Source: an uncultured Anaerolineales bacterium
Lineage (GTDB): Bacteria > Chloroflexota > Anaerolineae > Aggregatilineales > Aggregatilineaceae
Direction: 5' to 3'
Length of the DNA stretch: 64,000 nucleotides
Assembly: GCA_937135955.1 (NCBI GenBank)
Contig: CAKZOB010000004.1
Location: forward strand, 1 to 64,000
Shown: positions 1 to 64,000 of the stretch, in pieces
Layout: the number at the start of each line of letters is the position of its first letter
Position numbering within the stretch: the first letter of the stretch is position 1
The notes under the pieces: model-generated
What the model was told of the DNA's origin: nothing
The model's input: the letters and a program-made list of their open reading frames with translations, nothing else
Database searches by the model: none
Made by a program: the position numbers and the translations under genes

Positions 1-151
1 TGTTTATGTCTACATCCGCTTGCGGCGTTCTGGCAGTACGTCGTAATGCCCTTACGGGCATGAGGGTGGTTTGAATCCCTGTGCGTCAACATCGCCGCGG
101 GCCTTGCCCGGCGCGTCGTAATGCCCTTACGGGCATGAGGGTGGTTTGAAT
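1..151 (-). CRISPR. Leader-proximal end of a CRISPR array (two repeats seen)
   Basis: Two identical 37-nt repeats lie at 40-76 and 115-151, separated by a 38-nt spacer (77-114); 1-39 is part of another spacer, so the array continues left of the window. The repeat contains a perfect hairpin, ATGCCC-GTAA-GGGCAT read on the minus strand. I orient it on the minus strand because it then ends in ATTACGAC, close to the ATTGCGAC 5' handle of Thermus type III repeats. It is then co-directional with the cas genes, and the AT-rich stretch to the right becomes the leader. Orientation is inferred from repeat form only. Confidence 0.93.
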
Positions 152-378
152 ATAACACAATTCCCAATTTATTGCCAGTTCATCAAGATGATTCCTGGAG
201 ATTTTGGCCTACACAGGGGCCGTTCTAATCTAATCTATAGGATAGGAATATGAACCACTTAATTTTAATACGCAATAAAGAAAATGTCCACTTGATTTTT
301 CCGAGACCCCCCATTAACGAAGCTGTGTCGTAACAGCCTGGCTAAAAGGGGGTCTCGGAAAAGTATCAAAAAATTCTT
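152..378 (-). promoter_or_regulatory. Putative CRISPR leader
   Basis: This 227-bp stretch between the first repeat and the end of cas2 is clearly more AT-rich than its surroundings and has no gene. It would be the leader if the array is read on the minus strand. It contains the long inverted repeat listed separately. No single promoter stands out. Confidence 0.6.
297..362. repeat. Perfect 15-bp inverted repeat in the leader
   Basis: TTTTCCGAGACCCCC at 297-311 is mirrored exactly at 348-362, with a 36-nt centre. Neither strand has a T-run after the stem like that of an intrinsic terminator. It lies just past the cas2 stop, so it could stop or protect the cas mRNA, bind a protein, or be the two ends of a small inserted element. 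Confidence 0.85.
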
Positions 379-657
379 CTAAATGATGATGGCGGTAGGG
401 GGCTGGGGCGGCTTACCCTGCCCCAACACGGTCACTCGTTTCTGGCAGGCTGCACACAGCCAGTATAACCGCACGCTGTCTTCCTGGCTACTGATCACCT
501 GCTCAAGCTCGCGCAACAGGTTGCGCTTGCTGCGGTCATCCAGCCACACCTCGAACACGCTGAACTGCACCCGCTGCCCATAGCCTTGCAGCAGGTTGGC
601 AATGCGCGTGCGGCGCTTGTCATTGGGTGTGTCGTAGGTCACCAGATAGCATTCCAT
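379..657 (-). CDS. cas2: CRISPR-associated endonuclease Cas2
   Basis: A 92-residue protein of normal Cas2 length. It starts with the family's beta-strand and acidic site (YLVTYDTPND) and keeps the RVQFSVFEVWL strand of the ferredoxin-like fold. Cas2 dimers bridge two Cas1 dimers in the complex that inserts new spacers. Its ATG overlaps the cas1 stop (TGATG), so it is translationally coupled as the last gene of the operon, next to the array. The C-terminus is Pro-rich (KPPQPPT), which is a little unusual but probably a tail. Confidence 0.95.
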   Translation of the reverse strand: MECYLVTYDTPNDKRRTRIANLLQGYGQRVQFSVFEVWLDDRSKRNLLRELEQVISSQEDSVRLYWLCAACQKRVTVLGQGKPPQPPTAIII

Positions 658-1562
658 CAGTCCACCCTGAAGGGTCGGTAGTTCGGCACCCCGTCGCGCA
701 GACAGCGCGCCAACAGCCGTGTTTGAATCTCAAACACGCGGCGATAGGTCATCCGTTCGCGGGTGATCGGATGCTGAACGGTCGTCTGGACGCGATCCTC
801 AAACGCCTGCAGAAAGGCTCGTTTGCCGCGATCGCTCAACAACACCGGACGGTCAGGCGTCTGACCCGGTGAGAAGTCATCCGGCACGATCAGGTCATTG
901 TTCAGACACCGCAGCACCACCGAATCCACCACAATAGCGCGGAATTCCTCCACCAGGTCGAGCGCCAGCGACGGGCGGCCATATTCTGGTTCGTGCAAGG
1001 CCCCGATGTACGGGTCTAGCCCGACCAACGCCACACTGGCTTCCAGTTCGCGCGTCAGCAGTGTGTAGCCGAAGCTGAGCAGCACGTTGACAGGGTCGGG
1101 CGGCGGGCGACGTTGCCGCTTTTCGAAATGCCAGTCGCGCTTCAGCAGCAGTCGGAAGACGCTGAAGTAGGCCGCTGACGCACTCCCTTCGACGCCGCGC
1201 AGAGCGTTGAGGGAAGACGTGCGGCGGGCGCGTTCGGCCAATGCTCCCAGCCGCTCGACCGAAGCGGCGATCTCGCCCCGTCCCAGCTCGCGGCTGTAGC
1301 GCTGCAACAAGGTGCGCATGTTCAGACACTTACCGTGCACGATGTGTTGGGCCAGCGTCAGCCGCACCCTCGGGCTGCCCAGCAATTCGTATTGCCGCTG
1401 CCGAAGCTGCCCAAAGCGCGTCAGCGGGCCGATCAGCCGACCGCGATAGACCCCCTCTTGCGACAGAAAGATCACATCCACGCCCGCCGCCATCAGGCGA
1501 TTCAGGGCGGGCGTGGTCAGCCCGATGTTGCCGACCCTCCCAAGAATAGCAGTCCTGCGCAC
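657..1562 (-). CDS. cas1: CRISPR integrase Cas1, short at the N-terminus
   Basis: About 301 residues from a GTG at 1562 preceded by AAAGGAGAGG. Conserved Cas1 blocks are present: GNIGLTTPAL and VIFLSQEGVYRGRL near the start, then the catalytic Glu in GVEGSASAAYF, the His in ALHEPEYGRPS and the acidic residue in ALDLVEEFR. Full Cas1 proteins have roughly 30-40 more residues (the first beta-strands) before the GN(V/I)xLTTPAL block. Here the cas6 stop lies only about 50 nt upstream and no frame supplies them. A longer open frame exists up to 2060 but runs antiphase through cas6 and has no Cas1 similarity. Catalytic residues look intact, so the effect on activity is unknown. Confidence 0.88.
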   Translation of the reverse strand: MRRTAILGRVGNIGLTTPALNRLMAAGVDVIFLSQEGVYRGRLIGPLTRFGQLRQRQYELLGSPRVRLTLAQHIVHGKCLNMRTLLQRYSRELGRGEIAASVERLGALAERARRTSSLNALRGVEGSASAAYFSVFRLLLKRDWHFEKRQRRPPPDPVNVLLSFGYTLLTRELEASVALVGLDPYIGALHEPEYGRPSLALDLVEEFRAIVVDSVVLRCLNNDLIVPDDFSPGQTPDRPVLLSDRGKRAFLQAFEDRVQTTVQHPITRERMTYRRVFEIQTRLLARCLRDGVPNYRPFRVD

Positions 1563-1612
1563 ATGACCCTCTCCTTTCGCTATGCAGTTGTTAAAGAGCG
1601 AGCCGGAGCGGT

Positions 1613-2434
1613 TCAGTCGGCCAGGCGGCGACACTGCCCCAGGCCAAACGTCGTCAGACGGCCCACACCAGAGAAGAAAGCGAAATCGGCCAGCAGGCCG
1701 AGCAGGCTTGTCCAGTAGCGGTCGTAGATGACGGCGACGTAGCGGGCATGACCCGTCACGCCGATCTGCAAAGCGCCGTCCTTGAGCGGCACCGAGCGCG
1801 AGCGCAACTCGAAGCGGTTGATCGCCACACACTCGGCGGCGTAACGGCGCACCTCCGGGCTGATCGCCACCGGGCTGAAGGCGTTCCAGCGTTCCACCAG
1901 CCCGCCGAAGACCAGGTCTGGCAAGGGCAGCGGCATATTCATTTCGCGCTGCCGGAAGGTGGTCGGCGAGACGAAAGAGAGCGTCAGGCGATGCGGGCCG
2001 GGTTGGCGGGCCAGCAGGTAGGGCGCGGCGACCTGCTCGTAGGTGGCCGTCCCCGCCCACGGGTGCGCCGCGGGGTCGGTCGTCGCGCCGGTCAGTTGGA
2101 AGAGGACGCCGTCCAACTCGACGGCGGGCGGCAGGTTGTCGCGCACCGCCAGCAGGTACGCCGAGATGGTCGGGTCGAGCGAGGTCAGGCGCAGCCAGTA
2201 GGTGCCGTCGGGCGTCACCTGACGGACGTTCTGCCCGGCACGGGTCGCCCCGATCAGGGTCGAGCAGGTGAAGGGCTTGGGACCGTCAGTGTCGTGCCAC
2301 TGCCGGGCCAGGGCGGGGTCGTGCTCGTCCAGCCAGCGCAAGAGCAAGGCATGGGCGGCCCGCCCCAGGTGACCGGGCAGGGTCACGGGCTGAGCGGGCC
2401 GCAGGGTCAGCACAAGCGAGACAAGTTCGGTCAT
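1613..2434 (-). CDS. cas6: CRISPR repeat endoribonuclease Cas6
   Basis: A 273-residue RAMP protein with the C-terminal glycine-rich loop typical of Cas6 (FSGVGRLTTFGLGQ, about residues 254-267) and the internal LTLSFVSPTTFR strand. Cas6 cuts the hairpin repeats of the precursor transcript and leaves the 8-nt 5' handle used by the Csm complex. It sits between csm5 (34 nt upstream) and cas1 (about 50 nt downstream). The presence of its own Cas6 fits the hairpin-forming repeat. The ATG at 2434 has only a weak ribosome site (AGGCGGAACC). Confidence 0.93.
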   Translation of the reverse strand: MTELVSLVLTLRPAQPVTLPGHLGRAAHALLLRWLDEHDPALARQWHDTDGPKPFTCSTLIGATRAGQNVRQVTPDGTYWLRLTSLDPTISAYLLAVRDNLPPAVELDGVLFQLTGATTDPAAHPWAGTATYEQVAAPYLLARQPGPHRLTLSFVSPTTFRQREMNMPLPLPDLVFGGLVERWNAFSPVAISPEVRRYAAECVAINRFELRSRSVPLKDGALQIGVTGHARYVAVIYDRYWTSLLGLLADFAFFSGVGRLTTFGLGQCRRLAD

Positions 2435-2468
2435 GGTTCCGCCTGGATCGGCGCATAAGGCAGCGCCC

Positions 2469-3587
2469 TCATTCTACGCGCTCCATCTTCACTTTCACCC
2501 AGCCGAGCGGCGAGACGGCCTGTTCCTCCCGAACGACCACCCGCCGGCTCTTCGGGAAGCGGTCGCCTCGTTCGAAAGATTTCTTCCGATCCATCTGAGG
2601 GCCGTATTTTTTGACCACCTGGTAGAAAACAGCAGGGTCTTTGGTCAGCACATAGGCAAACGTCTTGCTATCCCAACCGCCGCCCCAGCCAAGTTGCAAC
2701 AGGAACTCAGATTGCTGGTCAAGGCTTGCCAGAATCTCTTGGAGCGTTTGATAGACTGACAGGATCGGGCCTTGTGGCCACCGTTTGAGTTCGCCATCTA
2801 TGCGGTGAACGGTGAAAGCGTTGACCACCTGGGGAATGTGCCTGATCCACTGCAACTGATCTTGCTGCCAGCCAAGTTGCCCGGCTGTGCCATTCTTGAG
2901 CAGAAAGCCGTCCAACGTCAGCGTGGCTTCGAAGGTCACCCCTTCGCGAACGGCCTCAATCTCAATCGGTGAGGCAAGTTTGCCGCCAGTGATCACCTGC
3001 ACATTGAGTATCTGTAGACTTTGCTTATCTGCCGGCGTGCTATCGCTCACCTGCAACGCGCGCAGCAGGTCGTAGTTGGGCGTGTTTTGGCCCAAATCAG
3101 AACCGAACAGCACCGCGTGCACCAACTTCTGAGCAGCAGTTTTCGGATTGTCACCTAACTGACCTATATTGAAGACCAGTTGGCGCTGCTGCCACCCTAC
3201 CGTAGCCAGTGCCGTGCGCAGCGCCCCTTTCAGGGAAGAGCCGGGGATGTAGGGGCGATCCCAGGGGTCTTTGAGTTGTTCCTGTAGCTCTGCCCCTTCG
3301 CCCTTCGAGCGCACTTCTCCCGGCAGAATATAGCGGAACAAGGGGCTATCGGGTTTGTATTCATGGGGATAGATCAGGTCTCCGGCGGGCGCGCCCCCGG
3401 CCATCCTGTCGAAGCGTTGCCGGTCTTCGTCGTACAGCATCGCCGCCAGCGCGTCGGCGTTGAAGACCCACGTCTTTCCACCGTGCGTCACGAAGTCGTA
3501 CCCCTGGCGCAGGACATTCCCCGTTCCGATGTGCAGCGGCGAGAGCGTGGTGATGGTCAGCCGGTACGTCATGTGCAGTTTGCCCAT
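2469..3587 (-). CDS. csm5: Type III-A effector subunit Csm5
   Basis: A 372-residue RAMP protein. The N-terminal strand YRLTITTLSPLHIGTGN and the later IPGSSLKGALRTAL motif are the usual RAMP signatures, and length and position fit Csm5, which caps the 3' end of the crRNA in the Csm complex. The ATG at 3587 overlaps the csm4 stop and follows AGGAGGGGACTG, a strong ribosome site. The region around residues 85-110 (PGEVRSKGEGAELQEQ) is charged and probably a loop. The family call is firm; the subtype follows from its neighbours. Confidence 0.92.
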   Translation of the reverse strand: MGKLHMTYRLTITTLSPLHIGTGNVLRQGYDFVTHGGKTWVFNADALAAMLYDEDRQRFDRMAGGAPAGDLIYPHEYKPDSPLFRYILPGEVRSKGEGAELQEQLKDPWDRPYIPGSSLKGALRTALATVGWQQRQLVFNIGQLGDNPKTAAQKLVHAVLFGSDLGQNTPNYDLLRALQVSDSTPADKQSLQILNVQVITGGKLASPIEIEAVREGVTFEATLTLDGFLLKNGTAGQLGWQQDQLQWIRHIPQVVNAFTVHRIDGELKRWPQGPILSVYQTLQEILASLDQQSEFLLQLGWGGGWDSKTFAYVLTKDPAVFYQVVKKYGPQMDRKKSFERGDRFPKSRRVVVREEQAVSPLGWVKVKMERVE

Positions 3588-4654
3588 CAGTCCCCTCCTG
3601 TCATGCCAACGGTGAGCGCGACGCCGCTGCGATACACGGGATGTTCGGGCGCGCCGCTCTGTTCGTATTGCGGGCGCACATCCACGATCTGCCCGGTGAT
3701 GGTGATCCCCGGCGGTTGCATCAGCACGGATCCCACCTCGATCATGCGCACGCGCCTGCGCCGCTGCGCCGGGCCGTCCGGCGAAGCCAGCCAGCCGCCT
3801 ACGTCCACCAGTTCGTAGCTGGCCTGCTCGCCGAGGACGCCTGCTTTCAACTCCGCCTCGGTGGGGTTGTAGCGCGAGAGCGTCATGACGCGCGGTGCCT
3901 GGGCGACGTCCGGCAGAGGGGGTGCCGCTACGCCCTCGACCTCAAAGGCACCATAGCCAGCGGAACGCTCGCCGCCCAGACCGCGGTCGCCCAGGTGTAG
4001 CAGCAGGCTGTCGAGCAAAGACTGCTGTTGCGTGTCAACGTCGGCCAGGAACCACAGTCCGCAGCCAGGGGCAAACGTCGTGCGCCCCACATGATAGATT
4101 TGGCTGCTGTTGGTGACGCGATCTACCGTCACGCGCGGCACCCGCTGCGTCTTCCAGATCGCCTTCTGAGCGAGAGTCTCGTCGTCCAGCTTCTGCCAGC
4201 CTGGGGGAAGCTGCTGGACTTCCTGGCGACTGATCCACACCTTGCCATCCTGGAGCAGCAGACCCTGCGCCGTGCCGTCAATCTTCGGCAGCCAGGCGTC
4301 CATCGGCGCCCCACTCAGCAACTGCACCAGAATGCCCGGCGAGACATATTGCAGTTTCTTGAGCACCTTGACCATGCCAGGTTGTGCGGGCTGCTGGCTT
4401 ATGATGCGCACGCGCGGCATCGGGAAGAGCAACAGATCGCCAGCGTAGGGAAACACCGACGAGAGCCGCGGCAGGGATTTAACGAATGCCTGAACCGCCT
4501 CTTGCCCTTCCAGATCCAACAGAACGGCCACCAGAGCGGCAAAGAGCGAGTCGGATGGGAAGGTCTCGGCGCTCGACTCCTGATCCAGACCCTCTCGGCC
4601 CAGGTGAAAGCCCCCACCGGGGAGCTGTTTTAGCCGATAGGCTATGTGGGCCAT
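3587..4654 (-). CDS. csm4: Type III-A effector subunit Csm4
   Basis: A 355-residue RAMP protein that begins with AYRLKQLPGGGFHLG and has the SSAETFPSDSLFAALV segment typical of Csm4/Cmr3-type proteins, plus the glycine-rich GDRGLGGERSAGYGAFEVE loop. Csm4 binds the 5' handle of the crRNA and holds Cas10. It overlaps the ribosome site of csm5 and starts 4 nt after the csm3 stop, so the genes are co-translated. Confidence 0.92.
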   Translation of the reverse strand: MAHIAYRLKQLPGGGFHLGREGLDQESSAETFPSDSLFAALVAVLLDLEGQEAVQAFVKSLPRLSSVFPYAGDLLLFPMPRVRIISQQPAQPGMVKVLKKLQYVSPGILVQLLSGAPMDAWLPKIDGTAQGLLLQDGKVWISRQEVQQLPPGWQKLDDETLAQKAIWKTQRVPRVTVDRVTNSSQIYHVGRTTFAPGCGLWFLADVDTQQQSLLDSLLLHLGDRGLGGERSAGYGAFEVEGVAAPPLPDVAQAPRVMTLSRYNPTEAELKAGVLGEQASYELVDVGGWLASPDGPAQRRRRVRMIEVGSVLMQPPGITITGQIVDVRPQYEQSGAPEHPVYRSGVALTVGMTGGD

Positions 4655-4658
4655 AGGC

Positions 4659-5441
4659 TCATCCCCCTACCGGTACGCCCAGCCTGGTCTTGATCCCTGT
4701 GATAATCCCTGGCAGCGCTGCCGAAAGATCGCCGAGTGTGTCGAACTTCCCCAGTTCGGTTGGCTGACGATAATTGTCATGCACTTTGAGCGTAACCGAC
4801 AACGCCCTGAAGACGATCTTGCCGCTCCCACGCGACCCCATACCGCCCAGGTAATCGTCCTCAAGCAGTTGCATCCCATCCAACAGCACTGCCAGCCAGT
4901 CAATATCTCGCTTGAGGTCGTAGAGGTTGTAGACCAGTTCCATAGGGCCGAAGACAGCGCCCGCCGGGACGCGCTCAACGTCGCGCGGTGTGGCTTGCGA
5001 CGTGACGCGATCGATGGCCACTTCCGTCTTAACCTCGGTGTACGGCAGACTGGTCTGCGCCGCCTGCAGGCGCTCTGCCGATTTCGGCTCCAGCGGCACG
5101 TCGCGCACGATCAGCCGGGTTGGCAGATTGAAATCTTCAGCCGTGATGCCATAGATGTTGCAGATCGGGCAGGTTGCGTAGCTACCCTTACTCTCGCGGC
5201 ACGAGTGAATCTCTATTTGAGCGATCTTCTGACCCGTCACACGCCCCAGATATTTCTCGGTCAGCGAGCGCATCTTACCGCGCAGCGACGAACCAGGGAT
5301 GTAGGGCTGACGCGTCAGTTGATCGATGATCACGGTGTTGTCCACCCCGCCAATCGAAAACGCACCGCCCGACCCGCCGATATGCAAGCCTGTCCGAGCT
5401 TCGATCTCGCCCCGAATGAATATGCGGCCATAGAGCATCAT
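4659..5441 (-). CDS. csm3: Type III-A backbone RNase Csm3
   Basis: A 260-residue RAMP protein. It has the GLHIGGSGG loop, an Asp at residue 34 in IGGVD, which I match to the catalytic Asp that cuts target RNA every 6 nt in other Csm3 proteins, and the IPGSSLRGKMRSL motif. Several copies form the filament along the crRNA. CPICNIYG at about 95-102, with an upstream Cys, may be a small metal site. The first of two adjacent ATGs follows GGAGGTGAACG; the start overlaps the csm2 stop (ATGA). Confidence 0.95.
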   Translation of the reverse strand: MMLYGRIFIRGEIEARTGLHIGGSGGAFSIGGVDNTVIIDQLTRQPYIPGSSLRGKMRSLTEKYLGRVTGQKIAQIEIHSCRESKGSYATCPICNIYGITAEDFNLPTRLIVRDVPLEPKSAERLQAAQTSLPYTEVKTEVAIDRVTSQATPRDVERVPAGAVFGPMELVYNLYDLKRDIDWLAVLLDGMQLLEDDYLGGMGSRGSGKIVFRALSVTLKVHDNYRQPTELGKFDTLGDLSAALPGIITGIKTRLGVPVGG

Positions 5442-5902
5442 CGTTCACCTCCACCTGCGGCTTTGTGGTAGGCCAGAATCGCCTCGAAGAAATCCACGAA
5501 ACGCTGGAAATTGTCACGGTTGCCCTGCACCAGATCGATCGCGGGCGAGAGCAACTCCTCTAACTGACGCACTGGCTGAGTTTGCCTATTTTTCTCGGCA
5601 TCGCGCTGAGCCTGATAGGCCAGCTTGGGCTTGAGCAAGATCAGGTCGCGTTCCGCCTTGCGTGCCCGCTCAGGATCGTTGACATCACTTGGCCAGCTCA
5701 GTTCGATCAGCCGTACCAGGCCGAAGATCGTACGAATCTGTGATGTAGTGAGCTTTTGCTCAGCAAGGTACTTTCCCCATTCTTCGGCTGCTTTGACCAG
5801 TTCGCGCGCGCTGTCTACATCGGTATTCTGGATAATCTTTACTAGATTGGGCCTGGCAGGCTTTGCCGCCCCCCCCTGTGGTTGCAGTGGTCTGTGTCCC
5901 AT
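5438..5902 (-). CDS. csm2: Type III-A small subunit Csm2
   Basis: About 154 residues, mostly helical, with the family core WGKYLAEQKLTTSQIRTIFG. Csm2 forms the inner filament of the Csm complex beside Csm3. The ATG at 5902 overlaps the cas10 stop (TGATG) and follows AAGGAG; a GTG three bases earlier is less likely. The first 25 residues are basic and Pro-rich, so probably flexible. Confidence 0.93.
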   Translation of the reverse strand: MGHRPLQPQGGAAKPARPNLVKIIQNTDVDSARELVKAAEEWGKYLAEQKLTTSQIRTIFGLVRLIELSWPSDVNDPERARKAERDLILLKPKLAYQAQRDAEKNRQTQPVRQLEELLSPAIDLVQGNRDNFQRFVDFFEAILAYHKAAGGGER

Positions 5903-8283
5903 CACTCATCTCCTTCTTTGCTATGAGAGGTTGAACGTGTCAACGCCTCGGCCCAGCGCGCCGCCAGGCCGACCGTTTCGATCGCACCGAAATCGTTCGC
6001 GCTCAAGTCATCCCGTAGCTTGATCACGCGTGCCCTGATTCCCCCGTCCACCCGCTCGGCCAGGCGGGTGAGCAGGTAGGCGCTCTGCCACATGTACGGC
6101 CCCCACACCGTTTGCCTGTGCCCATTGCGTGCTCGTAGCCCACCCCGTTCCGCCAGAGCATCTCGCACAGCACGGTACTGCGCATACATCCGTTGTAGCA
6201 CCTGTAGCAGACTGCGACCTACCTGACTCTCTCCCACCAGGCTGTGAAGCTGGTTCTTGTACTCCCCGGCCTCTTCCCACTCTGTCCACTTCCACGACTG
6301 TCCCAGGAACGTCAGCGCGTCCTTGCCCGACAGGTCTTTGGCGCTTTCCAGCGCATCCTTAGCATCCTCTGCTGCCAGGTACAGCGGATATTTCCCGCCG
6401 TGCAGAGTGATTCCCGCGCTGAGATGGACATAGGGGTTACCCGCGGCAAAACGCCCCAGGTCTGAGCGAATGGTTTTCGCCAGATCGGGCAAGACGTCCC
6501 ACGCCCCTACAATGAACAGGTCATCACCACCAGAGTAGATGGTGTAGAGCACATCTACCCCGCGATCCCGGTTCTCCTGATTGACCTTCTGGCACAGTTC
6601 CCCAACCCATCCCTCGAAGAACAGCGCCATCATCGAGCTGAGATTCGCCACACGGGCGAGCGTCGCCAGGTTGCGCTCTTTGCCGTTCTCTTTGCCACGG
6701 AAGCCCTGCCCGAACAGATAGCCCAGGTCGTCTACGTCCATGCGCAGCACGCCCAGCCGCTTCAGCCCTGTAGAGGCCTCTTGCAAATCCTCGAAGGTAG
6801 CGACTTCGTGGCCTTTGTGTGGCGTGACGTTAACGGTGAAACGCACCCCTGCGGCCACGGGACAGCGCACAGCACCAGACACACGCTCGACCAGGTCGGC
6901 ATCCGGGAAGTCGCGCAGCCCCAGCACAGTGACACGCTTTACGTCTTTCCAGCTCTCCAGCCGCTTTTCGACCATCTCGTCGAGCGGAGCCACCCTCAGG
7001 CCGAGTTCTGCCAGCAGCGCTTCCCAACGCCCCGGCTTCTGGGAAACTGGCTCAATCTGCCCCAGCGCCAGAACCTGCGAGCGCCCCAATGCGCCGCCCA
7101 GGTCTTCCAGCGAGCGGCATAGCGCACACTTGCGCACGCCTTCGGCATCCGCCCGGACATCCTGGCGCTCGGCATGACAGACCTGGCACTCGCGCTCTTC
7201 ATTGCCACCGTGTCCCCGCGGCTCGAAGATTTTGAGTTCTGCAGCGCGGTCGGCAAAACGGCGCCGCTTCACGGCATCCATCACCTGATACAGTTCACGC
7301 CATCTGGCGCTGAACCGATCTGCCTGGAAGTCCGCTGCCTTCAACACCGCGTAGCCCAGGGCCACGTAAAGCGCGCCATCGTGATGCTTAAGTAGCAGCC
7401 CTTCGAGTTGCTTCTGAAGCTCTTGCAGGCGGCCAATCTCCCTGGGCGGAACCAGCAGATAGAAATGCCCACCGCCCACATAGATCAGGTTGGTGATGGG
7501 CAGGTTCATCTGGCGCAGGAGGTAGCGGGCAATGGCCTCGTTGAGCAGTTGCAGATAGAACGAGCGCCCGCGCAATCCCTTGGCCGCGCCCTTGGAGGTG
7601 AGCGTATAGATGAAACGCTGCACCCCGGAAACATCGCCCTTCACCAGGTAGGCCAGCGGCCTGGTAGTGTCGTCCGGCTGTTGTAACAGATTCTCGACCT
7701 CTGCCTTATCGAGATCGGCCAGGCAAGCAGCCAGCGCCGCCCTCACACGACTGTGATCGAAAAGCGATACCCCTTCCGCGTCAGACGGCACACACCATGT
7801 GTAGCGGCGTAGCACGTGGTACAGGCTCTCGATATACGTTTCAGCATCGGTCTGTCCGCGCAACTTCGCCGCCTCTTTCTGCATCCCCTGCCACAGCGAG
7901 GCGTAAGCAGCCGCGTTTCTCTGAATCGCAGTAGATGGAAAGAGCGTCGCTTCGCTCAAGGCCAGCGAGCGTAGAGACAGGTATGCTTTCGCAGGGCGTT
8001 TGGCCGGGTCTTCCCCAATCTGGCAAAACACCGACAACAACGCCTGTGGCCACGACTGAGACTGACCGACATCCCCGCCAACCGCCAGCCGATCCGCCAA
8101 CTTCACCACTGTGTGCAGCACGCCCTGCCAGTCGGAGGGCATCAGACCAGCCGGAACATATTGGCGGATGAACGTCTCGCTGAGAGCCGCTGAGTCCATC
8201 CCCTGGGTGGATGGCTGCGCCAACTGCGCTAGCCTGCCAATGTCATAGAGCAAACCTACAATAGCAACAGTCCTACGATCCAT
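5902..8283 (-). CDS. cas10: Cas10/Csm1, large subunit with active-looking cyclase and decayed HD site
   Basis: A 793-residue protein starting at the ATG at 8283 behind AAAGGAT. The N-terminus VAIVGLLYDIGRL aligns with the HD nuclease motif (LLHDIGK), but the metal-binding His is Tyr13, and I see no HH pair further on, so ssDNase activity is probably lost. Four cysteines (CQVC and CALC, about 364-390) form the usual zinc site. YSGGDDLF near residues 582-589 is the intact GGDD motif of the Palm domain that makes cyclic oligoadenylates on target binding. A helical C-terminal domain follows. It is the first gene of the operon. No CARF effector gene lies inside the window. Confidence 0.95.
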   Translation of the reverse strand: MDRRTVAIVGLLYDIGRLAQLAQPSTQGMDSAALSETFIRQYVPAGLMPSDWQGVLHTVVKLADRLAVGGDVGQSQSWPQALLSVFCQIGEDPAKRPAKAYLSLRSLALSEATLFPSTAIQRNAAAYASLWQGMQKEAAKLRGQTDAETYIESLYHVLRRYTWCVPSDAEGVSLFDHSRVRAALAACLADLDKAEVENLLQQPDDTTRPLAYLVKGDVSGVQRFIYTLTSKGAAKGLRGRSFYLQLLNEAIARYLLRQMNLPITNLIYVGGGHFYLLVPPREIGRLQELQKQLEGLLLKHHDGALYVALGYAVLKAADFQADRFSARWRELYQVMDAVKRRRFADRAAELKIFEPRGHGGNEERECQVCHAERQDVRADAEGVRKCALCRSLEDLGGALGRSQVLALGQIEPVSQKPGRWEALLAELGLRVAPLDEMVEKRLESWKDVKRVTVLGLRDFPDADLVERVSGAVRCPVAAGVRFTVNVTPHKGHEVATFEDLQEASTGLKRLGVLRMDVDDLGYLFGQGFRGKENGKERNLATLARVANLSSMMALFFEGWVGELCQKVNQENRDRGVDVLYTIYSGGDDLFIVGAWDVLPDLAKTIRSDLGRFAAGNPYVHLSAGITLHGGKYPLYLAAEDAKDALESAKDLSGKDALTFLGQSWKWTEWEEAGEYKNQLHSLVGESQVGRSLLQVLQRMYAQYRAVRDALAERGGLRARNGHRQTVWGPYMWQSAYLLTRLAERVDGGIRARVIKLRDDLSANDFGAIETVGLAARWAEALTRSTSHSKEGDE

Positions 8284-8751
8284 GCACCTAATCCTTTCCA
8301 GGCCGGACAACCTGCATTATAGGGTATGCCGCCTTTCCCCCAATAGGTAGCGCCCCCCAAATTTCTGCTGGAAAGCGCTGTCCCGGAGCGCCAGCAATCC
8401 CATTTGTTCCGGCAGCCGGGCTTTCGCCTTGACAACATATTTAATATTATAGCATTTACTTATTACATTTTTCATGGTGAAATAAAAAGCCTTGCCTTGA
8501 GATCGTTGTTGAATGATTGTATTCACCTCATCAACAAGCGCAAGTGCGCAGTAGCAGCATCGCCGTAAGACGGATAGCAGATAGTAGCTCTGGGTAGAGC
8601 CTGTCCCTGCGCGGATTTCCGACGAACTGGAATGGAGATTCCAAAGCGATCCAAAATCTGGTCAAAAGGCAGTTGGAAGCGTTAAATTCGAACCAGGTAC
8701 GGCTGTTCCCGCATTCTAACGAGCAGCTACACTTCCGAGGAAACCGAACCT
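8284..8751. other. Divergent intergenic region between cas10 and rocD
   Basis: This 468-bp gap holds the cas promoter in its left half. A TTGACA at 8429-8434 on the plus strand has no good -10 at normal spacing. The right half (8520-8750) has no gene, repeat or structured RNA that I can recognise. Confidence 0.5.
8430..8480 (-). promoter_or_regulatory. Candidate promoter of the cas operon
   Basis: On the minus strand a perfect TATAAT (8451 down to 8446) is preceded by TGC, which makes an extended -10 element. A weak -35 (ATGAAA-like) lies upstream in a very AT-rich stretch. It would give a leader of about 155 nt before cas10. Confidence 0.6.
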
Positions 8752-9972
8752 ATGGAGACCCTAATGCATCTTTCTTCTGCTGAACTTATTGCCTTAGAAG
8801 AGCGCTACGGCGCACATAACTATCACCCCCTTGATGTGGTGCTCAGCCGGGGCGAAGGCGTGTGGGTGTGGGATGTAGAAGGCCAGCGCTACCTGGACTG
8901 CCTGAGCGCCTACAGCGCCCTGAACCAGGGCCACAATCACCCCCGCATTCGCCAGGCGTTGATCGAACAGGCCAGCCGCCTGACCCTCACCAGCCGCGCT
9001 TTTCGCAACGATCAGCTTGGCCTCTTCTACCAGGAACTCTGCGAATTGACCGGCTACGAAATGGTGCTGCCCATGAACACGGGCGCAGAAGCTGTAGAGA
9101 CGGCCCTGAAAGCTGCCCGTAAATGGGGCTACGAAGTCAAGGGCGTCCCCGACGGACAGGCCGAAATCATCGCCTGCACCGGCAACTTCGCCGGACGTAC
9201 CATCACCATCATCAGCTTCTCGTCGGAGCCACAATACCGCGCTGGCTTCGGCCCCTATACTCCCGGCTTCAAATTGATCCCCTACGGTGACGCCGACGCC
9301 CTTGAAGCGGCCATCACCCCCAACACGGTCGCCTTCATCGTCGAACCGATCCAGGGCGAAGGCGGCGTGATCGTCCCCCCCGCTGGCTACCTGCACCGCG
9401 TCCGCGAAATTTGCTCTCGCCACAACGTGCTACTGATCGCCGACGAAATTCAGACTGGACTGGGTCGCACCGGACGCCTGTTCGCCTGCGATCATGAAAA
9501 CGTGCGCCCCGACATGATCACCATCGGCAAGGCGCTCTCCGGTGGCTTCTATCCGGTTTCGGCGGTGCTCTCCGACCGCGAAGTACTGGGCGTCTTCCGC
9601 CCCGGCGATCACGGCAGCACCTTCGGCGGTAATCCTCTGGCCGCGGCGGTAGGGCGAGCCGCCCTACGGGCGCTCATCGAAGAGGGGATGATCGAGAATG
9701 CCGCGCTAATGGGCGAATATTTCCTGGAGCAACTGGCGGAGATCAATAGCCCCCATGTGAAGGAAGTGCGCGGCAAGGGCCTGATGATCGGCGTGGAGTT
9801 GAAGCCGGAGGCCGGCGGAGCACGCCGCTTCTGCGAAGCCCTGCAAGAAAACGGCATCCTGGCCAAGGAAACACACCGTCACATCATCCGCTTTGCGCCG
9901 CCACTCATCATCACCCGCGAGCAGATCGACTGGGCCATGGAACGTATCCGTCCGGTGCTCTGTATGAAGTAG
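8752..9972 (+). CDS. rocD: Ornithine aminotransferase
   Basis: A 406-residue class III aminotransferase, the usual length. It has the ornithine-transaminase signatures [32 protein letters not shown] and the PLP motif [11 protein letters not shown], with the PLP-binding lysine K260 in IGKALSGG. It moves the delta-amino group of ornithine to 2-oxoglutarate, giving glutamate semialdehyde and linking arginine/ornithine to proline metabolism in the cytosol. A second ATG at 8764 has its own GGAG at good spacing and could be the real start. The gene stands alone and ends in a strong terminator. Confidence 0.93.
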
Positions 9973-9989
9973 TGCCGGAGAATTCCTGA

Positions 9990-10027
9990 GTCAGGGGCGT
10001 ATGGCGCGATACGCCCCTGACTTTTTT
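9990..10027 (+). terminator. Intrinsic terminator of rocD
   Basis: A perfect 13-bp stem (GTCAGGGGCGTAT, 9990-10002, with its mirror at 10009-10021), a 6-nt loop and six T. The T-run is on the plus strand only, so it serves rocD and not the convergent gene. Confidence 0.95.
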
Positions 10028-10056
10028 CTGGCCTGGGTTATAGCTTGCGCGCTTGC

Positions 10057-11835
10057 TCAGCCGTGCGGATAGCCTGCCAGCACAATCGTGCCCTGGCGGA
10101 GCGACTGGCTGGCGCCCAGCCCCATCTCCGGCAAATCTGGCAGCACCGGATCGTACAGCCAGGCGTCGAACAGATCGGCCAGCGATTCACCGGCTATCTC
10201 TTCGGCGACGGCGATGAAATCGGCGATCGTCGCGTTGCCGTAGCGAAAGCGATCGTAGTAGGTCCGCAGGATGGCGAAGAACGCCTCATCCCCCACGCGC
10301 AGGCGCAGGGCGTGCAGCGTCAGTGCGCCTCGCCAGTACACACCGCTGTTGAATAGATCGTCCGGAGGAACATTGCCCGGTGGGAAGAAACTGCTCACCG
10401 GCAGGATCGCTCCCTCTGCCTCGCGCCAGAAAGGATCGAACAGATCAACCAGCGCATGCAGGTCTGCGCCTTGGAGACGCGCTGTCTCAAACGGCAACAC
10501 GCTCACCAGCGTCGCCAGTTCGTCCGCCGTCAACGCCCTGCTCGGAAACTGGGCGATGTACGCCTCTATCGCTGCGGCAGACTGACTGTCGCGCAGGAGC
10601 AGGCGGGTCATAGCAGCAGCCACATCGGCGGAAAAGGTTGCCTCGGCAGGGAGCAGCGCGCGCAACGTCCGAACCAGTTCGGAACGCGGTATCTGCAGCA
10701 AGAACGATGCCTCATCTTCCGCGATTTGCTCGTAAACGCGCCGGACGATGGTATCCAGTGTCTGCCGCCCGCGATCGTGTTCGAACCACAGCCACGAAGC
10801 ATATGTGGCGAATCCCTCGTTGAGCCAGATGTCGCTCCAGCGCCCCAGGCTGACGCTGTTGCCAAACCATTGATGCGCCAGTTCGTGCACCACGGCTTCT
10901 TCCGCCCACCCCGTTCCGGTCAACCAGTTGCGCCCAAAGAGCGAGAGTGTCTGCGTCTCCAGGGCAAAGGGCAAGTCGGCATCCACCACCACCGCGCCGT
11001 AGGCTTCGAAGGGGTACGGGCCGAAAAGCTCGCTGAAGAAGGCGATCATCTCCCCCGTACGGGCAAAATCGGCCAACACTGCCTGTTCCCGATCCGGCGG
11101 GTAATAGAAACGCAACGGCAGGCCATCCGGGCCAGTATCTGTGCTGGAAGCGAACTGATCAATGGCCACCGTCACCAGGTAGCTGGCGATGGGATCACGT
11201 GAGGTCCAGTGATAAGTGACCTGCTGCCCCTGGGTCGCCGTCTGTTGTAACGTCCCGTTGGCCGCAACCACGTAGTCCGCCGGAACGGTGACGCGCAACT
11301 CATAGGTCGCTTTGTCCAGTGGGTGATCGTTGACCGGGTACCAGCCCATCGCCCCGTAAGGCTCGCTGGCGACAAACACCCCATCGCCATAGTTTGACCA
11401 CCCCACCAGCAGGGGGATAGCCGAGCCAGAGACCTGCGCTGGTTCGCCCTGATAGCGCACCGCCACTGTGAACAGCTCGCCCGCAGGCAAGACAGACGAG
11501 GGAACGATGATCAGTTCACGCTCATGACGCTGCCAGTCTGCGGGCAGATCGTTCACCGTCACGCTCAGCACCGTCGGGCCAGCGAAGTCCAGGTTGAAGC
11601 TGGATAGTTCCTGGGTAGCCAGTGCAGTAAGCGTCACGGTAGCGTCCAGCGTGTTCGTGGCGAGATCGGCGGTCAACTCGATGACATAGTGCTGAGCGTC
11701 GTAGCCTCCGTTGCCCAACGCCGGAAAGAAAGGATCGCCAATACCCGTTGCTCCTGCCCCTGCTCCTTCCTGGGCCTGGACATTGCCAGCGAATAAAGCG
11801 AGCACAAGCAGAGCCACCACAAAACAACGGCACAT
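10057..11835 (-). CDS. Secreted M1-family metallo-aminopeptidase
   Basis: About 592 residues from the ATG at 11835 (behind GGAAGGGG); the open frame extends slightly upstream through a GTG. A signal peptide (FVVALLVLALFAGNVQAQ) leads to an M1 N-terminal beta domain, then the zinc site HELAHQWFGN (H317, E318, H321) with the third ligand E340 in WLNEGFA. FALETQTL stands where GxMEN is normal, so the exopeptidase motif is altered. A helical C-terminal domain follows. It probably trims peptides outside the cytoplasmic membrane. Specificity cannot be told from sequence. Confidence 0.9.
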   Translation of the reverse strand: MCRCFVVALLVLALFAGNVQAQEGAGAGATGIGDPFFPALGNGGYDAQHYVIELTADLATNTLDATVTLTALATQELSSFNLDFAGPTVLSVTVNDLPADWQRHERELIIVPSSVLPAGELFTVAVRYQGEPAQVSGSAIPLLVGWSNYGDGVFVASEPYGAMGWYPVNDHPLDKATYELRVTVPADYVVAANGTLQQTATQGQQVTYHWTSRDPIASYLVTVAIDQFASSTDTGPDGLPLRFYYPPDREQAVLADFARTGEMIAFFSELFGPYPFEAYGAVVVDADLPFALETQTLSLFGRNWLTGTGWAEEAVVHELAHQWFGNSVSLGRWSDIWLNEGFATYASWLWFEHDRGRQTLDTIVRRVYEQIAEDEASFLLQIPRSELVRTLRALLPAEATFSADVAAAMTRLLLRDSQSAAAIEAYIAQFPSRALTADELATLVSVLPFETARLQGADLHALVDLFDPFWREAEGAILPVSSFFPPGNVPPDDLFNSGVYWRGALTLHALRLRVGDEAFFAILRTYYDRFRYGNATIADFIAVAEEIAGESLADLFDAWLYDPVLPDLPEMGLGASQSLRQGTIVLAGYPHG

Positions 11836-12000
11836 GGAAAGAACCCCTTCCACTCAAAAACTGGCGATGGTAAAGCCGGTCATCCGGCCAACGAAACCGA
11901 TCAGGTCAGGCGTGGGCAACGTCCTCGCGCTGCCCGCACTCAGCGGCCCCGCCGTGCTCTCCTGCCCGGCCAGACCACCTCTGCTTTCCACACTCAAGTG

Positions 12001-12006
12001 ATTATA
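12001..12006 (-). promoter_or_regulatory. Candidate -10 element for the M1 peptidase gene
   Basis: A perfect TATAAT on the minus strand about 165 nt before the start codon. The -35 side is weak (TTGGTG with 19-bp spacing). Confidence 0.4.
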
Positions 12007-12127
12007 CGAATGGCGCGCGCCCAGACACCAACTGATCGAGATAGAGCCGGGCGCATTGGCCAACAGAAGCCAGGCCGTAGCCTCCCTCTTGTAAACCAGA
12101 CAGAAGTGCTTGCCAGGCAGGGGGCAA

Positions 12128-12284
12128 GGTAATCGCATCAAAACCAGCCAGCAGAACCATGGGCAGAAGTAAGCTCAGGGGTGATCTGCTGGTTGACCTC
12201 ACCCCCACTCGGCGCTGACGCGCCTCCAGGCCGAGCGTAGCGAGGCTGGGGGTGAGGTAAAGCGGCAAGCGATTTGATGCAACC
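12128..12284 (+). repeat. Dispersed repeat R1, copy A (full)
   Basis: About 157 bp. Its ends carry GCATCAAA (left) and TTTGATGC (right), so it has short terminal inverted repeats. Inside are ACCTCACCCCC and its mirror GGGGGTGAGGT around a nested CTCGGC...GCCGAG stem, and a CAGCAGA...TCTGCTG stem in the left half. It is nearly identical to copy D at 49681. No coding capacity: it looks like a non-autonomous mobile element of the MITE/REPIN kind. Confidence 0.88.
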
Positions 12285-12300
12285 CCCTGCGCCAGGTGTT

Positions 12301-12328
12301 TTGAGAGCGTCCCTCGATATGCTAAACT
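12301..12328 (+). promoter_or_regulatory. Candidate promoter for the surface-protein gene
   Basis: TTGAGA at 12301-12306, 16-bp spacer, TAAACT at 12323-12328 with TGC in front (extended -10). It lies 77 bp before the start codon. Confidence 0.5.
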
Positions 12329-12404
12329 TGCAGCGCGACGACCATGCCGCCATCGTTCCCTATGCCGCCGCGCCTGAATTCGCTGTGATCTCCAGGATGT
12401 TCCG

Positions 12405-13694
12405 ATGAGGGCATATCTGTGCTGTAGTCTGGTGATCCTGACCTTTGTCTGGCTGCCAGGGGGGGCTGCGCTCGCAGCTTCTGTCGCTCAGACGCCTGTC
12501 CCCAATCTGCTGATCAACGGTGACCTGGAAACCCCTTATTACGCGCAGGGCGCGCCGACCCGCACTGGCCCTCAGGGATGGGGGCTATGGGTGGGCGCGG
12601 GTCTGCCCGATGCGCTGCCTCACAAGGACAGCCCGCAGGTCTACAGTGGCACCGTTTCCTGGCATTTGCGCCAGGATAAGGGGGTCTTCACGGCGGCAGG
12701 GTATCAGCAGGTGAACGGAATCGCGCCCGGCACGGCACTTGAACTGAGCGCCTACGCCTGGGCCTTCGCCTGCGACGACACCGTGACGCGCTGCGCCATT
12801 GCCACGTTCCCCTACACGCAGTCTAACACCTCGGCAGGAGTGGCCGTGCGGGTGGGCATTGATCCTACAGGCGGCCTCGACCCGCTCTCAGAAGCGGTGC
12901 AGTGGTCGGCGGAGGAAGCGCCTTACGATCGCTGGCAGGCCCTGCGGGTGACGGCGACTGCGCAGTCCGACACGGTGACGGTGTACCTGTTCATGAGGCA
13001 GGAAACTGGCCTGGCGCTCAACGGGGTCTATTGGGATGCGGTCACGCTGACCCAAGTGCCGGGTGCACAGCAAACCGATGTGCCTGCCTTCACAGTCAAC
13101 CCGACCGCGACCACTGCACCGTCTCCGACGCCTACGTCCACGCCGCTTGCGCCCGTCCCGGAGTTGCTGAACGCGAGCGCTGGCTCTCTGTGCGCAGTCA
13201 TCTTCGAGGATACCAACGCCAACGCCGTGCGGGATCAGGGTGAACCATCCCTGGCCGGTCAGCGTCTGCTGATCACGGGGGTGGAGCGGGCCGACACCTT
13301 CACCACCGATGAGGACGACGATCCCCTGTGCCTGGAATTGCCCCCAGGCTCTTACGAGGTGGCGGTGATCCCTGCAGAAGGGGTTGGACTTACGGGGACA
13401 CAAGCGATGCTGGTCACCGTGTGGCCGGGACGCCGGGCGGAGGTCGCTTTCGGCGCGGCGGCGGGGTATGTGCCACCGCCCATCCCGGCGATCACCGAGA
13501 TGCCTGCAGCGTCCGATGAGGGTGATCCTGGCCTGGTTGCCCCGCCACTGGATGCAACGGCTGTCGTCCCACAGCAGGACGTGCCGCTTCAGGATCAGGT
13601 CTATGACTACAGCGGCCTGATCGTCCTGGCGCTGGCAGTGGCAGTCGGTGGAGGCAGCGCGCTGGTGTTGCTCGCTCTGCGCCGTCCGGCGTGA
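12405..13694 (+). CDS. Membrane-anchored surface protein with SdrD-B-like domain
   Basis: A 429-residue exported protein: signal peptide to about residue 27 (ALAASVAQ), a beta-rich domain (about 30-220, LLINGDLETPYY, resembling carbohydrate-binding jelly rolls), a Thr/Pro linker (TATTAPSPTPTSTPL), then a Cna/SdrD-B-type fold (CAVIFEDTNANAVRDQGEPSLAG with LPPGSYEV) at about 265-350, and one C-terminal membrane helix (LIVLALAVAVGGGSALVLLAL) with a short basic tail. It is probably displayed at the cell surface. Ligand and role are unknown. Confidence 0.75.
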   Translation: MRAYLCCSLVILTFVWLPGGAALAASVAQTPVPNLLINGDLETPYYAQGAPTRTGPQGWGLWVGAGLPDALPHKDSPQVYSGTVSWHLRQDKGVFTAAGYQQVNGIAPGTALELSAYAWAFACDDTVTRCAIATFPYTQSNTSAGVAVRVGIDPTGGLDPLSEAVQWSAEEAPYDRWQALRVTATAQSDTVTVYLFMRQETGLALNGVYWDAVTLTQVPGAQQTDVPAFTVNPTATTAPSPTPTSTPLAPVPELLNASAGSLCAVIFEDTNANAVRDQGEPSLAGQRLLITGVERADTFTTDEDDDPLCLELPPGSYEVAVIPAEGVGLTGTQAMLVTVWPGRRAEVAFGAAAGYVPPPIPAITEMPAASDEGDPGLVAPPLDATAVVPQQDVPLQDQVYDYSGLIVLALAVAVGGGSALVLLALRRPA

Positions 13695-13968
13695 GTGGCG
13701 GGAGGGGCAGGGTGATTGCATCAGACGCGCTCGCTGCTTACCTCAGCCCGTGCGCGGAGAGAGTAACGAGGCGCGTGAGCGCCGAGCAGGAGTGAGGTAA
13801 GTGCTCCTGTGTCGAGCAAATCGCTGACGGTCTTTGCACGTGCCCTGAGGAAGGGTGCAGTTGACCGTCGTGCTCAGCTATAATCTCCTCACCGACGACT
13901 GGAGTCAAGACAAGTCTCTATCGTCGAGAGGAGGGTCGAGTCCTGTCTAGCACTTTCTGGAGCAGCTC
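13695..13968. other. Intergenic region with degenerate repeat copy E
   Basis: A 274-bp gap. It holds the right half of an R1 element in minus orientation (13709-13800), a short R2-like piece (13818-13850) and a TATAAT at 13879-13884 that may be the -10 of the next gene; no convincing -35 is seen. Confidence 0.55.
13709..13800 (-). repeat. Dispersed repeat R1, copy E (right half, diverged)
   Basis: Read on the minus strand it follows copy A from ACCTCAC through CTCGGCGCT and GCGCCTCG to GAGGTAAGC and TGATGCAA. The left half is missing. CTTACCTCA and TGAGGTAAG form its hairpin. Confidence 0.65.
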
Positions 13969-15165
13969 ATGATCAAACAAGTCCTCAAGACATTGGTGTT
14001 GCTGGCAGCGCTCAGCGCCCTGGCAGTTGCCAGCGCCTCGGCTTCCTCCAGCCTGCCCGCGGATGTTGCAGCGGGGCAGCGCCAGGAAACCTCTGCGTCT
14101 CAGACGTTTCTGTGGGAAGAGTACGGGATCACTTTCACGCTGCCCGATGGCTGGCAGACAGTCGGCAAGAGCCAGAACTTCGACCTGGCGCTGGTTGGCC
14201 CTGGGGTGATGGAGGGTGGCGAAGGCCCCTTTATCATGCTTCAGGTGTTCGCTTCGCTGGGAGCGGGCAACACGCCCGAAACGGCTCTGGAGTCGCTGGC
14301 GAGTCAGGTCAACAGCACCGTCGAATCCTTCACTGCAGCAGGGCTGACTGGCGCGGGGGTCACCTTCAGCGACGAAGAGACCGGCACCGTGGGACATCTG
14401 ATCCTGTTGCCCTATGGCGAGAGCGCCAGCGCTGTCCTGTACGCCCAGACTTCAGCGCCGCCCGCTGACGACGCGACGGTGCTCGACATTCTGGACTCGA
14501 TGGTCATTGATCCCCCAAAGCCGGACTACGCGGCAGTTGATGCTGCCTGGCAGGCCAGCCTGGCCGAGCAGGGGCGGCTGATCTACGGGGCAAGTGATGC
14601 GCCGATCAGCATGATCGAGTTCCTCAGCTTTACCTGCGGGCACTGCGCCACTTACAGCCTGCCGATCGAACACCTGATCGCCCTGGAAGCGGAGAGCGGG
14701 CGCGTTCGCATCGAGCTGGCCCCGCTGGCAGGCGACGACTTGGCCACGCGCGCTACTCAGGCGACCTTCTGCGCTGCCGAGCAAGGCAAGGGTTACAGCG
14801 CCTACAAAGCCCTGTTCAACGGCTATCTGACCATCGGCTACCAGGAAGCGTATAGCGAAGACGGCGTGCGTCGGTTGCTGGAACCGCTGGGCCTGGACAT
14901 GGACGCGCTGGAAGCCTGCATGGAAGAGAAGACCTACGACAATGCGCTGGCCGCCATCCGCAAGGATTTTCTCGACAACGGCCTGACCGGCACGCCGACC
15001 GTGATGCTGGGGGCAAACGGCGGCGCACCTGAACCGCTCAAACTCCCCGACGGACAGGTATGGAGTGGCACAGTGCCCATCGAAATCCTGCGGACGCTGT
15101 TCAATCTGATCGCCGAGCAGGGCCTGACGGTCAGCGAGGCCACCACGCAGTTCTTCGGCGGCTAG
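13969..15165 (+). CDS. Secreted DsbA-like thioredoxin-fold protein
   Basis: A 398-residue protein with a signal peptide (VLLAALSALAVASASA). The first domain (about 45-185) is a beta-rich module with a PsbP-like look (YGITFTLPDGWQTV). The second (about 205-395) is DsbA-like with the redox pair C223/C226 in SFTCGHCATYS and a cis-Pro loop at GLTGTPTVMLG. It probably makes or shuffles disulfides in exported proteins. The start has no strong ribosome site (GGAGCAGCTC lies before the ATG). It is monocistronic. Confidence 0.85.
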   Translation: MIKQVLKTLVLLAALSALAVASASASSSLPADVAAGQRQETSASQTFLWEEYGITFTLPDGWQTVGKSQNFDLALVGPGVMEGGEGPFIMLQVFASLGAGNTPETALESLASQVNSTVESFTAAGLTGAGVTFSDEETGTVGHLILLPYGESASAVLYAQTSAPPADDATVLDILDSMVIDPPKPDYAAVDAAWQASLAEQGRLIYGASDAPISMIEFLSFTCGHCATYSLPIEHLIALEAESGRVRIELAPLAGDDLATRATQATFCAAEQGKGYSAYKALFNGYLTIGYQEAYSEDGVRRLLEPLGLDMDALEACMEEKTYDNALAAIRKDFLDNGLTGTPTVMLGANGGAPEPLKLPDGQVWSGTVPIEILRTLFNLIAEQGLTVSEATTQFFGG

Positions 15166-15194
15166 CGCGCTGGTCTGCTATTGCCGAAAGCGAA

Positions 15195-15225
15195 CAACCG
15201 GAGGCTTCAATCCGGCCTCCGGTTG
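15195..15225. terminator. Hairpin between convergent genes
   Basis: CAACCGGAGGC (15195-15205) pairs perfectly with 15215-15225 around a 9-nt loop. The tails (CTGTTTG and TTCGC) are poor in T. It probably ends transcription from both sides. Confidence 0.6.
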
Positions 15226-15259
15226 CTGTTTGTAGCTGGTGATACGCACAGGCCACGGA

Positions 15260-16249
15260 TCAGGCTTGTGGTGAGCTATCATCGGGCGATTGAGGTCGAG
15301 GTGCAGGCCCGTTGGGAGCAGAAGCGGCAGGGACAGTAGGCGGCAGCGTCGAGCGTGGGATGGCAACATCGTCTTGCTGACCACCCGGGTAGGGCGGCTG
15401 ATTGCGCGGTGGCTCAGTGGACTGCGCCGCCCTGGCAACCTGCGGCCAGACGATTTCGACAGCCTGCTGCACCGCCGGATCGTTGGGGCGGAGGGTACGG
15501 GCCTGCTGGATATACTGCCAGGCATCCAGCGGCGAATCGGCCAGATTGGCCAGTTGCAGCCAGGCGGGCACGTAGCGCGGGTTGGCCTGCAGAGCGCGGG
15601 TGAAATGCTGACGCGCTTCGTCGCGGCGACCGCCGAGCGCTGCCTGAACGCCCATATTGTAGTAAACCTCCGGACGTATTCCGCCCCTGGTCGGCGCGGT
15701 GAACTCGTATCCGACGGTGACAGGGGAAACGGGGGCTTCCAGTTGCTGAGTGCGCAGACGCCCGCCCCCGGCGCGCCCGCCCAGGTAGCCCGCCGACACG
15801 AACAGGGCCAGGTAGATCAGTTTGACTACACCGAAGGCAATAGTCATCGCCACACAGAAAGCGCCATAGGTGAACAACACCCCGCCGCCAATGAGCACCC
15901 CATAGCCAACTGCCTGTGCCGGTGACTCGGCCCGCCGTGCCACGCGCGCTGCCACAGCATAGGTCACGGCAGCGACCAGCGTCCATTGCACGGCGTATTG
16001 CAGGGTCAACTCGTCCTGATAGTCATCGGTGAAGGCCGACAGTTCTTCCTGGAAATGGCGTAGCTGATTCTGCTGGCCCAGGTCGGTGTCGGCGAAGGTC
16101 TGCAGGAGATCGGAGAAGCGGTCGAGCATCTCCTGTGACATGAAGGGCACCATGAAACACGAGGTGAGCAAAGACAGCCCCAGTGATACGATGAAAATGC
16201 CGAAGACAGCCTGGATCACCAGGCCCAACCGGACACGCTGCAGAGTCAT
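15260..16249 (-). CDS. Membrane protein with C-terminal TPR-like repeats
   Basis: About 329 residues from the ATG at 16249 (behind GGGAGATATTC); the frame is open further upstream only because it reads into repeat R1. Membrane helices are seen at about 10-33, 85-105, 112-135 and 135-152. After a linker, residues 190-265 carry TPR-type helices (YYNMGVQAALGGRRDEARQHFTRALQANP). The C-terminus is a Pro-rich disordered tail. TPRs normally bind other proteins; the partner is not known. Confidence 0.7.
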   Translation of the reverse strand: MTLQRVRLGLVIQAVFGIFIVSLGLSLLTSCFMVPFMSQEMLDRFSDLLQTFADTDLGQQNQLRHFQEELSAFTDDYQDELTLQYAVQWTLVAAVTYAVAARVARRAESPAQAVGYGVLIGGGVLFTYGAFCVAMTIAFGVVKLIYLALFVSAGYLGGRAGGGRLRTQQLEAPVSPVTVGYEFTAPTRGGIRPEVYYNMGVQAALGGRRDEARQHFTRALQANPRYVPAWLQLANLADSPLDAWQYIQQARTLRPNDPAVQQAVEIVWPQVARAAQSTEPPRNQPPYPGGQQDDVAIPRSTLPPTVPAASAPNGPAPRPQSPDDSSPQA

Positions 16250-16324
16250 GAATATCTCCCTTTGAGTACGCGCTGCTCCAAGTATAGCATGCTGGACGCT
16301 GGTATGGGGTGTAGGTAAGGTTGT

Positions 16325-16395
16325 CGGCAGGGTAATCGCATCAAAACCAGCCAGCAGAACCATGGGCAGGAGTAAGCTCAGGTGTGATCTGCTGG
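16325..16395 (+). repeat. Dispersed repeat R1, copy B (left half only)
   Basis: It matches copies A and D from GGCAGGGTAATCGCATCAAA through GATCTGCTGG and then stops abruptly. It lies in the 271-bp gap between two divergent genes, whose other visible content is the promoter at 16441-16469. Confidence 0.85.
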
Positions 16396-16440
16396 AAGTA
16401 AACTAAAGCGCAGTTTGTACGCTCCCCCGGCGTCTGGGAG

Positions 16441-16469
16441 TTGCTGCCCTGCTCACCAGTCGCTAGACT
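16441..16469 (+). promoter_or_regulatory. Candidate promoter for the lipoprotein gene
   Basis: TTGCTG (16441-16446), 17-bp spacer, TAGACT (16464-16469); 52 bp before the start codon. Confidence 0.45.
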
Positions 16470-16520
16470 CTGGGGGCGAGTGTGGGGCAAGACAGTTAAT
16501 CTCTGAGGAACCTGAATCCG

Positions 16521-17189
16521 ATGAACGCGATGAGATGGTGGCGCTGGATGGCAGCGCTAGCAATGGTGGCACTGAGCCTGACCGGTTGCGGTGACGAGTC
16601 TGGGGAAAAAGCGCAAGACGCTCCTGACCGGGCGACCGCCACCGCGCCCGCCAATCCCCTGGACACGGGCGGGCTGAGCCTGGACGCTGGAACGGGGCTG
16701 AATCCGGCTTTGAACGTGAGTGGACTGCCTGGTTGCTCCGATCCCGACGACGAAGCCTGCCCTGCTCCAGTGCAGATGGACCTGGACGGCGAGATCGTCG
16801 CCGGCGGAATCGGCCTGCGCTACCCGTCCCGCTATTTCAACGTGGCGGTGGGTGAGGGCGATGTTCCCCTGACGATCACCCCCTCTGAGAACAACAAGTT
16901 TGCAGAACGGGCCGTCTTCGAAGCGTATTTCGCCGAGTCGGTTGAGGCGGCGCTGGCCGGTTTGAGTGAGCCGCAGGTCGCCGACTGGACAGCGGCTGGC
17001 CTGAGCGGGAAGATCGGCGTATCGCGCGATCAGACGCAAGATCCGCCGGTCAATACAGCGATCGGCGCCTTCGCCCTGGCCGACGGGCGAGCCGTCGTGC
17101 TCAAGCTGACCAGCACGGGCAAGTACGGCTGGGACCTGTGGTCACAGGTCTATGCCGATATGCTCGAAACACTCACTGTGACGCCTTAG
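16521..17189 (+). CDS. Lipoprotein of unknown function
   Basis: A 222-residue protein with a lipoprotein signal (two Arg, hydrophobic AALAMVALSL, lipobox LTGC with lipid Cys at about 23). An acidic, Ala/Thr-rich linker follows, then a compact domain from about residue 80 that includes GLRYPSRYFNVAVGEGD. That domain resembles the beta-rich N-terminal module of the neighbouring DsbA-like protein in style, but I cannot name the family. It is followed after 16 nt by exonuclease III and may be co-transcribed. Confidence 0.7.
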   Translation: MNAMRWWRWMAALAMVALSLTGCGDESGEKAQDAPDRATATAPANPLDTGGLSLDAGTGLNPALNVSGLPGCSDPDDEACPAPVQMDLDGEIVAGGIGLRYPSRYFNVAVGEGDVPLTITPSENNKFAERAVFEAYFAESVEAALAGLSEPQVADWTAAGLSGKIGVSRDQTQDPPVNTAIGAFALADGRAVVLKLTSTGKYGWDLWSQVYADMLETLTVTP

Positions 17190-17205
17190 CCCTCAGGAGA
17201 AACGG

Positions 17206-17979
17206 ATGCTCCGGCTGTATTCGTGGAACGTCAACGGTATTCGCGCCGCGCAGAGCAAAGGGTTGCTGGACTGGCTCCATGCCACACAGCCGGACATCCT
17301 GTGCCTGCAGGAGACCAAGGCACACCCCGATCAGCTCGACGAGGCGGTGCGTCAGCCGGATGGCTATCAGACGTACTGGGCATGGTCGTCGGTGAAGAGG
17401 GGTTACAGCGGCGTGGCGCTCTATACGAAAATCGCGCCCCGCAACGTACAGATCGGGCTGGGCATCGAGGAATATGATCGCGAGGGCCGCACCATCGTCG
17501 CCGACTATGGCGACTTTGTGTGGATCGGCGCGTATTTCCCCAACGGCGCGCGCGATCACAGCCGCGTTCCCTTCAAGATGGCTTACAAAGCGGCTTTCCT
17601 GGACTACGTGGAACGGCTGCGGGCAGCAGGGCGGTCGGTCATCTTCTGCGGCGATGTGAATACCGCGCATCGCCCGATCGACCTGGCCCGCCCCGAAGAG
17701 AATCAGAACACGACTGGCTTTCTGCCGGAAGAACGGGCCTGGCTCGATGAGGTGATCGCCCGCGGCTACGTGGACATTTTCCGCGCACTACACCCCGACG
17801 AGCCGGGCCACTATACCTATTGGAACTACTGGGGCAACGCCCGCCCGCGCAACATCGGCTGGCGCATTGACTACTTCTTCATCACGCCCGACCTGCGCGA
17901 GCGCGTTCTCTCTGCGGATATTCACCCGGAAGTGATGGGATCGGATCACTGCCCGATCAGCCTGGCGCTGCGCGACTGA
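17206..17979 (+). CDS. xth: Exodeoxyribonuclease III (AP endonuclease)
   Basis: A 257-residue member of the ExoIII/APE1 family. All active-site blocks are present: LYSWNVNGIRAA at the start, CLQETKA (metal Glu), GYSGVALYTK, FCGDVNTAH (Asp and Asn) and the C-terminal GSDHCPISL (Asp-His pair). It cuts DNA at abasic sites during base-excision repair in the cytoplasm. The start follows CAGGAGAAACGG. Confidence 0.95.
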   Translation: MLRLYSWNVNGIRAAQSKGLLDWLHATQPDILCLQETKAHPDQLDEAVRQPDGYQTYWAWSSVKRGYSGVALYTKIAPRNVQIGLGIEEYDREGRTIVADYGDFVWIGAYFPNGARDHSRVPFKMAYKAAFLDYVERLRAAGRSVIFCGDVNTAHRPIDLARPEENQNTTGFLPEERAWLDEVIARGYVDIFRALHPDEPGHYTYWNYWGNARPRNIGWRIDYFFITPDLRERVLSADIHPEVMGSDHCPISLALRD

Positions 17980-18082
17980 CCGCTTTTGCGAGTAGCGCTG
18001 ACGGACGCGCCGTCGAAGCGCCAGACGCATCCGGCGGCGCGTTCTGTGCAGAACGCACGAGGGCATAGCCCTTGCTTGTGGG

Positions 18083-18088
18083 TATACT
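18083..18088 (+). promoter_or_regulatory. Candidate -10 element for azlCD
   Basis: TATACT, 38 bp before the azlC start; no clear -35. Confidence 0.35.
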
Positions 18089-18125
18089 GGCCACCTGGCT
18101 GGCTGAAACTTTCTGCGAGGATGTC

Positions 18126-18869
18126 ATGTCTGCGCGAGCGACCGAGTTTTGGGGCGGGGTGCGGGCACAATTGCCTATTCTGCTCGGCACCACGCCCTTC
18201 GGCATGATCTACGGCATTACTGCTACCAAGGTAGGTCTGCCGGTCGAGGTGGCGCTGGGCATGTCACTGTTCGTCTTCGCCGGATCGTCGCAATTTGTGG
18301 CGGTCGGGCTGTTCGGCGAGGGCGCGCCCGGCCTGATCATTGTGCTGACCACCTTTGTCGTCAACCTGCGGCACATGCTCTACAGTGCGTCGCTTGCGCC
18401 GTATCTGCGTCATCTGAACCGCATCTGGAAGTACCTGTTGGCCTTCCTGCTCACTGACGAAGCTTACGCCGTCTCGATCACACACTACGAGGCTGGGGCG
18501 TCCGTGCCCGCCCGCGACACAGCGCGCCACTGGTTCACCCTGGGCGCGGGCCTCACGCTATGGGTGTCCTGGCAACTGAGCACGGCAGCGGGCGTGTTGC
18601 TGGGTACGCAGGTGCCGTCGAGATGGGGGCTGGACTTCACCCTGGCGCTGACCTTCATCGCCCTGCTGGTGCCCACGCTCAAAGGTCGTGCGGATGTGCT
18701 GGCCGCGCTGGTGGCCGGTGGTGTGGCGCTGGTGGCGCATGGTCTGCCGTACAATCTGGGGCTGATCCTGGCTGCGCTGACGGGCATCGTCGCCGGAGTG
18801 GGGGCAGAGCGCGCCGGCTGGGCTGCTCCCTGCGCCGCGACCACAGCCGCCGGAGAACGCCTCCCATGA
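18126..18869 (+). CDS. azlC: Branched-chain amino-acid exporter large subunit AzlC
   Basis: About 247 residues from the ATG at 18126 behind GAGGATGTC; an upstream in-frame ATG at 18072 lacks a ribosome site. The family core is clear: TPFGMIYGITATKVGL, FAGSSQFVAVGLFG, NLRHMLYSASLAPYL and LLTDEAYAVS. Several hydrophobic helices span the membrane. With AzlD it exports branched-chain amino acids or analogues. The stop overlaps the azlD start (ATGA). Confidence 0.93.
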   Translation: MSARATEFWGGVRAQLPILLGTTPFGMIYGITATKVGLPVEVALGMSLFVFAGSSQFVAVGLFGEGAPGLIIVLTTFVVNLRHMLYSASLAPYLRHLNRIWKYLLAFLLTDEAYAVSITHYEAGASVPARDTARHWFTLGAGLTLWVSWQLSTAAGVLLGTQVPSRWGLDFTLALTFIALLVPTLKGRADVLAALVAGGVALVAHGLPYNLGLILAALTGIVAGVGAERAGWAAPCAATTAAGERLP

Positions 18870-19171
18870 GCACCTGGTTGACGGTCCTGGGCATGGTTGC
18901 CGTGACGTATAGCGTGCGCCTGTCGGTGATTGCGCTGCTGCGCGAGGGCAGCTTGCCGTCAGCGCTCCGTTGTGCCTTGCGCTACGTGCCCCCGGCGGCG
19001 CTGTCCGCGATCATCTTTCCGGCGCTGTTCATGCCCGCTGGTTCGCTCGATCTATCGGCGGACAATAGTCGCCTGCTGGCCGGACTCCTCGCCACTGTGA
19101 TCGCCTGGCGCACGCGCAGCACATTGCTGCCAATCGCGGTGGGCATGGTTGCGCTGTGGGCGTTGACCTGA
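18866..19171 (+). CDS. azlD: Branched-chain amino-acid exporter small subunit AzlD
   Basis: 101 residues with three or four hydrophobic segments and the family motif LRYVPPAALSAIIFPALF. The start at 18866 overlaps the azlC stop, so the two subunits are translated together. A longer frame upstream is only a shadow of azlC. Confidence 0.92.
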   Translation: MSTWLTVLGMVAVTYSVRLSVIALLREGSLPSALRCALRYVPPAALSAIIFPALFMPAGSLDLSADNSRLLAGLLATVIAWRTRSTLLPIAVGMVALWALT

Positions 19172-19480
19172 AGCCCTTCGAGAAGTCCTGATCGGCAGCT
19201 CTACCTCATCGCTAAGGCCCTTCTCCACGCGCGGAGACTGCAATATGCACTTACTCGTCTCTCGGCCATGTATGGAAGGAGGCCGGGGGACTTAGCGCTG
19301 TTTTCCCCTCACCATTCTCACTTCCGCCAGTTGTCCTCTCGCCACATTACAGCCCTGTAGCCTTACGGAATCGTAGTCTCTCTGTAAGGCTGGTGTAATT
19401 CCCAGCGCCGATCCTTATGCGCAGGGTAGCAGATGGCACTGACCATCAAGAAGATCGATGCACTGGAAAGGAGAACAGTG
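19172..19480. other. Intergenic region before the small secreted protein
   Basis: A 309-bp gap. Its right part holds the GTAA box (19373-19398), overlapped by an 8-bp inverted repeat (AGCCTTAC at 19359-19366 and its mirror at 19384-19391). The left part shows nothing I recognise. Confidence 0.5.
19373..19398 (+). promoter_or_regulatory. Three direct GTAA-type blocks at 11-bp spacing (regulator box 1)
   Basis: GTAG at 19373, GTAA at 19384 and GTAA at 19395: exactly 11 bp from block to block. The same layout occurs at 20027-20052. Direct repeats with one-turn spacing are the usual binding sites of OmpR/PhoB-type regulators, and one is encoded at 31244. Confidence 0.6.
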
Positions 19481-19942
19481 ATGTTCAAGAAAGTCTGGTT
19501 CACGGCACTGGCGGTGGTAGCGGTCTCCGTGCTGGGCGCGGCGAGCGCCTTCGCCGACGGGGACGAAACCAGCGGCTGCATGTTCTACAACGAGGACGAG
19601 GACGTGTGGATCGCGGGCTACTGCGACGGGCGTCTTAATGCCTTCGACATCGCGCAGCCGGTGGCGATCTACTACAGCTACGACACCGTGCTGGCGACCG
19701 ATGAGGATGGCAATCCTTACTGGACGGACGTGGTGGATGCCATCGAAATCTGGGTCATCGACTCGGAAGGTGTGGGGCAGTTGGCGTTGCGCGTCCCCGC
19801 TGCGCAGATCGCACCGGCGTTCAACGCCATCAGCGACGTACAGATCGCCGCGGTCAACGGGATCACGCTCAACTATTCACCTTCCGCCGATGCGTTTTGG
19901 GTCACCGCACCGGGCTATTCCTTCGTCTGGGAAGCCTGGTGA
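19481..19942 (+). CDS. Small secreted protein, possibly in the regulon of the downstream sensor system
   Basis: 153 residues from the ATG at 19481 behind AAAGGAGAACAGTG; the frame is open 48 nt further up but without support. A clear signal peptide (VWFTALAVVAVSVLGAASAFA) precedes an acidic secreted domain with two cysteines (CMFYNEDEDVWIAGYC) and a C-terminal aromatic segment (SFVWEAW). I do not recognise the family. It carries the same upstream GTAA box as the following operon and has its own terminator. Confidence 0.8.
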   Translation: MFKKVWFTALAVVAVSVLGAASAFADGDETSGCMFYNEDEDVWIAGYCDGRLNAFDIAQPVAIYYSYDTVLATDEDGNPYWTDVVDAIEIWVIDSEGVGQLALRVPAAQIAPAFNAISDVQIAAVNGITLNYSPSADAFWVTAPGYSFVWEAW

Positions 19943-19967
19943 TTGTGACACCCTCCTCCCAGAGGTG

Positions 19968-20001
19968 TGGGGCGCGGGTATTCCTGCGCCCCAGCTTTTT
20001 T
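19968..20001 (+). terminator. Intrinsic terminator of the small secreted-protein gene
   Basis: TGGGGCGC (19968-19975) pairs with GCGCCCCA (19986-19993), followed by GC and six T. Confidence 0.9.
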
Positions 20002-20026
20002 CCCGACAGGCTCACATTTCGAAACT

Positions 20027-20052
20027 GTAATGTTCCCGTAAGGGCGATGTAA
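20027..20052 (+). promoter_or_regulatory. Three direct GTAA blocks at 11-bp spacing (regulator box 2)
   Basis: GTAA at 20027, 20038 and 20049, all 11 bp apart, just upstream of the eight-gene operon. GTAAGG..G.TGTAAT is shared with box 1. A possible -10 (TACATA, 20079-20084) follows. Confidence 0.65.
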
Positions 20053-20108
20053 TGTCGCCGGGCGATGCTGTGGACGGCTACATAACTCATCTGGCAGGAG
20101 AGAAAGCG

Positions 20109-22829
20109 GTGAAAGCTGACAAGTTAGTCTCGTTGTTTTGCGCACTGGTGGTAACAGTAACCCCCCTGATCGGAGCGCTATGGCCGGTGGACGGGGACAC
20201 GGTGAGCGCAGAAGGGGCGACGCTGGTGCTCAGCGTTCCCTATATCTGGGAGGACGTGCTGACGCCAGACCTGCTGGCCACTTTCGAAGCTCAGCACGCC
20301 GGCGTGGACGTGCAGGTAGTGTTCAGCGAAACGGCCTTCTTCGGGTTCGGCCCGGCGGGCGCAGTCGAAGATCAGCTTGACGCCACTGAGGAGCGGGTGA
20401 CCGCCGCCGACGTGCTCTATGTGGATTCCTCGACGCTCTCCGTTGCCGATACGCAGGCAGGCTACTATCTCGACCTGGCCCCGCTGGCGATGAGCGATCC
20501 GGCGCTGGACATCGCCGACTTCATACCCGCCGCCTGGCAATCGTTCCAGTGGGACAATGGCCTGTGGGCACTGCCCCTTTCGGTAGATGTGATCTTGGTC
20601 ACCTACGATCCGGCGGCCTTCGACGAGGTCGGGCTGGCCTATCCCAATGAGCGCTGGACGATTGACGACTTCGCCTATGCGGCGCGCGCATTGGCTCAGT
20701 ACAACGTCGATGGCACAGTGGCGACGCCCGGCCTGTCAACTGTGTCGGGCGGCAACAACCAGGCTGTCTTTCTGCGGGCACTGGCCGGGACCGGTTTTTA
20801 CGACTCCGCTTCTGTGCCCAATGCGCCCAGCTTTGCCAACCCCAACCTGGAGTACCTCCTGCAGACCTGGTACGAACTGGTCAGCGAAGAGGTGGTGCTG
20901 GCGCAGGGCGGCGGACGTGAGGAGGCGATCCCCCTGCGCGTCGAGGGCATCAATGGTTACGCCGAGCGCCGCGGCCCACGTGAGCAAGACGCTGCAGAGA
21001 CGCGCTATGCCTCGCTGTTGCCCGGCGGTGTGGCTGGCCTGAACGTGCAGGGCTTCGCGGTGAGCGCGGGCACGCAGTACCCGGAACTGGCGTATGCCCT
21101 GGCCAACTTCCTGACGGGGCGCTCCGAACTGGCCACCAACGCCTTCAGCGCGGTACCAGCCCGTTATAGCTTGGCCGACTCGCAGACGGCAACCAGCGCC
21201 GCAGCCAACAACCCGACGGGCAGCCCAGGGATGCCAGGTGGCCCCTTTGGGGGGGCGCGCACCGTGCCGGAGGCGATTCGCCCCGTGCTGGAACAGGGGC
21301 TGACCTCGGCCTTGCCTGTGGCTGAACTGCGCTACGCCTCCTACCTCAGCGCTGTGCTGAGCGAGATGCTGAGTAGTGGCACCGATGCGCTCTCGGCGTT
21401 GCAGGCAGCAGAGGCGCAGGCGTACAGCGACATGCAGACGGCCGTAGCCCGCGCGGACACGGTGTCGCTGATGGTGATTCCTCCTGCGCCGCAGCCGACC
21501 CTGGCGCCGGGCGAGATCGCGCTGACCTGCGCGGTGAACGTAGGCTTTGGCGGGCCGATGCGTGGCGGACAGTTGCCCAACCAGTATGAATGGGACGGGT
21601 TGATCGCTGACTTCGTGGCTGCCGATCCAGTGGTTGGCGCGGTCACACTGGAGTCGGTGCAGGAAAACGACCTGGCGACGCTGGCCGAACAGTACGATTG
21701 CTTCATCTTGTCCGGCAATGTGGTCGAGGGTAGCGACCTCAGCCCGCTGCTCAATCTCGATCCGCTGCTCGACACCGACGCGACTTTCGATCGCAACGAC
21801 ATCATTGGCAATACCCTGTCTCAGTTGCAGCGAGATAACAAAACCTGGGGGCTTCCGCTGGCGATTCAGCCGCAGATGCTGCAATACGACCCGCAGCAGT
21901 TCGCGCAGGCAGGCGTGCCGGAGCCGCTGAATGGCTGGACGGTAGATGCTTTCGTGGATGCCCTGTACCGCCTCAAGCCCTACGACACCGATCCCACGCC
22001 CTTCGTGCCCGCTGATCCGAGCGGATCGTATCTGCTGATGCTGATCGCAGCGTTCGGCGGCCTGCCGCTCGACTACCGCACCGATCCGCCCGCGGTGAAT
22101 TTCACCGACGAGGAGACGGTCGAGGCGATCCAGCAGGTGCTCGACCTGGCCGTGCAGGGGTACATCAGCTACAGCGCCCAGGCCACTTTCTCTATGGCGG
22201 GTACAGACTCGTCGTCGCCAGCCATCACCACCAATACCATGAATCAGTTCCGCCCTGCTATGCCCGGACCGGATAGGGGGACCCAAAGCGACACGGCGCT
22301 GACGACCTACCCGCAGGGCAGCCGCTATAACGCCGTCGCCTATGAAATTACGGCGGGTTACATCAGCGCGACTGCGCAGAATCCAGAGGCTGCGTACCGC
22401 TTTCTGAGCGCAGTAGCCCGCACACCTCAACTGTTCTCCGGCATGCCCGCGCGCGGATCGCTCGTTTCTGATCCGGCGGTGATTGCGGCTCAGGGGGCAG
22501 ATGTCGTCGCTGCCTATCAGCAACTCGACGCGCTGTTGCGCGCGCCTAATACGATTGTCTTCCCCACCTTCGGCGCGGGGCGCGGCGGCGGTGAACTGAC
22601 CATGGTGGTGTCCTACTGGTTACGGCGCGCCTTCGACCGCTACGTGCTGGAAGGGGCCGATCTCGAAACCGAGCTGGCTGAGGCTGAGCAACTGACCCTG
22701 GCCTACCTGGAGTGTGCTCAAGGCATAGCAGTTGACCAGGAAGCGGACACACCCGAACAGCGCTTCCAGCAGTTCGAAGCACTGCGTCAGTGCGCGACCA
22801 GCGTTGATCCGGAGTTCGGCCAGGGCTGA
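20109..22829 (+). CDS. Exported protein with two tandem solute-binding domains
   Basis: About 906 residues from the GTG at 20109 behind GGCAGGAG; an upstream in-frame ATG at 20052 lies inside the regulator box and is unlikely. A signal peptide (LVSLFCALVVTVTPLIGALW) leads into one family-1 solute-binding domain (about 40-400, LVLSVPYIWEDVLTPDLLATFEAQ, AYALANFLTGRSELA) and, after a Gly/Pro linker, a second (from about 470, ending near 880). Normal binding proteins have one such domain and work with MalF/MalG permeases; none is here. In this operon it may present a ligand to the sensor or to the FtsX permease. That role is inference. Confidence 0.8.
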   Translation: MKADKLVSLFCALVVTVTPLIGALWPVDGDTVSAEGATLVLSVPYIWEDVLTPDLLATFEAQHAGVDVQVVFSETAFFGFGPAGAVEDQLDATEERVTAADVLYVDSSTLSVADTQAGYYLDLAPLAMSDPALDIADFIPAAWQSFQWDNGLWALPLSVDVILVTYDPAAFDEVGLAYPNERWTIDDFAYAARALAQYNVDGTVATPGLSTVSGGNNQAVFLRALAGTGFYDSASVPNAPSFANPNLEYLLQTWYELVSEEVVLAQGGGREEAIPLRVEGINGYAERRGPREQDAAETRYASLLPGGVAGLNVQGFAVSAGTQYPELAYALANFLTGRSELATNAFSAVPARYSLADSQTATSAAANNPTGSPGMPGGPFGGARTVPEAIRPVLEQGLTSALPVAELRYASYLSAVLSEMLSSGTDALSALQAAEAQAYSDMQTAVARADTVSLMVIPPAPQPTLAPGEIALTCAVNVGFGGPMRGGQLPNQYEWDGLIADFVAADPVVGAVTLESVQENDLATLAEQYDCFILSGNVVEGSDLSPLLNLDPLLDTDATFDRNDIIGNTLSQLQRDNKTWGLPLAIQPQMLQYDPQQFAQAGVPEPLNGWTVDAFVDALYRLKPYDTDPTPFVPADPSGSYLLMLIAAFGGLPLDYRTDPPAVNFTDEETVEAIQQVLDLAVQGYISYSAQATFSMAGTDSSSPAITTNTMNQFRPAMPGPDRGTQSDTALTTYPQGSRYNAVAYEITAGYISATAQNPEAAYRFLSAVARTPQLFSGMPARGSLVSDPAVIAAQGADVVAAYQQLDALLRAPNTIVFPTFGAGRGGGELTMVVSYWLRRAFDRYVLEGADLETELAEAEQLTLAYLECAQGIAVDQEADTPEQRFQQFEALRQCATSVDPEFGQG

Positions 22830-22842
22830 TCGCCCGTGCAGC

Positions 22843-22873
22843 GAAGGGCACGCGGATCAACCGGGTGCCCTTC
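22843..22873 (+). promoter_or_regulatory. Hairpin between the binding-protein and permease genes
   Basis: GAAGGGCAC (22843-22851) pairs with GTGCCCTTC (22865-22873). There is no T-run, so it may stabilise the upstream mRNA or lower downstream expression instead of ending transcription. Confidence 0.5.
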
Positions 22874-22885
22874 TGAGGGAACGCC

Positions 22886-25651
22886 ATGCATCGTGTACTC
22901 GATCCCATCATCTTTGCCCTTGAACGGCTGTGGAATCACCGGGCGCTGGTCTTCTGGGCGCTGGTGGGGTTGTCGGCAGCAACCACGCTGGCGCTGAGCC
23001 TGAGCCTGTACGTAGATGCCGTCAATACCGACCTGCTGACCGAGCGGCTCAGCGACCCGCCCTATGCGTTCCGCCTGCGTTATCTGGGCAGTTGGGAGGG
23101 CAATATCAGCGCACAGGAGGTTAGCCAGGCCACAGAGGCTATTGAGGGCAGCTTTGTAGAGACAATCGGTCTGCCCCTGACGCGCTTGGCCCGCTTCGTC
23201 AGCGCGGGCAACTGGAATGTCGTCCGCCAGGGGGAGACGCCGGTCGCCTTCGGAGCCTATACCCTGGGCACGCTGGACGGCGTCGAGGCGCAGATGCGGA
23301 TCACGGCGGGGGAGTGGCCGCCTGCTGAGACGGACGGGGACGCAATCCCTGTGCTGATGGCGGAGAAGCTGCTTTATCAGACGGGCTTGCAGGTAGGAGA
23401 CGTGCTGACGGCCACGCGGTCGGGCGCTGGTAGCCCGTTGAAGCTCCAGATCGTCGCCCTGTGGACGCCGGTGGACTCCCAAGACCCGTCGTGGATTCTG
23501 ACGCCCAAGTTCTTCGATACGGTCTTCCTGATGACCGCTGCGGACTTCTGGGAGGCGGTGGGGGCGCTCGCGCAGCCGATCGAAGAGGTAGACTGGCAGT
23601 TCATCTTCGACGGGCGCGGCCTGCGCACCTCGGCAGTCTCCGGCTTGCTAGAACGCATTACCGACGGCAAACGGGCGGTGATGGCTGCCCTGCCCGGCAC
23701 ACGCCTGGATGTGACGCCTGAAGAAGGGCTGCGCGCGTTCCAGGACGAGGTCAACCGCCTCACCGCCCAACTAGTCATCGTCGTGCTGCCCGTCGCGGGC
23801 CTGATCCTCTACTTCGTGACCATGCTGGCGTCCATGTTAGTAGGCCGTCAGCAGCAAGAGGATGTAGTGCTCAGCAGCCGGGGGATGAGCCATCCCAAGT
23901 TGTTGAGCGTGCACGCGCTGATGTGGTTGTTCCTGGCGGGGCTGGCGCTGGCGATCGGTCTGGCGGTGTCGCCGTCTGTAGTGCAACTCATCGGGCGCAC
24001 GTCCTCGTTCTTGCGCTTCGACTATCCGACGCCGGCGCTGGAGATCGTCATCACCCGTCAGGCGCTACTGATCGGAGCGGCGACCGGCCTGGTGGCGGCC
24101 AGCAGTGGACTGGCCCTGGCCTGGCGGGCTACGGGACAGTCCATCAGTCAGTTCAAGCGCGTGCAGGCACGGTCGGGCAAGGCCTGGTGGCAGCGCGTTT
24201 ATCTCGACGTGATGCTGCTGGTGCCCGCTGCTTACGTCTTCTATACCTTGCAGGCGCAGGGAGGTCTTTCCACGGGCGCACAAGACCCCTTTAGCGACCC
24301 CCTGGTGTTCCTGGCTCCGACGCTGTTTTCGCTGGGCTTCACCCTGATGATGTTGCGCCTCTATCCCTTTTTGCTGGCTCAACTGGCCCGTCTGGTGAGC
24401 CTGACCCGCAGCATTGCCCTGCTGATGGCCTTGCGCGAACTCACGCGGTCCATCGGGCGTTACCGCGGCACGCTGCTGATGACTTGCTTCACGCTGAGCC
24501 TGATCGGCTTCACCGCTTCGATGGCCAGCACGCTGGATCGCAGTCTGGAGGATGTGATGCGCTATCGAGTGGGCGCAGAGCGCGTGCTGGTGGTGGCGGC
24601 GGAAGCGCAGACGGAAGAGGGCACGTCTTCAGAAAGCGGTACCGAGCTGACTGTGGTCGGCTACAACACCCTGCCCGTCAGCAGCCTGCTGGAGATCGAG
24701 GACATCTATGCGGCCTCGCGCGTGGGGCGCTATCAGGCGCAGATCGTGCTGCCCGGCCAACGTCTATCGGGCACAATCCTGGGCGTGGATCGGGCGACTA
24801 TGGCCGCTGTCGCCCATTTCCGTCCAGACTACGGCCCGGAGCCACTGGCCGACGCGCTCAACCGGCTGGCGGGCAACCGGACGGGCGTGTTGCTCAGCGC
24901 GGCAGCGGCTGAGGAATACAGGCTGGGGGTAGGGCAGGAGATCACCCTTCAGATTTCTGCGCTCAATACCTGGTACTCCACGCAGGTGCCGATCGTGGGA
25001 GTGCTCGATTACTTCCCCACGCTCGATCCGCGCCAGGGATTCTTCGCGATCACCAACCTCGACCCGATCTTCGAGCTGGTCGGCACGGAACTGCCCCACA
25101 ACATCTGGCTGAGTCTGCGGCCAGGCGCTGATGACCAGGCTGTGCTGGCCCAGATCAAGGCTTTGGGATTTCCGGTGTTGGACTGGCTCGATCCGCAGGC
25201 GCTGATAGCCGAGGCACAGGCCGACCCGACGCGGCGCGGGGTGTTGGGGTTCCTGTCGGTGGGTTTCGTCTCCGCCATTCTGTTGACGCTGGTGGGCAGC
25301 GTGATCCAGAGCACGGCGTCGTTTCGCGCTCAGGCGGTGCAACTCGGCTCGTTGCGGGCGATGGGACTGGGCAGTCTGGCCGTGGCGGCCTATCTGCTGC
25401 TGGCGCAGGGGATCGCGGCGCTGGGCGGGATCAGCGGTGGCACGCTGATCGGGATGATCACGACCCTGCTTTTTCTGCCCTTGCTGGATTTCAGCGGCGG
25501 TCTACCGCCGTATCTGGTGCGGGTGGCCTGGGGAGATATCGTCCTGGTCTATTCGGTGTTCGCGGCGGTGTTGTTCGGCGTCACCGTCCTGACGACGGCG
25601 TTGCTCAGCCGACAACACGCCTCTACCTTGCTCAAACTGGGGGATGCTTGA
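22886..25651 (+). CDS. ABC transporter permease with two FtsX domains
   Basis: A 921-residue membrane protein starting behind GAGGGAACGCC. Layout: first helix about 18-45, a large extracytoplasmic MacB-like region (about 50-290), an FtsX block of three helices (about 295-420, LVIVVLPVAGLILYFVTML), further helices at about 440-550, a second outer region (about 560-780) and a final FtsX block (about 785-910, GFLSVGFVSAILLTLVGSVIQ). Such proteins do not carry small solutes; they drive conformational changes, lipoprotein or peptide export, or resistance. The two ATPases downstream are its likely partners. Substrate unknown. Confidence 0.85.
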   Translation: MHRVLDPIIFALERLWNHRALVFWALVGLSAATTLALSLSLYVDAVNTDLLTERLSDPPYAFRLRYLGSWEGNISAQEVSQATEAIEGSFVETIGLPLTRLARFVSAGNWNVVRQGETPVAFGAYTLGTLDGVEAQMRITAGEWPPAETDGDAIPVLMAEKLLYQTGLQVGDVLTATRSGAGSPLKLQIVALWTPVDSQDPSWILTPKFFDTVFLMTAADFWEAVGALAQPIEEVDWQFIFDGRGLRTSAVSGLLERITDGKRAVMAALPGTRLDVTPEEGLRAFQDEVNRLTAQLVIVVLPVAGLILYFVTMLASMLVGRQQQEDVVLSSRGMSHPKLLSVHALMWLFLAGLALAIGLAVSPSVVQLIGRTSSFLRFDYPTPALEIVITRQALLIGAATGLVAASSGLALAWRATGQSISQFKRVQARSGKAWWQRVYLDVMLLVPAAYVFYTLQAQGGLSTGAQDPFSDPLVFLAPTLFSLGFTLMMLRLYPFLLAQLARLVSLTRSIALLMALRELTRSIGRYRGTLLMTCFTLSLIGFTASMASTLDRSLEDVMRYRVGAERVLVVAAEAQTEEGTSSESGTELTVVGYNTLPVSSLLEIEDIYAASRVGRYQAQIVLPGQRLSGTILGVDRATMAAVAHFRPDYGPEPLADALNRLAGNRTGVLLSAAAAEEYRLGVGQEITLQISALNTWYSTQVPIVGVLDYFPTLDPRQGFFAITNLDPIFELVGTELPHNIWLSLRPGADDQAVLAQIKALGFPVLDWLDPQALIAEAQADPTRRGVLGFLSVGFVSAILLTLVGSVIQSTASFRAQAVQLGSLRAMGLGSLAVAAYLLLAQGIAALGGISGGTLIGMITTLLFLPLLDFSGGLPPYLVRVAWGDIVLVYSVFAAVLFGVTVLTTALLSRQHASTLLKLGDA

Positions 25652-25653
25652 GA

Positions 25654-27036
25654 ATGAACGCTCGTTTGACAACCGTGTTCCCTACTTTGCTGATGGTGGC
25701 GGTGTTGGCAGGCCTGGCCTGGCTGACTGCTGCCTGCTCGACTGTCGAGGAACTGACGCAAGACGAAGCCGCGCAGGCCCAAAGCGCGCCTACTTCCACG
25801 CCGGTGCCCACTGCTGCTGTGGCAGCGCGCCCGACCTATGTGGTGCAGCGCGGCACGGTGGAAGAAGTCTTCACTTTCACCGGACGCTGGCAGCCGCGCG
25901 ACCAGATGATGCTCTCCTTTCCCGTCAGCGGGACGGTAGGGCAGGTGAACGTCCGGCGCGGTGACGCGGTGCGCGCGGGCGACCTACTGGCGGCTTTCGA
26001 CACCAGCGATCTGGAGAGTCAGCTTGCCAGCGCCCAGATCAAACTGGAGACAGCGCTGAAGAGCGTGAGCAGTAGCAGCGAAAGCGGCGTGCAGAGTGTC
26101 GAGAATGCGCAAATCGCGCTGGCCAATGCCCGCCTGTCGTTGGAAAGCACCAAGGCGGGTAGCCCCTGGACGAGCGTGGCTTCGGCGCGGCTGCAACTTG
26201 AATCCGCCGAGCAGTCGTTGACCGACGCTCAGCGCAGCTACTATGAGGCCATCAGCAATCCGGCGAATTCTGCGGCGACCGTGGACAACGCTTACAAGCA
26301 GTTGCTCAATGCGCAGCAACAACTGGAGTCGGCACGACTCAACTATTTTTCCGCTGCGCAAAACTACGCCAAATATGAAACCAGCGTAGCCCAGGCCGAG
26401 AACGCCGTGATCCAGGCCGAATTGAACCTGCAACGCGCCATTCAGGACGCGCAGGCTGGCGTCAGTGACGAGAATGTGCGTTCCGTCCAGCTTGAAATCG
26501 ATCAGATCAAACAGTCCATCGCCGAATCGTCGCTCTACGCGCCCATGGATGGCGTGATCCTGGACGTGTACATCAAGGTGGGGGACAGCGTCAAAGCCTA
26601 CGATACGGTGATCGTGCTGGCCCTGCCAGAGCCGAAGGAGATCATCGCCACCTTGGCCATCAGCGACGCGAATCGGCTGAGCGTGGGCATGGTGGGCGTC
26701 TGCCAGGTGATAAACCGCCCGGAGACGGCGGTTGGCTGTGCGGTGCGCTCGATCCCCCTTAGTAGCAAGGATGCCGATCAGACTACGCGCGTTGTCGCCT
26801 CGCTGAGCGACGTGCCCGACAACCAACTGATCGAAGTCAAAATGCCCCTGGAAGTGCGCGAAAACGTGCTCTGGCTACCTCCCAGCGTGATCCGCACTTT
26901 CCAGAACCGCACCTTCGTGGTGCTGGAGACCCCCGACGGCCCGCGCACGGTGGACGTGCAGCTTGGCTTGCAGACTGATGAGCGGGTCGAGATCGTCAGT
27001 GGCGTCAATGAAGGGGATGTGGTGATCGCGCCTTAG
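25654..27036 (+). CDS. HlyD/MacA-like adaptor lipoprotein
   Basis: About 460 residues. The ATG at 25654 is preferred over a TTG at 25648; both touch the permease stop. The N-terminus has a hydrophobic stretch ending LTAAC, a possible lipobox, then a Thr/Pro linker. Domains in order: split biotinyl-lipoyl hairpin (GTVGQVNVRRGDAVRAGDLLAAFD, later SLYAPMDGVILDVYIKVGD), a long alpha-hairpin between them (about 120-290, Ala/Gln/Leu-rich coiled coil) and a beta-barrel with membrane-proximal part to the end. Such adaptors link an inner-membrane ABC pump to the envelope. Confidence 0.88.
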   Translation: MNARLTTVFPTLLMVAVLAGLAWLTAACSTVEELTQDEAAQAQSAPTSTPVPTAAVAARPTYVVQRGTVEEVFTFTGRWQPRDQMMLSFPVSGTVGQVNVRRGDAVRAGDLLAAFDTSDLESQLASAQIKLETALKSVSSSSESGVQSVENAQIALANARLSLESTKAGSPWTSVASARLQLESAEQSLTDAQRSYYEAISNPANSAATVDNAYKQLLNAQQQLESARLNYFSAAQNYAKYETSVAQAENAVIQAELNLQRAIQDAQAGVSDENVRSVQLEIDQIKQSIAESSLYAPMDGVILDVYIKVGDSVKAYDTVIVLALPEPKEIIATLAISDANRLSVGMVGVCQVINRPETAVGCAVRSIPLSSKDADQTTRVVASLSDVPDNQLIEVKMPLEVRENVLWLPPSVIRTFQNRTFVVLETPDGPRTVDVQLGLQTDERVEIVSGVNEGDVVIAP

Positions 27037-27063
27037 CCTGAGGCCAGGGGAGAGAGATAGCCC

Positions 27064-28029
27064 ATGTCAACACAGCACAGCAACGGAGCAGCCTATATCC
27101 GCTGCAAGAACGTGGTCAAGGCCTATACCGTCGGCGATCACGAAATCGTGGCCTTACGCGGGATTGACTTCACCATGCAGCGCGGTGAGATGGTGGCCAT
27201 TGTGGGGCCAAGTGGGGCGGGCAAAAGCTCGCTGCTCAACCTGTTGGGCGGCCTGGACACGCCAACTGCCGGCCAATTGAGCGTGGGCGGGCTGAATCTG
27301 CTCGAACTCAAGGGGCGCGCCCTGGCCGACTACCGGCTGCGACAGGTGGGGTTTGTGTGGCAGCAGGTGGAGCGCAATCTACTGCCGCACCGCTCGGCGC
27401 TGCGCAATGTGACCCTGCCGATGATGATGGCTGGCGTCGGCATAGGTGAGCGTACTCGTCGCGCGCGGGAACTGCTGGCCGCCGTAGGTATGAGCGAGCA
27501 CAGTCACAAACTCCCCGAACAGCTTTCCGGCGGGCAGCAACAGCGTGTGGCTATCGCCGTAGCGCTGGTCAATCGCCCTCAGGTGTTGCTGGCCGATGAA
27601 CCAACGGGCGCGCTCGACCGGGCCAGCGGTGAACAGGTGATGGCGTTGCTGGCTGATCTACGACGGCGCTACGGCCTGACCGTGTTGCTGGTGACGCACG
27701 ACATGGAAATGGCCGTGTACGCCGATCGCGTGTTAACGCTGCGCGACGGCGCGCTGGGGCAAGACCTCAGCCACGCGCTGGCGGATACGCCGCCCGCTCT
27801 CGACGAGGAGGGCCGCATCCGCCTGCCACCCCTGGTGCGTTCGCACCTGGATAGTGCGGCGCGCATTGCGGTCGAAATCCGGCCCGAAGGCGTGCTGCTG
27901 CGACCGGAGCAGGAAAGCGAAGACGACACCGAAGCGCTGTTGCAGACTATGCTGCCGCGCTCTGCACCCAGAAAACGCTGGTGGCCCTTCCGGCGCAACG
28001 GTCGCGCGGCGCAGGAGGAGCGACTATGA
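27064..28029 (+). CDS. ABC transporter ATPase with C-terminal extension
   Basis: A 321-residue ATPase of the MacB/LolD class: Walker A GPSGAGKS (about 48-55), Q-loop VWQQVERN, signature LSGGQQQR, Walker B VLLADEPTG and the H-loop VTHDME. The last 85 residues or so (LDEEGRIRLPPL..., basic tail KRWWPFRRNGR) are an extension beyond the normal domain and may bind the partner or the membrane. It starts 27 nt after the adaptor gene and overlaps the next ATPase by 4 nt. Confidence 0.92.
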   Translation: MSTQHSNGAAYIRCKNVVKAYTVGDHEIVALRGIDFTMQRGEMVAIVGPSGAGKSSLLNLLGGLDTPTAGQLSVGGLNLLELKGRALADYRLRQVGFVWQQVERNLLPHRSALRNVTLPMMMAGVGIGERTRRARELLAAVGMSEHSHKLPEQLSGGQQQRVAIAVALVNRPQVLLADEPTGALDRASGEQVMALLADLRRRYGLTVLLVTHDMEMAVYADRVLTLRDGALGQDLSHALADTPPALDEEGRIRLPPLVRSHLDSAARIAVEIRPEGVLLRPEQESEDDTEALLQTMLPRSAPRKRWWPFRRNGRAAQEERL

Positions 28030-28751
28030 ACGAGACGCTGGCGGTACAGGTGCGTGGAGTAGAACGTCGCTTTGGCGACCTGCAAGTGTTGCGCGGCGTA
28101 GACCTGGACGTGCGCCAGGGCGAACTGGTAGCCCTCTTTGGGCCGTCGGGCAGCGGCAAAACGACCCTGCTGAACCTGATCGGGGCGCTGGACTGGCCGG
28201 ATGCCGGCGAGATCGTCGTGCTGGGGCGGGATATTCTCCGGCTCGGCGAGCGAGGCCGCGCGCAGTTGCGCCGCACGCAGATCGGTTTCGTGTTTCAGGG
28301 AACGTCGCTACTACCCACTTATTCGGCGCTGGAGAATATTGACCTGGCGCTGCGCCTGCCTGGCCTGGGGTACTTCGAGCGGCGCAGACGGGCCAAAGCG
28401 ACCCTGGCGGCGCTGGGGTTGAGCGCGTGGGCCAACCATATGCCGGAAGAACTGAGCGGCGGGCAGCGTCAACGCATTGCCATCGCCCGCGCGCTGGCTT
28501 TGCAGCCCCGCCTGATCCTGGCCGATGAGCCGACCAGTGGGATAGATGCTGCTGCGGTTCGCCGCATCCTGACACTCTTTCGGGGCGTGGCTGAGGCGCA
28601 GGGCACCGCTTTTCTCATCGTGAGCCACGATCCGTTGGTCGCGGACTACGTGGACACACTCTATGACCTGGTGGACGGCAAAGTTGTCCGACGCCAACCT
28701 GATCTTGAGAATGACACACGCGAACGGAGGGATAAAGCATGGGTCGGTTAG
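28026..28751 (+). CDS. ABC transporter ATPase, second subunit
   Basis: A 241-residue ATPase with Walker A GPSGSGKT, Q-loop FVFQGTSLLP, signature LSGGQRQR, Walker B LILADEPTS and H-loop VSHDP. It is of standard LolD/MacB length. The start (ATGA overlap with the previous stop) makes a coupled pair of different ATPases for one double permease, which suggests a heterodimer. The following gene starts 13 nt inside its 3' end. Confidence 0.92.
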   Translation: MNETLAVQVRGVERRFGDLQVLRGVDLDVRQGELVALFGPSGSGKTTLLNLIGALDWPDAGEIVVLGRDILRLGERGRAQLRRTQIGFVFQGTSLLPTYSALENIDLALRLPGLGYFERRRRAKATLAALGLSAWANHMPEELSGGQRQRIAIARALALQPRLILADEPTSGIDAAAVRRILTLFRGVAEAQGTAFLIVSHDPLVADYVDTLYDLVDGKVVRRQPDLENDTRERRDKAWVG

Positions 28752-29656
28752 TGGCAAAGTTGAGCATGATGGGGCTGTTGGTGGTTGTCTCGGCTCTGGC
28801 GGGCGCGTTGTTCTCGATGTTCAGCGAGGCGGGCACGCAGGATGCGCCCTCCGCACAGGCCGGGCAGGTGGTCATCGAGGCCCCGCCCACTTTTATTCGT
28901 TCGTCCAATATGAGCGCTATTCTGGCCACGGTGACGCCGCAGCCTTCACCGACCAACACGCTGTTGCCGCCGCCGACATTCGAGCCGCCGACCGCTACCC
29001 CTACGCCTTCGCCGGTGCCCAGTGTCACCCCAACGCCCACCTTTGTTGTGAACGTCGAAATTCCCGGCCTGCATGGGGCAGAGACCCCCACGCCAACCTC
29101 GACACCAGGATGCACTCCGCGCCAGGACTGGCACCTGACTTATACGGTACAATTCGACGATACGCTCAGCGCCATCGCCGCACGCTATGGGACATGGGTG
29201 GACGAACTGGCCGCGGCCAACTGCATCACCGACAAAGACCTGATCGTGGTGGGACAGGTGTTGCGCGTGCCCGGCGACGCTCACCCTGAGCAGCCAGAGG
29301 TGGAATGCGTGCCCTGGGAGGTGCTGACGCCTTTCAACGGATCGGTGACGGTGCCCGCCGACGGGACGATCACCTTCAACTGGCGCGGTCCGCTGGCTCC
29401 CATCAACCTGATCCGTATCTACCGTCCCGATGGCTCGGTGTACGAGCGGGTGATCGAGTTGCGGCAGAATGAGACGATTGACCTGAATACCTATCTGCCG
29501 CAGGAGGGATTCTACACCTGGTATGTCTATCCACTGGGGCGCGATTTTCAGCAGATCGAATGCCTGGAAGGCGGCCCGTGGACGTTCTACAAGCCGGAAT
29601 CATCGCCTGTGACTTCGTCCTCTGGCAGTTCGTCTACGGGGACGAAGCCGGGGTAA
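28739..29656 (+). CDS. Membrane-anchored LysM protein
   Basis: A 305-residue protein with an N-terminal membrane helix (MMGLLVVVSALAGALFSMF), a long Thr/Pro/Ser linker (about 60-125), a LysM domain (about 130-178, TYTVQFDDTLSAIAARYGTWVDELAAAN) and a C-terminal beta domain (about 195-285, ITFNWRGPLAPINLIRIYRPDGS). LysM binds N-acetylglucosamine polymers such as peptidoglycan, so the protein probably senses or anchors to the cell wall. The tail is Ser/Gly-rich. It sits between the ATPases and the sensor kinase. Confidence 0.88.
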   Translation: MGRLVAKLSMMGLLVVVSALAGALFSMFSEAGTQDAPSAQAGQVVIEAPPTFIRSSNMSAILATVTPQPSPTNTLLPPPTFEPPTATPTPSPVPSVTPTPTFVVNVEIPGLHGAETPTPTSTPGCTPRQDWHLTYTVQFDDTLSAIAARYGTWVDELAAANCITDKDLIVVGQVLRVPGDAHPEQPEVECVPWEVLTPFNGSVTVPADGTITFNWRGPLAPINLIRIYRPDGSVYERVIELRQNETIDLNTYLPQEGFYTWYVYPLGRDFQQIECLEGGPWTFYKPESSPVTSSSGSSSTGTKPG

Positions 29657-29679
29657 CGACACCGGCAAGCGAGGGGACT

Positions 29680-31278
29680 ATGCCAGTTCAGCACTTTCTG
29701 CCCGACCGGCGTTCGATCCGCTGGTGGTTACCGCTCAGCTATGCGGCGATCGCCCTGTTGGCTGCTGCGGCGCTGGGAGGACTGCTGTTGTTCACCCTGC
29801 GCCAACACTACAACGAGATGGAACGCCGTTACCTGGAAGTCAGCGCGGAGGCTATCGCGCACAGTGCCGAGCGTTTGTTTCTCGACCGCCAGATATTGCC
29901 AGAGGAAGTGTTCCAGTCCTCGGCCAACATCTACAGCTTTCTGGTGAAGTCGCGCGTGCGGCTGCTGGATGTCGAGCAGCGGGTTGTGGCCGATTCCGGT
30001 AGCGTCTTGCAGCAGAGCACGCTCAGCGTGGATGTGCGCAAGCCACTATGGACATTGCAAGAGCCTGCAGGCACGCCGCCCGCCGCCTACGAGACGTTCC
30101 TGAGTGTTCGGCAACAGGAACCTGCTCCGCCCCCTGAAGACGAGAACTCGCCGCGCTACCCCATTCCGGTGCCACGTCGGCTGGATAATCCCGGTTGGAT
30201 GGGGGGGATCGTCACTTCGGATTCGCACACCGACCTCAGCCTCACCGTGCCTCTGTTCGACCGCGAGGGGACGCTGTTGGGATATGTCGAGCTATCCGAA
30301 AGCCCGGCCTTTGGTCGCGATATCATCACCGACGTGGCCGAAAAGGCTGTGCTGGCGGGCGCGATCGCGGTGCTGCTGGCTGCGTCGGCGGGCTGGATGG
30401 TCAGCCGACGGATCACACAGCCGGTGTTGGCCCTGGCTCAGGTCACTCGCCGCATGGCCGAAGGAGACCTGACCGCTCGCACGAACCTGCAGCGGCGCGA
30501 CGAATTGGGACTGCTGGCGCGGACGTTCAACACGATGGCCGAGCGCATTGAGGACACAGTACTCACGCTCAGACGTTTCGTGGCGGATGCGGCGCATGAG
30601 ATCAACACGCCGATCACCGCGCTGCGTACCAACCTGGAACTGGCCGCTGGCGGTGCGCTATCCGCTGAGGGGCTGGCCGATCTGGAGCGCGCCCAGGTCG
30701 AACTGACGCGGCTGGAGACGCTCACACAGAGCCTGCTGACCCTTTCGCGCCTGGAAGCGCACGGAGTCGAGCGTATCCGCACACCTGTTGACCTGAGCGC
30801 GCTGATCCGCCAGGTGGTTGAGAATTTCGCGTCGCGGGTGGAGCAGACCGGTATTACCCTGACGCTCGCCCTGCCCGCTGAGGCACCTGTTGTCCAGGGC
30901 GATGAGGAGCAACTCGCCCGCGTGCTGAGCAACTTGCTGGACAATGCGCTCAAATTCACACCCGCTGGTGGAACGGTGACAGTCTCTCTGCAGAGCGTGG
31001 CTGACAGGGTTCAGGTAAGTGTGACGGACACCGGCATTGGCATTCCTGCCGAAGACCTGCCGCGCCTGTTCAGCCGCTTTCATCGGGGGCGCAACGCCGC
31101 GGCCTTTCCCGGCAACGGGCTGGGGCTGGTGATCGCCAAAGCGATCGTGGAAGATCACGGCGGACAGATCGCGCTGAGCAGCTCTGCCGCTGGGACAAGC
31201 GTGGTTTTCTCCTGCCACAGGAGGGGCGATAGGAGGCAGGGCCATGACGGTTTACCAGATTCTCTTGATCGAAGATGA
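29680..31278 (+). CDS. HAMP-domain sensor histidine kinase
   Basis: About 532 residues from the ATG at 29680 behind GAGGGGAC. Helix 1 at about 15-38, an extracytoplasmic sensor domain (about 40-225), helix 2 (about 226-245), HAMP (to about 300), HisKA with phospho-acceptor H306 in DAAHEINTPI, then the ATPase domain with N-box LSNLLDNALKF, G1 DTGIGIP and G2 GNGLGLVIAK. The 3' end overlaps the regulator gene by 35 nt. It is probably the sensor for the whole operon. Confidence 0.95.
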   Translation: MPVQHFLPDRRSIRWWLPLSYAAIALLAAAALGGLLLFTLRQHYNEMERRYLEVSAEAIAHSAERLFLDRQILPEEVFQSSANIYSFLVKSRVRLLDVEQRVVADSGSVLQQSTLSVDVRKPLWTLQEPAGTPPAAYETFLSVRQQEPAPPPEDENSPRYPIPVPRRLDNPGWMGGIVTSDSHTDLSLTVPLFDREGTLLGYVELSESPAFGRDIITDVAEKAVLAGAIAVLLAASAGWMVSRRITQPVLALAQVTRRMAEGDLTARTNLQRRDELGLLARTFNTMAERIEDTVLTLRRFVADAAHEINTPITALRTNLELAAGGALSAEGLADLERAQVELTRLETLTQSLLTLSRLEAHGVERIRTPVDLSALIRQVVENFASRVEQTGITLTLALPAEAPVVQGDEEQLARVLSNLLDNALKFTPAGGTVTVSLQSVADRVQVSVTDTGIGIPAEDLPRLFSRFHRGRNAAAFPGNGLGLVIAKAIVEDHGGQIALSSSAAGTSVVFSCHRRGDRRQGHDGLPDSLDRR

Positions 31279-31939
31279 TCCGGGCATCGCGGGCAGTCTG
31301 CGCACAGCTCTGACGCGCGAAGGCTATAAGGTGCATTGGGAAGCACAGGGGCAGGGTGGGGTGGCTTATGCCCGCGAGCATTCGCCGCATCTGATCATCC
31401 TGGATGTGCGCCTGCCAGACGGGTCTGGATTCGACTTCTGCCGTCAGATGCGTCAGATGGGTATCCGGCAGCCAGTGATCATGCTGACCGTGCAGGCGGA
31501 AGAGACCGACAAGGTGCTGGGACTGGAAATGGGCGCGGACGACTATCTCACCAAGCCCTTCAGCCTGCGCGAGTTGTTCTCGCGCGTGCGGGCGCAGTTG
31601 CGCCGCGCCTATGGCGAACTGGCCCTGGGCAACAGCGACGTGCTCTACGCGGGCGACCTGGTCATTGACCGGCTGCGCGGCAATGTCCTGCGCGGCAACC
31701 AGGTGATCAACGTGACCCCTACGGAATTGCGCCTGCTCACCTACCTGGCCCAGCACCCCAATCAGGCGCTCAGCCGGGGACAGATTCTCGACGCCGTGTG
31801 GGGCTACGACGACACGCCGGAGACCGAACAGGTGGTGACGGTCAATATTCGCCGCCTGCGCGAGAAGATCGAACCCGACCCCAGCCATCCGACGCTGTTG
31901 CTCACCGTGCCGGGCATTGGCTACAAACTGGTCAGTTGA
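31244..31939 (+). CDS. OmpR/PhoB-family response regulator
   Basis: A 231-residue regulator: receiver domain with the acidic pocket DD at 11-12, phospho-acceptor D54 and the Lys in DDYLTKPFS, then a winged-helix DNA-binding domain (about 135-230, VTPTELRLLTYLAQHPNQ, VTVNIRRLREKIEP). It is the last gene of the operon and the partner of the kinase it overlaps. The GTAA boxes at 19373 and 20027 have the direct-repeat form expected for its target, so the operon is probably autoregulated. Confidence 0.95.
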   Translation: MTVYQILLIEDDPGIAGSLRTALTREGYKVHWEAQGQGGVAYAREHSPHLIILDVRLPDGSGFDFCRQMRQMGIRQPVIMLTVQAEETDKVLGLEMGADDYLTKPFSLRELFSRVRAQLRRAYGELALGNSDVLYAGDLVIDRLRGNVLRGNQVINVTPTELRLLTYLAQHPNQALSRGQILDAVWGYDDTPETEQVVTVNIRRLREKIEPDPSHPTLLLTVPGIGYKLVS

Positions 31940-31984
31940 CGGGCTGACCGCCCTGGCCGGGAAGGTGGCACTGCGCGTGTCTTT

Positions 31985-32012
31985 TTGACCGCTGCCCGGC
32001 TGATGATATACA
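31985..32012 (+). promoter_or_regulatory. Candidate promoter for the glycosidase-like lipoprotein
   Basis: TTGACC (31985-31990), 16-bp spacer, TATACA (32007-32012); 10 bp before the start codon, so the transcript would be nearly leaderless. Confidence 0.5.
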
Positions 32013-32021
32013 CTTTTCCCC

Positions 32022-33440
32022 ATGATCACCTATACTAGATTCAAACTTTGGTGGCTGCTGCCGATTCTGGGCAGCGCTCTGTTGCTGACAGCCTGTGGCG
32101 AGCAACACACGATCGCGGTCTACGTGACGCCGACGCCGGTTGTGCTGCCGTCTCCCTCGGCTACGCCGTCGCCGATGCGTGTTGCGCAGCAGCCCACGTT
32201 GGACCCCAACATCACGCCCCTGCCCACGCCCCCGCCCCCTCCGCCCGGCGTCACCTTCGGGCCGATCACCGGGCCGAGTTACACGCCCGAACCGCTGCAT
32301 ACGGCCTTGCCGCCGACGGTGAGCGTGCAGCCGTGTCGAGTGAGAGTGACGGCAGAGAGCGCCAGCCTGTATACTGCGCCCGATCTGAACGCGCCGGTGA
32401 CCCGGCTGGCGACGTATTGGGAACTGCTGGCCGTTTCACAGGTCACCGTAGACGCCACAGGCAACACCTGGGTGAGCACGCCGGACGGCTGGTTGCCGCT
32501 GAGCGCGAGCGGGCAGACCTTCGCTGACCTGGCCGATCTGCGAGCGTGCGAAATTCTGCGCGGCACGACGCCCAACACCACCCTGCTGGGCCTGCACGTC
32601 CTCAACGAGCGCAGTCACGATGAGGTGCTGGCCTTTGTGCGGCGCATGGCAGAAGCGGGCTTCCCCGTGGGGACGCTCAAGGGGCTGAATGGAGCGGAGC
32701 GCACCCTCAGCGAAGCCAAGGCGATCTCGCCGCAGACGGTGATCGTCTATCGCTCGCTACTCACGTCGGAAGGAATGCGCGACTGCCCGACGGAGTACGG
32801 CCAGGAGGCCGATCCAGCGGCGACGGCGAAGCGCTGGCTGGATAGCCTGAAGCCCTATTGGGATCAGGTCAATGCCGACTACTACGAACTGATGAACGAA
32901 TGCGCCGTCCCGCTACGCTGGATTGCGCAGTTCTCGATCGAGGCGATGAAGATCGCCAACGAGCAGGGCCGCTGTCTGTTGCTGTTCTCTTTCCCCGGCG
33001 GCAACCCGGATATGCAGACCTTCAACGATCTGTTGCCGGCGTATCAGTACGCTGCTGAGCATCCCTGCGCACCGGGCCGCACGCACGGGATCGCCCTGCA
33101 CGCTTACAGTCTGCAAGACGACGTGCTGACGTCGGAGTCGGATGTGTGGATCGCGCTGCGCCATCGTGTCCTGCGCGAGCGGTTGTTGCTCACCCTGCCG
33201 GAAGCTGCTGACCTGCCAGTCTACATCACCGAGATGGGCATTGGCGGGGGGACGATCATGCCGGCCTGCGAGATGATCATCCGCGATGCTCTGCAGTACA
33301 CCTATCAACTGGAAGAAGACCCCTATGTGAAGGGGTTTCATCTGTGGAACGTCGGCTCCGGCGCGCAGTGGTACGACATTACCCCCTGCCTGCCCGACCT
33401 GGCCGACGCGCTGATCCGCTACTACACTTTCAGGCCCTGA
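32022..33440 (+). CDS. Glycosidase-like (beta/alpha)8 lipoprotein with SH3-like domain
   Basis: A 472-residue lipoprotein (lipobox LLTAC, Cys about 25) with a Pro/Thr linker to about residue 95, an SH3-like module (about 100-175, RVRVTAESASLYTAPDLNAPVTRLATYWELL) and a C-terminal TIM-barrel region. LMNEC places E293 after Asn, and ITEMG places E404, in the pattern of the acid/base and nucleophile of clan GH-A glycosidases. The family is not one I can name. It probably acts on a glycan at the cell surface, perhaps held by the SH3 module. Confidence 0.7.
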   Translation: MITYTRFKLWWLLPILGSALLLTACGEQHTIAVYVTPTPVVLPSPSATPSPMRVAQQPTLDPNITPLPTPPPPPPGVTFGPITGPSYTPEPLHTALPPTVSVQPCRVRVTAESASLYTAPDLNAPVTRLATYWELLAVSQVTVDATGNTWVSTPDGWLPLSASGQTFADLADLRACEILRGTTPNTTLLGLHVLNERSHDEVLAFVRRMAEAGFPVGTLKGLNGAERTLSEAKAISPQTVIVYRSLLTSEGMRDCPTEYGQEADPAATAKRWLDSLKPYWDQVNADYYELMNECAVPLRWIAQFSIEAMKIANEQGRCLLLFSFPGGNPDMQTFNDLLPAYQYAAEHPCAPGRTHGIALHAYSLQDDVLTSESDVWIALRHRVLRERLLLTLPEAADLPVYITEMGIGGGTIMPACEMIIRDALQYTYQLEEDPYVKGFHLWNVGSGAQWYDITPCLPDLADALIRYYTFRP

Positions 33441-33471
33441 CCCGGCAGATATCTGTTGCTGGATTGCTGTT

Positions 33472-33518
33472 GTGCTGCGCAGCACGGGCGTGACCGCTGT
33501 CATCGGGGTCACGCCCGT
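33472..33518. terminator. Two adjacent palindromes
   Basis: GTGCTGCGCAGCAC (33472-33485) is followed directly by a 12-bp stem (ACGGGCGTGACC, 33484-33495, mirrored at 33507-33518). The T content after it is modest. It probably ends the upstream gene; a TATAAT at 33525-33530 follows for the next gene. Confidence 0.55.
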
Positions 33519-33583
33519 TGTGTGTATAATCTGCGCAACGTCAACTCGCTCTGACTTCGCCGCTTTCGACTGCTGCTCTGATC

Positions 33584-34786
33584 ATGCCCATTCGCGTCAC
33601 CGACCCCCTCACCGGCGATACGATCACCGCCAGCCTGACCGGCAGCGCGCTGGTCATCTCGCCGCGTTTTGGCGAAAGCTACAGCTTTGACCGCGCCGCC
33701 CGTCTGCTGGCCCTCTTCCGCGATGGGCGCAGCTATCAGCGGACGCTCGATCACCGTGTGCTGGGACGCCTGAGCGGACGCAACGGCCCGCGCCGCCGCG
33801 AGTTGCCGCCGGAGGAGGCGCTGACGTTGCTGGAGCGCTCCTTCGCCTCGCTGGAGGCGCTGCGGGCTGCTCTGCCGCGGCTATCGCTGTCCGCCGGTGA
33901 CTTTCGCCTGCTGGCCGATGCGCTGGACAGGGTGCTTGCCTTCGGGCCGGAGCGTCTGGCTGCCGATGGAGCGACCTTCCGGCGGCTTTACAAACCCGTC
34001 AGCATCCTGCCGCCCGACCAGTATCTGGCGCTGGTGTTGCAGGCGACGCAGGGCTGCTCGTGGAATCGCTGCACCTTCTGCGGGCTGTACCGCGACCGGG
34101 CGTTTCGCGCCCTCAGCGCCGACGACTTCCGGGCGCACTGTGCGGCGGTGCGCGACTTCTTCGGCGAGGGGATCACTCTGCGGCGCGGTATCTTCCTGGC
34201 GGACGCCAACGCGCTGGTACTCTCTATGGAGCGGCTGCGGGCAATCTTCGCCATTGCGCAGGAATTCTTCCGTCTGCCCCAAGGCCCGCGCCCGATCTTC
34301 TCCTTTGTCAGCGCCTTCGACGTGGGGCGCAAAAGCGCCGCTGAGTGGGCCGAACTGCACGAATTGGGTCTGCAACGCGCTTACCTGGGCCTGGAAACCG
34401 GCGACGATGCCCTGTTGCGTTTCCTCAACAAGCCGGGCACCGTCGCCGACGCCATCGAGGCGGTGCACGCGCTACGGGCGGGCGGTGTGGCGGTGGGGGT
34501 GATCCTCATGGCGGGCATTGGTGGCGATCGCTATGCCGAGGCGCACGTCGCCGGGTCGGTGGCGGCGGTAGAGGCGATGGCGCTTGGCCCAGGCGACCAG
34601 GTGTATCTATCTACGTATGTCTCCGCGCCGGGCACAGAATACGATGCCTTGGCTGCCGCCGCAGGCATCCGCCCGTTGAGCGCCGCCGAGATGGAAGCGC
34701 AGCGCCAGGAATTGCAGGCCCGCCTGCGCGCCGTCGCGCCTCAGACCATCGTCGCGCCCTATCACGTGGACGGTTTCGCGCTCTGA
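33584..34786 (+). CDS. Radical SAM protein
   Basis: A 400-residue protein. The iron-sulfur motif is C158-x4-C163-x2-C166 (GCSWNRCTFC), a spacing that differs from the canonical C-x3-C-x2-C but is known in some radical SAM families. The barrel continues with YLGLETGDDALL and GVILMAGIGGDRYAEAH. The first 120 residues are a separate helical region. It probably uses SAM to start a radical reaction; the substrate is unknown and neighbours give no hint. Its 3' end overlaps the convergent GH42 gene by 25 nt. Confidence 0.88.
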   Translation: MPIRVTDPLTGDTITASLTGSALVISPRFGESYSFDRAARLLALFRDGRSYQRTLDHRVLGRLSGRNGPRRRELPPEEALTLLERSFASLEALRAALPRLSLSAGDFRLLADALDRVLAFGPERLAADGATFRRLYKPVSILPPDQYLALVLQATQGCSWNRCTFCGLYRDRAFRALSADDFRAHCAAVRDFFGEGITLRRGIFLADANALVLSMERLRAIFAIAQEFFRLPQGPRPIFSFVSAFDVGRKSAAEWAELHELGLQRAYLGLETGDDALLRFLNKPGTVADAIEAVHALRAGGVAVGVILMAGIGGDRYAEAHVAGSVAAVEAMALGPGDQVYLSTYVSAPGTEYDALAAAAGIRPLSAAEMEAQRQELQARLRAVAPQTIVAPYHVDGFAL

Positions 34787-36705
34787 GAGGGCAGCGGGTC
34801 GTAGCGCACTTCCAGGCCGTTCAACCCGTCAACGGGCTGCAGACTGTGGTTTAGCGCGATCTGCCATAAAGCGCCATCAGTGCTGCGCAACACGACCCGC
34901 TCCAGCCGTGACGTATTGCCAGCGATCCACCCCTGTTGCCGGAATAAGTCGGCGAAACTCGTCGGCCAGCAGCCCACATAGATCGCCTCGCCAGCGCCCA
35001 GGCGTTGGCGGGTGATGGCGACCTGTCCGGCCAGCAGGCCGTCCTGGTAGTGATAAAGTGGCTCGGCGCTGATCGGGTCGAGGGCTTCGGCCCACAGGTG
35101 ATAGGACAGACTGTGCCCGCCCTGCGACGCCTGAATCCGCGTGCCGGGCCGGTGTTCTGGCCAGTCGGCGAAGTCGGGCGCGGGGACGGCACAGAATTCG
35201 CGCACGCGCACACCCAACAGGTCGGACAACCCGCCGCCAGGCAGAGGACTGTCGGTGGCGATGTTGCTGAGTTCGCGCACACCACTGCGGAAGGTGACGA
35301 TCAGCCGCCCGCCCTGCGCCACCCAGCCGCGCCAGGTTTCTGCCTCGCCGGGGTGAATGAGGATGGCCGCGGGCACGATCAGCGTCTCATAGCCGGAGGG
35401 ATCACAACCGCGCGGCAGGAAGTCCACTGGCACGTTGGCTTCCCAAAAGCCGCGGTAGAGCGCGAGCACCAGGTCCCAGTAGCGGAAGTCGCGCCGTGCC
35501 GGTTCCAGCTCGATGCTCCACAGATCGTTGTAATCGAAGACAATCCCCACTCTGGCGGCGGGCCGCGTTAGGTCGGGCAGGGCGGCTAGGTCAGCGGCGG
35601 CGGCCTGTGCCTCGCCATAACCCCGGTCGGGCGTGGCGTCCCACTTCAGCAAGCCGGTGTGGTACTGTTCCTGCCCAAAGCGCCCCGCCCGGAAGCGAAA
35701 ATAGATCACCGCTTCGGCCCCGTGCGCGATGGCCTGATGTGTCCAGACGCGCACCTGCCCCGGCGGCACAGGCGGGCGCTGCGGGTGCCAGTTGACCGGG
35801 CCGGGCTGCTGTTCCATGACCCAAAAGGGGCGTCGCTTGAGCGACCACATCAAATCCAGATTCAGCGCTACCTCACACGGATCGCTCAGGCCGTGCGGAT
35901 AGTTGTCGTAGGAGACGAAGTCCAGGTCTTCCGCCAGTTGCCAGTAGTCCAGCGACCAGTGGCGGATCATGAAGTTGTGGGTAATCCAGCGCCCCGGTGC
36001 GTACTGACGCAACAGGGCGATCTGCTGGCGCTGGAAGCGCCGCCAGTTGTCCGACGAAAAGCGGCGATAGTCCAGCAGCATGGAAGGGCTTTGAGGTTCG
36101 CTGGTGATGCCAGGGATAGGGATATGACGCCAGTCGTGATAGGTCATACCCCAGAACTGCGTGCCCCAGGCCACGTTGAGCGCGTCCAGCGAGCCATAGC
36201 GGGCGGCCAGCCAGTCTTGGAAGGCGCGGCGACAATGGTCGCAATAGCAGCGGGTGGTTTCGCCGACGCCGAACTCGTTGTCAATCTGCCAGCCAATCAC
36301 GGCGGGGTGCGCGCCAAAGCGCTGTGCGATTTGCCCGGTGATGCGCAGCGCTGCTTCCTGGTAGGCGGGCACGCTGGCGCACGCCTGTCGGCGCGCGCCG
36401 GGGCTGACGCGCGTCCCGTCGAGCGCCACCCGGCAGATTTCCGGATGAGCGTGCGTGAGCCAGGGTGGGGGGGTGGCAGTGGGCGTGCACAGCACCACGC
36501 GCAGCCCCGCGCCAGATAGCGTCTCGATGGCGCGTTCCAGCCAGTCGAAATCGTACACGCCGGGGCGCGGTTCCATCCTGTCCCAGGCGAACTCGGCCAG
36601 GCGTACGACCTGCAACCCCGCCTCGCGCATCAGCGCGGCGTCGGTAGGCCAGCGTTCCGATGGCCAGTGTTCTGGGTAGTACGCACAGCCCAGAAGCGGC
36701 GGCAT
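34762..36705 (-). CDS. GH42 beta-galactosidase
   Basis: About 647 residues from the ATG at 36705 behind GAAAGGGTGTC, the normal length for GH42. The TIM barrel carries LGCAYYPEHWP at the start, the acid/base E144 in IDNEFG and the nucleophile E298 in VMEQQPG, plus the C-x-C..C metal cluster (CYCDHC, about 156-161). A trimerisation domain and a beta-sandwich follow. No signal peptide, so it acts inside the cell on sugars brought in by the transporter genes upstream in the same operon. It is the last gene of that operon. Confidence 0.93.
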   Translation of the reverse strand: MPPLLGCAYYPEHWPSERWPTDAALMREAGLQVVRLAEFAWDRMEPRPGVYDFDWLERAIETLSGAGLRVVLCTPTATPPPWLTHAHPEICRVALDGTRVSPGARRQACASVPAYQEAALRITGQIAQRFGAHPAVIGWQIDNEFGVGETTRCYCDHCRRAFQDWLAARYGSLDALNVAWGTQFWGMTYHDWRHIPIPGITSEPQSPSMLLDYRRFSSDNWRRFQRQQIALLRQYAPGRWITHNFMIRHWSLDYWQLAEDLDFVSYDNYPHGLSDPCEVALNLDLMWSLKRRPFWVMEQQPGPVNWHPQRPPVPPGQVRVWTHQAIAHGAEAVIYFRFRAGRFGQEQYHTGLLKWDATPDRGYGEAQAAAADLAALPDLTRPAARVGIVFDYNDLWSIELEPARRDFRYWDLVLALYRGFWEANVPVDFLPRGCDPSGYETLIVPAAILIHPGEAETWRGWVAQGGRLIVTFRSGVRELSNIATDSPLPGGGLSDLLGVRVREFCAVPAPDFADWPEHRPGTRIQASQGGHSLSYHLWAEALDPISAEPLYHYQDGLLAGQVAITRQRLGAGEAIYVGCWPTSFADLFRQQGWIAGNTSRLERVVLRSTDGALWQIALNHSLQPVDGLNGLEVRYDPLPSQSAKPST

Positions 36706-36805
36706 AATGACACCCTTTCTCAAGACAGGCGGCACACATCAAACAAACCCGGCTCGCTAGGATAATCGGCACTGCCGGTAGCAAGCCGGGCAACAGCCGC
36801 TTACA

Positions 36806-38038
36806 TTACCCTTTCAGGCCCGACGTGGCAATGCCCTCAATGAAGTATTTCTGGGCCAGCACGAAGACGATGACCGGCGGCAGGATGGCGATCGCCGCAC
36901 CGGTCATCACCAGGTTGGGCTTGTCGGCGGCGATATTGCTCAGCCGGATCAGCGACAGCGTCAGCACATGGTTCGGCTCGTTGCCCTCGCCGATGATCAG
37001 CAGTGGCCACAGGAAGCTGTTCCACGCATAGAGGAAGGTGAAGATCACCTGCGTGGCCACTGCCGGCGTGCTGAGCGGCACGAAGATCGTCCACAGGATG
37101 CGCAGGCGACTACAGCCGTCCAGCAGGGCCGCTTCCTCGATCTCCTTGGGGATGGTCAGGAAAAACTGCCGCATCAGGAAGGTGCCGTAGGCGGTGAAAA
37201 TCCACGGGACGATCAGCGAGACCAGCCGGTTTTCCCAGCCGATGGCGACCATCAGCTTATACATGGGCACTACCAGCACCATGAAGGGGATCATGATTGA
37301 CCCCAGGTAGAGCAGGAAGATCGTATCGCGCCCCTTGAAAGGAATGCGGGCAAAGGCATAGCCCCCAAAGACGGAGGTGACGACCTGTCCCACGGTCACG
37401 CCCAGCGTCACCAGCGCCGTGTTGATCAGCGCCCGGTCGAGGTTGAGGCCCAGCACCGTGTCGTAGTTGCTGAACTGCAAGTCCACCCGTTCGACCGCTT
37501 TGGCCGTGCGCTGCACCGCGTAGGTCACCACCTGTGGATCGTCGGGGTCTATGAACTCGTCCAGGCGGGAGCGGTAGGCCAGCAGCAGGCGTTGCGTCTG
37601 CCCTTCGACCGTGACCTGGTAGACCTCGAAGTCGGCGGAGTTGCCCAGCGCATCGGTCACAGTCACGGTTTCGCCGGTGGGGGTGGCTTCTTCTTCCGGC
37701 ACCTGCGCCACGATCCGGCTCTGGCGCGGCGCGCTGACATTAACCCCCTCCTCAGTGGTGAGGAAGACGAATCCTTTTTTCTGGCCAGTCAGCACCATTT
37801 CGCGCTCTTTGCCGTCTATCTTGAAGCGATAGACAGGCACTTCCTGGCCCTGGTATTGCCTGGTCACCGCGCTATAGGGCAGCAGGCGCGGCGGATAGCG
37901 GAACACATCGCCGGAGGCCTTGAGCGAGGTGAACATCATGTAGGTGAAGGGGAAGAGCATCAGGAAAGCGCATATCCCCAATACCACATAGACGACCAGC
38001 CGGGTGGCCCAACGCTGAAGCAGAGTTCCATACTGCAT
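36806..38038 (-). CDS. Sugar ABC permease (MalG type) with a large insertion
   Basis: 410 residues; MalG-type permeases usually have about 280. Helix 1 (about 12-38) is followed by an extra soluble region of about 140 residues (about 48-195, including VPVYRFKIDGKEREMVLTG and QVTVEGQTQRLLLAY) before the standard core of five helices. The EAA loop is intact (EEAALLDGCSRLRILWTIFVPLS), so it should dock to a MalK-type ATPase, none of which is encoded here. The insertion lies on the outer side and may contact the binding protein. Confidence 0.9.
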   Translation of the reverse strand: MQYGTLLQRWATRLVVYVVLGICAFLMLFPFTYMMFTSLKASGDVFRYPPRLLPYSAVTRQYQGQEVPVYRFKIDGKEREMVLTGQKKGFVFLTTEEGVNVSAPRQSRIVAQVPEEEATPTGETVTVTDALGNSADFEVYQVTVEGQTQRLLLAYRSRLDEFIDPDDPQVVTYAVQRTAKAVERVDLQFSNYDTVLGLNLDRALINTALVTLGVTVGQVVTSVFGGYAFARIPFKGRDTIFLLYLGSIMIPFMVLVVPMYKLMVAIGWENRLVSLIVPWIFTAYGTFLMRQFFLTIPKEIEEAALLDGCSRLRILWTIFVPLSTPAVATQVIFTFLYAWNSFLWPLLIIGEGNEPNHVLTLSLIRLSNIAADKPNLVMTGAAIAILPPVIVFVLAQKYFIEGIATSGLKG

Positions 38039-38050
38039 GGCTGGCCCTCC

Positions 38051-39748
38051 TTAGTCGTAAGCGCCTGCGCGCGAAATGCGAAACTGAATGAGCGTGACGA
38101 CGAAGATGATGGCGAACAGCAGCCAGGCCACCGCTGAGGCATAGCCGAATTCGAAATTGAAGAAGCCGCGCCGGTACAGATAATAGACCGAGGTGGTCGC
38201 GGGCAGCGGGATGGGGCGCTGCGGGATCAGCGCATAGGGTTCGTTGAAGACCTGTAGGCCGGTGATGATGGTGGTCACGACCACGAAGAAGGTGGTAGGC
38301 GCGATCATCGGCAGCGTCACGTGACGGAACTGCCCCCAGCGACCCGCGCCGTCCACGTAGGCCGCTTCGTACAGGATGCGCGGCACGCCCTGTAGCCCGG
38401 CCAGGAACAGCACCGTATTGAAGCCGATGATCTGCCACGCCGCCAGAAAGACGATGGAGATCAGCATGGTGCTGTTGTCGGTCAGCCAGTTATATTTGGG
38501 GTCTTTGACGCCCAGCCCCAGGCTGTCGTTGACGAACTGCACTACCTGCGAAATGGCATAGTTGATGTAGCCGATGTTGGCGTTGTAGAGCCAGCGCCAG
38601 ATCAGCGCTGTCCCCACTACCGCCGCCACCGAAGGCAGGAAGAACAGCGCCCGGAAGAAATTCATGCCCGGTATCTTCGAATTCAATACCAGCGCCAGGG
38701 CCAGCGCCGGGATGATGCTCAGCGGCACCAGCATCAGGCAGAAGACGATGGTGTTGCGCAGACTCTGCCAGAACTGCGTATCCCTGGCCCCGATCACCAC
38801 GCGGTGCGAGCCAACGGTGAACGTCTCCAACACCAGGTAACCGCGATCGAGGGCCTGTTGCGGGTCGCCTTCGGGCGAGTCCTGCACCTTGACCTGGATG
38901 GCCAGCAATTCGCGGTAATTGGCTGTGCCCACGAAATTGGGCGGGTTGACGCCGGTGCTGTCGGTGAAGCTGAGGTAGAACGAGAGCAGCAGCGGTCCGG
39001 CGAAGAAGAGCATGAAGCCAATGGCGTTGGGCGAGAGCATCAGCCAGCCCTGCCAGGCGGTGCGCTGATCGGGCGTTTCGCCGAAGTACTCGCCCAGCAG
39101 CAACATGCGGTAGCCGAGCGTCCCAAAGACGACGATGACCAGCGTCACCAGCCAGGTTTGCACACGGCTATAGGTGCTCAAAATGTCGCCCACTGCCTGG
39201 ACTGCGCCCATAATCAGCAGCAGGGCTATCAGGGTGATCATGCCCACGCCCAGCGCGATCTGCTCCAACAAGACGCGCGGACGACTATCCTCGCGCAGCC
39301 TTCCGGCCACCCAGAAGAGCGCATAGGCAACGGCGAAGCCCAACAGCCATTGCCAGTGTGCGTGCAGGGCGCGCGCCACTGAGTCTATGCCAAGGAAGAC
39401 GCCCCACAGGTGCAACAGGTACACCGCCGAGAGCACCATGCCGATGTAGTTGACCGCCAGCGAGAGCGTGCGCCCGATGGCGCGCCGCCGGTTGATCAGG
39501 ATCGAACTGAAGACGGCTAGGATCGCCGGCACCAGCGCTGCCAGGCTGACGAAGCGTTGCACGGCGTCACCCAGATTGTAGAACCCTTCCATGCCGTTGA
39601 TGTACAGCGAGAGCATCACGCTGCCCGCCACAATGACGTGATTCCAGGCGATGTTGGCATCAATGACAAAAGAAGGGCTGCGCCAGAGTGTTTTGAGGGT
39701 ATCCAGGTGTTGGCGCGGGCGGTCGAGGATGTTGCTCATTGGCGACAT
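38051..39748 (-). CDS. Sugar ABC permease (MalF type) with extra N-terminal helices
   Basis: 565 residues; the usual length is about 300. Extra helices occupy about 45-190 (several hydrophobic segments), and the standard permease core starts near 235 (GFMLFFAGPLLLSFYLSF). An extracytoplasmic segment of about 60 residues precedes the next helix. The EAA loop reads YEAAYVDGAGRWGQFRHVTLPM. The ATG at 39748 follows GGGGAGG. It pairs with the MalG-type protein 12 nt downstream. A shared ATPase encoded elsewhere is probably used. Confidence 0.9.
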   Translation of the reverse strand: MSPMSNILDRPRQHLDTLKTLWRSPSFVIDANIAWNHVIVAGSVMLSLYINGMEGFYNLGDAVQRFVSLAALVPAILAVFSSILINRRRAIGRTLSLAVNYIGMVLSAVYLLHLWGVFLGIDSVARALHAHWQWLLGFAVAYALFWVAGRLREDSRPRVLLEQIALGVGMITLIALLLIMGAVQAVGDILSTYSRVQTWLVTLVIVVFGTLGYRMLLLGEYFGETPDQRTAWQGWLMLSPNAIGFMLFFAGPLLLSFYLSFTDSTGVNPPNFVGTANYRELLAIQVKVQDSPEGDPQQALDRGYLVLETFTVGSHRVVIGARDTQFWQSLRNTIVFCLMLVPLSIIPALALALVLNSKIPGMNFFRALFFLPSVAAVVGTALIWRWLYNANIGYINYAISQVVQFVNDSLGLGVKDPKYNWLTDNSTMLISIVFLAAWQIIGFNTVLFLAGLQGVPRILYEAAYVDGAGRWGQFRHVTLPMIAPTTFFVVVTTIITGLQVFNEPYALIPQRPIPLPATTSVYYLYRRGFFNFEFGYASAVAWLLFAIIFVVTLIQFRISRAGAYD

Positions 39749-39782
39749 AGGGCGGCCTCCCCTGGCTGAGCCGAAACAAGAC

Positions 39783-39804
39783 GGGGGAGGGTCACCCCTC
39801 CCCC
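39783..39804 (-). promoter_or_regulatory. Hairpin after the sugar-binding-protein gene
   Basis: GGGGGAGGG (39783-39791) pairs with 39796-39804. On the transcribed strand it is followed by GTCTTGTTT. It lies between the binding-protein stop and the permease start, where such hairpins commonly raise the level of the binding protein over that of the permeases. Confidence 0.65.
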
Positions 39805-39825
39805 CGGTTGCGTAACGTCTGCGCG

Positions 39826-41106
39826 CTACTCGAAGTACAGGTCAGCTTCCTGGCAGATGGTGTCCGCGAATTCCTGCGGCGTCATCTCGCCATTCAGCAC
39901 CTTCGTCACGCCGTTGAAGTAGGCCACGTCGATCTTGGGCCAGTCACCCTTCCACAGCGGGGCTTCGGCCACGCCATAGCTCAGGCCATTGAGCCACGCC
40001 TGGTTGTTGATCTTGCCGTCGAAGGTGGCCAGGAAGGCGTCAATGGCGCTCTGGTCGCTATAGGCGCGGCTGGGGATGTTGGCACCCAACGCGGCAACCT
40101 TGCCCTGGATGTCGGGGCTGGTCAGCTTCATCAGCAATTGCCAGGCTTCCTGGGGGTGCTGGGTCTTGGCGTTGATGACGTACGCGCCCCAGAACAGCCA
40201 GTTGCTCGGCCCGGCAGGCCCGACGGGCAGTTCGGCCACGTCCCAGTTGAACTTGGCGTTGGTCATCACGCCAGGGGTAGCCCAGCGGCCATTGAAGAAC
40301 ATCCCCACGTTGCCCGCCAGGAAGGGCGGCTCGGAGTCCTCGCCCCACGGCACGGCGATACCTTCCTGATAGAGCTTGCGGGCGAAAGTCAGGCCCTCGA
40401 CGGTGCCGGGGTTGTTGAGGCCGCAGGCCGAGAAGTCTTCGTTGAAGAAGCTGGAACCGGCGGCGTTGATGAAGTAGCCGTAGTTGGCCCACCAAGCGTT
40501 TATGCCGAAGCCCTTGATCTCCTCACCCAGGTCGCTGATGGCCTTGGCGGCGTTGTAGAACGCATCCCAATCCCAGGGATCGGTCTCGGTGGGATAGGGC
40601 ACGCCCGCCTCGTCGAAGAGGTCTTTGTTGTAGAAGATGACGAAGGCGGACACATCGCGCGGCAGGCCCCACAGCGCTGGATTGCCGTCCAGCGAGTAGG
40701 TCACGTGCTGCATGATCTGGGGGTAGAAGTCATCCTGGCTGAAGGTCGGGTCGGCGGCGGCCAGGTCGGCCAGGTTGAGGATCAGCCCCAGCTTGGCGAA
40801 GCGGGCCACATCGGTGCCGGGAATCCAGAACAGGTCGGGGGCGGTGCCCGCCGTCAGCTCGGTGATCAGCACATCCTGATACGACGCTGTCTCCGATCCG
40901 CCCGGCTCATACTTGAGCGTGACGCCGTCCCAGGCCGCGTCAATCTCATCGCTGGCCGCCTGGTAGACATCGGCCTCGGCCTGGTTGTCGGGACGGGTGC
41001 GCCAACGGAGCGTGATCTCTCCCTGGGCGCTGGTGGGCGAGAGCGAAGCAAACGCCGGGATCACCAGGGCCAGGAGCAACACACCAACTAACAGACGCTT
41101 GAACAT
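39826..41106 (-). CDS. Extracellular sugar-binding protein
   Basis: A 426-residue family-1 solute-binding protein. A signal peptide (LLVGVLLLALVIPAFASLSPTSAQ) precedes a mature protein that begins with a beta-strand (ITLRWRTRPDN). Family features: APDLFWIPGTDVARFAKLG, NKDLFDEAGVPYPTETDPWDWDAF and NGRWATPGVM. It captures a sugar outside the membrane for the two permeases. The ATG follows AGGAGAAGCG. The GH42 gene suggests a galactoside, but specificity is not visible in the sequence. Confidence 0.93.
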   Translation of the reverse strand: MFKRLLVGVLLLALVIPAFASLSPTSAQGEITLRWRTRPDNQAEADVYQAASDEIDAAWDGVTLKYEPGGSETASYQDVLITELTAGTAPDLFWIPGTDVARFAKLGLILNLADLAAADPTFSQDDFYPQIMQHVTYSLDGNPALWGLPRDVSAFVIFYNKDLFDEAGVPYPTETDPWDWDAFYNAAKAISDLGEEIKGFGINAWWANYGYFINAAGSSFFNEDFSACGLNNPGTVEGLTFARKLYQEGIAVPWGEDSEPPFLAGNVGMFFNGRWATPGVMTNAKFNWDVAELPVGPAGPSNWLFWGAYVINAKTQHPQEAWQLLMKLTSPDIQGKVAALGANIPSRAYSDQSAIDAFLATFDGKINNQAWLNGLSYGVAEAPLWKGDWPKIDVAYFNGVTKVLNGEMTPQEFADTICQEADLYFE

Positions 41107-41200
41107 TTTTCGCTTCTCCTAATTGCTAAAAACCTGCCAAAAGAGAACGGGCGAAAGCAGAAAACTTACACAGGGTTTCTTTCTGGCACTGCCTCCTTAC

Positions 41201-42217
41201 TCACTGAGCGGTTCGTGGGGGAGCTGAGGACTGGCGGACGATCAGGTGCGTCGAGACCTCGCTGGGTTCTGGTTGCCCTCCGCGCAGGACTTCGAGCAGC
41301 ATCCGCGCGGCCACCCGTCCCAGTTCGGGCGCTTGCTGGCTGATGGTGGTCAGTGGGGGCGAGAAAACCGCCGCATAGGGGATATCGTCGTAGCCGACGA
41401 CGGTCAGATCGTCGGGGACGCGCCAGCCCATCTCGCGCGCCTGCTGGATCGCGCCCAACGCCATACGATCGTTCAGGCAGACCAGGGCGGTCAGGTCAGG
41501 GTGTTCGCTCAGCAGATGTGCCGCTGCTGCTGCGCCGCTGGGGGTGGAAAAGTCGCCATCCCATTCGGGGATGGCCCTGGCATCAAGTCCGGCCTGCTCT
41601 GCTGCCTGGCGTACACCCACCAGACGATAGTGAATGGACGGATGCATGGTCTCCGGCACGCTGATGATACCAATGCGCCGATGCCCCAGGTCGAGCACAT
41701 GTTGCATCAGTTGGTAGCCGCCTTGTTGGTCGGCGCTGCGCACGTAATAGCGGGTGGGGTGATAACCGATGGCAACAGCAGGGATACCGCGCTGATGCAC
41801 TGGCTCCAGGGCCGAGACGCGCGGGTGATTGTCAATAGCGATGATGCCGTCCATGTAGCCGCTCTGCACCAATTGCAGGTAGATAGGGTCAACGGCTTCG
41901 TCGGACAGGCGCGGTGTGCTCAACAGCAGGTTGTAGCCCTGCTGCGTACATTCCGCTTCGATGCCCTGCAGGATGAGCATGATCAGCGGGTCGGTGAAGA
42001 TGGCGTCGTAGACGTAGGGAAAGACGACGGCGATGATGTGCGTTTTGCCAGCGGCCAGGGCGCGCGCGGCTAAATTGGGGACATAGCCCAGTTCTTTGAC
42101 CGCCTTTAGCACTTTGTCACGCGTTTCGGCGGTGAAGTAGGGCGTGTTGGAAAGAACTTTCGATACAGTGGCCGTCGAGACACCCGCCCGGCGGGCCACG
42201 TCTTCCAGCGTGGGCAT
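41201..42217 (-). CDS. LacI-family transcriptional repressor
   Basis: A 338-residue LacI/GalR protein: helix-turn-helix and hinge at 2-58 (TLEDVARRAGVSTATVSKVL, PNLAARALAAGKT), then the periplasmic-binding-like sugar domain (HIIAVVFPYVYDAIF, VVGYDDIPYAAVFSPPLTTI). It is the first gene of the sugar operon and its own promoter carries two palindromic operators, so it represses itself and the transport genes until the sugar is present. The 94-nt gap to the binding-protein gene shows no operator. Confidence 0.95.
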   Translation of the reverse strand: MPTLEDVARRAGVSTATVSKVLSNTPYFTAETRDKVLKAVKELGYVPNLAARALAAGKTHIIAVVFPYVYDAIFTDPLIMLILQGIEAECTQQGYNLLLSTPRLSDEAVDPIYLQLVQSGYMDGIIAIDNHPRVSALEPVHQRGIPAVAIGYHPTRYYVRSADQQGGYQLMQHVLDLGHRRIGIISVPETMHPSIHYRLVGVRQAAEQAGLDARAIPEWDGDFSTPSGAAAAAHLLSEHPDLTALVCLNDRMALGAIQQAREMGWRVPDDLTVVGYDDIPYAAVFSPPLTTISQQAPELGRVAARMLLEVLRGGQPEPSEVSTHLIVRQSSAPPRTAQ

Positions 42218-42254
42218 ATCCCGGAAACCCTATTGCTCTCAAAAAGCGTAATTC

Positions 42255-42268
42255 GTTAAGCGCTTAAC
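42255..42268 (-). promoter_or_regulatory. LacI-type operator O1
   Basis: GTTAAGCGCTTAAC is a perfect 14-bp palindrome with the CG centre usual for LacI-family sites. It lies 38 bp upstream of the lacI start codon, in the transcribed leader. Confidence 0.85.
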
Positions 42269-42295
42269 TACTCTGGCCTAAAAAGCGTCCGGCTC

Positions 42296-42313
42296 TAGTT
42301 AAGCCCTTAACTA
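42296..42313 (-). promoter_or_regulatory. LacI-type operator O2
   Basis: TAGTTAAGCCCTTAACTA matches O1 with one mismatch in symmetry at the centre. It abuts the -10 element and covers the start point. Its centre is 43 bp (about four helical turns) from that of O1, so one tetramer or two dimers could bind on the same DNA face. Confidence 0.8.
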
Positions 42314-42314
42314 T

Positions 42315-42343
42315 AGCATAGGACGATTGTTTGCCCCTGTCAA
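42315..42343 (-). promoter_or_regulatory. Promoter of the lacI-sugar operon
   Basis: On the minus strand TTGACA (42343-42338), exactly 17 bp, then TATGCT (42320-42315). The -35 is consensus. Confidence 0.8.
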
Positions 42344-42355
42344 GCCCCCCGGCCT

Positions 42356-42475
42356 GGGGGTAATCGCATCAAAACCGGCCAAGCAGAACCATGGGCAGCA
42401 GTAAGCTCAAATGCGATCTTCTGGTTGACCCCACCCCCGACCTTCGGGCGAGTTTACAGCGGCGGGCGATTTCGT
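42356..42475 (+). repeat. Dispersed repeat R1, copy C (degenerate)
   Basis: It keeps GGTAATCGCATCAAAACC, AGCAGAACCATGGGCAG, GTAAGCTCA and CTGGTTGACC, but the right half is shortened and altered (ACCCCCGACCTTCGGGCG). It lies in the 308-bp gap between divergent lacI and the SGNH-like gene. A candidate promoter for the right-hand gene (TTTACA 42453-42458, 18 bp, TAAAGT 42477-42482) starts inside it. Confidence 0.75.
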
Positions 42476-42525
42476 GTAAAGTCAGTAACACTGAGCATTT
42501 TCCTGGAAGGACATGACCTGCGCCC

Positions 42526-43650
42526 ATGTTACGCCGCCTCGCCTTCGTCACACTCGCCGCCCTCTGGCTCATCTCCCTGCTGACTGCCAGGGAACAGGCC
42601 GCCGCCCAACAGAGCACCGTCCAGGCGCTGGCCCCCTATGCGCTGACCGTCTACGCCAGCCCCGACCGCCAGGCGCATATCGTCGGCGTGCTGACGCCCA
42701 AGGCCAAGGTGATGCTGGAAGCGCGCACAGCGGATGCCACCTGGGTGCTGGGACACAATGCCGATGGCAGCGTGCGCGGCTGGATCGAAACACAGCGGCT
42801 GGCCTTGCCTTCGGAGACCAGCATCCCCCGCCTGCTGGTGAGCAGCGAGACGATCTTCGTCCCCACGCCCACCAACCTGAGCGCCGTCTACACCACCGTT
42901 GATCTGACGACCCTGCCCATCGTGCCGGTGAACCTGGGCCGCGCCGCGCAGATTTATCAGCAGGGGCGCATCTTGGGTATGGAGCCGCACACTGTGTCCA
43001 AAGTGGGCGACTGCCTCTCAGACAATCAGCATTTCCTCAGCCCCTTTGGGTTGGGGCGCTACACCCTGGGGCCGTACACCTACCTGCAGCCGCTGGTCAG
43101 TCATTTCGCGGCATCGTGGGCGCTGGATAGCCTGGCCGCCTACGATGGCCTGGTGACCAGCGCCGTGCTCGACCCCGTCTTCGCCAACCCGCTGGCGTGT
43201 CTGCCGGGCGAAACGCCCCTGCGCTGCGAATATCGCGTGCACCGCCCCAGCGTGGCGGTGATCATGTTCGGGGCGCAGGATTTGCTCTTCACCCCCGCCG
43301 AGCAGTTCGACCGCAACCTGCGCCGCATCGTGCACGAGACCATTCAGGCGGGCGTGATCCCCCTGCTGAGCACCTTCCCCAGCAACCTGGAGCGCTGGGA
43401 ACAGTCCGTGCGCTACAACCAGATCGTGGCCCAGGTGGCCCACGACTACGACGTGCCGCTGATGAACCTGTGGCTGGCCCTGGAAGCGCTGCCCAATCAC
43501 GGCCTCAACGCAGACGGGCGGCATCTCAGCCTGCCGCTCACCGATTCCGGCGACCTGACGCCCGCCAATCTGCAGCGCGGCTACCCGCTGCGCAACCTGG
43601 TGACCTTGCAGGCGCTCAACGCCGTGTGGCACGGCGCGATGAAGGAGTAG
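42526..43650 (+). CDS. Exported SH3-SGNH-like protein with Cys at the nucleophile position
   Basis: A 374-residue protein with a signal peptide (LAFVTLAALWLISLLTA), an SH3-like module (about 35-95) and an SGNH/GDSL-type domain (about 125-370). Block I reads KVGDCLSDN: the Ser of the GDS motif is replaced by C163. A later block has MFGAQD, and the Asp/His pair fits D330 and H333 in ADGRHLS. SGNH proteins remove acyl groups from lipids or glycans. The Cys may mean a changed chemistry or a non-catalytic protein. The next gene starts 4 nt after its stop and is probably co-transcribed. Confidence 0.78.
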   Translation: MLRRLAFVTLAALWLISLLTAREQAAAQQSTVQALAPYALTVYASPDRQAHIVGVLTPKAKVMLEARTADATWVLGHNADGSVRGWIETQRLALPSETSIPRLLVSSETIFVPTPTNLSAVYTTVDLTTLPIVPVNLGRAAQIYQQGRILGMEPHTVSKVGDCLSDNQHFLSPFGLGRYTLGPYTYLQPLVSHFAASWALDSLAAYDGLVTSAVLDPVFANPLACLPGETPLRCEYRVHRPSVAVIMFGAQDLLFTPAEQFDRNLRRIVHETIQAGVIPLLSTFPSNLERWEQSVRYNQIVAQVAHDYDVPLMNLWLALEALPNHGLNADGRHLSLPLTDSGDLTPANLQRGYPLRNLVTLQALNAVWHGAMKE

Positions 43651-43654
43651 AGGC

Positions 43655-45847
43655 GTGCGCACGCGCGGGGCATTGGGCCAGTGGGCGGTCGCGCTGGCCA
43701 CGCTGACCTGGCTCACGTTGATCCTGGGCCTGTACTACTGGGTGCACAAGCCGCTCACGCCGCCGCTGGCCGCCGCGGTGGGCGGTGCGCTGCTCGACAG
43801 CGCCGTCGCCTTCGCCCTGCTGACCGTCGGGGCGGGCGTGGGGGGCGCGCTGCTGCGCCGCCTTCAGCTAACCTGGCCCAGCCCCACACAGGCGGCGATC
43901 GTCTCTGTGGCGCTGGGCCTGCCGTTGCTGGCGCTGATCCTGCTGGGGATCGGCGCGCTGGCGCTCACCCGCTGGAGCGTGGGCGGTGTGTTGCTGATCC
44001 TGGCCGTCCTGACCTGGCAGGACGGGCTGGCCTGGCTGCGTCAGACGAGCGCCTGGCTGCGCACGCCCCTACCCCGCACGCCCTGGGAACGTTTCCTGGC
44101 CGTTGTTGTCCTGGGGCTGGCGGGCCTGGCGCTGATCCTGGCCTGGCTGCCGCCCAGCGAATGGGACGCGCTGACCTATCACCTGGCCGGGCCGCAGCAA
44201 TACGTACAGGAGGGGCGCTTCTACGCCGCGCCGCACAATCATTTCTTGGGCTTCCCGCAGGTCGTCGAGACGCTCTTCGCCGCGCAACTGGCCCTCACCG
44301 GTCGTCTGACGGGCGCGGCGGTGCTGCACTGGGGCATTGGGGCGCTGTTGCTGCTGGCCGTGGGCGAACGGGCCGCCCACCTGGGTGGTTCGGCGACGGG
44401 CTGGCTGGCCGCGGCGATTCTGCTCTCCGCCCGCACCGTCTGGACGGAGATGGGCGTCCCCTATGTAGACCTGTTGCCTATGTTACTGGCGATGGTGGGG
44501 CTGAACGTCGTCGAGCGCTGGGACGAGGGGCGCGGCGGCCCCTCCCGCCTTCACCTCGCGAGCGAGGCCGAGCGGGGCGTGGCACCCCCTACCTCTCCTG
44601 AGGCCCTGCGGCTGGTGGCCTTGCTGGGGGCGCTGGCGGGCTTCGGCCTGGGGACAAAATACAGCGTCCTGTGGCTGGCGCTGGCTTTCGGTGTCGTGGT
44701 GTTGTGGCGCGGACGGGCGGATGGTTGGCGGGCGGCGCTGAGCTATGGCGCGGTCTACGCGCTGACGGCCTTCGCCGTCTTTCTGCCCTGGCTGGTGCGC
44801 AACGCCCTATGGTATCACAACCCGCTCTATCCCTTCGTCTTCGATGCCGCCGAGATGGACAGCATCCGTCAGGACTGGTACAGTCAGCCCGGTTCGGGCC
44901 TGATCTACGGCGACGACGCCTGGCAACTGCCCCTGCTACCCCTGGCCGCGACCGTGCTCGGCCTGGAGGAAGCGGGGACGTATGGCGCGGACATCGGCCC
45001 GCTGTTCCTGGCCCTGATCCCGCTGCTGCTCCTGGCGCGGGGACGCCTGAGCCAGCCAGAGCGGGCCTGGCTGCGCCTAGCCGGGCTGTGGGCCGCACTG
45101 ATTCTGGTCGCGTGGTGGCTCAGCGCGGCATTCGGTTCGTATATCAATCTGCAAACGCGGCTGGTGCTGTATCTCTTCGGTCCGCTGGCGATCGCCGCGG
45201 CGCTGACGCTGCGCGCGCTGTGGATGTTGCCCCCCCGACCGGTGCACCTGGGCTTCGTGGTGCGGGCGTTGGTCGCGCTGGCGCTCGCGCTGACGGTGGT
45301 GCTGGGGCTGCGGCTGTGGGCAGAGCGGCGCGTTCCGCTCTATTTTTCCGGCGAGGAAGGGTACGAGCGGGCCTACCTGGAACACGCGCTGGGCTGGCAC
45401 TACGCCACCATGCGCGCGCTGGAGGCTCTGCCGCCAGGGGCGACAGTGCGCTTCCTGTGGGAGCCACGCTACCTCTATTGTGACAGCGAGCGCCTGCGCT
45501 GCGTGCCGGATTCGCTGATGGACGGCTGGTACTACGCCCGCCGCACGGTGGAGGACGGCGATCCGGCGGCCATTGCCGCGCAATGGCAGGCCGCGGGCGC
45601 GGACTATCTGCTGGTTTACGAGTTTGGCCGCGCTTTCGAGCAGGAGCACGCCGCGTTATACGATCCGGCGGACTGGACGGCGTGGAAGCAATTCGTCGCC
45701 GGGCATCTGCAGGAGGTCTGGCGCACCGGCAATCCCGACGACGTACAATACATCCTCTATAGCTGGCGCGCGCCTCGCTCCCCTTCGCCCGCAGCGCGGG
45801 AGAAGGGGCCGGGGGTTGAGGGCCATCGGGCGCGGCAAGGGCGCTGA
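43655..45847 (+). CDS. GT39-like membrane glycosyltransferase
   Basis: A 730-residue membrane protein starting with GTG behind AAGGAG. At least ten hydrophobic helices run to about residue 555. The acidic loop after an early helix (LPPSEWDALTYHLAGPQQYVQEGRFY, about 168-193) is the mark of the GT-C/PMT fold that uses lipid-linked sugars. The C-terminal 170 residues are soluble (WEPRYLYCDSERLRC). Residues at about 298-312 are encoded by a short palindrome-rich stretch and the last 25 or so by repeat R2, so both look acquired. Likely role: adding sugars to lipids or proteins on the outer face. Confidence 0.75.
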   Translation: MRTRGALGQWAVALATLTWLTLILGLYYWVHKPLTPPLAAAVGGALLDSAVAFALLTVGAGVGGALLRRLQLTWPSPTQAAIVSVALGLPLLALILLGIGALALTRWSVGGVLLILAVLTWQDGLAWLRQTSAWLRTPLPRTPWERFLAVVVLGLAGLALILAWLPPSEWDALTYHLAGPQQYVQEGRFYAAPHNHFLGFPQVVETLFAAQLALTGRLTGAAVLHWGIGALLLLAVGERAAHLGGSATGWLAAAILLSARTVWTEMGVPYVDLLPMLLAMVGLNVVERWDEGRGGPSRLHLASEAERGVAPPTSPEALRLVALLGALAGFGLGTKYSVLWLALAFGVVVLWRGRADGWRAALSYGAVYALTAFAVFLPWLVRNALWYHNPLYPFVFDAAEMDSIRQDWYSQPGSGLIYGDDAWQLPLLPLAATVLGLEEAGTYGADIGPLFLALIPLLLLARGRLSQPERAWLRLAGLWAALILVAWWLSAAFGSYINLQTRLVLYLFGPLAIAAALTLRALWMLPPRPVHLGFVVRALVALALALTVVLGLRLWAERRVPLYFSGEEGYERAYLEHALGWHYATMRALEALPPGATVRFLWEPRYLYCDSERLRCVPDSLMDGWYYARRTVEDGDPAAIAAQWQAAGADYLLVYEFGRAFEQEHAALYDPADWTAWKQFVAGHLQEVWRTGNPDDVQYILYSWRAPRSPSPAAREKGPGVEGHRARQGR

Positions 45848-45870
45848 CAACCTTTGCATACACCCTGTGC
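45778..45870 (-). repeat. REP-like repeat R2 overlapping the end of the glycosyltransferase gene
   Basis: Read on the minus strand: a GGGTGTATGCAAAGGTTG head, CAGCG, then GCCCGATGGCCCTCAACCCC, then the palindrome CCCCTTCTCCCGC with its mirror. The head and middle match 49612-49680. The gene's stop codon (45845-45847) lies inside the repeat. Confidence 0.7.
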
Positions 45871-45973
45871 GTCGCGCCTGAATGTCAGTATGCTACAGAG
45901 GTTGCCCTCCCGGTCTCAGAAGAGCTACCCTTGTGGCAATTGCCCAACCTGAGCGCGTATCACTGGTAGGCGC

Positions 45974-45997
45974 GTTCGACGTAGACTGACGTCGAAC
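45974..45997. other. Short perfect hairpin
   Basis: GTTCGACGT (45974-45982) pairs with 45989-45997 around 6 nt, in the 191-bp gap before the carboxypeptidase gene. No T-run. Function unknown. Confidence 0.5.
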
Positions 45998-46038
45998 AGC
46001 GCGGGCAAGCTAACGGACCAGAATCCTTTGAAAGAGGA

Positions 46039-47553
46039 ATGCGTCTCATGGAAAAAGTCGAACAACTCAAGAATCATCTGGCCGATGTGGTGCATTTGCG
46101 GCACGCGGCGGCGGTGCTGGGCTGGGATCAGCAGGTGAATATGCCACCAGAAGGCGCGCCTGCCCGTGCCGAACAACTGGCTACCCTCAGCCGCCTGGCG
46201 CACGAGAAGTTCGTCGCCGAGGAGACCAGTCGCCTGATCGAAGCGGCAGAAGCTGAGGTCGCCGGCCTGAGCGTTGATCACGACGACGCGGCCCTGGTGC
46301 GCGTGGTCAGACACGACTACGACCTGGCCACTCGCGTGCCCACCGCTCTGGTAGAAGAACTGGCGCGGGTCACCTCGCAGGCGCACGAAATCTGGGCCAG
46401 GGCGCGCGAGCAGGCCGACTTCGCCGCCTTCGTCCCTACCCTCGAACGGATCCTCGACCTGAAGCGCCAGGAAGCCGAGGCGCTCGGCTATGAAGATCGC
46501 ATGTATGACGCCCTGCTCGATCAGTACGAGCCGCACATGAAGACCGCCGATGTCGAGCGGCTCTTCGGGGAATTGCGAACAGAACTGGTGCCCTTTGTGG
46601 CGCAGATTTTCGAGCGGCTGGATGCTGTGGATGATACCCCTGTCCGCAAACGCTACGACATAGAACGTCAGGCGGAGTTCGGCCTGCAGGTCATCAAGAA
46701 ATTGGGCTACGACCTGACGCGCGGACGCCAGGACAAATCGGTGCATCCCTTCACCACCGAGTTCTCCATCAACGATGTGCGCATCACCACCCGCTATCAG
46801 GAAGACTGGATGCCCTCAGCACTCTTCGGCTCGATTCACGAAGCCGGACACGCCATGTATGAACAGGGCTGCTATCAGGGCTACGAAGGCACCTTCCTGG
46901 CGGGCGGCACATCCCTGGGCGTGCACGAGAGTCAGTCGCGGCTGTGGGAGAACGTTGTAGGACGCAGCCGGGCCTTCTGGAGCCACTTCTACGGCGACCT
47001 GCAACGCCTGTTCCCCGAACAACTGGGCCAGGTAGACCTGGAAGCTTTCTACCGGGCGATTAACGCTGTCTCCCGGTCGCTGATTCGCGTCGAGGCGGAC
47101 GAAGTCACCTACAACCTGCATATCATGCTGCGCTTCGAGCTGGAGAATGACCTGCTGGAAGGCAAACTGGCTGTGCGCGATTTGCGCGACGCCTGGAACG
47201 CCAAGATGGAAGCCTATCTGGGCATTACCCCGCCCGACGACGGCAAGCATGGCGTGCTGCAGGATGTGCACTGGTCGTCCGGCCTGATCGGCTACTTCCC
47301 CACCTATTCGCTGGGCAATTTCCTGTCCGTGCAATACTGGGAAAAGGCCGTGCAGGATGTCCCCTCCATCCCCACCGACATCGCCCGCGGCGAGTTCGGC
47401 TCGCTGCTGAACTGGCTGCGCGAGAACATTCACCGGCACGGGCGTAAGTACTGGCCCGCCGAATTGACGCAGCGCGTGACTGGCGAGCCAATCCAGGTGC
47501 GTTCGTTCCTGCGTTATCTCAAGGAGAAGTACACCGACATCTACGGCCTGTGA
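46039..47553 (+). CDS. M32 (Taq-type) metallocarboxypeptidase
   Basis: A 504-residue protein of normal M32 length. Zinc ligands H267 and H271 with the catalytic E268 lie in SIHEAGHAMYEQG, and the third ligand E297 in GVHESQSRLWEN. The N-terminal helical lid carries AAVLGWDQQVNMPPEGA, the other family signature. No signal peptide: a cytosolic enzyme that removes C-terminal residues. A terminator follows. Starts at 46039 (ATGCGTCTC) or at the ATG at 46048; AAAGAGGA precedes the first. Confidence 0.95.
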   Translation: MRLMEKVEQLKNHLADVVHLRHAAAVLGWDQQVNMPPEGAPARAEQLATLSRLAHEKFVAEETSRLIEAAEAEVAGLSVDHDDAALVRVVRHDYDLATRVPTALVEELARVTSQAHEIWARAREQADFAAFVPTLERILDLKRQEAEALGYEDRMYDALLDQYEPHMKTADVERLFGELRTELVPFVAQIFERLDAVDDTPVRKRYDIERQAEFGLQVIKKLGYDLTRGRQDKSVHPFTTEFSINDVRITTRYQEDWMPSALFGSIHEAGHAMYEQGCYQGYEGTFLAGGTSLGVHESQSRLWENVVGRSRAFWSHFYGDLQRLFPEQLGQVDLEAFYRAINAVSRSLIRVEADEVTYNLHIMLRFELENDLLEGKLAVRDLRDAWNAKMEAYLGITPPDDGKHGVLQDVHWSSGLIGYFPTYSLGNFLSVQYWEKAVQDVPSIPTDIARGEFGSLLNWLRENIHRHGRKYWPAELTQRVTGEPIQVRSFLRYLKEKYTDIYGL

Positions 47554-47597
47554 GCAGACCGTGTCCTCCTCTGCCCTCACTTCGCTGATAGAACGCA

Positions 47598-47630
47598 AAG
47601 AATCCCGGTCAGGCCGGGATTCTTGATTTC
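47598..47630 (+). terminator. Intrinsic terminator of the M32 gene
   Basis: AAGAATCCCGG (47598-47608) pairs perfectly with 47614-47624 around a 5-nt loop, followed by a short T-rich tail. Confidence 0.85.
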
Positions 47631-47658
47631 TGCGAATGAAATGCCCACTGCCAGAGTG

Positions 47659-48339
47659 TCAGTCTCCCCCGAACAACCAGCGCCACACACGCCGCAGTAT
47701 ACCCTCGCGCTTGGGCTGCTTGATAGTCGTGTTGCCCAGGCGATCAATGGTGATCACCATGAACTGATTGCGATGAATGGCCTGTTTGAGTTCCATGCGC
47801 TTGTTGCGAGGGATCAGGTAGGCTTCCAGCCGATCTTTTTCCTCGTTGGCACGGATGCTGGCCAACCGCCACACGTCGTCATGCAGCTCGATGGCGCGCA
47901 TCAGCAGGATGTAGCGCTCCTGCATACTCAGTTTTTCCGGCTCAGGTTCCAGTTCATAGGCTGGGGCGCGCGCCCGCACAGGAGGCTCGTAGTAAGCCGT
48001 GCTCGCCGGCGGGGTCTCGGCGACGGAGTCCTGCGCCCGCACGCCGCTGTATGATCCCTCGTGAGCAGAATACGGACGCGGTCGAGCGCGCGGAGTTGGC
48101 ATCGGCTCCCGATCGAGGGCAAAAGTATCGTCTTGCTGATAAAAGTCTTGAGCATCGCGGGGTTCGAGAGAGCGGAATACGTCATCGTCGGGCGCAGACT
48201 CCCAACGGTCAGGGCGCGGCTCTCCCTGGACATCCCCCAGACGGCGGCGCGGTGACGCGGCTGAAGTCCCCGGCCCCCAGCGATGATCGGGACGCGGGGG
48301 CGCCAGTCGCCCCGGTGAACGATGATCATCACGAGTCAT
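47659..48339 (-). CDS. Protein of unknown function with disordered N-terminal half
   Basis: 226 residues from the ATG at 48339 behind GGGAGGGAC. Residues 1-130 are rich in Pro, Arg, Asp and Ser and look disordered. The C-terminal part (about 135-226) is helical and basic, with SMQERYILLMRAIELHDDVWRLAS and a tail VWRWLFGGD that could bind a membrane or protein. I do not recognise a family. Expected from its clear start signal and codon use to be real. It is preceded by its own candidate promoter. Confidence 0.65.
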   Translation of the reverse strand: MTRDDHRSPGRLAPPRPDHRWGPGTSAASPRRRLGDVQGEPRPDRWESAPDDDVFRSLEPRDAQDFYQQDDTFALDREPMPTPRARPRPYSAHEGSYSGVRAQDSVAETPPASTAYYEPPVRARAPAYELEPEPEKLSMQERYILLMRAIELHDDVWRLASIRANEEKDRLEAYLIPRNKRMELKQAIHRNQFMVITIDRLGNTTIKQPKREGILRRVWRWLFGGD

Positions 48340-48641
48340 CCAGTCCCTCCCCTCTCAGTGGCCCCCGCTGGATGCTCTGTGGTTAGCTCGGCCCCCAGTA
48401 CCCTATCCCACGAGCAGGTCACTCCGGCTGGGGTTGGCCCGTTCTCCATGGCGCGCAGCGGGCCAGATATAACAAGCTATTTCTCGCGTAAGCCTGTCCA
48501 TTGTTGGCACTTTGGTACCCAGTATAGCACCTCTTAGCATTGCAAGCTATTGGGCGCAAACTCATTTTGCGCCGTTTTCCCGTGAATTCGGAAATTATTC
48601 ACAAACCTTAATCAAACCTATTTCAAACCTTAAGGCAATCT
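48340..48641. other. Intergenic region between dprA and the unknown gene
   Basis: A 302-bp gap. It holds an extended -10 on the minus strand (TGC-TATACT, 48529 down to 48521) and a hairpin, GGCGCAAA with its mirror TTTGCGCC near 48554-48574, followed by GTTTTCCC on the plus strand. The stretch 48580-48640 is AT-rich with no further motif. Confidence 0.5.
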
Positions 48642-49544
48642 TCATTCTTCTTTGCCCAGTATCTGTTCCAGCGCCTCGAATGCCGCCCTGTTGGCTGGCA
48701 GCGGATGTGCGCCCTCGGCCAGAACGCGCGCATTGCCCCGTGCCCCGCTGATCACGGTGAAGACCGCGCGATTCTGTGCGTGGGCGAAGCGCACCGCGTG
48801 CAGGCAACCGCTGTCGGCCCCCGCCTCCACCACGATCACCGCGCGGCTCAGCCCACTGATGAGCCGGTTGCGCGCGACCAGCGTCGGCGCAGAGGGGGCA
48901 GCATGAGGATGTGTCTCGGAGAGCAGCGCCCCCCGTTCGATCAATCGCCCGGCCAGGGCGCGATTGCCGGGCGGATACACGGCACACACCCCCGAACCGA
49001 GCACCGCCAGGGTGCGCCCCCCCGCCTCCAGCGCCGACTGATGGGCCACCGCATCAATGCCAGTCGCCAGTCCGCTGATCACTGTCCAGCCGCGCGCTGC
49101 GCAACCAGCAGCCAGCATTGCCGCGACACGACGGCCCTGCGCGGTCGGTTGCCGGGTGCCCACCAGCGCCACCGCCCGCCGGTCGTTTTCCTGCAACGTC
49201 CCCCGGCAGAACAGCACCGGCGGGGCATCTGGCAAGGCGTTCAGCGTCGCAGGATAGTCGGGCGTATGCCAGAGCAACACCCGGACACCATCAGCCTGCC
49301 AGTGAGCCAGTGCTTGCCGGGTCTCGGCGATATTCACTCCCCTGATGGCAGTGACCAGCTTCGGCCCTATGCCTGTCACCTGCCGCAGTTCCTCAGCGCT
49401 GGCGCTGAGCACCTCGTCCAGCGAACCGAAGCGCTCCAGCAGGCGCGTTATCGTCCGCCCGCCCAGGTTGGGGATCAGACTCAGGGCAACCCACTGAGCC
49501 AGTGTGTCATCATCGGCAGGCATCCTCCGCCCTCCGGCGCGCAT
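48642..49544 (-). CDS. dprA: DNA-protecting protein DprA
   Basis: A 300-residue DprA/Smf protein. An N-terminal helix-hairpin-helix region (TGIGPKLVTAI, about 57-67) precedes the Rossmann-type domain with VALVGTRQPTAQGRRVA, VISGLATGIDAVAHQSAL, TLAVLGSGVCAVYPP and NRLISGLSRAVIVVEAG. DprA loads RecA on incoming single-stranded DNA during transformation. The C-terminal winged domain of longer homologues is absent. The ATG at 49544 follows AGGAGGGGGTGA. Confidence 0.95.
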   Translation of the reverse strand: MRAGGRRMPADDDTLAQWVALSLIPNLGGRTITRLLERFGSLDEVLSASAEELRQVTGIGPKLVTAIRGVNIAETRQALAHWQADGVRVLLWHTPDYPATLNALPDAPPVLFCRGTLQENDRRAVALVGTRQPTAQGRRVAAMLAAGCAARGWTVISGLATGIDAVAHQSALEAGGRTLAVLGSGVCAVYPPGNRALAGRLIERGALLSETHPHAAPSAPTLVARNRLISGLSRAVIVVEAGADSGCLHAVRFAHAQNRAVFTVISGARGNARVLAEGAHPLPANRAAFEALEQILGKEE

Positions 49545-49611
49545 TCACCCCCTCCTAGCCTACTCAGATCGCGCGTACGTGCAAAACGGGTCAGGCAGTG
49601 TGCGCGCCCCG

Positions 49612-49680
49612 GCTCGGGTGCGTGCAAAGGTTGACAGCGGCTTTACTGTGCCCGATGACCCTCATCCCCCCAGCCCGCGA
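49612..49680 (+). repeat. REP-like repeat R2 (interrupted copy)
   Basis: It has GGGTGCGTGCAAAGGTTG, CAGCGG, then GCCCGATGACCCTCATCCCC, matching the minus-strand repeat at 45778-45870. It is broken by R1 copy D. A short relative of its head is at 13818-13850 (minus strand). Confidence 0.6.
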
Positions 49681-49855
49681 GGCAGGATAATCGCATCAAA
49701 ACCAGCCAGCAGAACCATGGGCAGAAGTAAGCTCAGGTGTGATCTGCTGGTTGACCTCACCCCCGCTCGGCGCTGGCGCGCCTCGCCGAGCGCAGCGAGG
49801 CTGGGGGTGAGGTAAAGCAGCAAGCGGTTTGATACAATCCCCCCAGCCCGCGAGG
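49664..49855 (+). mobile_element. R1 copy D flanked by 19-bp direct repeats
   Basis: ATCCCCCCAGCCCGCGAGG occurs at 49664-49682 and again, unchanged, at 49837-49855. Between them is R1 copy D (49681-49838), nearly identical to copy A. The flanks look like a target duplication, or like sequence of R2 copied on insertion, which marks R1 as a moving unit. Confidence 0.7.
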
Positions 49856-50016
49856 GATTGGCAAACGCCGCGCCTCGTGTTATGGTGAGTCCGCAGTCAT
49901 GAGTTCGGCATCACGAGCGGATAGACGGGAACGCCAGGGGTGTTCTCCGGTACTCAGGCACCAGATTCAGGATTCAAGACTCGAAACTCCAAACCCCAAC
50001 TGAACTCAGGATGACC

Positions 50017-50643
50017 ATGGTCACCGAAACCACCGACAACTGGCTGCGCGTGAGTTGCGCGGCACTGTGCCGCATCACTCATGCGGATCGCTATCTGCTG
50101 GTGCTCAACCGCGAACGGCGGCAGCATGGGGAATACGTGCTGGCCCCTCTGGGTGGCGCGTTGACCTTCGCCGAGCCAGCGCCTTTGTTGGCCCTGGGCG
50201 CTCGTCTGGAAGAACCGACCTCGTCCGATCTGCGTTTCTACCTGCCCGACAGCGCCCTGCCACACTTCCGCGCCTGGTTCGCCAGCGGATATGGGCGCGA
50301 GCGCTCGCCGTTCCGCGAACTGCGCGAAGAACTGGTGACCGAGACGCGCGCCCTGCCCTCCCTCGCGCCGCACGATATCGCTGTCACTGCGCTGCGCACG
50401 GTAGAGCGCCGCGAACATACCACCCGCTTCGGCGCTGGCGGGCCGCTGACACACTATTTCCTGGAGCTATACGACGTGCGCTTCCTGGACGAAACTTTCT
50501 ACCAGGCCCTGGCCCATCCTGCTGCAGATAGCGGCCTGGTCTGGCTGACGCGGGCGCAGATCGTCAGCGGAACCTGGCACATGGCCATAGATGGTCAGTC
50601 GCGCGCGGTCACCGTGCGGGCCGCTGTGCTATTCGGCGAATGA
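50017..50643 (+). CDS. NUDIX-like protein related to the SMODS-associated NUDIX type
   Basis: About 208 residues. The ATG at 50017 follows AGGA at good spacing; an ATG at 50011 is also possible. The order YLLVLNRERRQHGEYVLAPLGG, then SDLRFYLPDSALPHFRAWF, then RERSPFRELREELVTE recalls the NUDIX-like domain described with SMODS/CBASS proteins. The helix RELREEL keeps most of the REUxEE core but lacks the following Gly. No cyclase, protease or membrane effector is beside it, so a defence role is only a suggestion; an ordinary nucleotide-binding role is equally possible. Confidence 0.6.
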   Translation: MVTETTDNWLRVSCAALCRITHADRYLLVLNRERRQHGEYVLAPLGGALTFAEPAPLLALGARLEEPTSSDLRFYLPDSALPHFRAWFASGYGRERSPFRELREELVTETRALPSLAPHDIAVTALRTVERREHTTRFGAGGPLTHYFLELYDVRFLDETFYQALAHPAADSGLVWLTRAQIVSGTWHMAIDGQSRAVTVRAAVLFGE

Positions 50644-50669
50644 GTTCAAGTCCAGGCCCAGCGAGTCGT

Positions 50670-51215
50670 TCAGTTCCACATGGCCCACGGATCGTCGGGA
50701 TCGCGCGCGCCATAGTGAAAGGTCAGGCGCACCAGTTCGACGAACACGCGGAAGGAGGCCTGGTCGGCGTTGAGTCGCCAGCGCATTTTGCGCGGGATGC
50801 GCAACCAGGCATAGGCGATATGGCGGCGTTCCGGGCGCGTTGCCTCGCGCATGAGTTCACCATACCAGGAGGGCATAGCGTGCCGCAGCCCGTCGTGATG
50901 ACGGGTGAGATAGGAGCCAGCGAAGGCCATCAGCATAACGGCCAGGAACATCACCGGCGCGTAGCCCCAGCTACCCCGCCGGTTGGCGACCAGTGCATCG
51001 CTCATGCTGGCCATCAGCAGACTCCACACGCCCAGCATGTCCAGGAAGCGCGCCAACGGCGAGAACGGCGTCTCTGGCCCATACAGTCTAAAACGCGCCA
51101 TCAGCGGGTCTTTGAACAGGCCAAAGGCCACCGCGGCGCGTTGCAGCAAGGCCCCGGTAGCAACCAGCGTCAGAAAACCGATCGCCAGCCAGGGATAGCG
51201 CGGATCCAGGATCAT
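50670..51215 (-). CDS. Small membrane protein of unknown function
   Basis: 181 residues with hydrophobic segments at about 8-28, 56-75 and 83-103, separated by a basic loop (FRLYGPETPFSP). The C-terminal third is soluble and basic (RRHIAYAWLRIPRKMRWRLN). I do not recognise the family. It ends 27 bp from the convergent NUDIX-like gene. Confidence 0.6.
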   Translation of the reverse strand: MILDPRYPWLAIGFLTLVATGALLQRAAVAFGLFKDPLMARFRLYGPETPFSPLARFLDMLGVWSLLMASMSDALVANRRGSWGYAPVMFLAVMLMAFAGSYLTRHHDGLRHAMPSWYGELMREATRPERRHIAYAWLRIPRKMRWRLNADQASFRVFVELVRLTFHYGARDPDDPWAMWN

Positions 51216-51277
51216 GAGCGAACACCCTTCTGCGCCGTGTTTCAGTCCGGCGAGCGAGCGCCCTCAATCCTATTGTA

Positions 51278-52407
51278 CTATTGCAGGGCCACGCCGGTGA
51301 AGTCCGTCGGCACGATCTGAAACCAGGTGATGCCGGGCTTGAGCGGCAAAGACTGAGTGGCTTGCTCGTCTGCCCACAGCGTCAGCGGGGCCGTCTGCTC
51401 CCAGCGCATCCAATACCCTGTCAAGGCCACGCCATCGCGCACGATCAGCGCCGGGCCAGATTCCCAGAGCTGAATCTCGGTCGAGTAGATGGGCACACCG
51501 TTCCATTCTCCCACCGGTATGCTCTCGTCGTCGCGGTGTGGCACGTATAGCACGACGACATTAGCCGCCGTGATAGGCGCGCCCGTATCGGCATCGGTGT
51601 GCAGCCGCCCATCTACGTAGCGCGTGTACAGGCCGCTGGCCGGGTCATACACCCAGCGCACTTCGTCCGGCCCATAGTTCACTGTCACGCCGCCCCCTGG
51701 TTGCCCCCCTGCAGGCGGTGTTGCGCTGAAGGAGAGCGCCCGCAGGTTGGGCGCATCGTTGACCCCATCCGCCACTGCCCGCGCCCACACCTGCGCAGGT
51801 ACAGCGAACAGATTGTGGGGCGCTTCGATGGCCGGATCGCGAAAATAGAGTGGAGCGCCCACGGTGACACCTTCGTAGGCGCGCGTGGCAAAAGCGCTGG
51901 CAGCGATCCGCTGCCGGATCGGCTCATTGGCTCCGGAATAGACCAGGATCGCCCCATACATGGCCGTCAGTTCCAGGTCAATCAGGCGGGCACTGCGGAT
52001 CGAGCCGAGGCGCGGCGGTGTGTGTGTCCAGTAGATGGCCGTGAAGCGCGTCAGGCCGCCTTCTACATAGTGCTCAAAGACCAGATCGGCCAACGCCAGC
52101 CCTGCCTGCGGGCGCACGCTGTCCGGCGCATTGGAGATTTTGACGGCCAGCGGGCGACGGTTGAGCACAGTGGGATCGGGCAGAAGCAACCCTGTGAGGG
52201 GATTCAGCGCGGGCGCTGGAGCCGCCGGTGCGGCCAGGGCCGCAGCGACGCGAGTAGGAGCGCTATCAGGCGTCGCAGTGACCACTATCACCGGGCGTTC
52301 GTTGGCCAGGCACGCCGTCAGCAGCAAAAGCAGCGCGCTCAACAGGAACAGCGCATAACGGGGCGGTAAGAATGAATTTTTTACGAATTTTGTATACTGC
52401 GGGGCAT
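51278..52407 (-). CDS. DUF3048 (YerB-type) lipoprotein, start uncertain
   Basis: The C-terminal 310 residues or so match the DUF3048 family (RRPLAVKISNAPDSVRPQAGLALADLVFEHYVEGGLTRF, later LGSIRSARLIDLEL). A clear lipoprotein signal precedes it (KFVKNSFLPPRYALFLLSALLLLLTAC), but the frame has no normal start codon just before it. The ATG at 52407 is one base out of frame and would join it if a G-run at 52401-52404 (plus strand) had one more base. Other options are a TTG at 52342 or a distant ATG at 52561, which lies amid the divergent promoter. So the 5' end may carry a frameshift, real or from sequencing. Confidence 0.75.
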
Positions 52408-52549
52408 GGCCCTGTTTATGCCCAGGCGAATATCGCCTATAATGATAAACGCAAACAGGACACAGCGTTAAGGCAGGCGCAATGTCGCCCTCGCCATATG
52501 CAGGGTGTGTTCCGGTGACCGGGGCCTGTTGCCCGGCGTGCCAGCGCGG

Positions 52550-52578
52550 TTGACTGCCCATTTTCACAAGGGTATAAT
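52550..52578 (+). promoter_or_regulatory. Strong promoter of the DUF4388-GTPase cluster
   Basis: TTGACT (52550-52555), exactly 17 bp, TATAAT (52573-52578); 83 bp before the start codon. It is the best sigma-70-type promoter in the window. Confidence 0.8.
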
Positions 52579-52661
52579 GCCCCGCAGTCCGATCCGCAGG
52601 CATTTCATTGACCGGATCACAACCGCCAAGTGACCCTGACAGTGGGTAGAAACGAGACAAG

Positions 52662-53555
52662 ATGGCGCTCAAAGGCAACCTGGCGGATTTCAGTACCACG
52701 CAGCTCCTCCATCTGATCCATCTGGCCAAGAAGACCGGCACCCTGCACCTCTACGAACCGGTAGTGACCAAGGAAATGATCACCGATGGCGCAGGGAACA
52801 AACGCCCGAAGGTGATCCCCGGCAAAGAGCGAGCGACGCTCTCCTTTCAAGACGGGCAATTGATCCTGGCAACACTGGGTCACGAAGACGGCTACCTGGC
52901 CAGCGTGCTGCACAAGGCGGGCAAGCTCACCGCCGAACAGGCGCGCGTCATCCGCGAACGCGGCAGCAAGTATTCTGACAAGGCGTTGGCGCTGATGTTG
53001 ATCAACGCCAACTACGTCACCAAGGCAGACATCGTGCGCTGTATCCGCCAGCACACGCTCGACATCGTCTACGACGTGTTCACCTGGAAGCGCGAGCCGT
53101 TCGTCTTCGCCGACAACGAACTGCCCCCGCCAGGGCGCATCACTGTGCCGATCGATCTCAAGAACGTGATCATCGAAGGCACGCGCCGCGCCCAGGAGAT
53201 CGAACCGTTGCTGGAAGAACTGCCCAGCCTCGACCTGGCGCTCAAGTTCCCAGACTCCCCTGGCGACAAGTTCCGCGGGGTGCATCTCAGCGTTCAGGAA
53301 TGGCGCGTGGTGGGCTTTGTCAATCCCAAGAACACCATCCGGCAGATTGCCAAAGCCTGCAACATGACCGATACCGAGATTCGCCGTATCGTCTATGGAC
53401 TGCTACAGGCCGGCCTGGTCGAGCTGGTGCGCCCGCCGAACATGCCCGTGCCCCCGATCCCGACGTCCGACGGCAACCGGCGGATCATCCCGATGGAACC
53501 CGAGATCAAGCGCAGCGTCGTCGAACGGCTGATCGCGCGCATCAAGGAAGCCTAA
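52662..53555 (+). CDS. DUF4388 (PatA-like) protein
   Basis: A 297-residue cytosolic protein. The start LKGNLADFSTTQLLHLIHLAKKTGTLHLY is the N-terminal DUF4388 signature, with a 30-residue insertion (MITDGAGNKRPKVIPGK) before ATLSFQDGQLILATLG. The rest includes a winged-helix-like segment (NTIRQIAKACNMTDTEIRRIVYGLLQAGLVEL, about 223-255). DUF4388 proteins commonly stand beside small GTPases and two-component genes in signalling clusters, as here. Confidence 0.88.
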   Translation: MALKGNLADFSTTQLLHLIHLAKKTGTLHLYEPVVTKEMITDGAGNKRPKVIPGKERATLSFQDGQLILATLGHEDGYLASVLHKAGKLTAEQARVIRERGSKYSDKALALMLINANYVTKADIVRCIRQHTLDIVYDVFTWKREPFVFADNELPPPGRITVPIDLKNVIIEGTRRAQEIEPLLEELPSLDLALKFPDSPGDKFRGVHLSVQEWRVVGFVNPKNTIRQIAKACNMTDTEIRRIVYGLLQAGLVELVRPPNMPVPPIPTSDGNRRIIPMEPEIKRSVVERLIARIKEA

Positions 53556-53567
53556 CCCTGTTCATCG

Positions 53568-53593
53568 CAGGGGCAACCCTGGCGTCGCCCCTG
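53568..53593 (+). other. Hairpin between the DUF4388 and GTPase genes
   Basis: CAGGGGC (53568-53574) pairs with 53587-53593, followed by ATTGTATCTTGTTTT. It may partly end transcription in the 84-bp gap. Confidence 0.45.
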
Positions 53594-53639
53594 ATTGTAT
53601 CTTGTTTTGAGGCATCATGGTGAAAGAGTGAAATCAACC

Positions 53640-54191
53640 ATGCCCAAACAGAACGTCAAGGTGGTCGTCACCGGGCCATTCAACGCTGGCAAGACCGAGT
53701 TCATCCGCTCGATCAGCGAGATCGGCGCGGTGACCACCGACGAGAATATCTCCAGAAATGCCCCGGAGTTTGGCATCAAGCAACAAACGACTGTGGCCCT
53801 GGATTTCGGGCGCATCACCGTAGACGACGACCTGGTGCTGTATCTCTTCGGCACGCCGGGGCAGCGGCGCTTCGACTTCATGTGGGACATCCTGGCCGAA
53901 GGCATGTTGGGCTTTGTGGTGATGGTAGATAGCGCCCGACCGGAAACCTTCCGCGAGGCCAAGATCATCCTGGAAACCTTTCGCGCTTATGCCCCCACCC
54001 CCTACGTGGTGGCAGCCAACAAGCAAGACCATCCCGAAGCCTGGTCGCCGCAAGACCTGCGCATTGCGCTGCGCCTTGATGACCACATCAAGCTGTTGCC
54101 GTGCGTGGCAACCGACAAGGAGAGCGTCAAGAACGTACTGCTGGAGCTGCTGTACGCCATCCTGGACGAGATAGATGCCTATTCGCAATAG
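53640..54191 (+). CDS. Small Ras/Arf-like GTPase (MglA relative)
   Basis: 183 residues from the ATG at 53640. P-loop GPFNAGKT (12-19), switch II region LFGTPGQRRFDFMW, G4 motif NKQD (about 124) and a helical C-terminus. Bacterial GTPases of this type work as molecular switches, in motility or polarity (MglA) or in clusters with DUF4388/roadblock proteins. A GAP of the roadblock type is not present here. The start could also be a GTG 12 nt upstream. No lipidation motif is seen. Confidence 0.88.
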   Translation: MPKQNVKVVVTGPFNAGKTEFIRSISEIGAVTTDENISRNAPEFGIKQQTTVALDFGRITVDDDLVLYLFGTPGQRRFDFMWDILAEGMLGFVVMVDSARPETFREAKIILETFRAYAPTPYVVAANKQDHPEAWSPQDLRIALRLDDHIKLLPCVATDKESVKNVLLELLYAILDEIDAYSQ

Positions 54192-54240
54192 CGGGTGGAA
54201 CCTGCACGGGCGCTGACCTGAGCAGGAGGAAGGGGAAGAC

Positions 54241-55065
54241 GTGCCTTCGCTGGTCACTGACCCCGGCATCATTCACTACGAGACATACGGGCGCGGACGC
54301 CCCGTATTGTTATTGCACGGGTGGTTGGGTTCGTGGGAACTCTGGCGCAACACCATCGAAGTCCTGGGCCGCGAGTTCCGCACCTACGCACTCGATTTCT
54401 TCGGGTTCGGCGAATCCGACGTGCTGAGCACTGCCGACCATAGCGCGCAGCGCAGCCGCCTGGACGCCTTCACTGTGCCCACCTATGTCGAGATGGTCAA
54501 TCAGTTCATGGATCGTCTGGGCATTGGCCGGGCACCCCTGGTGGGGCACTCGATGGGCGGCACTGTGTCGTTGAGTATGGCCATCCGCCACCCGGAGAGA
54601 GTGTCGCGCGTGTGCGTGATCGGTTCGCCGATTGACGGCAGTTCGCTCAACCGCTTGCTCCGGTTATCCGGTCAGCGACGAGCGGCCTCGTTCTTCTGGC
54701 TGTTCGGCGGGCGGGGCCTGCGCCTGTTCCTGCGCGTCTACAGCCACTTCATGGCGCGCGACGGGCGGGCCATGAGCCGCATGATCACCAAAGACGTTTC
54801 CAAGATCACCATGGAATCGTTCTTTCAGAGCATCGGCACCCTGCGCAAAACAGACCTGCGCCCCGACCTGCACCGGATAGCCGCTCCGACGCTGGGCATG
54901 TACGGTCAGCGCGACATCATCGTCCGGCCCAGCGAGCATCAGACGCTCAAAGCGGGCGTCCCCCATGCTCAGATCGAGTGGTTTCCGGACGCGGGACACT
55001 TCATCATGATGGACTCGCCGGAGCGGTTTATCAGCACATTGCGGGCATGGCTGCGGGAGGACTGA
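54241..55065 (+). CDS. Alpha/beta-hydrolase
   Basis: A 274-residue hydrolase starting with GTG behind AGGAGGAAGGGG. Oxyanion motif LLLHGWLGSWE, nucleophile S104 in VGHSMGGT, acid D225 in YGQRDII and base H253 in DAGHF form the full triad. A cap of helices lies between about 130 and 200 and is basic (LSGQRRAASFFW). It probably cleaves an ester or a thioester; its position before a lipid-type reductase gene hints at an acyl substrate, which is inference. Confidence 0.9.
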   Translation: MPSLVTDPGIIHYETYGRGRPVLLLHGWLGSWELWRNTIEVLGREFRTYALDFFGFGESDVLSTADHSAQRSRLDAFTVPTYVEMVNQFMDRLGIGRAPLVGHSMGGTVSLSMAIRHPERVSRVCVIGSPIDGSSLNRLLRLSGQRRAASFFWLFGGRGLRLFLRVYSHFMARDGRAMSRMITKDVSKITMESFFQSIGTLRKTDLRPDLHRIAAPTLGMYGQRDIIVRPSEHQTLKAGVPHAQIEWFPDAGHFIMMDSPERFISTLRAWLRED

Positions 55066-55135
55066 GCATCAGCCGGGCAAGACTGGCGGGGTGCCGCGCC
55101 CAACGCCTGTTCTCAGACCCAGAGGGAAAGTCACC

Positions 55136-56518
55136 ATGCCGAAGTTACAGCGAGTGCGCCGCTTCGTTATCGAGGAAGATCACCTGATCGCGCCGTTCAA
55201 TGAACCCGCGCGCGACCTGAGCATCCTCAACAAGCCGCTCAAGCTCCATCACGCCGACGTACTGGACGCTGTGTGTGGGCCAGCCGGAGTCGAGCCGCCG
55301 CTGGCTTCAGTCCACGAGCTGGCCCGCCTGGCAGGGCATGACGATAGTTGCCTGGTCTACCGCGACAATCTGTACTTTGATGAGGAATTCTTCAGCGCGT
55401 TCTACGAACAAGCGCGGGCCAGCGGCGCTCCCTGCCGCGCCGCGCTGCCAGCGAACGATGCCGCCTGGCGCAAGTACGCCGTGCCCCTGTCGCGCCTGAA
55501 ACTCGTCTGCGACCCGGCAGGTAACCCGCTCTACTACCCGCTCGATCTATGGTACTTCCCCAATGGCTACGACGAGCCGCACAAGTGGCAGATGGTGCCC
55601 ATCCCCAGCGACTACAAGGAGATCGGCTACTACAATGTGCCGGACTCGATGGCGAATCTGCGTCCGGGCGGGGCAGACGGCGCAGTGGCCCGCGACCTCG
55701 ACCTGACGCACCTGCTGACTGAGCGCTCGTGCCTGTCCATTGATAGCTGGGTGCACGTCTACTTCGCCAACATCATCCTGGGCGTTTTCTCGCGCGGCAA
55801 GCGCTTCGAGAAGCGCATCAGCGAACACAATTTGCTGGCGCTGCGCATCCTCTTTCGCGCCATCCTCGAACAGAAGCAGGTGCTCACCTGCTCCGAAGTG
55901 GTCAAGGTGGGCGAGGGTACGACGATTGACCCGTCGGCGGTTATCCTTGGCCCAACGACGATCGGGCGTAACTGCTCGATCGGGCCGGGGGTGGTGATTG
56001 ACAACTCGATCATCGGCGACAATGTCAACATCGCCCAGGGCTGTCAGATCATGCTCAGCGTGGTAGGCAGCCATTGTTTTCTGCCCTTCCGCGCGGCGCT
56101 GTTCATGTCCACGGTGATGGAATACTCGATCATCGCGCAGAACACCTGCATTCAGATGGGCGTCATCGGGCGCAACAGCTTCGTGGGCGCGGGGACGACC
56201 TTCACCGACTTCAACCTGTTGCCCGCCCCGCTGCGCGCACTCAACGCCTACGACGAACTGGAGGATACCGGTCAGCCCGTGCTGGGCAGTTGTGTGGGGC
56301 ACAACGCACGACTGGGATCGGGGTTGGTGGTGATGCCCGCCCGCGTGATCGAATCCGACGTGGTGCTTTTCGCCTCGCCGGAGCGGCGCGTCATCAATCG
56401 CAACGTGAGCTACGAGGAGAGCGATCATCACAAGGTGCGCGCCTCTGTCGCCAAACAACATCGTCGCCGCTATCCGCGCGTGGCCGAATCTGAAGAAGCT
56501 TTCCTGGAGCCATGGTGA
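55136..56518 (+). CDS. Left-handed beta-helix (hexapeptide repeat) protein
   Basis: About 460 residues from the ATG at 55136 behind AGAGGGAAAG. The first 250 residues are an unassigned domain (YFPNGYDEPHKWQMVPIPSDYKEIGYYNVPD, DSWVHVYFANIILGVF). From about 265 to 425 runs a left-handed beta-helix with the I-G-x-N hexapeptide pattern (VGEGTTIDPSAVILGPTTIGRNCSIGPGVVIDNSIIGDNVNI). Such helices are found in acyl- and nucleotidyl-transferases, but no substrate is evident. It overlaps the next gene by 7 nt. Confidence 0.8.
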   Translation: MPKLQRVRRFVIEEDHLIAPFNEPARDLSILNKPLKLHHADVLDAVCGPAGVEPPLASVHELARLAGHDDSCLVYRDNLYFDEEFFSAFYEQARASGAPCRAALPANDAAWRKYAVPLSRLKLVCDPAGNPLYYPLDLWYFPNGYDEPHKWQMVPIPSDYKEIGYYNVPDSMANLRPGGADGAVARDLDLTHLLTERSCLSIDSWVHVYFANIILGVFSRGKRFEKRISEHNLLALRILFRAILEQKQVLTCSEVVKVGEGTTIDPSAVILGPTTIGRNCSIGPGVVIDNSIIGDNVNIAQGCQIMLSVVGSHCFLPFRAALFMSTVMEYSIIAQNTCIQMGVIGRNSFVGAGTTFTDFNLLPAPLRALNAYDELEDTGQPVLGSCVGHNARLGSGLVVMPARVIESDVVLFASPERRVINRNVSYEESDHHKVRASVAKQHRRRYPRVAESEEAFLEPW

Positions 56519-57657
56519 GCCAATCCAACGCTGTGAACACACCCGACACCTTCGCTTTCATCATCCATCCCATAGACCCCAAGGCCGATGTCGCCCGCAA
56601 GTATCCCTTGCTGGGCAAGATATTGACTGAGGGACAGATCAACTTCTTCTCGCGCTTCTTCCCGCCGGTCTACATCTCGGAGATCAGCGGCGTGCGCTCC
56701 GTCGCCACTGGTCGGGAGGCGCGCGGGTGGTTTATCGCCTGTCCCTTCACCCCCAAGACCATGCTCAGCCTGCCCGTTGAGACGGTCTACCGCAAGATCG
56801 TCGCCTGCGGGCATCTGGCCGAGCGGCTGGGCGCGCGCATCCTGGGGCTGGGCGCGTATACGTCGGTCGTCGGAGATGCCGGCCTGACCATCGCCCAACG
56901 GCTGGATATTCCTGTCACCAACGGTGACGCCTATACCGTCTACATGGCCGTCGCCGCTGTGCGCGAGGCGGCGCGCCGCATGGGATTGGAGATGAGCGTC
57001 AGCACGGCTGCCGTAGTCGGCGCGACGGGCGTGATCGGTCGGGTGTGTGCGCAGATGCTGGCCCGCGAGGTACCACAACTGATCCTGGTTGGGCGTCGTC
57101 CTGAAGCCCTGGCAGAAGTGCAGGCCCTCTGCGCAGATCAGCGAGCACAGGTGCATAGCAGCACAGACCTGAGCGCCATCTACAGCGCCGACCTGATCCT
57201 GACCGTCACCAGCGCCACGACAGCGGTGATCGAGCCGGAGCACCTCAAGCCGGGGGCGATCGTGTGCGACGTGGCCCGTCCGCGCGACGTATCCCGGCGC
57301 GTGGCGGAGATGCGCGACGACGTGCTGGTCATCGAGGGCGGCATGGTCGAAGTGCCGGGGCCGGTGGACTTCGGCTTCGACTTCGGCTTTCCGCCGGGCA
57401 AAGCCTACGCCTGCATGGCCGAAACAATGGCGCTGGCGCTCGAAGGGCGCTACGAAGACTTCAGCGTGGGCAAGCATATCACTCTGGCCCAGGTCGAGGA
57501 GATCGCCGCGATCGCCGCGCGGCACGGCTTCCGCCTGAGCGGATTTCGCAGCTTCGAGCGCGCCGTCACCGACGCGCAGATCGCCGCCGTGCGCGAGCGC
57601 GCGCAGCGGGCGCAACGCGCTCCGCGCTTCAGACACGGGTCTATGAAAATTGTGTGA
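56512..57657 (+). CDS. Homologue of long-chain acyl-ACP reductase
   Basis: A 381-residue protein whose layout follows cyanobacterial acyl-ACP reductase (AAR): RGWFIACPFTPKTML, LGLGAYTSVVGD, the nucleotide fold VGATGVIGRVCAQMLAREVPQLILVGR, IEGGMVEVPG, and ACMAETMALALEGRYEDFSVGKHITLAQVEEI. C301 in YACMAE stands where AAR has its catalytic Cys. AAR turns fatty acyl-ACP into aldehyde for alkane or alcohol synthesis. No aldehyde oxygenase gene is visible here. The first 50 residues (IIHPIDPKADVARKYPLLGKIL) differ. The reaction is inferred from similarity recalled, not tested. Confidence 0.8.
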   Translation: MVSQSNAVNTPDTFAFIIHPIDPKADVARKYPLLGKILTEGQINFFSRFFPPVYISEISGVRSVATGREARGWFIACPFTPKTMLSLPVETVYRKIVACGHLAERLGARILGLGAYTSVVGDAGLTIAQRLDIPVTNGDAYTVYMAVAAVREAARRMGLEMSVSTAAVVGATGVIGRVCAQMLAREVPQLILVGRRPEALAEVQALCADQRAQVHSSTDLSAIYSADLILTVTSATTAVIEPEHLKPGAIVCDVARPRDVSRRVAEMRDDVLVIEGGMVEVPGPVDFGFDFGFPPGKAYACMAETMALALEGRYEDFSVGKHITLAQVEEIAAIAARHGFRLSGFRSFERAVTDAQIAAVRERAQRAQRAPRFRHGSMKIV

Positions 57658-57913
57658 AACTTCCTGGCTGACGCCTGTGTGGTGAGCCATTGTGTCCTCC
57701 CTGTGGCTGCTCCATCTGCGGTGTCGTGGTATAGTTGTGCTGTCAGAGGCCGGACTCGTTGCCTGCGGCAGGGTTTGTTATGCCTGGGCACAGGGCGCCG
57801 CTGATCCTTAGGCGTTGGGCGACCGGCTCAATACCGGACCGGCAATACAGAGCGGACCGCGGGGCCTGTCGTGCGCCACTTGAGACCCCACATCGCGGGG
57901 AGGTAGGGTTCGG

Positions 57914-58822
57914 ATGGCTAAGGGTAGAATTCTGGTGGTCGAAGATGACTTCGACATCTCCAACATGCTGCGCATCTACTTCAGCGGCCTGGGATACGAC
58001 GTGCAGGTTGCGCCGCGCGGCGAAGAAGCGCTCCAGCTCACGCGCAAACAGCTTCCCCAATTGATCGTGCTGGACATCATGTTGCCGGACATAGACGGTT
58101 ACGAAGTCTGCCGACGGTTACGCTCCACGACCCGTACCAGTCACATCCCCATCATCTTCCTGACGCAGAAAGACGAGCGTAGCGACAAGATCGCCGGTCT
58201 GGAACTGGGCGCGGACGACTACATCACCAAGCCTTTCGACATCGAGGAACTCAAGCTGCGCGTCAAGAATCAGATCGACCGGGCAGAGCGCGATCATTAC
58301 ACCGATCCCAACAGTGGCCTGCCCAGCAGCGCCCTGATCGAAGAGAAGCTGCGCGAGATCATGCGCGAGCCGCAGACCTGGGCCTATCTGGACATCAAGC
58401 TGCAGCACTTCGACGCCTTCAAGGATGTGTATGGCTTCGTGGCAGGCAACGATGTATTGCGCTTCATGGCCCTGCTGATGGGCGAAGTGGTGGACGAACT
58501 GGGCACGCCCAACGACTTCCTGGGGCATACGGGCAGCGACAATTTTGTCCTCATCACCTACTCCGACAAGGCCGAAGCGCTGGTCAAGCGCCTGACCGAT
58601 CGCTTCGCCGAGGAAGTGCTCACCCACTATTCGTTCATTGACCGCGAGCGCGGTTTCATGATGAAAGACGAGGAGAAGATCCCGCTGATGAGCCTGGCCA
58701 TTGGCTGGGTGACCAACGCCAAGCGGCAATTCGCCGACATTCGCGAGATCACCGAGCTGGCCGCCGAAAGTCGTCGTCATGGGGGCGCTCTCCAGGCCAG
58801 CGAAGTCACCACCGAGTGGTGA
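57914..58822 (+). CDS. Response regulator with degenerate GGDEF domain
   Basis: A 302-residue protein: receiver domain with DD at 11-12, D54 and the Lys in DDYITKPFD, then a GGDEF-like domain (about 125-300) in which the active motif reads TGSDN and the DxLxxN-type region is DPNSGLP. It should therefore not make c-di-GMP but may bind it, GTP or a partner. The start follows GGGGAGGTAGGG. A TATAGT at 57730-57735 may be the -10 of this gene. It precedes the GAF protein by 42 nt and is probably its regulator partner. Confidence 0.88.
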   Translation: MAKGRILVVEDDFDISNMLRIYFSGLGYDVQVAPRGEEALQLTRKQLPQLIVLDIMLPDIDGYEVCRRLRSTTRTSHIPIIFLTQKDERSDKIAGLELGADDYITKPFDIEELKLRVKNQIDRAERDHYTDPNSGLPSSALIEEKLREIMREPQTWAYLDIKLQHFDAFKDVYGFVAGNDVLRFMALLMGEVVDELGTPNDFLGHTGSDNFVLITYSDKAEALVKRLTDRFAEEVLTHYSFIDRERGFMMKDEEKIPLMSLAIGWVTNAKRQFADIREITELAAESRRHGGALQASEVTTEW

Positions 58823-58864
58823 CGGTCACCTGTCCGTCGCCAGAGATGATGCAAGCGATGGTCA

Positions 58865-61800
58865 ATGGTTGAACTATCTCTGATTGTCATCGGTCTGGTT
58901 TTCTTCGCCTGGCTCATGGTGGTCGTGTGGCAGGCACAGCGCGATTGGAGCACCGAACGCGCCGACGAAACACGCCCTTTTGTGCCGCTGCTGCTACCCC
59001 GCAGCGAAGATGCGTTGCTGGTCGCCGAAGGGCGCGGACACATCGTCTTCGCCAACGAGCCAGCACGACGCTGGTTCGGCCTGGACGGCGGGACCCCTCA
59101 CCTGGCTGCCATCACCCGCCTGGTGCGCCCCGTCGAATCGTTCTATGAATTGCTCGCCCAGCCTGGCCATGCTGCGCTGCGCGTGGGCAACCGCCAGGTC
59201 GAAGCCATCTCGCAGGCCATCCCCGGCCCGCAGGGGCAGCGCATGATCGTCCTCATGCGCGAACTCGACGCGACGGCGCATCCCCTCTCCTTCGACTTCG
59301 ATCCAGCCCGCGCATTGGCTGTGGCCGAAGATATCAGCCGGGCGGCTGGCACCAGCCTTGACCTGGCGGGCCTGGTGCGGGCCATCTTCGCCAGCCTGGA
59401 GCCGGTAGTCGCTTTCGACACGGCGGAGATCACCCTGGCCGAACCGGACGGGTCGGTGCTGCGCACTGTCGGCGGGGCGCAGCGCACCCCGCTGGGCGAC
59501 CTGGCCCCCCTGGAATTCCAGGCGAGCGTATACGCGCCCGGTGAGGGCTACACCGGCTGGATGGCGCTCTACCGTCAGCCGTTGCTCATTGACGACATCG
59601 AGGCGCGTGCCGATGTGACGCCCAAGGCCATCGCCGCCGGAGTACGCAGCTACATAGGCGTGCCGTTGCTGGCTGGCGAACGGTGCGTGGGGACGCTAGA
59701 ACTGGGGCACCGTCAGCCGCGCGCCTTCGACCGGCGTGATCTGGCGCTGTTGCAGGCCGTTGCCGGGCAGATTTCCGCGGCCCTGCAGATGGCCCGCTTC
59801 GCCAGCGAACAGGCAGAACGCCTGCGTACGCTCGGCGGCGTGCAACAACTGGCCGAGGTAGCGGGTCGCCTGGACGACATCCGCGCCCTGGCCGGGCAGA
59901 TCTCCAGCCGCATCGCCGGACTGCTGCGGGCCGATGTGTGCGGCGTGCTGCTCTACGACGAAGCAGAGGGCATTCTGCTCGCGCAACCGCCTTTCTATGG
60001 CGCGCCGGACGTGCTGATCGCCGGGCACCGCGTCTCTCCCACTGCCCATCCCGACCTGGCTGCAGTATGGCAGGCCGAGACCCCCTGGCTCACCAACGCC
60101 CCCGACGACGCCCTGCTGCGCGCGCTGGGCCTGGGCGAACTGATGACCGCCATCGCCATACACAGCCTGGCGCTGGTTCCGCTGCTGACCGGTGGACGGC
60201 GTGTGGGTCTGTTGCTGGTTGCCAACGAGCAGCAGAAGGGGCACTTCGACGAAGCCGATCTGCGGCGGCTGACCGTCTTTGCCGGGCAGGCCGCGGTAAT
60301 CCTTGACAATATGCGGCTGCACGAACAGACCCGGCGGCGGGCGCGTGCCCTGGGCGGCCTGCAACAGATCGCGGGGGCGATGGGCGCGGTGCGCAGCCCC
60401 GCCGAACTCTACGGGCAGATCACGGCGCGCATCGCTGCGCTCTTCGAAGCCGAGATGTGCGGCATTCTCCTCTACGACCCTGCCGAACAGGTGCTGGTCA
60501 GTCAGCGCCCCTTCTACGGCATGGACGATGAGGAGCACGTGCGCTTCTACCAGATTCCTTCGCCGCCGGGCAGCCCCGTCGCGCAACTGTGGCAGATGCG
60601 CGACACCTGGGTATGCAACGACCTGCGCCGCGACCCGGCTGCCCTGGAAACCGCTCTGGGGGCGCTGGCCGTCGAAGTGGGGATGCAGCAGACGATGATC
60701 GCCCCGCTGATTGTCGGTGGACGACGGCTCGGCATCATTCAGGTAGCCAACCGGCGCGATGGGCGCGACTTCAGCGACGACGAAGCGCAGTTGCTCTCTA
60801 TCTTCGCCGGACAGGCGGCCATGCTCATTGACAACGCGCGGCTGGTGGGCGAAATGCAGCGCCGCACCCATCACGCCGAAGGGCTGCGGGCAGTGGCCGA
60901 AATTGCCACGCGCGGCACGCCCAGCCTGGAAACGCTGGAAGACGTGCTGGTGGCGGTGGCGAACATCCTGCGTTCGGAAGTGGTGCTGACGGCGCTGGTG
61001 GACGAGCGTAGCGGCGCGTTGGTGCTGGACCCACGTCATGTGTGGGGGGGGGCTCTCGATGAGCCGTATCGCATAGATGCCTACACGCCCGACTTTGAGC
61101 AGAGCGTGCTGGTATCGCGCCGTTCCCTGCTCAGCAATAACCTGGCCGCCGATGCGCGCGTGTTGTCCCCCTATCGCCCGCTGATCGAGCGTCATAGGCT
61201 GCGCGCATGGGTGCAGGTGCCGTTGCTGGTGCAGGACCGCGCCATCGGCGAGCTGATCGTCGCCAACCGTTCCGACGGCGCGCCCTATGACGAAGAAGAC
61301 GCCGATCTGTTGGCGGCCATCGCCACACAGGTCGCCGCGCTGATCGATCGCCTGCGGCTGCAGGCCACCGGCAGCCAGGACCTGCACCTGCGAGTTCAGG
61401 AACTGAGCGCCCTGGGCCGCGTGACCCACGAACTGAGCCGCACGCTGGAACTCGACCGCGTGCTGGAAGTGATCCGCCAGGAAGCGCTGCGCTCCACTGG
61501 CGCAACAGCAGTGAGCATCGTCTTGCTGGCCGAGCGCAGCGAGTGGGAAGCCGAGGACGCCCCTCTGATCGAGCAGCGCTTCGGCGAAGAGCACATCTTC
61601 AACGAACTGACGCCCGCCGAACGCACCGCTATCGTCAGGGGTGAGCGTCTGCTCATAGACGACTACCAGCAAAGCGACTATGAGCCGCAACCGGCCAGCG
61701 CGCGCTCGTCGCTGATCGTGCCCATCTCCTTTGGCAACCAGGTCATCGGTGCCCTGCATCTCTACAGCACACAACCCGCCACCTTCGACCAGCGCGTGAT

Positions 61801-64000
61801 CGAGTTCGCCCAGGCGCTGACCGATCAGGCGACGCTAGCCATCACCAATGCGCGGCGTTACCAGGAACAGATCGAGGCCAACCGCGCTTTGCGCGTGCGC
61901 GCCGAACGCATGGGGCGCATCTTCCGCCTGGGCGAAATGTTCCGCCAGGGAGCCAGCCTGCAGGAACTGCTGGAAGAGGTCGCGCACAGCATCCAGGAAA
62001 CGGTCGGTTTCAATGTGGTGCTGATCAGCGTGGTGGACGAAGAAGCCGGTGTGTTGCGCCGCACCGCTCAGGCCGGGTTGCCGCTCTCGGTTTTCGAGGA
62101 ACTACGCCAGACGGCGCCCCCACTCGAACAGGCGTATAACCTGATGCAAGATAGCTTCCGCGTCAGCAATAGCTACTTCCTGCCCGCCGAAGGCAGCGAA
62201 GAGCTGACCGCCGGACTGCCGACCTACGCGGTGCTGCAAGAGCGCATGGGCAGCGGCCCGCGCGCCTGGCACCCCGACGACCTGTTGCTGGTGCCGCTCA
62301 CTGGCTCTGGTGGGCGCTTGCTGGGGCTGATCAGCGTGGACGAGCCTCAATCGGGTCGCCGCCCCACTTTCGCCATCGTGGAAGCGCTGGAGATTTTCGC
62401 CAGCCAGGCTGCCTTCAGTATCGAGAACTACCGCCTGATCGAGCGCATTCAGCAGGAGGCGGAGGCCACTCGTCGCGAGCGCGACCGCCTGGCCCAACTG
62501 CACCGCGTGGCGACCCGCATTCAGGCCGCCAAAGACATCCCCTCTCGCCTGCAGGTGGTGGCCGACGGCATTCGCGAAGCGGGTTGGGGTCATGTGGTCA
62601 TCACCCTGCGCGACGAACGCCTGGAACCCACCGCATTGATTCAGGCGGGCTATACGTCCGACGAAAACGCGCTCTTGCAGGAGGAGATCATCCCCGGCAC
62701 GGTGTGGCGGCGTTGGCTCAACGATCTGGCCTTTCACGAGCTGCGCATGGGCGCGGGCTACTACCTGCGCTACGACCATCCCTGGGTGCGCGAGAACGTG
62801 CTGAAGGGACAGGTGATCGCCCCGCCCAGTGTGCCCGAAGGGGTCTGGCACCCGCGCGATGTGGTCTACCTGCCGCTGATCGGGCAGGATCAGCAGCGTA
62901 TCATCGGCATCATCACCATGCGCGATCCCCTGGACGGGCGCGCCCCCACCGAAGCGTCGCTGCAACCGTTCGAACTGTTCGCCGCGCACGCCGCGGCGGC
63001 TATTGAGACCGGTCGGCTCTATCAGGAAACGCTGCGCGCCGCCGAGCAGGAACAGCGTCTCAACGAGGTCATGGAGGCGGTGTCGGCCTCTATCCGCCCG
63101 GAGCAGATCGTGGCGGCCATTGCGCGCGGCCTGCAACGGCTGGTGCCCTTCACCCGCATGAGCGTGGCGCTCTACGACGATGTGGCCGGTCATTTCGACG
63201 TGTATCAGGCCGAAGTCACGGGCATCACCGCGCCGGAAGTGGTGCGCGACGTACCTCTGGAAATCAGCGGCACCGCCACCTGGGAAGTCTACCGCGCTGC
63301 CACAGCGCGTTTCTTCCGGCTGGAGCGTCAGGCCGACGCCCGCGAGCAGTTCAGCGACCTGCGCGCCTGGTATGATGCAGGCGAGCGCAGCACGCTGCTG
63401 GTGCCGATGATCTCCGGCGTGCAGGCGATCGGTGTGCTGCGCCTGGGCACAGAACTGGAGAATGCTTTTGGTTTTGAGGAAAACCACGAACTGATCCAGC
63501 GCCTGGCCAATCTGTCCGCCGTATCGCTGGAGAACGTACAACTCTTCGCGCGCGCTCAGGAACGCGCCGCCGCCCTCGACGCACAGGCCCAACGCATGGC
63601 GCTGCTCAACCGCGTGGCGCTGGCGCTGGCGCAAACCCTCGACCTGGAGAACATCTTCGAGATCGCCCTGCGCGAGGCGGCCATCTCCCTGGGCATCACC
63701 GACGGCGCAGCCCTGCAGATCGACCCCGAGCGCAACCTGGCGCAGGTAGTCGTCGAATATCCGCGCGGCGACGCCCCGCCGGAACTGATGCTCGACATAG
63801 CGCACAACGCTGTGTTACGCCTGATCCAGGACGAACTTATCCCCATCATCGTCGAACAGGTATCCGGCGACCCGCTCTACGAAGCCTTGCGCGCGTGGCT
63901 GCGCCGCGAGGATGTCTATCGCTCATTGCTGGTGCCGCTGGTAGCAGGCGGACAGGCGATCGGCGTGCTGTGCCTGAATGCGCTGGCTGCAGAGCGTATC
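58865..64000 (+). CDS. Giant multi-GAF sensor protein, cut by the window edge
   Basis: An open frame of at least 1712 codons from the ATG at 58865, still open at 64000. An N-terminal membrane helix (LIVIGLVFFAWLMVVVWQ) and a PAS-like stretch (about 45-140) are followed by about eight or nine GAF domains, each near 150-170 residues and recognisable by endings such as GLLLVANEQQKGHFDEADLRRL, LGIIQVANRR, IGELIVANR and LLGLISVDE. Helical linkers separate them. The output domain (kinase or other) must lie beyond the window. The frame is unbroken across a nine-G run near 61044-61052. It probably senses small ligands and signals through the regulator before it. Confidence 0.92.
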   Translation, partial: MVELSLIVIGLVFFAWLMVVVWQAQRDWSTERADETRPFVPLLLPRSEDALLVAEGRGHIVFANEPARRWFGLDGGTPHLAAITRLVRPVESFYELLAQPGHAALRVGNRQVEAISQAIPGPQGQRMIVLMRELDATAHPLSFDFDPARALAVAEDISRAAGTSLDLAGLVRAIFASLEPVVAFDTAEITLAEPDGSVLRTVGGAQRTPLGDLAPLEFQASVYAPGEGYTGWMALYRQPLLIDDIEARADVTPKAIAAGVRSYIGVPLLAGERCVGTLELGHRQPRAFDRRDLALLQAVAGQISAALQMARFASEQAERLRTLGGVQQLAEVAGRLDDIRALAGQISSRIAGLLRADVCGVLLYDEAEGILLAQPPFYGAPDVLIAGHRVSPTAHPDLAAVWQAETPWLTNAPDDALLRALGLGELMTAIAIHSLALVPLLTGGRRVGLLLVANEQQKGHFDEADLRRLTVFAGQAAVILDNMRLHEQTRRRARALGGLQQIAGAMGAVRSPAELYGQITARIAALFEAEMCGILLYDPAEQVLVSQRPFYGMDDEEHVRFYQIPSPPGSPVAQLWQMRDTWVCNDLRRDPAALETALGALAVEVGMQQTMIAPLIVGGRRLGIIQVANRRDGRDFSDDEAQLLSIFAGQAAMLIDNARLVGEMQRRTHHAEGLRAVAEIATRGTPSLETLEDVLVAVANILRSEVVLTALVDERSGALVLDPRHVWGGALDEPYRIDAYTPDFEQSVLVSRRSLLSNNLAADARVLSPYRPLIERHRLRAWVQVPLLVQDRAIGELIVANRSDGAPYDEEDADLLAAIATQVAALIDRLRLQATGSQDLHLRVQELSALGRVTHELSRTLELDRVLEVIRQEALRSTGATAVSIVLLAERSEWEAEDAPLIEQRFGEEHIFNELTPAERTAIVRGERLLIDDYQQSDYEPQPASARSSLIVPISFGNQVIGALHLYSTQPATFDQRVIEFAQALTDQATLAITNARRYQEQIEANRALRVRAERMGRIFRLGEMFRQGASLQELLEEVAHSIQETVGFNVVLISVVDEEAGVLRRTAQAGLPLSVFEELRQTAPPLEQAYNLMQDSFRVSNSYFLPAEGSEELTAGLPTYAVLQERMGSGPRAWHPDDLLLVPLTGSGGRLLGLISVDEPQSGRRPTFAIVEALEIFASQAAFSIENYRLIERIQQEAEATRRERDRLAQLHRVATRIQAAKDIPSRLQVVADGIREAGWGHVVITLRDERLEPTALIQAGYTSDENALLQEEIIPGTVWRRWLNDLAFHELRMGAGYYLRYDHPWVRENVLKGQVIAPPSVPEGVWHPRDVVYLPLIGQDQQRIIGIITMRDPLDGRAPTEASLQPFELFAAHAAAAIETGRLYQETLRAAEQEQRLNEVMEAVSASIRPEQIVAAIARGLQRLVPFTRMSVALYDDVAGHFDVYQAEVTGITAPEVVRDVPLEISGTATWEVYRAATARFFRLERQADAREQFSDLRAWYDAGERSTLLVPMISGVQAIGVLRLGTELENAFGFEENHELIQRLANLSAVSLENVQLFARAQERAAALDAQAQRMALLNRVALALAQTLDLENIFEIALREAAISLGITDGAALQIDPERNLAQVVVEYPRGDAPPELMLDIAHNAVLRLIQDELIPIIVEQVSGDPLYEALRAWLRREDVYRSLLVPLVAGGQAIGVLCLNALAAERI

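Follow-up and report, generated by a model that had tools for sequence, protein, structure and literature searches.

A putative phased operator with one inverted and three direct half-sites before a small secreted protein gene and a MacAB-type exporter operon in an uncultured Anaerolineales bacterium

The window (i.e., the whole 64,000-nt stretch of DNA analysed here) carries two adjacent transcription units on its + strand. The first one encodes a small secreted protein of 153 amino acids (19481-19942; family A4), recognised as an open reading frame with a signal peptide. Its AlphaFold model shows a confident beta-rich core (residues 61-153), for which neither a PDB match at E ≤ 0.001 nor a Pfam family was found that could point to a function. 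An invariant CDGR motif marks the unnamed family of which this protein is a member. The second unit is an operon of eight genes, all on the + strand, which were assigned by domain and family profile matches: (i) a twin extracellular solute-binding-like protein with a GTG start (20109-22829; SBP_bac_1 in two stretches); (ii) a MacB/FtsX-like permease (22886-25651; MacB_PCD); (iii) an HlyD/MacA-like adaptor (25648-27036); (iv) a MacB/LolD-like ABC ATPase (27064-28029); (v) a second, LolD-like ABC ATPase (28029-28751); (vi) a LysM protein (28739-29656; domain match); (vii) a HAMP sensor histidine kinase (29560-31278 as the longest open reading frame, the true start probably lying inside); and (viii) an OmpR/PhoB-type response regulator (31244-31939). 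An intrinsic terminator-like hairpin (19968-19993, + strand), suggestive since one is seen against a background expectation of 0.8, separates both units and gives a weak reason to think that each of them needs its own promoter.

The start of the first operon gene was placed at GTG 20109, which is preceded by the ribosome-binding-like sequence AGGAGAG and at which the signal peptide begins; in consequence, the second of the two boxes described below lies upstream of this gene. The ATG at 20052, start of the longest open reading frame, was rejected, as the gene would then begin at the end of that box and overlap it. The product of this gene consists of two solute-binding-protein modules fused in one chain. 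The operon lacks a typical sugar-importer permease and holds MacB/FtsX-type parts only; the twin protein may act as a sensor or as an exporter accessory. A MacB-like permease, an ABC ATPase and an HlyD/MacA adaptor occur together, as expected of a MacAB-type exporter (permease and adaptor are also found in the relatives G300 and G395). MacB proper, with ATPase and permease in one chain, is a different case: the ATPase reaches 225 bits against an equivalog cut-off of 966, and the permease is a separate protein of 921 amino acids.

The regulator contains a PF00072 receiver and a PF00486 Trans_reg_C domain, both above their cut-offs, which bears out the earlier note in placing an OmpR/PhoB-type regulator at the end of the second unit. 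It falls in no named NCBIfam equivalog: the best match is MtrA (212 bits, cut-off 300), followed at a distance from their respective cut-offs by PhoB (192 bits against 296.2 for TIGR02154) and the heavy-metal regulators (171 bits against 279.2 for TIGR01387). The second-best family match of the kinase is to heavy-metal sensor kinases (204 bits, cut-off 292), and domain and family searches recognised no metal-resistance gene in the operon. Metal sensing, at which this kinase match and the half-site sequence hint, may be taken as a lead only.

Two clusters of phased words precede these units. Box A has GTAG at 19373 and GTAA at 19384 and 19395, and box B has GTAA at 20027, 20038 and 20049; these positions and the common 11-bp period, read directly from the window, are exactly those given in the earlier note. 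At up to one mismatch, GTAA-N7-GTAA-N7-GTAA matches the window twice, at boxes A and B, and matches none of 100 dinucleotide shuffles of it. The 4.28-Mb host genome contains a single exact occurrence. When the pattern was compared with chance genome-wide, as the earlier note had proposed, it came out at background level: three one-mismatch matches against five for the reversed control, with no enrichment. The bare triplet is, therefore, not above the genome background, and this count is what speaks for regarding the phased words as a functionless product of chance. Nevertheless, such a reading has a negligible probability, being contradicted by all of the comparative evidence and refuted already by conservation: the boxes are considered real because two of them stand before two genes, at a distance of 654 bp from each other, and because relatives have retained both.

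Both boxes turned out to be longer than the triplets first noticed, being extended by an inverted half-site on the upstream side (at 11 bp) and by a -10-like hexamer on the downstream side. Each of them thus comprises four half-sites on an 11-bp period, followed at a fixed distance by the hexamer. On the + strand, box A consists of half-site 1, CTTAC (19362-19366), inverted relative to the GTAA units; half-sites 2-4, GTAGT/GTAAG/GTAAT (19373-19399), conserved in G001, G003, G009, G010, G012, G016 and SJ7; and the hexamer GATCCT (19410-19415). Box B, likewise on the + strand, consists of the inverted half-site 1, ATTTC (20016-20020); half-sites 2-4, GTAAT/GTAAG/GTAAT (20027-20053), which are backed by the pattern searches, the aligned sites and the site model; and the hexamer GATGCT (20064-20069).

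This architecture derives from 38 non-redundant aligned sites, in which information amounts to some 1 bit per column within the box and some 0.1 bit outside it, with a second peak at the -10 position. In the hexamer, A2 is invariant (38/38) and T6 is present in 37 of the 38 sites, while position 1 is not conserved; it starts 15 nt past the start of the last GTAA, i.e., 16 nt from the last TGT. No -35 hexamer was found inside the box, and no consensus sigma-70 -35/-10 promoter in the region, although this consensus may not be the host genome's own. Half-site 1 and the hexamer emerged from an alignment of 15 sites which had been selected on the phased GTAA units, and neither was part of that selection. 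Half-site 1 (consensus ATTAC) runs opposite to the three GTAA(T) units and, hence, the core of the site is a 6-4-6 inverted repeat, ATTACR-N4-YGTAAT.

Half-sites about one helical turn apart within promoters are what is expected of an OmpR/PhoB-family operator, and the direct-repeat description in the earlier note holds for the three phased direct units. It does not hold for the first half-site, which is inverted as in boxes of the AgrR/CopR type (ATKACA-N4-TGTMAT); the inverted repeat is the majority architecture among the aligned sites, boxes A and B themselves being imperfect examples. One might still take the boxes for plain PhoB-type operators with four direct repeats in tandem, the upstream ATTAC being a mere degenerate direct unit, given that three of the four units are direct at 11 bp and that the -10 follows the last TGT at 16 nt, as it does in the pho boxes of Escherichia coli pstS. 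Pho-box half-sites, however, are all direct, and the column profile of unit 1 correlates at 0.96 with that of the other units when these are reverse-complemented, against 0.24 in direct orientation, its mean match being 4.61 of 5 to ATTAC and 1.92 of 5 to GTAAT; a purely direct arrangement is accordingly held to be very unlikely. The mixed symmetry leads to a broader proposition, to which even chances are given: that these boxes represent a lineage-wide class of operators in Anaerolineae, with one inverted and three direct half-sites on one helical face, locked to the -10 and recognised by a single OmpR-family regulator that binds the same DNA as one symmetric and one tandem dimer. If true, it would provide a fixed operator in which orientation switches within a single regulator-DNA complex.

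A sequence-only covariance model was built from the 15 sites chosen only on phased GTAA units. At E ≤ 1 it retrieves exactly two sites from the host genome, namely boxes A and B. Across the 18 genomes of the GTDB family, it finds 25 sites at E ≤ 1e-3, distributed over 13 genomes, against nothing below E 0.3 for a control model of reversed sites. As judged from the true and reversed models, only the full 60-bp site is specific, and the bare GTAA triplet is not. Scores were computed only for the top-ranking candidates of an initial screen (150 per genome for genus and family, fewer for order and class), so that weak sites may be missed. The box, the first operon gene and the regulator (≥75% identity) occur together in 13 of the 18 family genomes and are all three absent from the other five; if the genomes counted as independent, which does not hold for relatives, one perfect coincidence of this kind would have a probability of 1 in 8568.

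The first operon gene has orthologs in the genomes of the genus and in other Anaerolineae, and phased GTAA boxes lie upstream of them at nearly all of the loci outside the window first examined. The exception is L030, whose first gene is 38% identical and which has no box in the standard orientation. At this distant ortholog locus, three phased TTAC words (GTAA when read on the complementary strand) stand ahead of the first gene (L030 550-597) and point the other way from every other box. Conservation also extends, in G001, G003 and SJ7, to the box in front of the small secreted protein.

Twenty-six sites lie outside the training set of the model (18 from the family, four more from the order and four from the class). 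They can be distributed as follows: (i) 21 of the 26 stand before genes of the exporter/two-component system, including rearranged operons and distant families; (ii) two precede other secreted proteins (a small one at L078 and one of 492 amino acids at L082); (iii) one, in G437, lies beside a kinase fragment; and (iv) two, L076 and L080, have no recognisable gene of the system downstream. Since sites recur before the same genes across many genomes, the regulon is considered real and unusually well defined; conservation and co-occurrence strongly support its predicted extent, i.e., the small secreted protein plus the eight-gene ABC/sensor operon. At L076 (1501-1557, G013), a good box (E 1.8e-6) is followed by no recognisable gene and by a hairpin-like sequence with flanking AAAAC/GTTTT; it would be either a remnant promoter or a short non-coding transcript.

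Where operons are rearranged, the boxes move together with the genes. L031 has three boxes at three promoters, one preceding the permease group, another the kinase-regulator pair and the third the solute-binding-like gene. L029 and L090 carry boxes before the kinase as well as before the solute-binding gene, and so do, more weakly, L032 and L033; at L029, the regulator lies just upstream of a box and the second box precedes the kinase. The contig of L032 bears the label Bacteroidetes, probably in error: it harbours the Anaerolineae system with boxes of the usual form, and the same site also turned up in a genome from the order to which the window belongs. Three distant families (G300, G395 and G414) have a box, recognised by sequence only, between a regulator ortholog (66-69%) and a MacA-like adaptor, which in G300 and G395 is followed by a MacB-like permease. 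Paralogous second systems in G016, G005 and G010 have recognisable but diverged boxes, and the compared loci share a conserved recognition-helix region in the regulator.

This linkage bears on the identity of the protein that binds the boxes. The host genome encodes 19 proteins with an OmpR-type DNA-binding domain, so another of them could bind here while the operon-encoded regulator acts elsewhere; half-sites are, moreover, alike within the family (e.g., the AgrR box). The box, however, co-occurs with the regulator at 31244-31939 across the 18 family genomes, directly adjoins its ortholog in three other families and appears in diverged form at the paralogous second systems, all of which makes a different binder quite improbable. 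Boxes A and B are, with good confidence, the operators of the regulator at 31244-31939, which would control in a class-II-like manner the small secreted protein and its own MacAB-type exporter two-component operon.

The following sequence of events can be proposed. In response to a putative signal, the partner HAMP kinase would phosphorylate the regulator, which would then fill the operator, probably with one dimer bound to the palindromic pair of half-sites and a second to the tandem pair. This second dimer would cover the -35 region, and the bound regulator would recruit RNA polymerase as a class-II-like activator, which is the most likely mode because the operator occupies the -35 region and the -10 lies at a fixed distance. 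The small secreted protein would be switched on from box A, and box B would establish positive feedback on the operon for exporter, solute-binding-like protein, kinase and regulator, given that the controlled operon ends with the regulator gene. Occupation of the -35 region can also block the polymerase, and the regulator might then be a repressor released by the signal; the box, nevertheless, has no -35 hexamer and keeps its -10 at the fixed distance used by class-II activation, and repression is for this reason regarded as unlikely. The targets have in common a MacAB-type exporter, secreted/surface proteins and a HAMP kinase, which suggests that the response concerns the envelope or efflux.

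Three known systems can be compared with these boxes. AgrR is a CopR/CusR-like heavy-metal response regulator of Cupriavidus metallidurans whose box is a 16-bp inverted repeat, ATKACA-N4-TGTMAT, in the position of a type II activator and subject to positive autoregulation; some of its operators have extra in-phase direct half-sites, and both the repeat and these extras contribute to activation (PMC7380067). The core ATTACR-N4-YGTAAT matches the AgrR box, and added in-phase direct half-sites are common to both; among the 38 sites, four match all 12 positions of the AgrR consensus and 14 do so within one mismatch. The boxes described here differ in that two further direct half-sites always lie on the promoter side in fixed 11-bp phase, the regulator remains below the NCBIfam heavy-metal cut-off (171 against 279 bits), and the genes controlled, among which no metal gene was identified, would be those of a MacAB-type exporter and of secreted proteins. 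As to the PhoB-dependent pstS promoter of E. coli, there too half-sites phased at 11 bp replace the -35, and 16 nt separate the last pho-box TGT from TATTTT, presumably the pstS -10. Pho boxes, in contrast, are all direct with the half-site TGTCA instead of TGTAA with an inverted unit 1, and the regulator here does not reach the cut-off for PhoB (192 against 296.2 bits). Finally, the operators of ArcA, another OmpR/PhoB-family regulator of E. coli, have two to five half-sites with an 11-bp centre-to-centre spacing (PMC3798270). Multiple half-sites at this spacing are shared, but the ArcA operators consist of direct repeats whose number and position vary, while number, order and -10 distance are constant in the boxes of Anaerolineae.

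No paper defining a response-regulator operator in Anaerolineae was found in the literature searched. The boxes are a novel form of a familiar kind of regulatory site, the new part being the larger, mixed-symmetry operator. Sequence alone has sufficed to delimit a small regulon that is complete and whose operator is sharply defined; since regulator, operator, promoter geometry and targets are all named, a single purified protein and a pair of DNA fragments are enough for a test. How the DNA-binding domains of the OmpR family select their orientation is a question for which this constant combination of inverted and direct half-sites provides a clean test case.

Other phased elements were encountered along the way. 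The third one-mismatch match in the host genome lies on contig 73 (80539-80564 of G000; L099 1040-1065, - strand) and reads GTAAAAACTGTGTAAC followed by CTAA, in an intergenic position before a PDZ-domain protein. It is present in all five genomes of the genus (also L035, L037, L038 and L040), including those without the exporter operon. This match was rejected as a further box of the present system, as it is conserved in the genus but differs in sequence and context; it may be the operator of another regulator. Lastly, a phased GTAG/GTAA/GTAA box, GTAGCGATCCTGTAAAATTGC, stands directly before the gene of another OmpR-type regulator (35% identity) at L044 1501-1526 (G002) and L049 1501-1526 (G003), which suggests a second autoregulated system of the same style.

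Follow-up and report, generated by a model that had tools for sequence, protein, structure and literature searches.

Gene content of the locus

The window, by which is meant the whole stretch of 64,000 nt analysed here, belongs to the genome of an uncultured Anaerolineales bacterium (4.28 Mb, 93 contigs) and contains a genuine open reading frame, present as a single copy in that genome, whose product resembles the acyl-ACP reductase (AAR) of cyanobacteria. This frame and its neighbours comprise the following features.

52662–53555, + strand: DUF4388 protein (PF14332, 1.1e-19)
53595–54191, + strand: small GTPase of the prokaryotic Ras type (ATP_bind_1, Arf and Ras matches)
54241–55065, + strand: alpha/beta hydrolase (PF00561, 3.2e-35)
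55091–56518, + strand: GlmU/ST0452-like hexapeptide protein (left-handed beta-helix) whose N-terminal part has a nucleotidyltransferase-like fold
56512–57657, + strand: AAR-like thioester reductase gene, 381 aa (P0001), assigned by homology and fold model
57019–57039, + strand: codons of the dinucleotide (Rossmann) loop GATGVIG, residues 170–176 of the reductase, aligned with GATGDIG (162–168) of AAR
57412–57414, + strand: TGC codon of Cys301, the predicted acyl-thioester nucleophile, invariant in 52/52 aligned homologues
57914–58822, + strand: response regulator receiver with a C-terminal GGDEF-like domain (Pfam)
58865–64000, + strand: multi-GAF sensor protein, its frame still open at the end of the window

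The hexapeptide gene more likely starts at the in-frame ATG at 55136, and the small GTPase gene is likely to start at the in-frame ATG at 53640. In a Pfam scan the reductase is a single-domain protein in which no aminotransferase domain was detected, and Shikimate_DH, covering the Rossmann part, is the only name above the cut-off. The protein contains six Cys residues, of which Cys301, placed at that residue by the initial annotation, sits within the motif YACMAETM.

Similarity to AAR in sequence, fold and conserved residues

When solved structures were searched with phmmer, the reductase matched PigE (4ppm) best, at 1e-33, and AAR of S. elongatus (6jzq) at 1.6e-29; a profile of 52 homologues yielded 2.9e-49 and 1.7e-40, respectively. 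The AlphaFold model, built on the 52-row alignment (pLDDT 89.7, pTM 0.89), contains the three-domain AAR fold according to both VIA-align and Foldseek. The top seven Foldseek rows were AAR chains (best 1.3e-22, TM score by target 0.82), followed by the TAD of carmabin. In VIA-align the model was superposed on AAR with bound NADPH and stearyl (6jzy) at Z 35.1 and 2.6 Å over 324 aligned residues, spanning model residues 13–354; carmabin TAD reached Z 33–34, and the next, unrelated fold, that of glutamyl-tRNA reductase and other Rossmann enzymes, 13.9. The initial annotation had named a different fold, or a best match in another pathway, as what would speak against an AAR homologue; since the Z score stands at 35.1 for AAR and then drops to 13.9, neither was found at the level of the fold.

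The thioester Cys predicted from the sequence is borne out by the alignments (phmmer, profile and MAFFT), in all of which Cys301 falls on S. elongatus AAR Cys294, given as the site of acyl attachment in the section of PMC7089970 from which the AAR residue numbering is also taken. The alignment of the reductase (A1) comprised 51 of the 80 locus proteins together with the window protein, L040, L043 and L058 being excluded as 15-aa fragments arising from start-codon choice and the remaining ones to keep the alignment short. Like Cys301, the residues E304 and R256 are invariant in all 52 rows, and the other five Cys vary; an ACMAET-type motif surrounds Cys301 in 80/80 named loci. The nucleotide-binding loop is intact, with G170, A171, G173 and G176 each kept in 52/52 homologues. 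Two basic residues align with AAR residues at the NADPH 2'-phosphate, namely R195 (50/52; K in two) with R189 and K321 (50/52; R in two) with R314, and the position of AAR R193 is occupied by A199 (A in 38/52, K in 6/52). The position of AAR Tyr247 corresponds in the MAFFT alignment to Arg256, and is Leu in PigE. In AAR this tyrosine is described, in the text cited from PMC7089970, as important in substrate binding and in docking of the aldehyde-deformylating oxygenase (ADO), and its Ala mutant as losing ADO binding. The replacement of R193 by A199 and of Tyr247 by Arg256, together with an identity to AAR of approximately 28–30 % (Foldseek, VIA-align), are observations that count against the reading as an acyl-thioester reductase.

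The initial annotation correctly recognised an AAR homologue with a nucleotide fold and a thioester Cys in a non-cyanobacterial genome: the sequence searches and the fold similarity lie far beyond chance, and the genome is that of a member of the Chloroflexota (Anaerolineae).

Family membership and distribution in Chloroflexota

Among NCBIfam models the best score was obtained with PigE (NF053554; 217.2 bits, 4.4e-64), over model positions 2–362 of 837 and against a cut-off of 850. In the AAR-family profile search proposed in the initial annotation the protein stayed below the curated cut-off, with 126.5 bits for TIGR04058 vs 449.7; when whole genomes were searched with this model, the own genome scored 126.4 bits and one of 14 control genomes exceeded the cut-off. 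The glutamyl-tRNA reductase model hemA scored 36.1 bits vs a cut-off of 209.55. In an unrooted tree of 30 rows (13 Anaerolineae proteins from alignment A1 and 17 others, including one cyanobacterial AAR, with TAD dropped), Chloroflexota reductases of the window type are separated from the PigE clade (100/100), and a second clade unites the cyanobacterial AAR with two other Chloroflexota proteins, L118 and L124 (98/95). The deepest fork of the subfamily is weakly supported (81/47) and the AAR branch is long. The NCBIfam scores, the missing transaminase domain and the tree together define an AAR/PigE-like reductase by sequence and fold that is neither an AAR nor a PigE in the curated sense; judged from its sequence, the window reductase constitutes a distinct Chloroflexota subfamily outside both curated families.

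Homologues were detected (E≤1e-3) in 53 of 61 genomes of the same order or closer, the own genome included, one of the 53 (G023, 1.1e-6) being a Rossmann-fold match only. At E≤1e-40, a cut chosen by the analyst, 69 of 400 sampled genomes of the phylum match, and 79 of the 80 named records carry, judged from their titles, names of Chloroflexota groups, the remaining one being labelled Pleurocapsa minor. Some of the phylum shows matches of 40–46 % identity, mostly located inside a much longer open frame; all seven fused proteins compared share an N-terminal domain of ~300 aa ahead of the reductase, to which no Pfam name could be given in the five that were scanned. The subfamily is stand-alone in Anaerolineae and mostly fused behind the ~300-aa domain in other sampled Chloroflexota families. 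A profile comparison of this domain with AAR, as a possible degenerate copy, gave a probability of 0.4 % with very thin profiles (Neff 1.9); the domain may be akin to proteins named 'quinate 5-dehydrogenase'. Among more distant Chloroflexota relatives, L123 is fused to a class III aminotransferase, L118 is located behind an AMP-binding enzyme gene, and L124 adjoins a gene for a thiamine-diphosphate enzyme.

Gene neighbourhood and tightness of the linkage

The hexapeptide gene overlaps the start of the reductase gene by 7 nt in the window. A GlmU-like hexapeptide gene was found near the reductase in 69/80 named loci, immediately upstream in most, and three of the 11 loci that lack it are too short upstream to judge. 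The median distance separating the hexapeptide stop from the start of the reductase is 4 nt, with overlap in 14 of the 61 loci measured; the gap statistics cover 61/67 hexapeptide loci and 56/59 response-regulator loci. A response regulator/GGDEF match occurs in 65/80 loci, a few of these matches being weak or partial, and a response regulator in 55 of the 68 loci with >2.5 kb downstream. Other neighbours recur in the 80 loci as DUF4388 (38), small GTPase (39), alpha/beta hydrolase (41) and V4R-type proteins (19), counts that include a few weak, partial or opposite-strand matches, and DUF4388, GTPase and hydrolase occur together in 31 of the 54 loci with >5.5 kb upstream. The largest extra neighbour cluster (42/80 loci) was rejected as a new family, as its frames look antisense to the multi-GAF gene downstream of the response regulator, a reading judged from the window.

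The model of the hexapeptide protein (pLDDT 79.2) resembles archaeal bifunctional sugar-1-phosphate nucleotidylyltransferases (ST0452, Z 25.5, 328 residues aligned). In an alignment of 39 of the 67 hexapeptide proteins with the window protein (A2), the invariant residues include VGHN positions around H404, such as N405, a motif which we take to be comparable to the catalytic His region of GlmU. As regards the V4R-type proteins, the copy at L119 matches PF02830 (1.5e-10), and a homologue 45 % identical to it is encoded on another contig of the own genome (G000:C64:34201-34776). Since the own-genome protein and the L127 copy fall short of Pfam V4R by themselves, the term 'V4R-type' relies on homology to L119 or, for L127, on its N-terminal sequence as judged by eye. 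This putative hydrophobic-ligand protein lies within the gene block in some lineages and elsewhere in the genome here; V4R domains are thought, according to the portion of PMC2253512 cited, to bind hydrophobic ligands and to signal.

Across the 400 sampled genomes the reductase (69 genomes, E≤1e-40) and the hexapeptide protein (70 genomes) occur together in 64, the hexapeptide protein only in six and the reductase only in five; the Fisher p of 1e-60 takes no account of common ancestry and is not to be taken as a probability. All six hexapeptide loci sampled outside the class have a neighbouring response regulator and no neighbouring reductase, and four loci within the class (L129, L131, L134 and L135) carry hexapeptide, DUF4388, GTPase and hydrolase genes without the reductase. 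As the module is found without the reductase in several genomes, the link is not obligate, and the reductase-less hexapeptide/response-regulator loci indicate that the reductase is a frequent companion of that pair, not its core. The pair may be older.

Proposed function and alternative explanations

The window protein is best explained as a stand-alone member of the AAR/PigE/TamH superfamily, representing a distinct Chloroflexota subfamily, that would reduce acyl thioesters with NAD(P)H and release an aldehyde; the probability of this reading is estimated at about 0.7. For AAR, a ping-pong mechanism is described in the excerpt used of PMC7089970, with acyl transfer to the Cys and subsequent hydride transfer from NADPH. 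By analogy, the acyl group would pass from ACP or CoA onto Cys301 and leave as an aldehyde after hydride transfer from NAD(P)H located at the 170–176 loop. The acceptor of this aldehyde would probably be an enzyme functionally coupled to the neighbouring hexapeptide, GTPase and response-regulator genes. The activity itself and the acyl-ACP or acyl-CoA donor are what we infer, alongside the observed homology, fold, conservation of loop and Cys, and gene linkage. Conservation of the Cys is no guarantee of simple turnover, given that, as far as the cited parts of these papers go, thioesters elicited no NAD(P)H signal from purified PigE in one assay (PMC8341465) and TamH did not accept acyl-CoA (PMC9594044).

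A narrower form of this explanation is that of a strict AAR, which would reduce long-chain fatty acyl-ACP and so supply Anaerolineae with precursors of fatty alcohols, wax esters or ether lipids. It is possible, if somewhat unlikely: the structure matched best is that of AAR carrying stearyl, and a single-copy gene kept by most relatives in the order suggests a house-keeping lipid, but the TIGR04058 score is far below its cut-off, PigE scores higher (217 bits) and Y247 is lost. The production of long-chain fatty aldehydes or alcohols claimed in the initial annotation is, for the same family score and the same change of Tyr247 to an invariant Arg, not supported as stated, and none of the adjacent genes determines which acyl chain is used. 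The search for an ADO partner proposed there was negative as well, with no match to PF11266 in the own genome at E≤1e-3 and a positive S. elongatus control, which closes the cyanobacterial alkane route for the aldehyde here. An alkane-pathway enzyme exactly as in cyanobacteria, with AAR and ADO acting together, is therefore so improbable as to be negligible, homology to AAR notwithstanding, and was rejected for this genome (stated completeness 100); moreover, the tyrosine whose Ala mutant loses ADO binding, in the account cited from PMC7089970, is Arg here. Further searches gave no match to wax-ester synthase (PF03007) in the genome but none in any control either, and 14 weak-to-moderate matches to the fatty acyl-CoA reductase type (PF07993), for which all 14 control genomes were positive too, so that neither result is informative.

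The PigE scores and the best sequence match in the PDB (4ppm) would fit a PigE/TamH-like reductase in specialised metabolism, with a shorter or modified acyl thioester as substrate and an aldehyde that is subsequently aminated or condensed, and the relatives L123 (aminotransferase fusion), L124 (thiamine-diphosphate enzyme) and L118 (AMP-binding enzyme) agree with such a role. This is nevertheless unlikely, given that the window reductase carries no aminotransferase domain, that none of five scanned neighbours is a biosynthetic-cluster enzyme of this type, that presence in most relatives is atypical for a specialised metabolite, and that L118 and L124 group with AAR outside the window subfamily. 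The recurrent linkage with DUF4388, GTPase and response regulator/GGDEF genes, with a V4R-type protein in 19/80 loci and V4R domains considered ligand-binding and signalling in the cited part of PMC2253512, would fit a regulatory role, in which the protein binds NAD(P)H and acyl groups as a sensor of little turnover and reports acyl-thioester status to the GTPase/response-regulator module. This is quite improbable, since catalytic Cys and dinucleotide loop are retained in full and a pure sensor would hardly need them. As the sole Pfam name, Shikimate_DH suggests a dehydrogenase from a different pathway, be it of the shikimate, the amino acid or the glutamyl-tRNA reductase type; this match is confined to the middle domain, the corresponding folds reach Z 13–14 vs 35 for AAR and hemA scores 36 bits, so that the reading is very improbable and was largely rejected on fold and family scores.

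With the acyl-thioester reductase retained as the preferred reading, one may speculate, at rather long odds, that it is the metabolic arm of a Chloroflexota acyl-lipid signalling module that makes, senses or clears a fatty-aldehyde or acyl-thioester signal. At the same long odds, taken jointly, the parts of such a module would be the GTPase with its DUF4388 partner, the hydrolase (possibly a thioesterase), the V4R-type protein, the GlmU-like hexapeptide protein and the response regulator/GGDEF protein. If true, this would be a bacterial link from small-GTPase control to acyl-thioester chemistry. Its recurrent signalling-like gene context makes the subfamily moderately interesting, and these neighbours suggest a tie between aldehyde chemistry and GTPase/two-component-type signalling. 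It represents a thioester reductase of the AAR fold that is widely conserved across much of the Chloroflexota, apart from alkane synthesis and from the transaminase fusions described so far, and it offers stand-alone candidates for aldehyde-forming enzymes, some of them, judging from record titles, from thermophile-like lineages. Cys301 and the loop make a direct reductase assay possible.

Comparison with known systems

PigE, whose N-terminal thioester reductase domain (4ppm) serves prodigiosin synthesis, is the closest known system by sequence, with CMAET around the Cys and HGF in common; it is reported, in the text cited from PMC8341465, to reduce a thioester to an aldehyde, with Cys296 as the equivalent Cys. 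In contrast to the single-domain window reductase, PigE carries a fused class III aminotransferase, and its Gly loop reads GYPGSIC instead of GATGVIG. TamH likewise has a C-terminal AAR-like TR domain with a Cys (C887), uses acyl-ACP and NADH according to the part of PMC9594044 cited, and is fused to a transaminase, unlike the window reductase. Most plasmid matches of the superfamily bear a class III aminotransferase annotation; 14 of the 16 matches cover more than half of the window reductase, and these 14 are 28–37 % identical to it; COG5322 is the name applied to a transaminase-fused relative in the passage cited of PMC10829540.

With AAR (6jzq/6jzu/6jzy/6jzz) the window reductase shares the whole fold, the GATGxIG loop, the thioester Cys and two of the three basic residues at the NADPH phosphate, whereas the TIGR04058 cut-off is missed, Y247 is replaced by R and R193 mostly by A, and no ADO was found in this genome. 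Carmabin TAD (9e4s/9e4u/9e50/9e56/9e4x), the entry titles of which name NADH and a Cys2238 disulfide with dephospho-CoA, has the same overall fold (Z 33–34), but is only 18–19 % identical, and its sequence match spans profile positions 83–277 only.

No description of the Chloroflexota subfamily was found in the open-access literature searched. The proposal that a reductase of the fatty-aldehyde type occurs outside cyanobacteria holds as far as the host is concerned, and its novelty does not, since AAR-type reductases outside cyanobacteria, PigE (PMC8341465) and TamH (PMC9594044), have already been described in the portions cited of these papers. The window reductase therefore represents a new subfamily of these enzymes, not a new kind.

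Gene neighbourhood of the reductase

The AAR-like reductase (window 56512-57657, plus strand) lies in a gene block that, by locus comparison, recurs from the DUF4388 gene to the response regulator/GGDEF gene across many Anaerolineae.

52662-58822: gene block, in the order DUF4388, small GTPase, alpha/beta hydrolase, hexapeptide protein, reductase and response regulator/GGDEF
55091-56518: GlmU/ST0452-like hexapeptide protein, with an N-terminal nucleotidyltransferase-like domain and a beta-helix part
58865-64000: multi-GAF sensor protein of great length, with 1712 aa inside the window and the frame still open at the window end

The beta-helix part of the hexapeptide protein is well conserved. 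Nucleotidyltransferase domains usually carry a GxGxR-type signature, which the N-terminal domain seems to lack, and the protein may be a degenerate nucleotidyltransferase.

Homologues and domain fusions

Some genomes in the 400-genome Chloroflexota sample contain two reductase matches. In the tree, two Chloroflexota proteins cluster with the cyanobacterial AAR (support 98/95), namely L118:5331-6404, which adjoins an AMP-binding enzyme, and L124:3003-4151, which adjoins a thiamine-diphosphate enzyme. A 72 % identical copy was found at locus L064, on a contig labelled Pleurocapsa minor; the bin has probably been mislabelled or contaminated, and a truly cyanobacterial gene is the less likely reading.

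At seven loci (L111 to L116 and L122), the reductase domain is joined in one protein to an N-terminal domain of approximately 300 aa, for which a Pfam scan of five of the seven proteins returned no match. A further Chloroflexota locus encodes a different fusion:

L123:5018-7567: class III aminotransferase fused to an AAR-like domain

This protein has the same domain order as TamH, a known transaminase-fused reductase.
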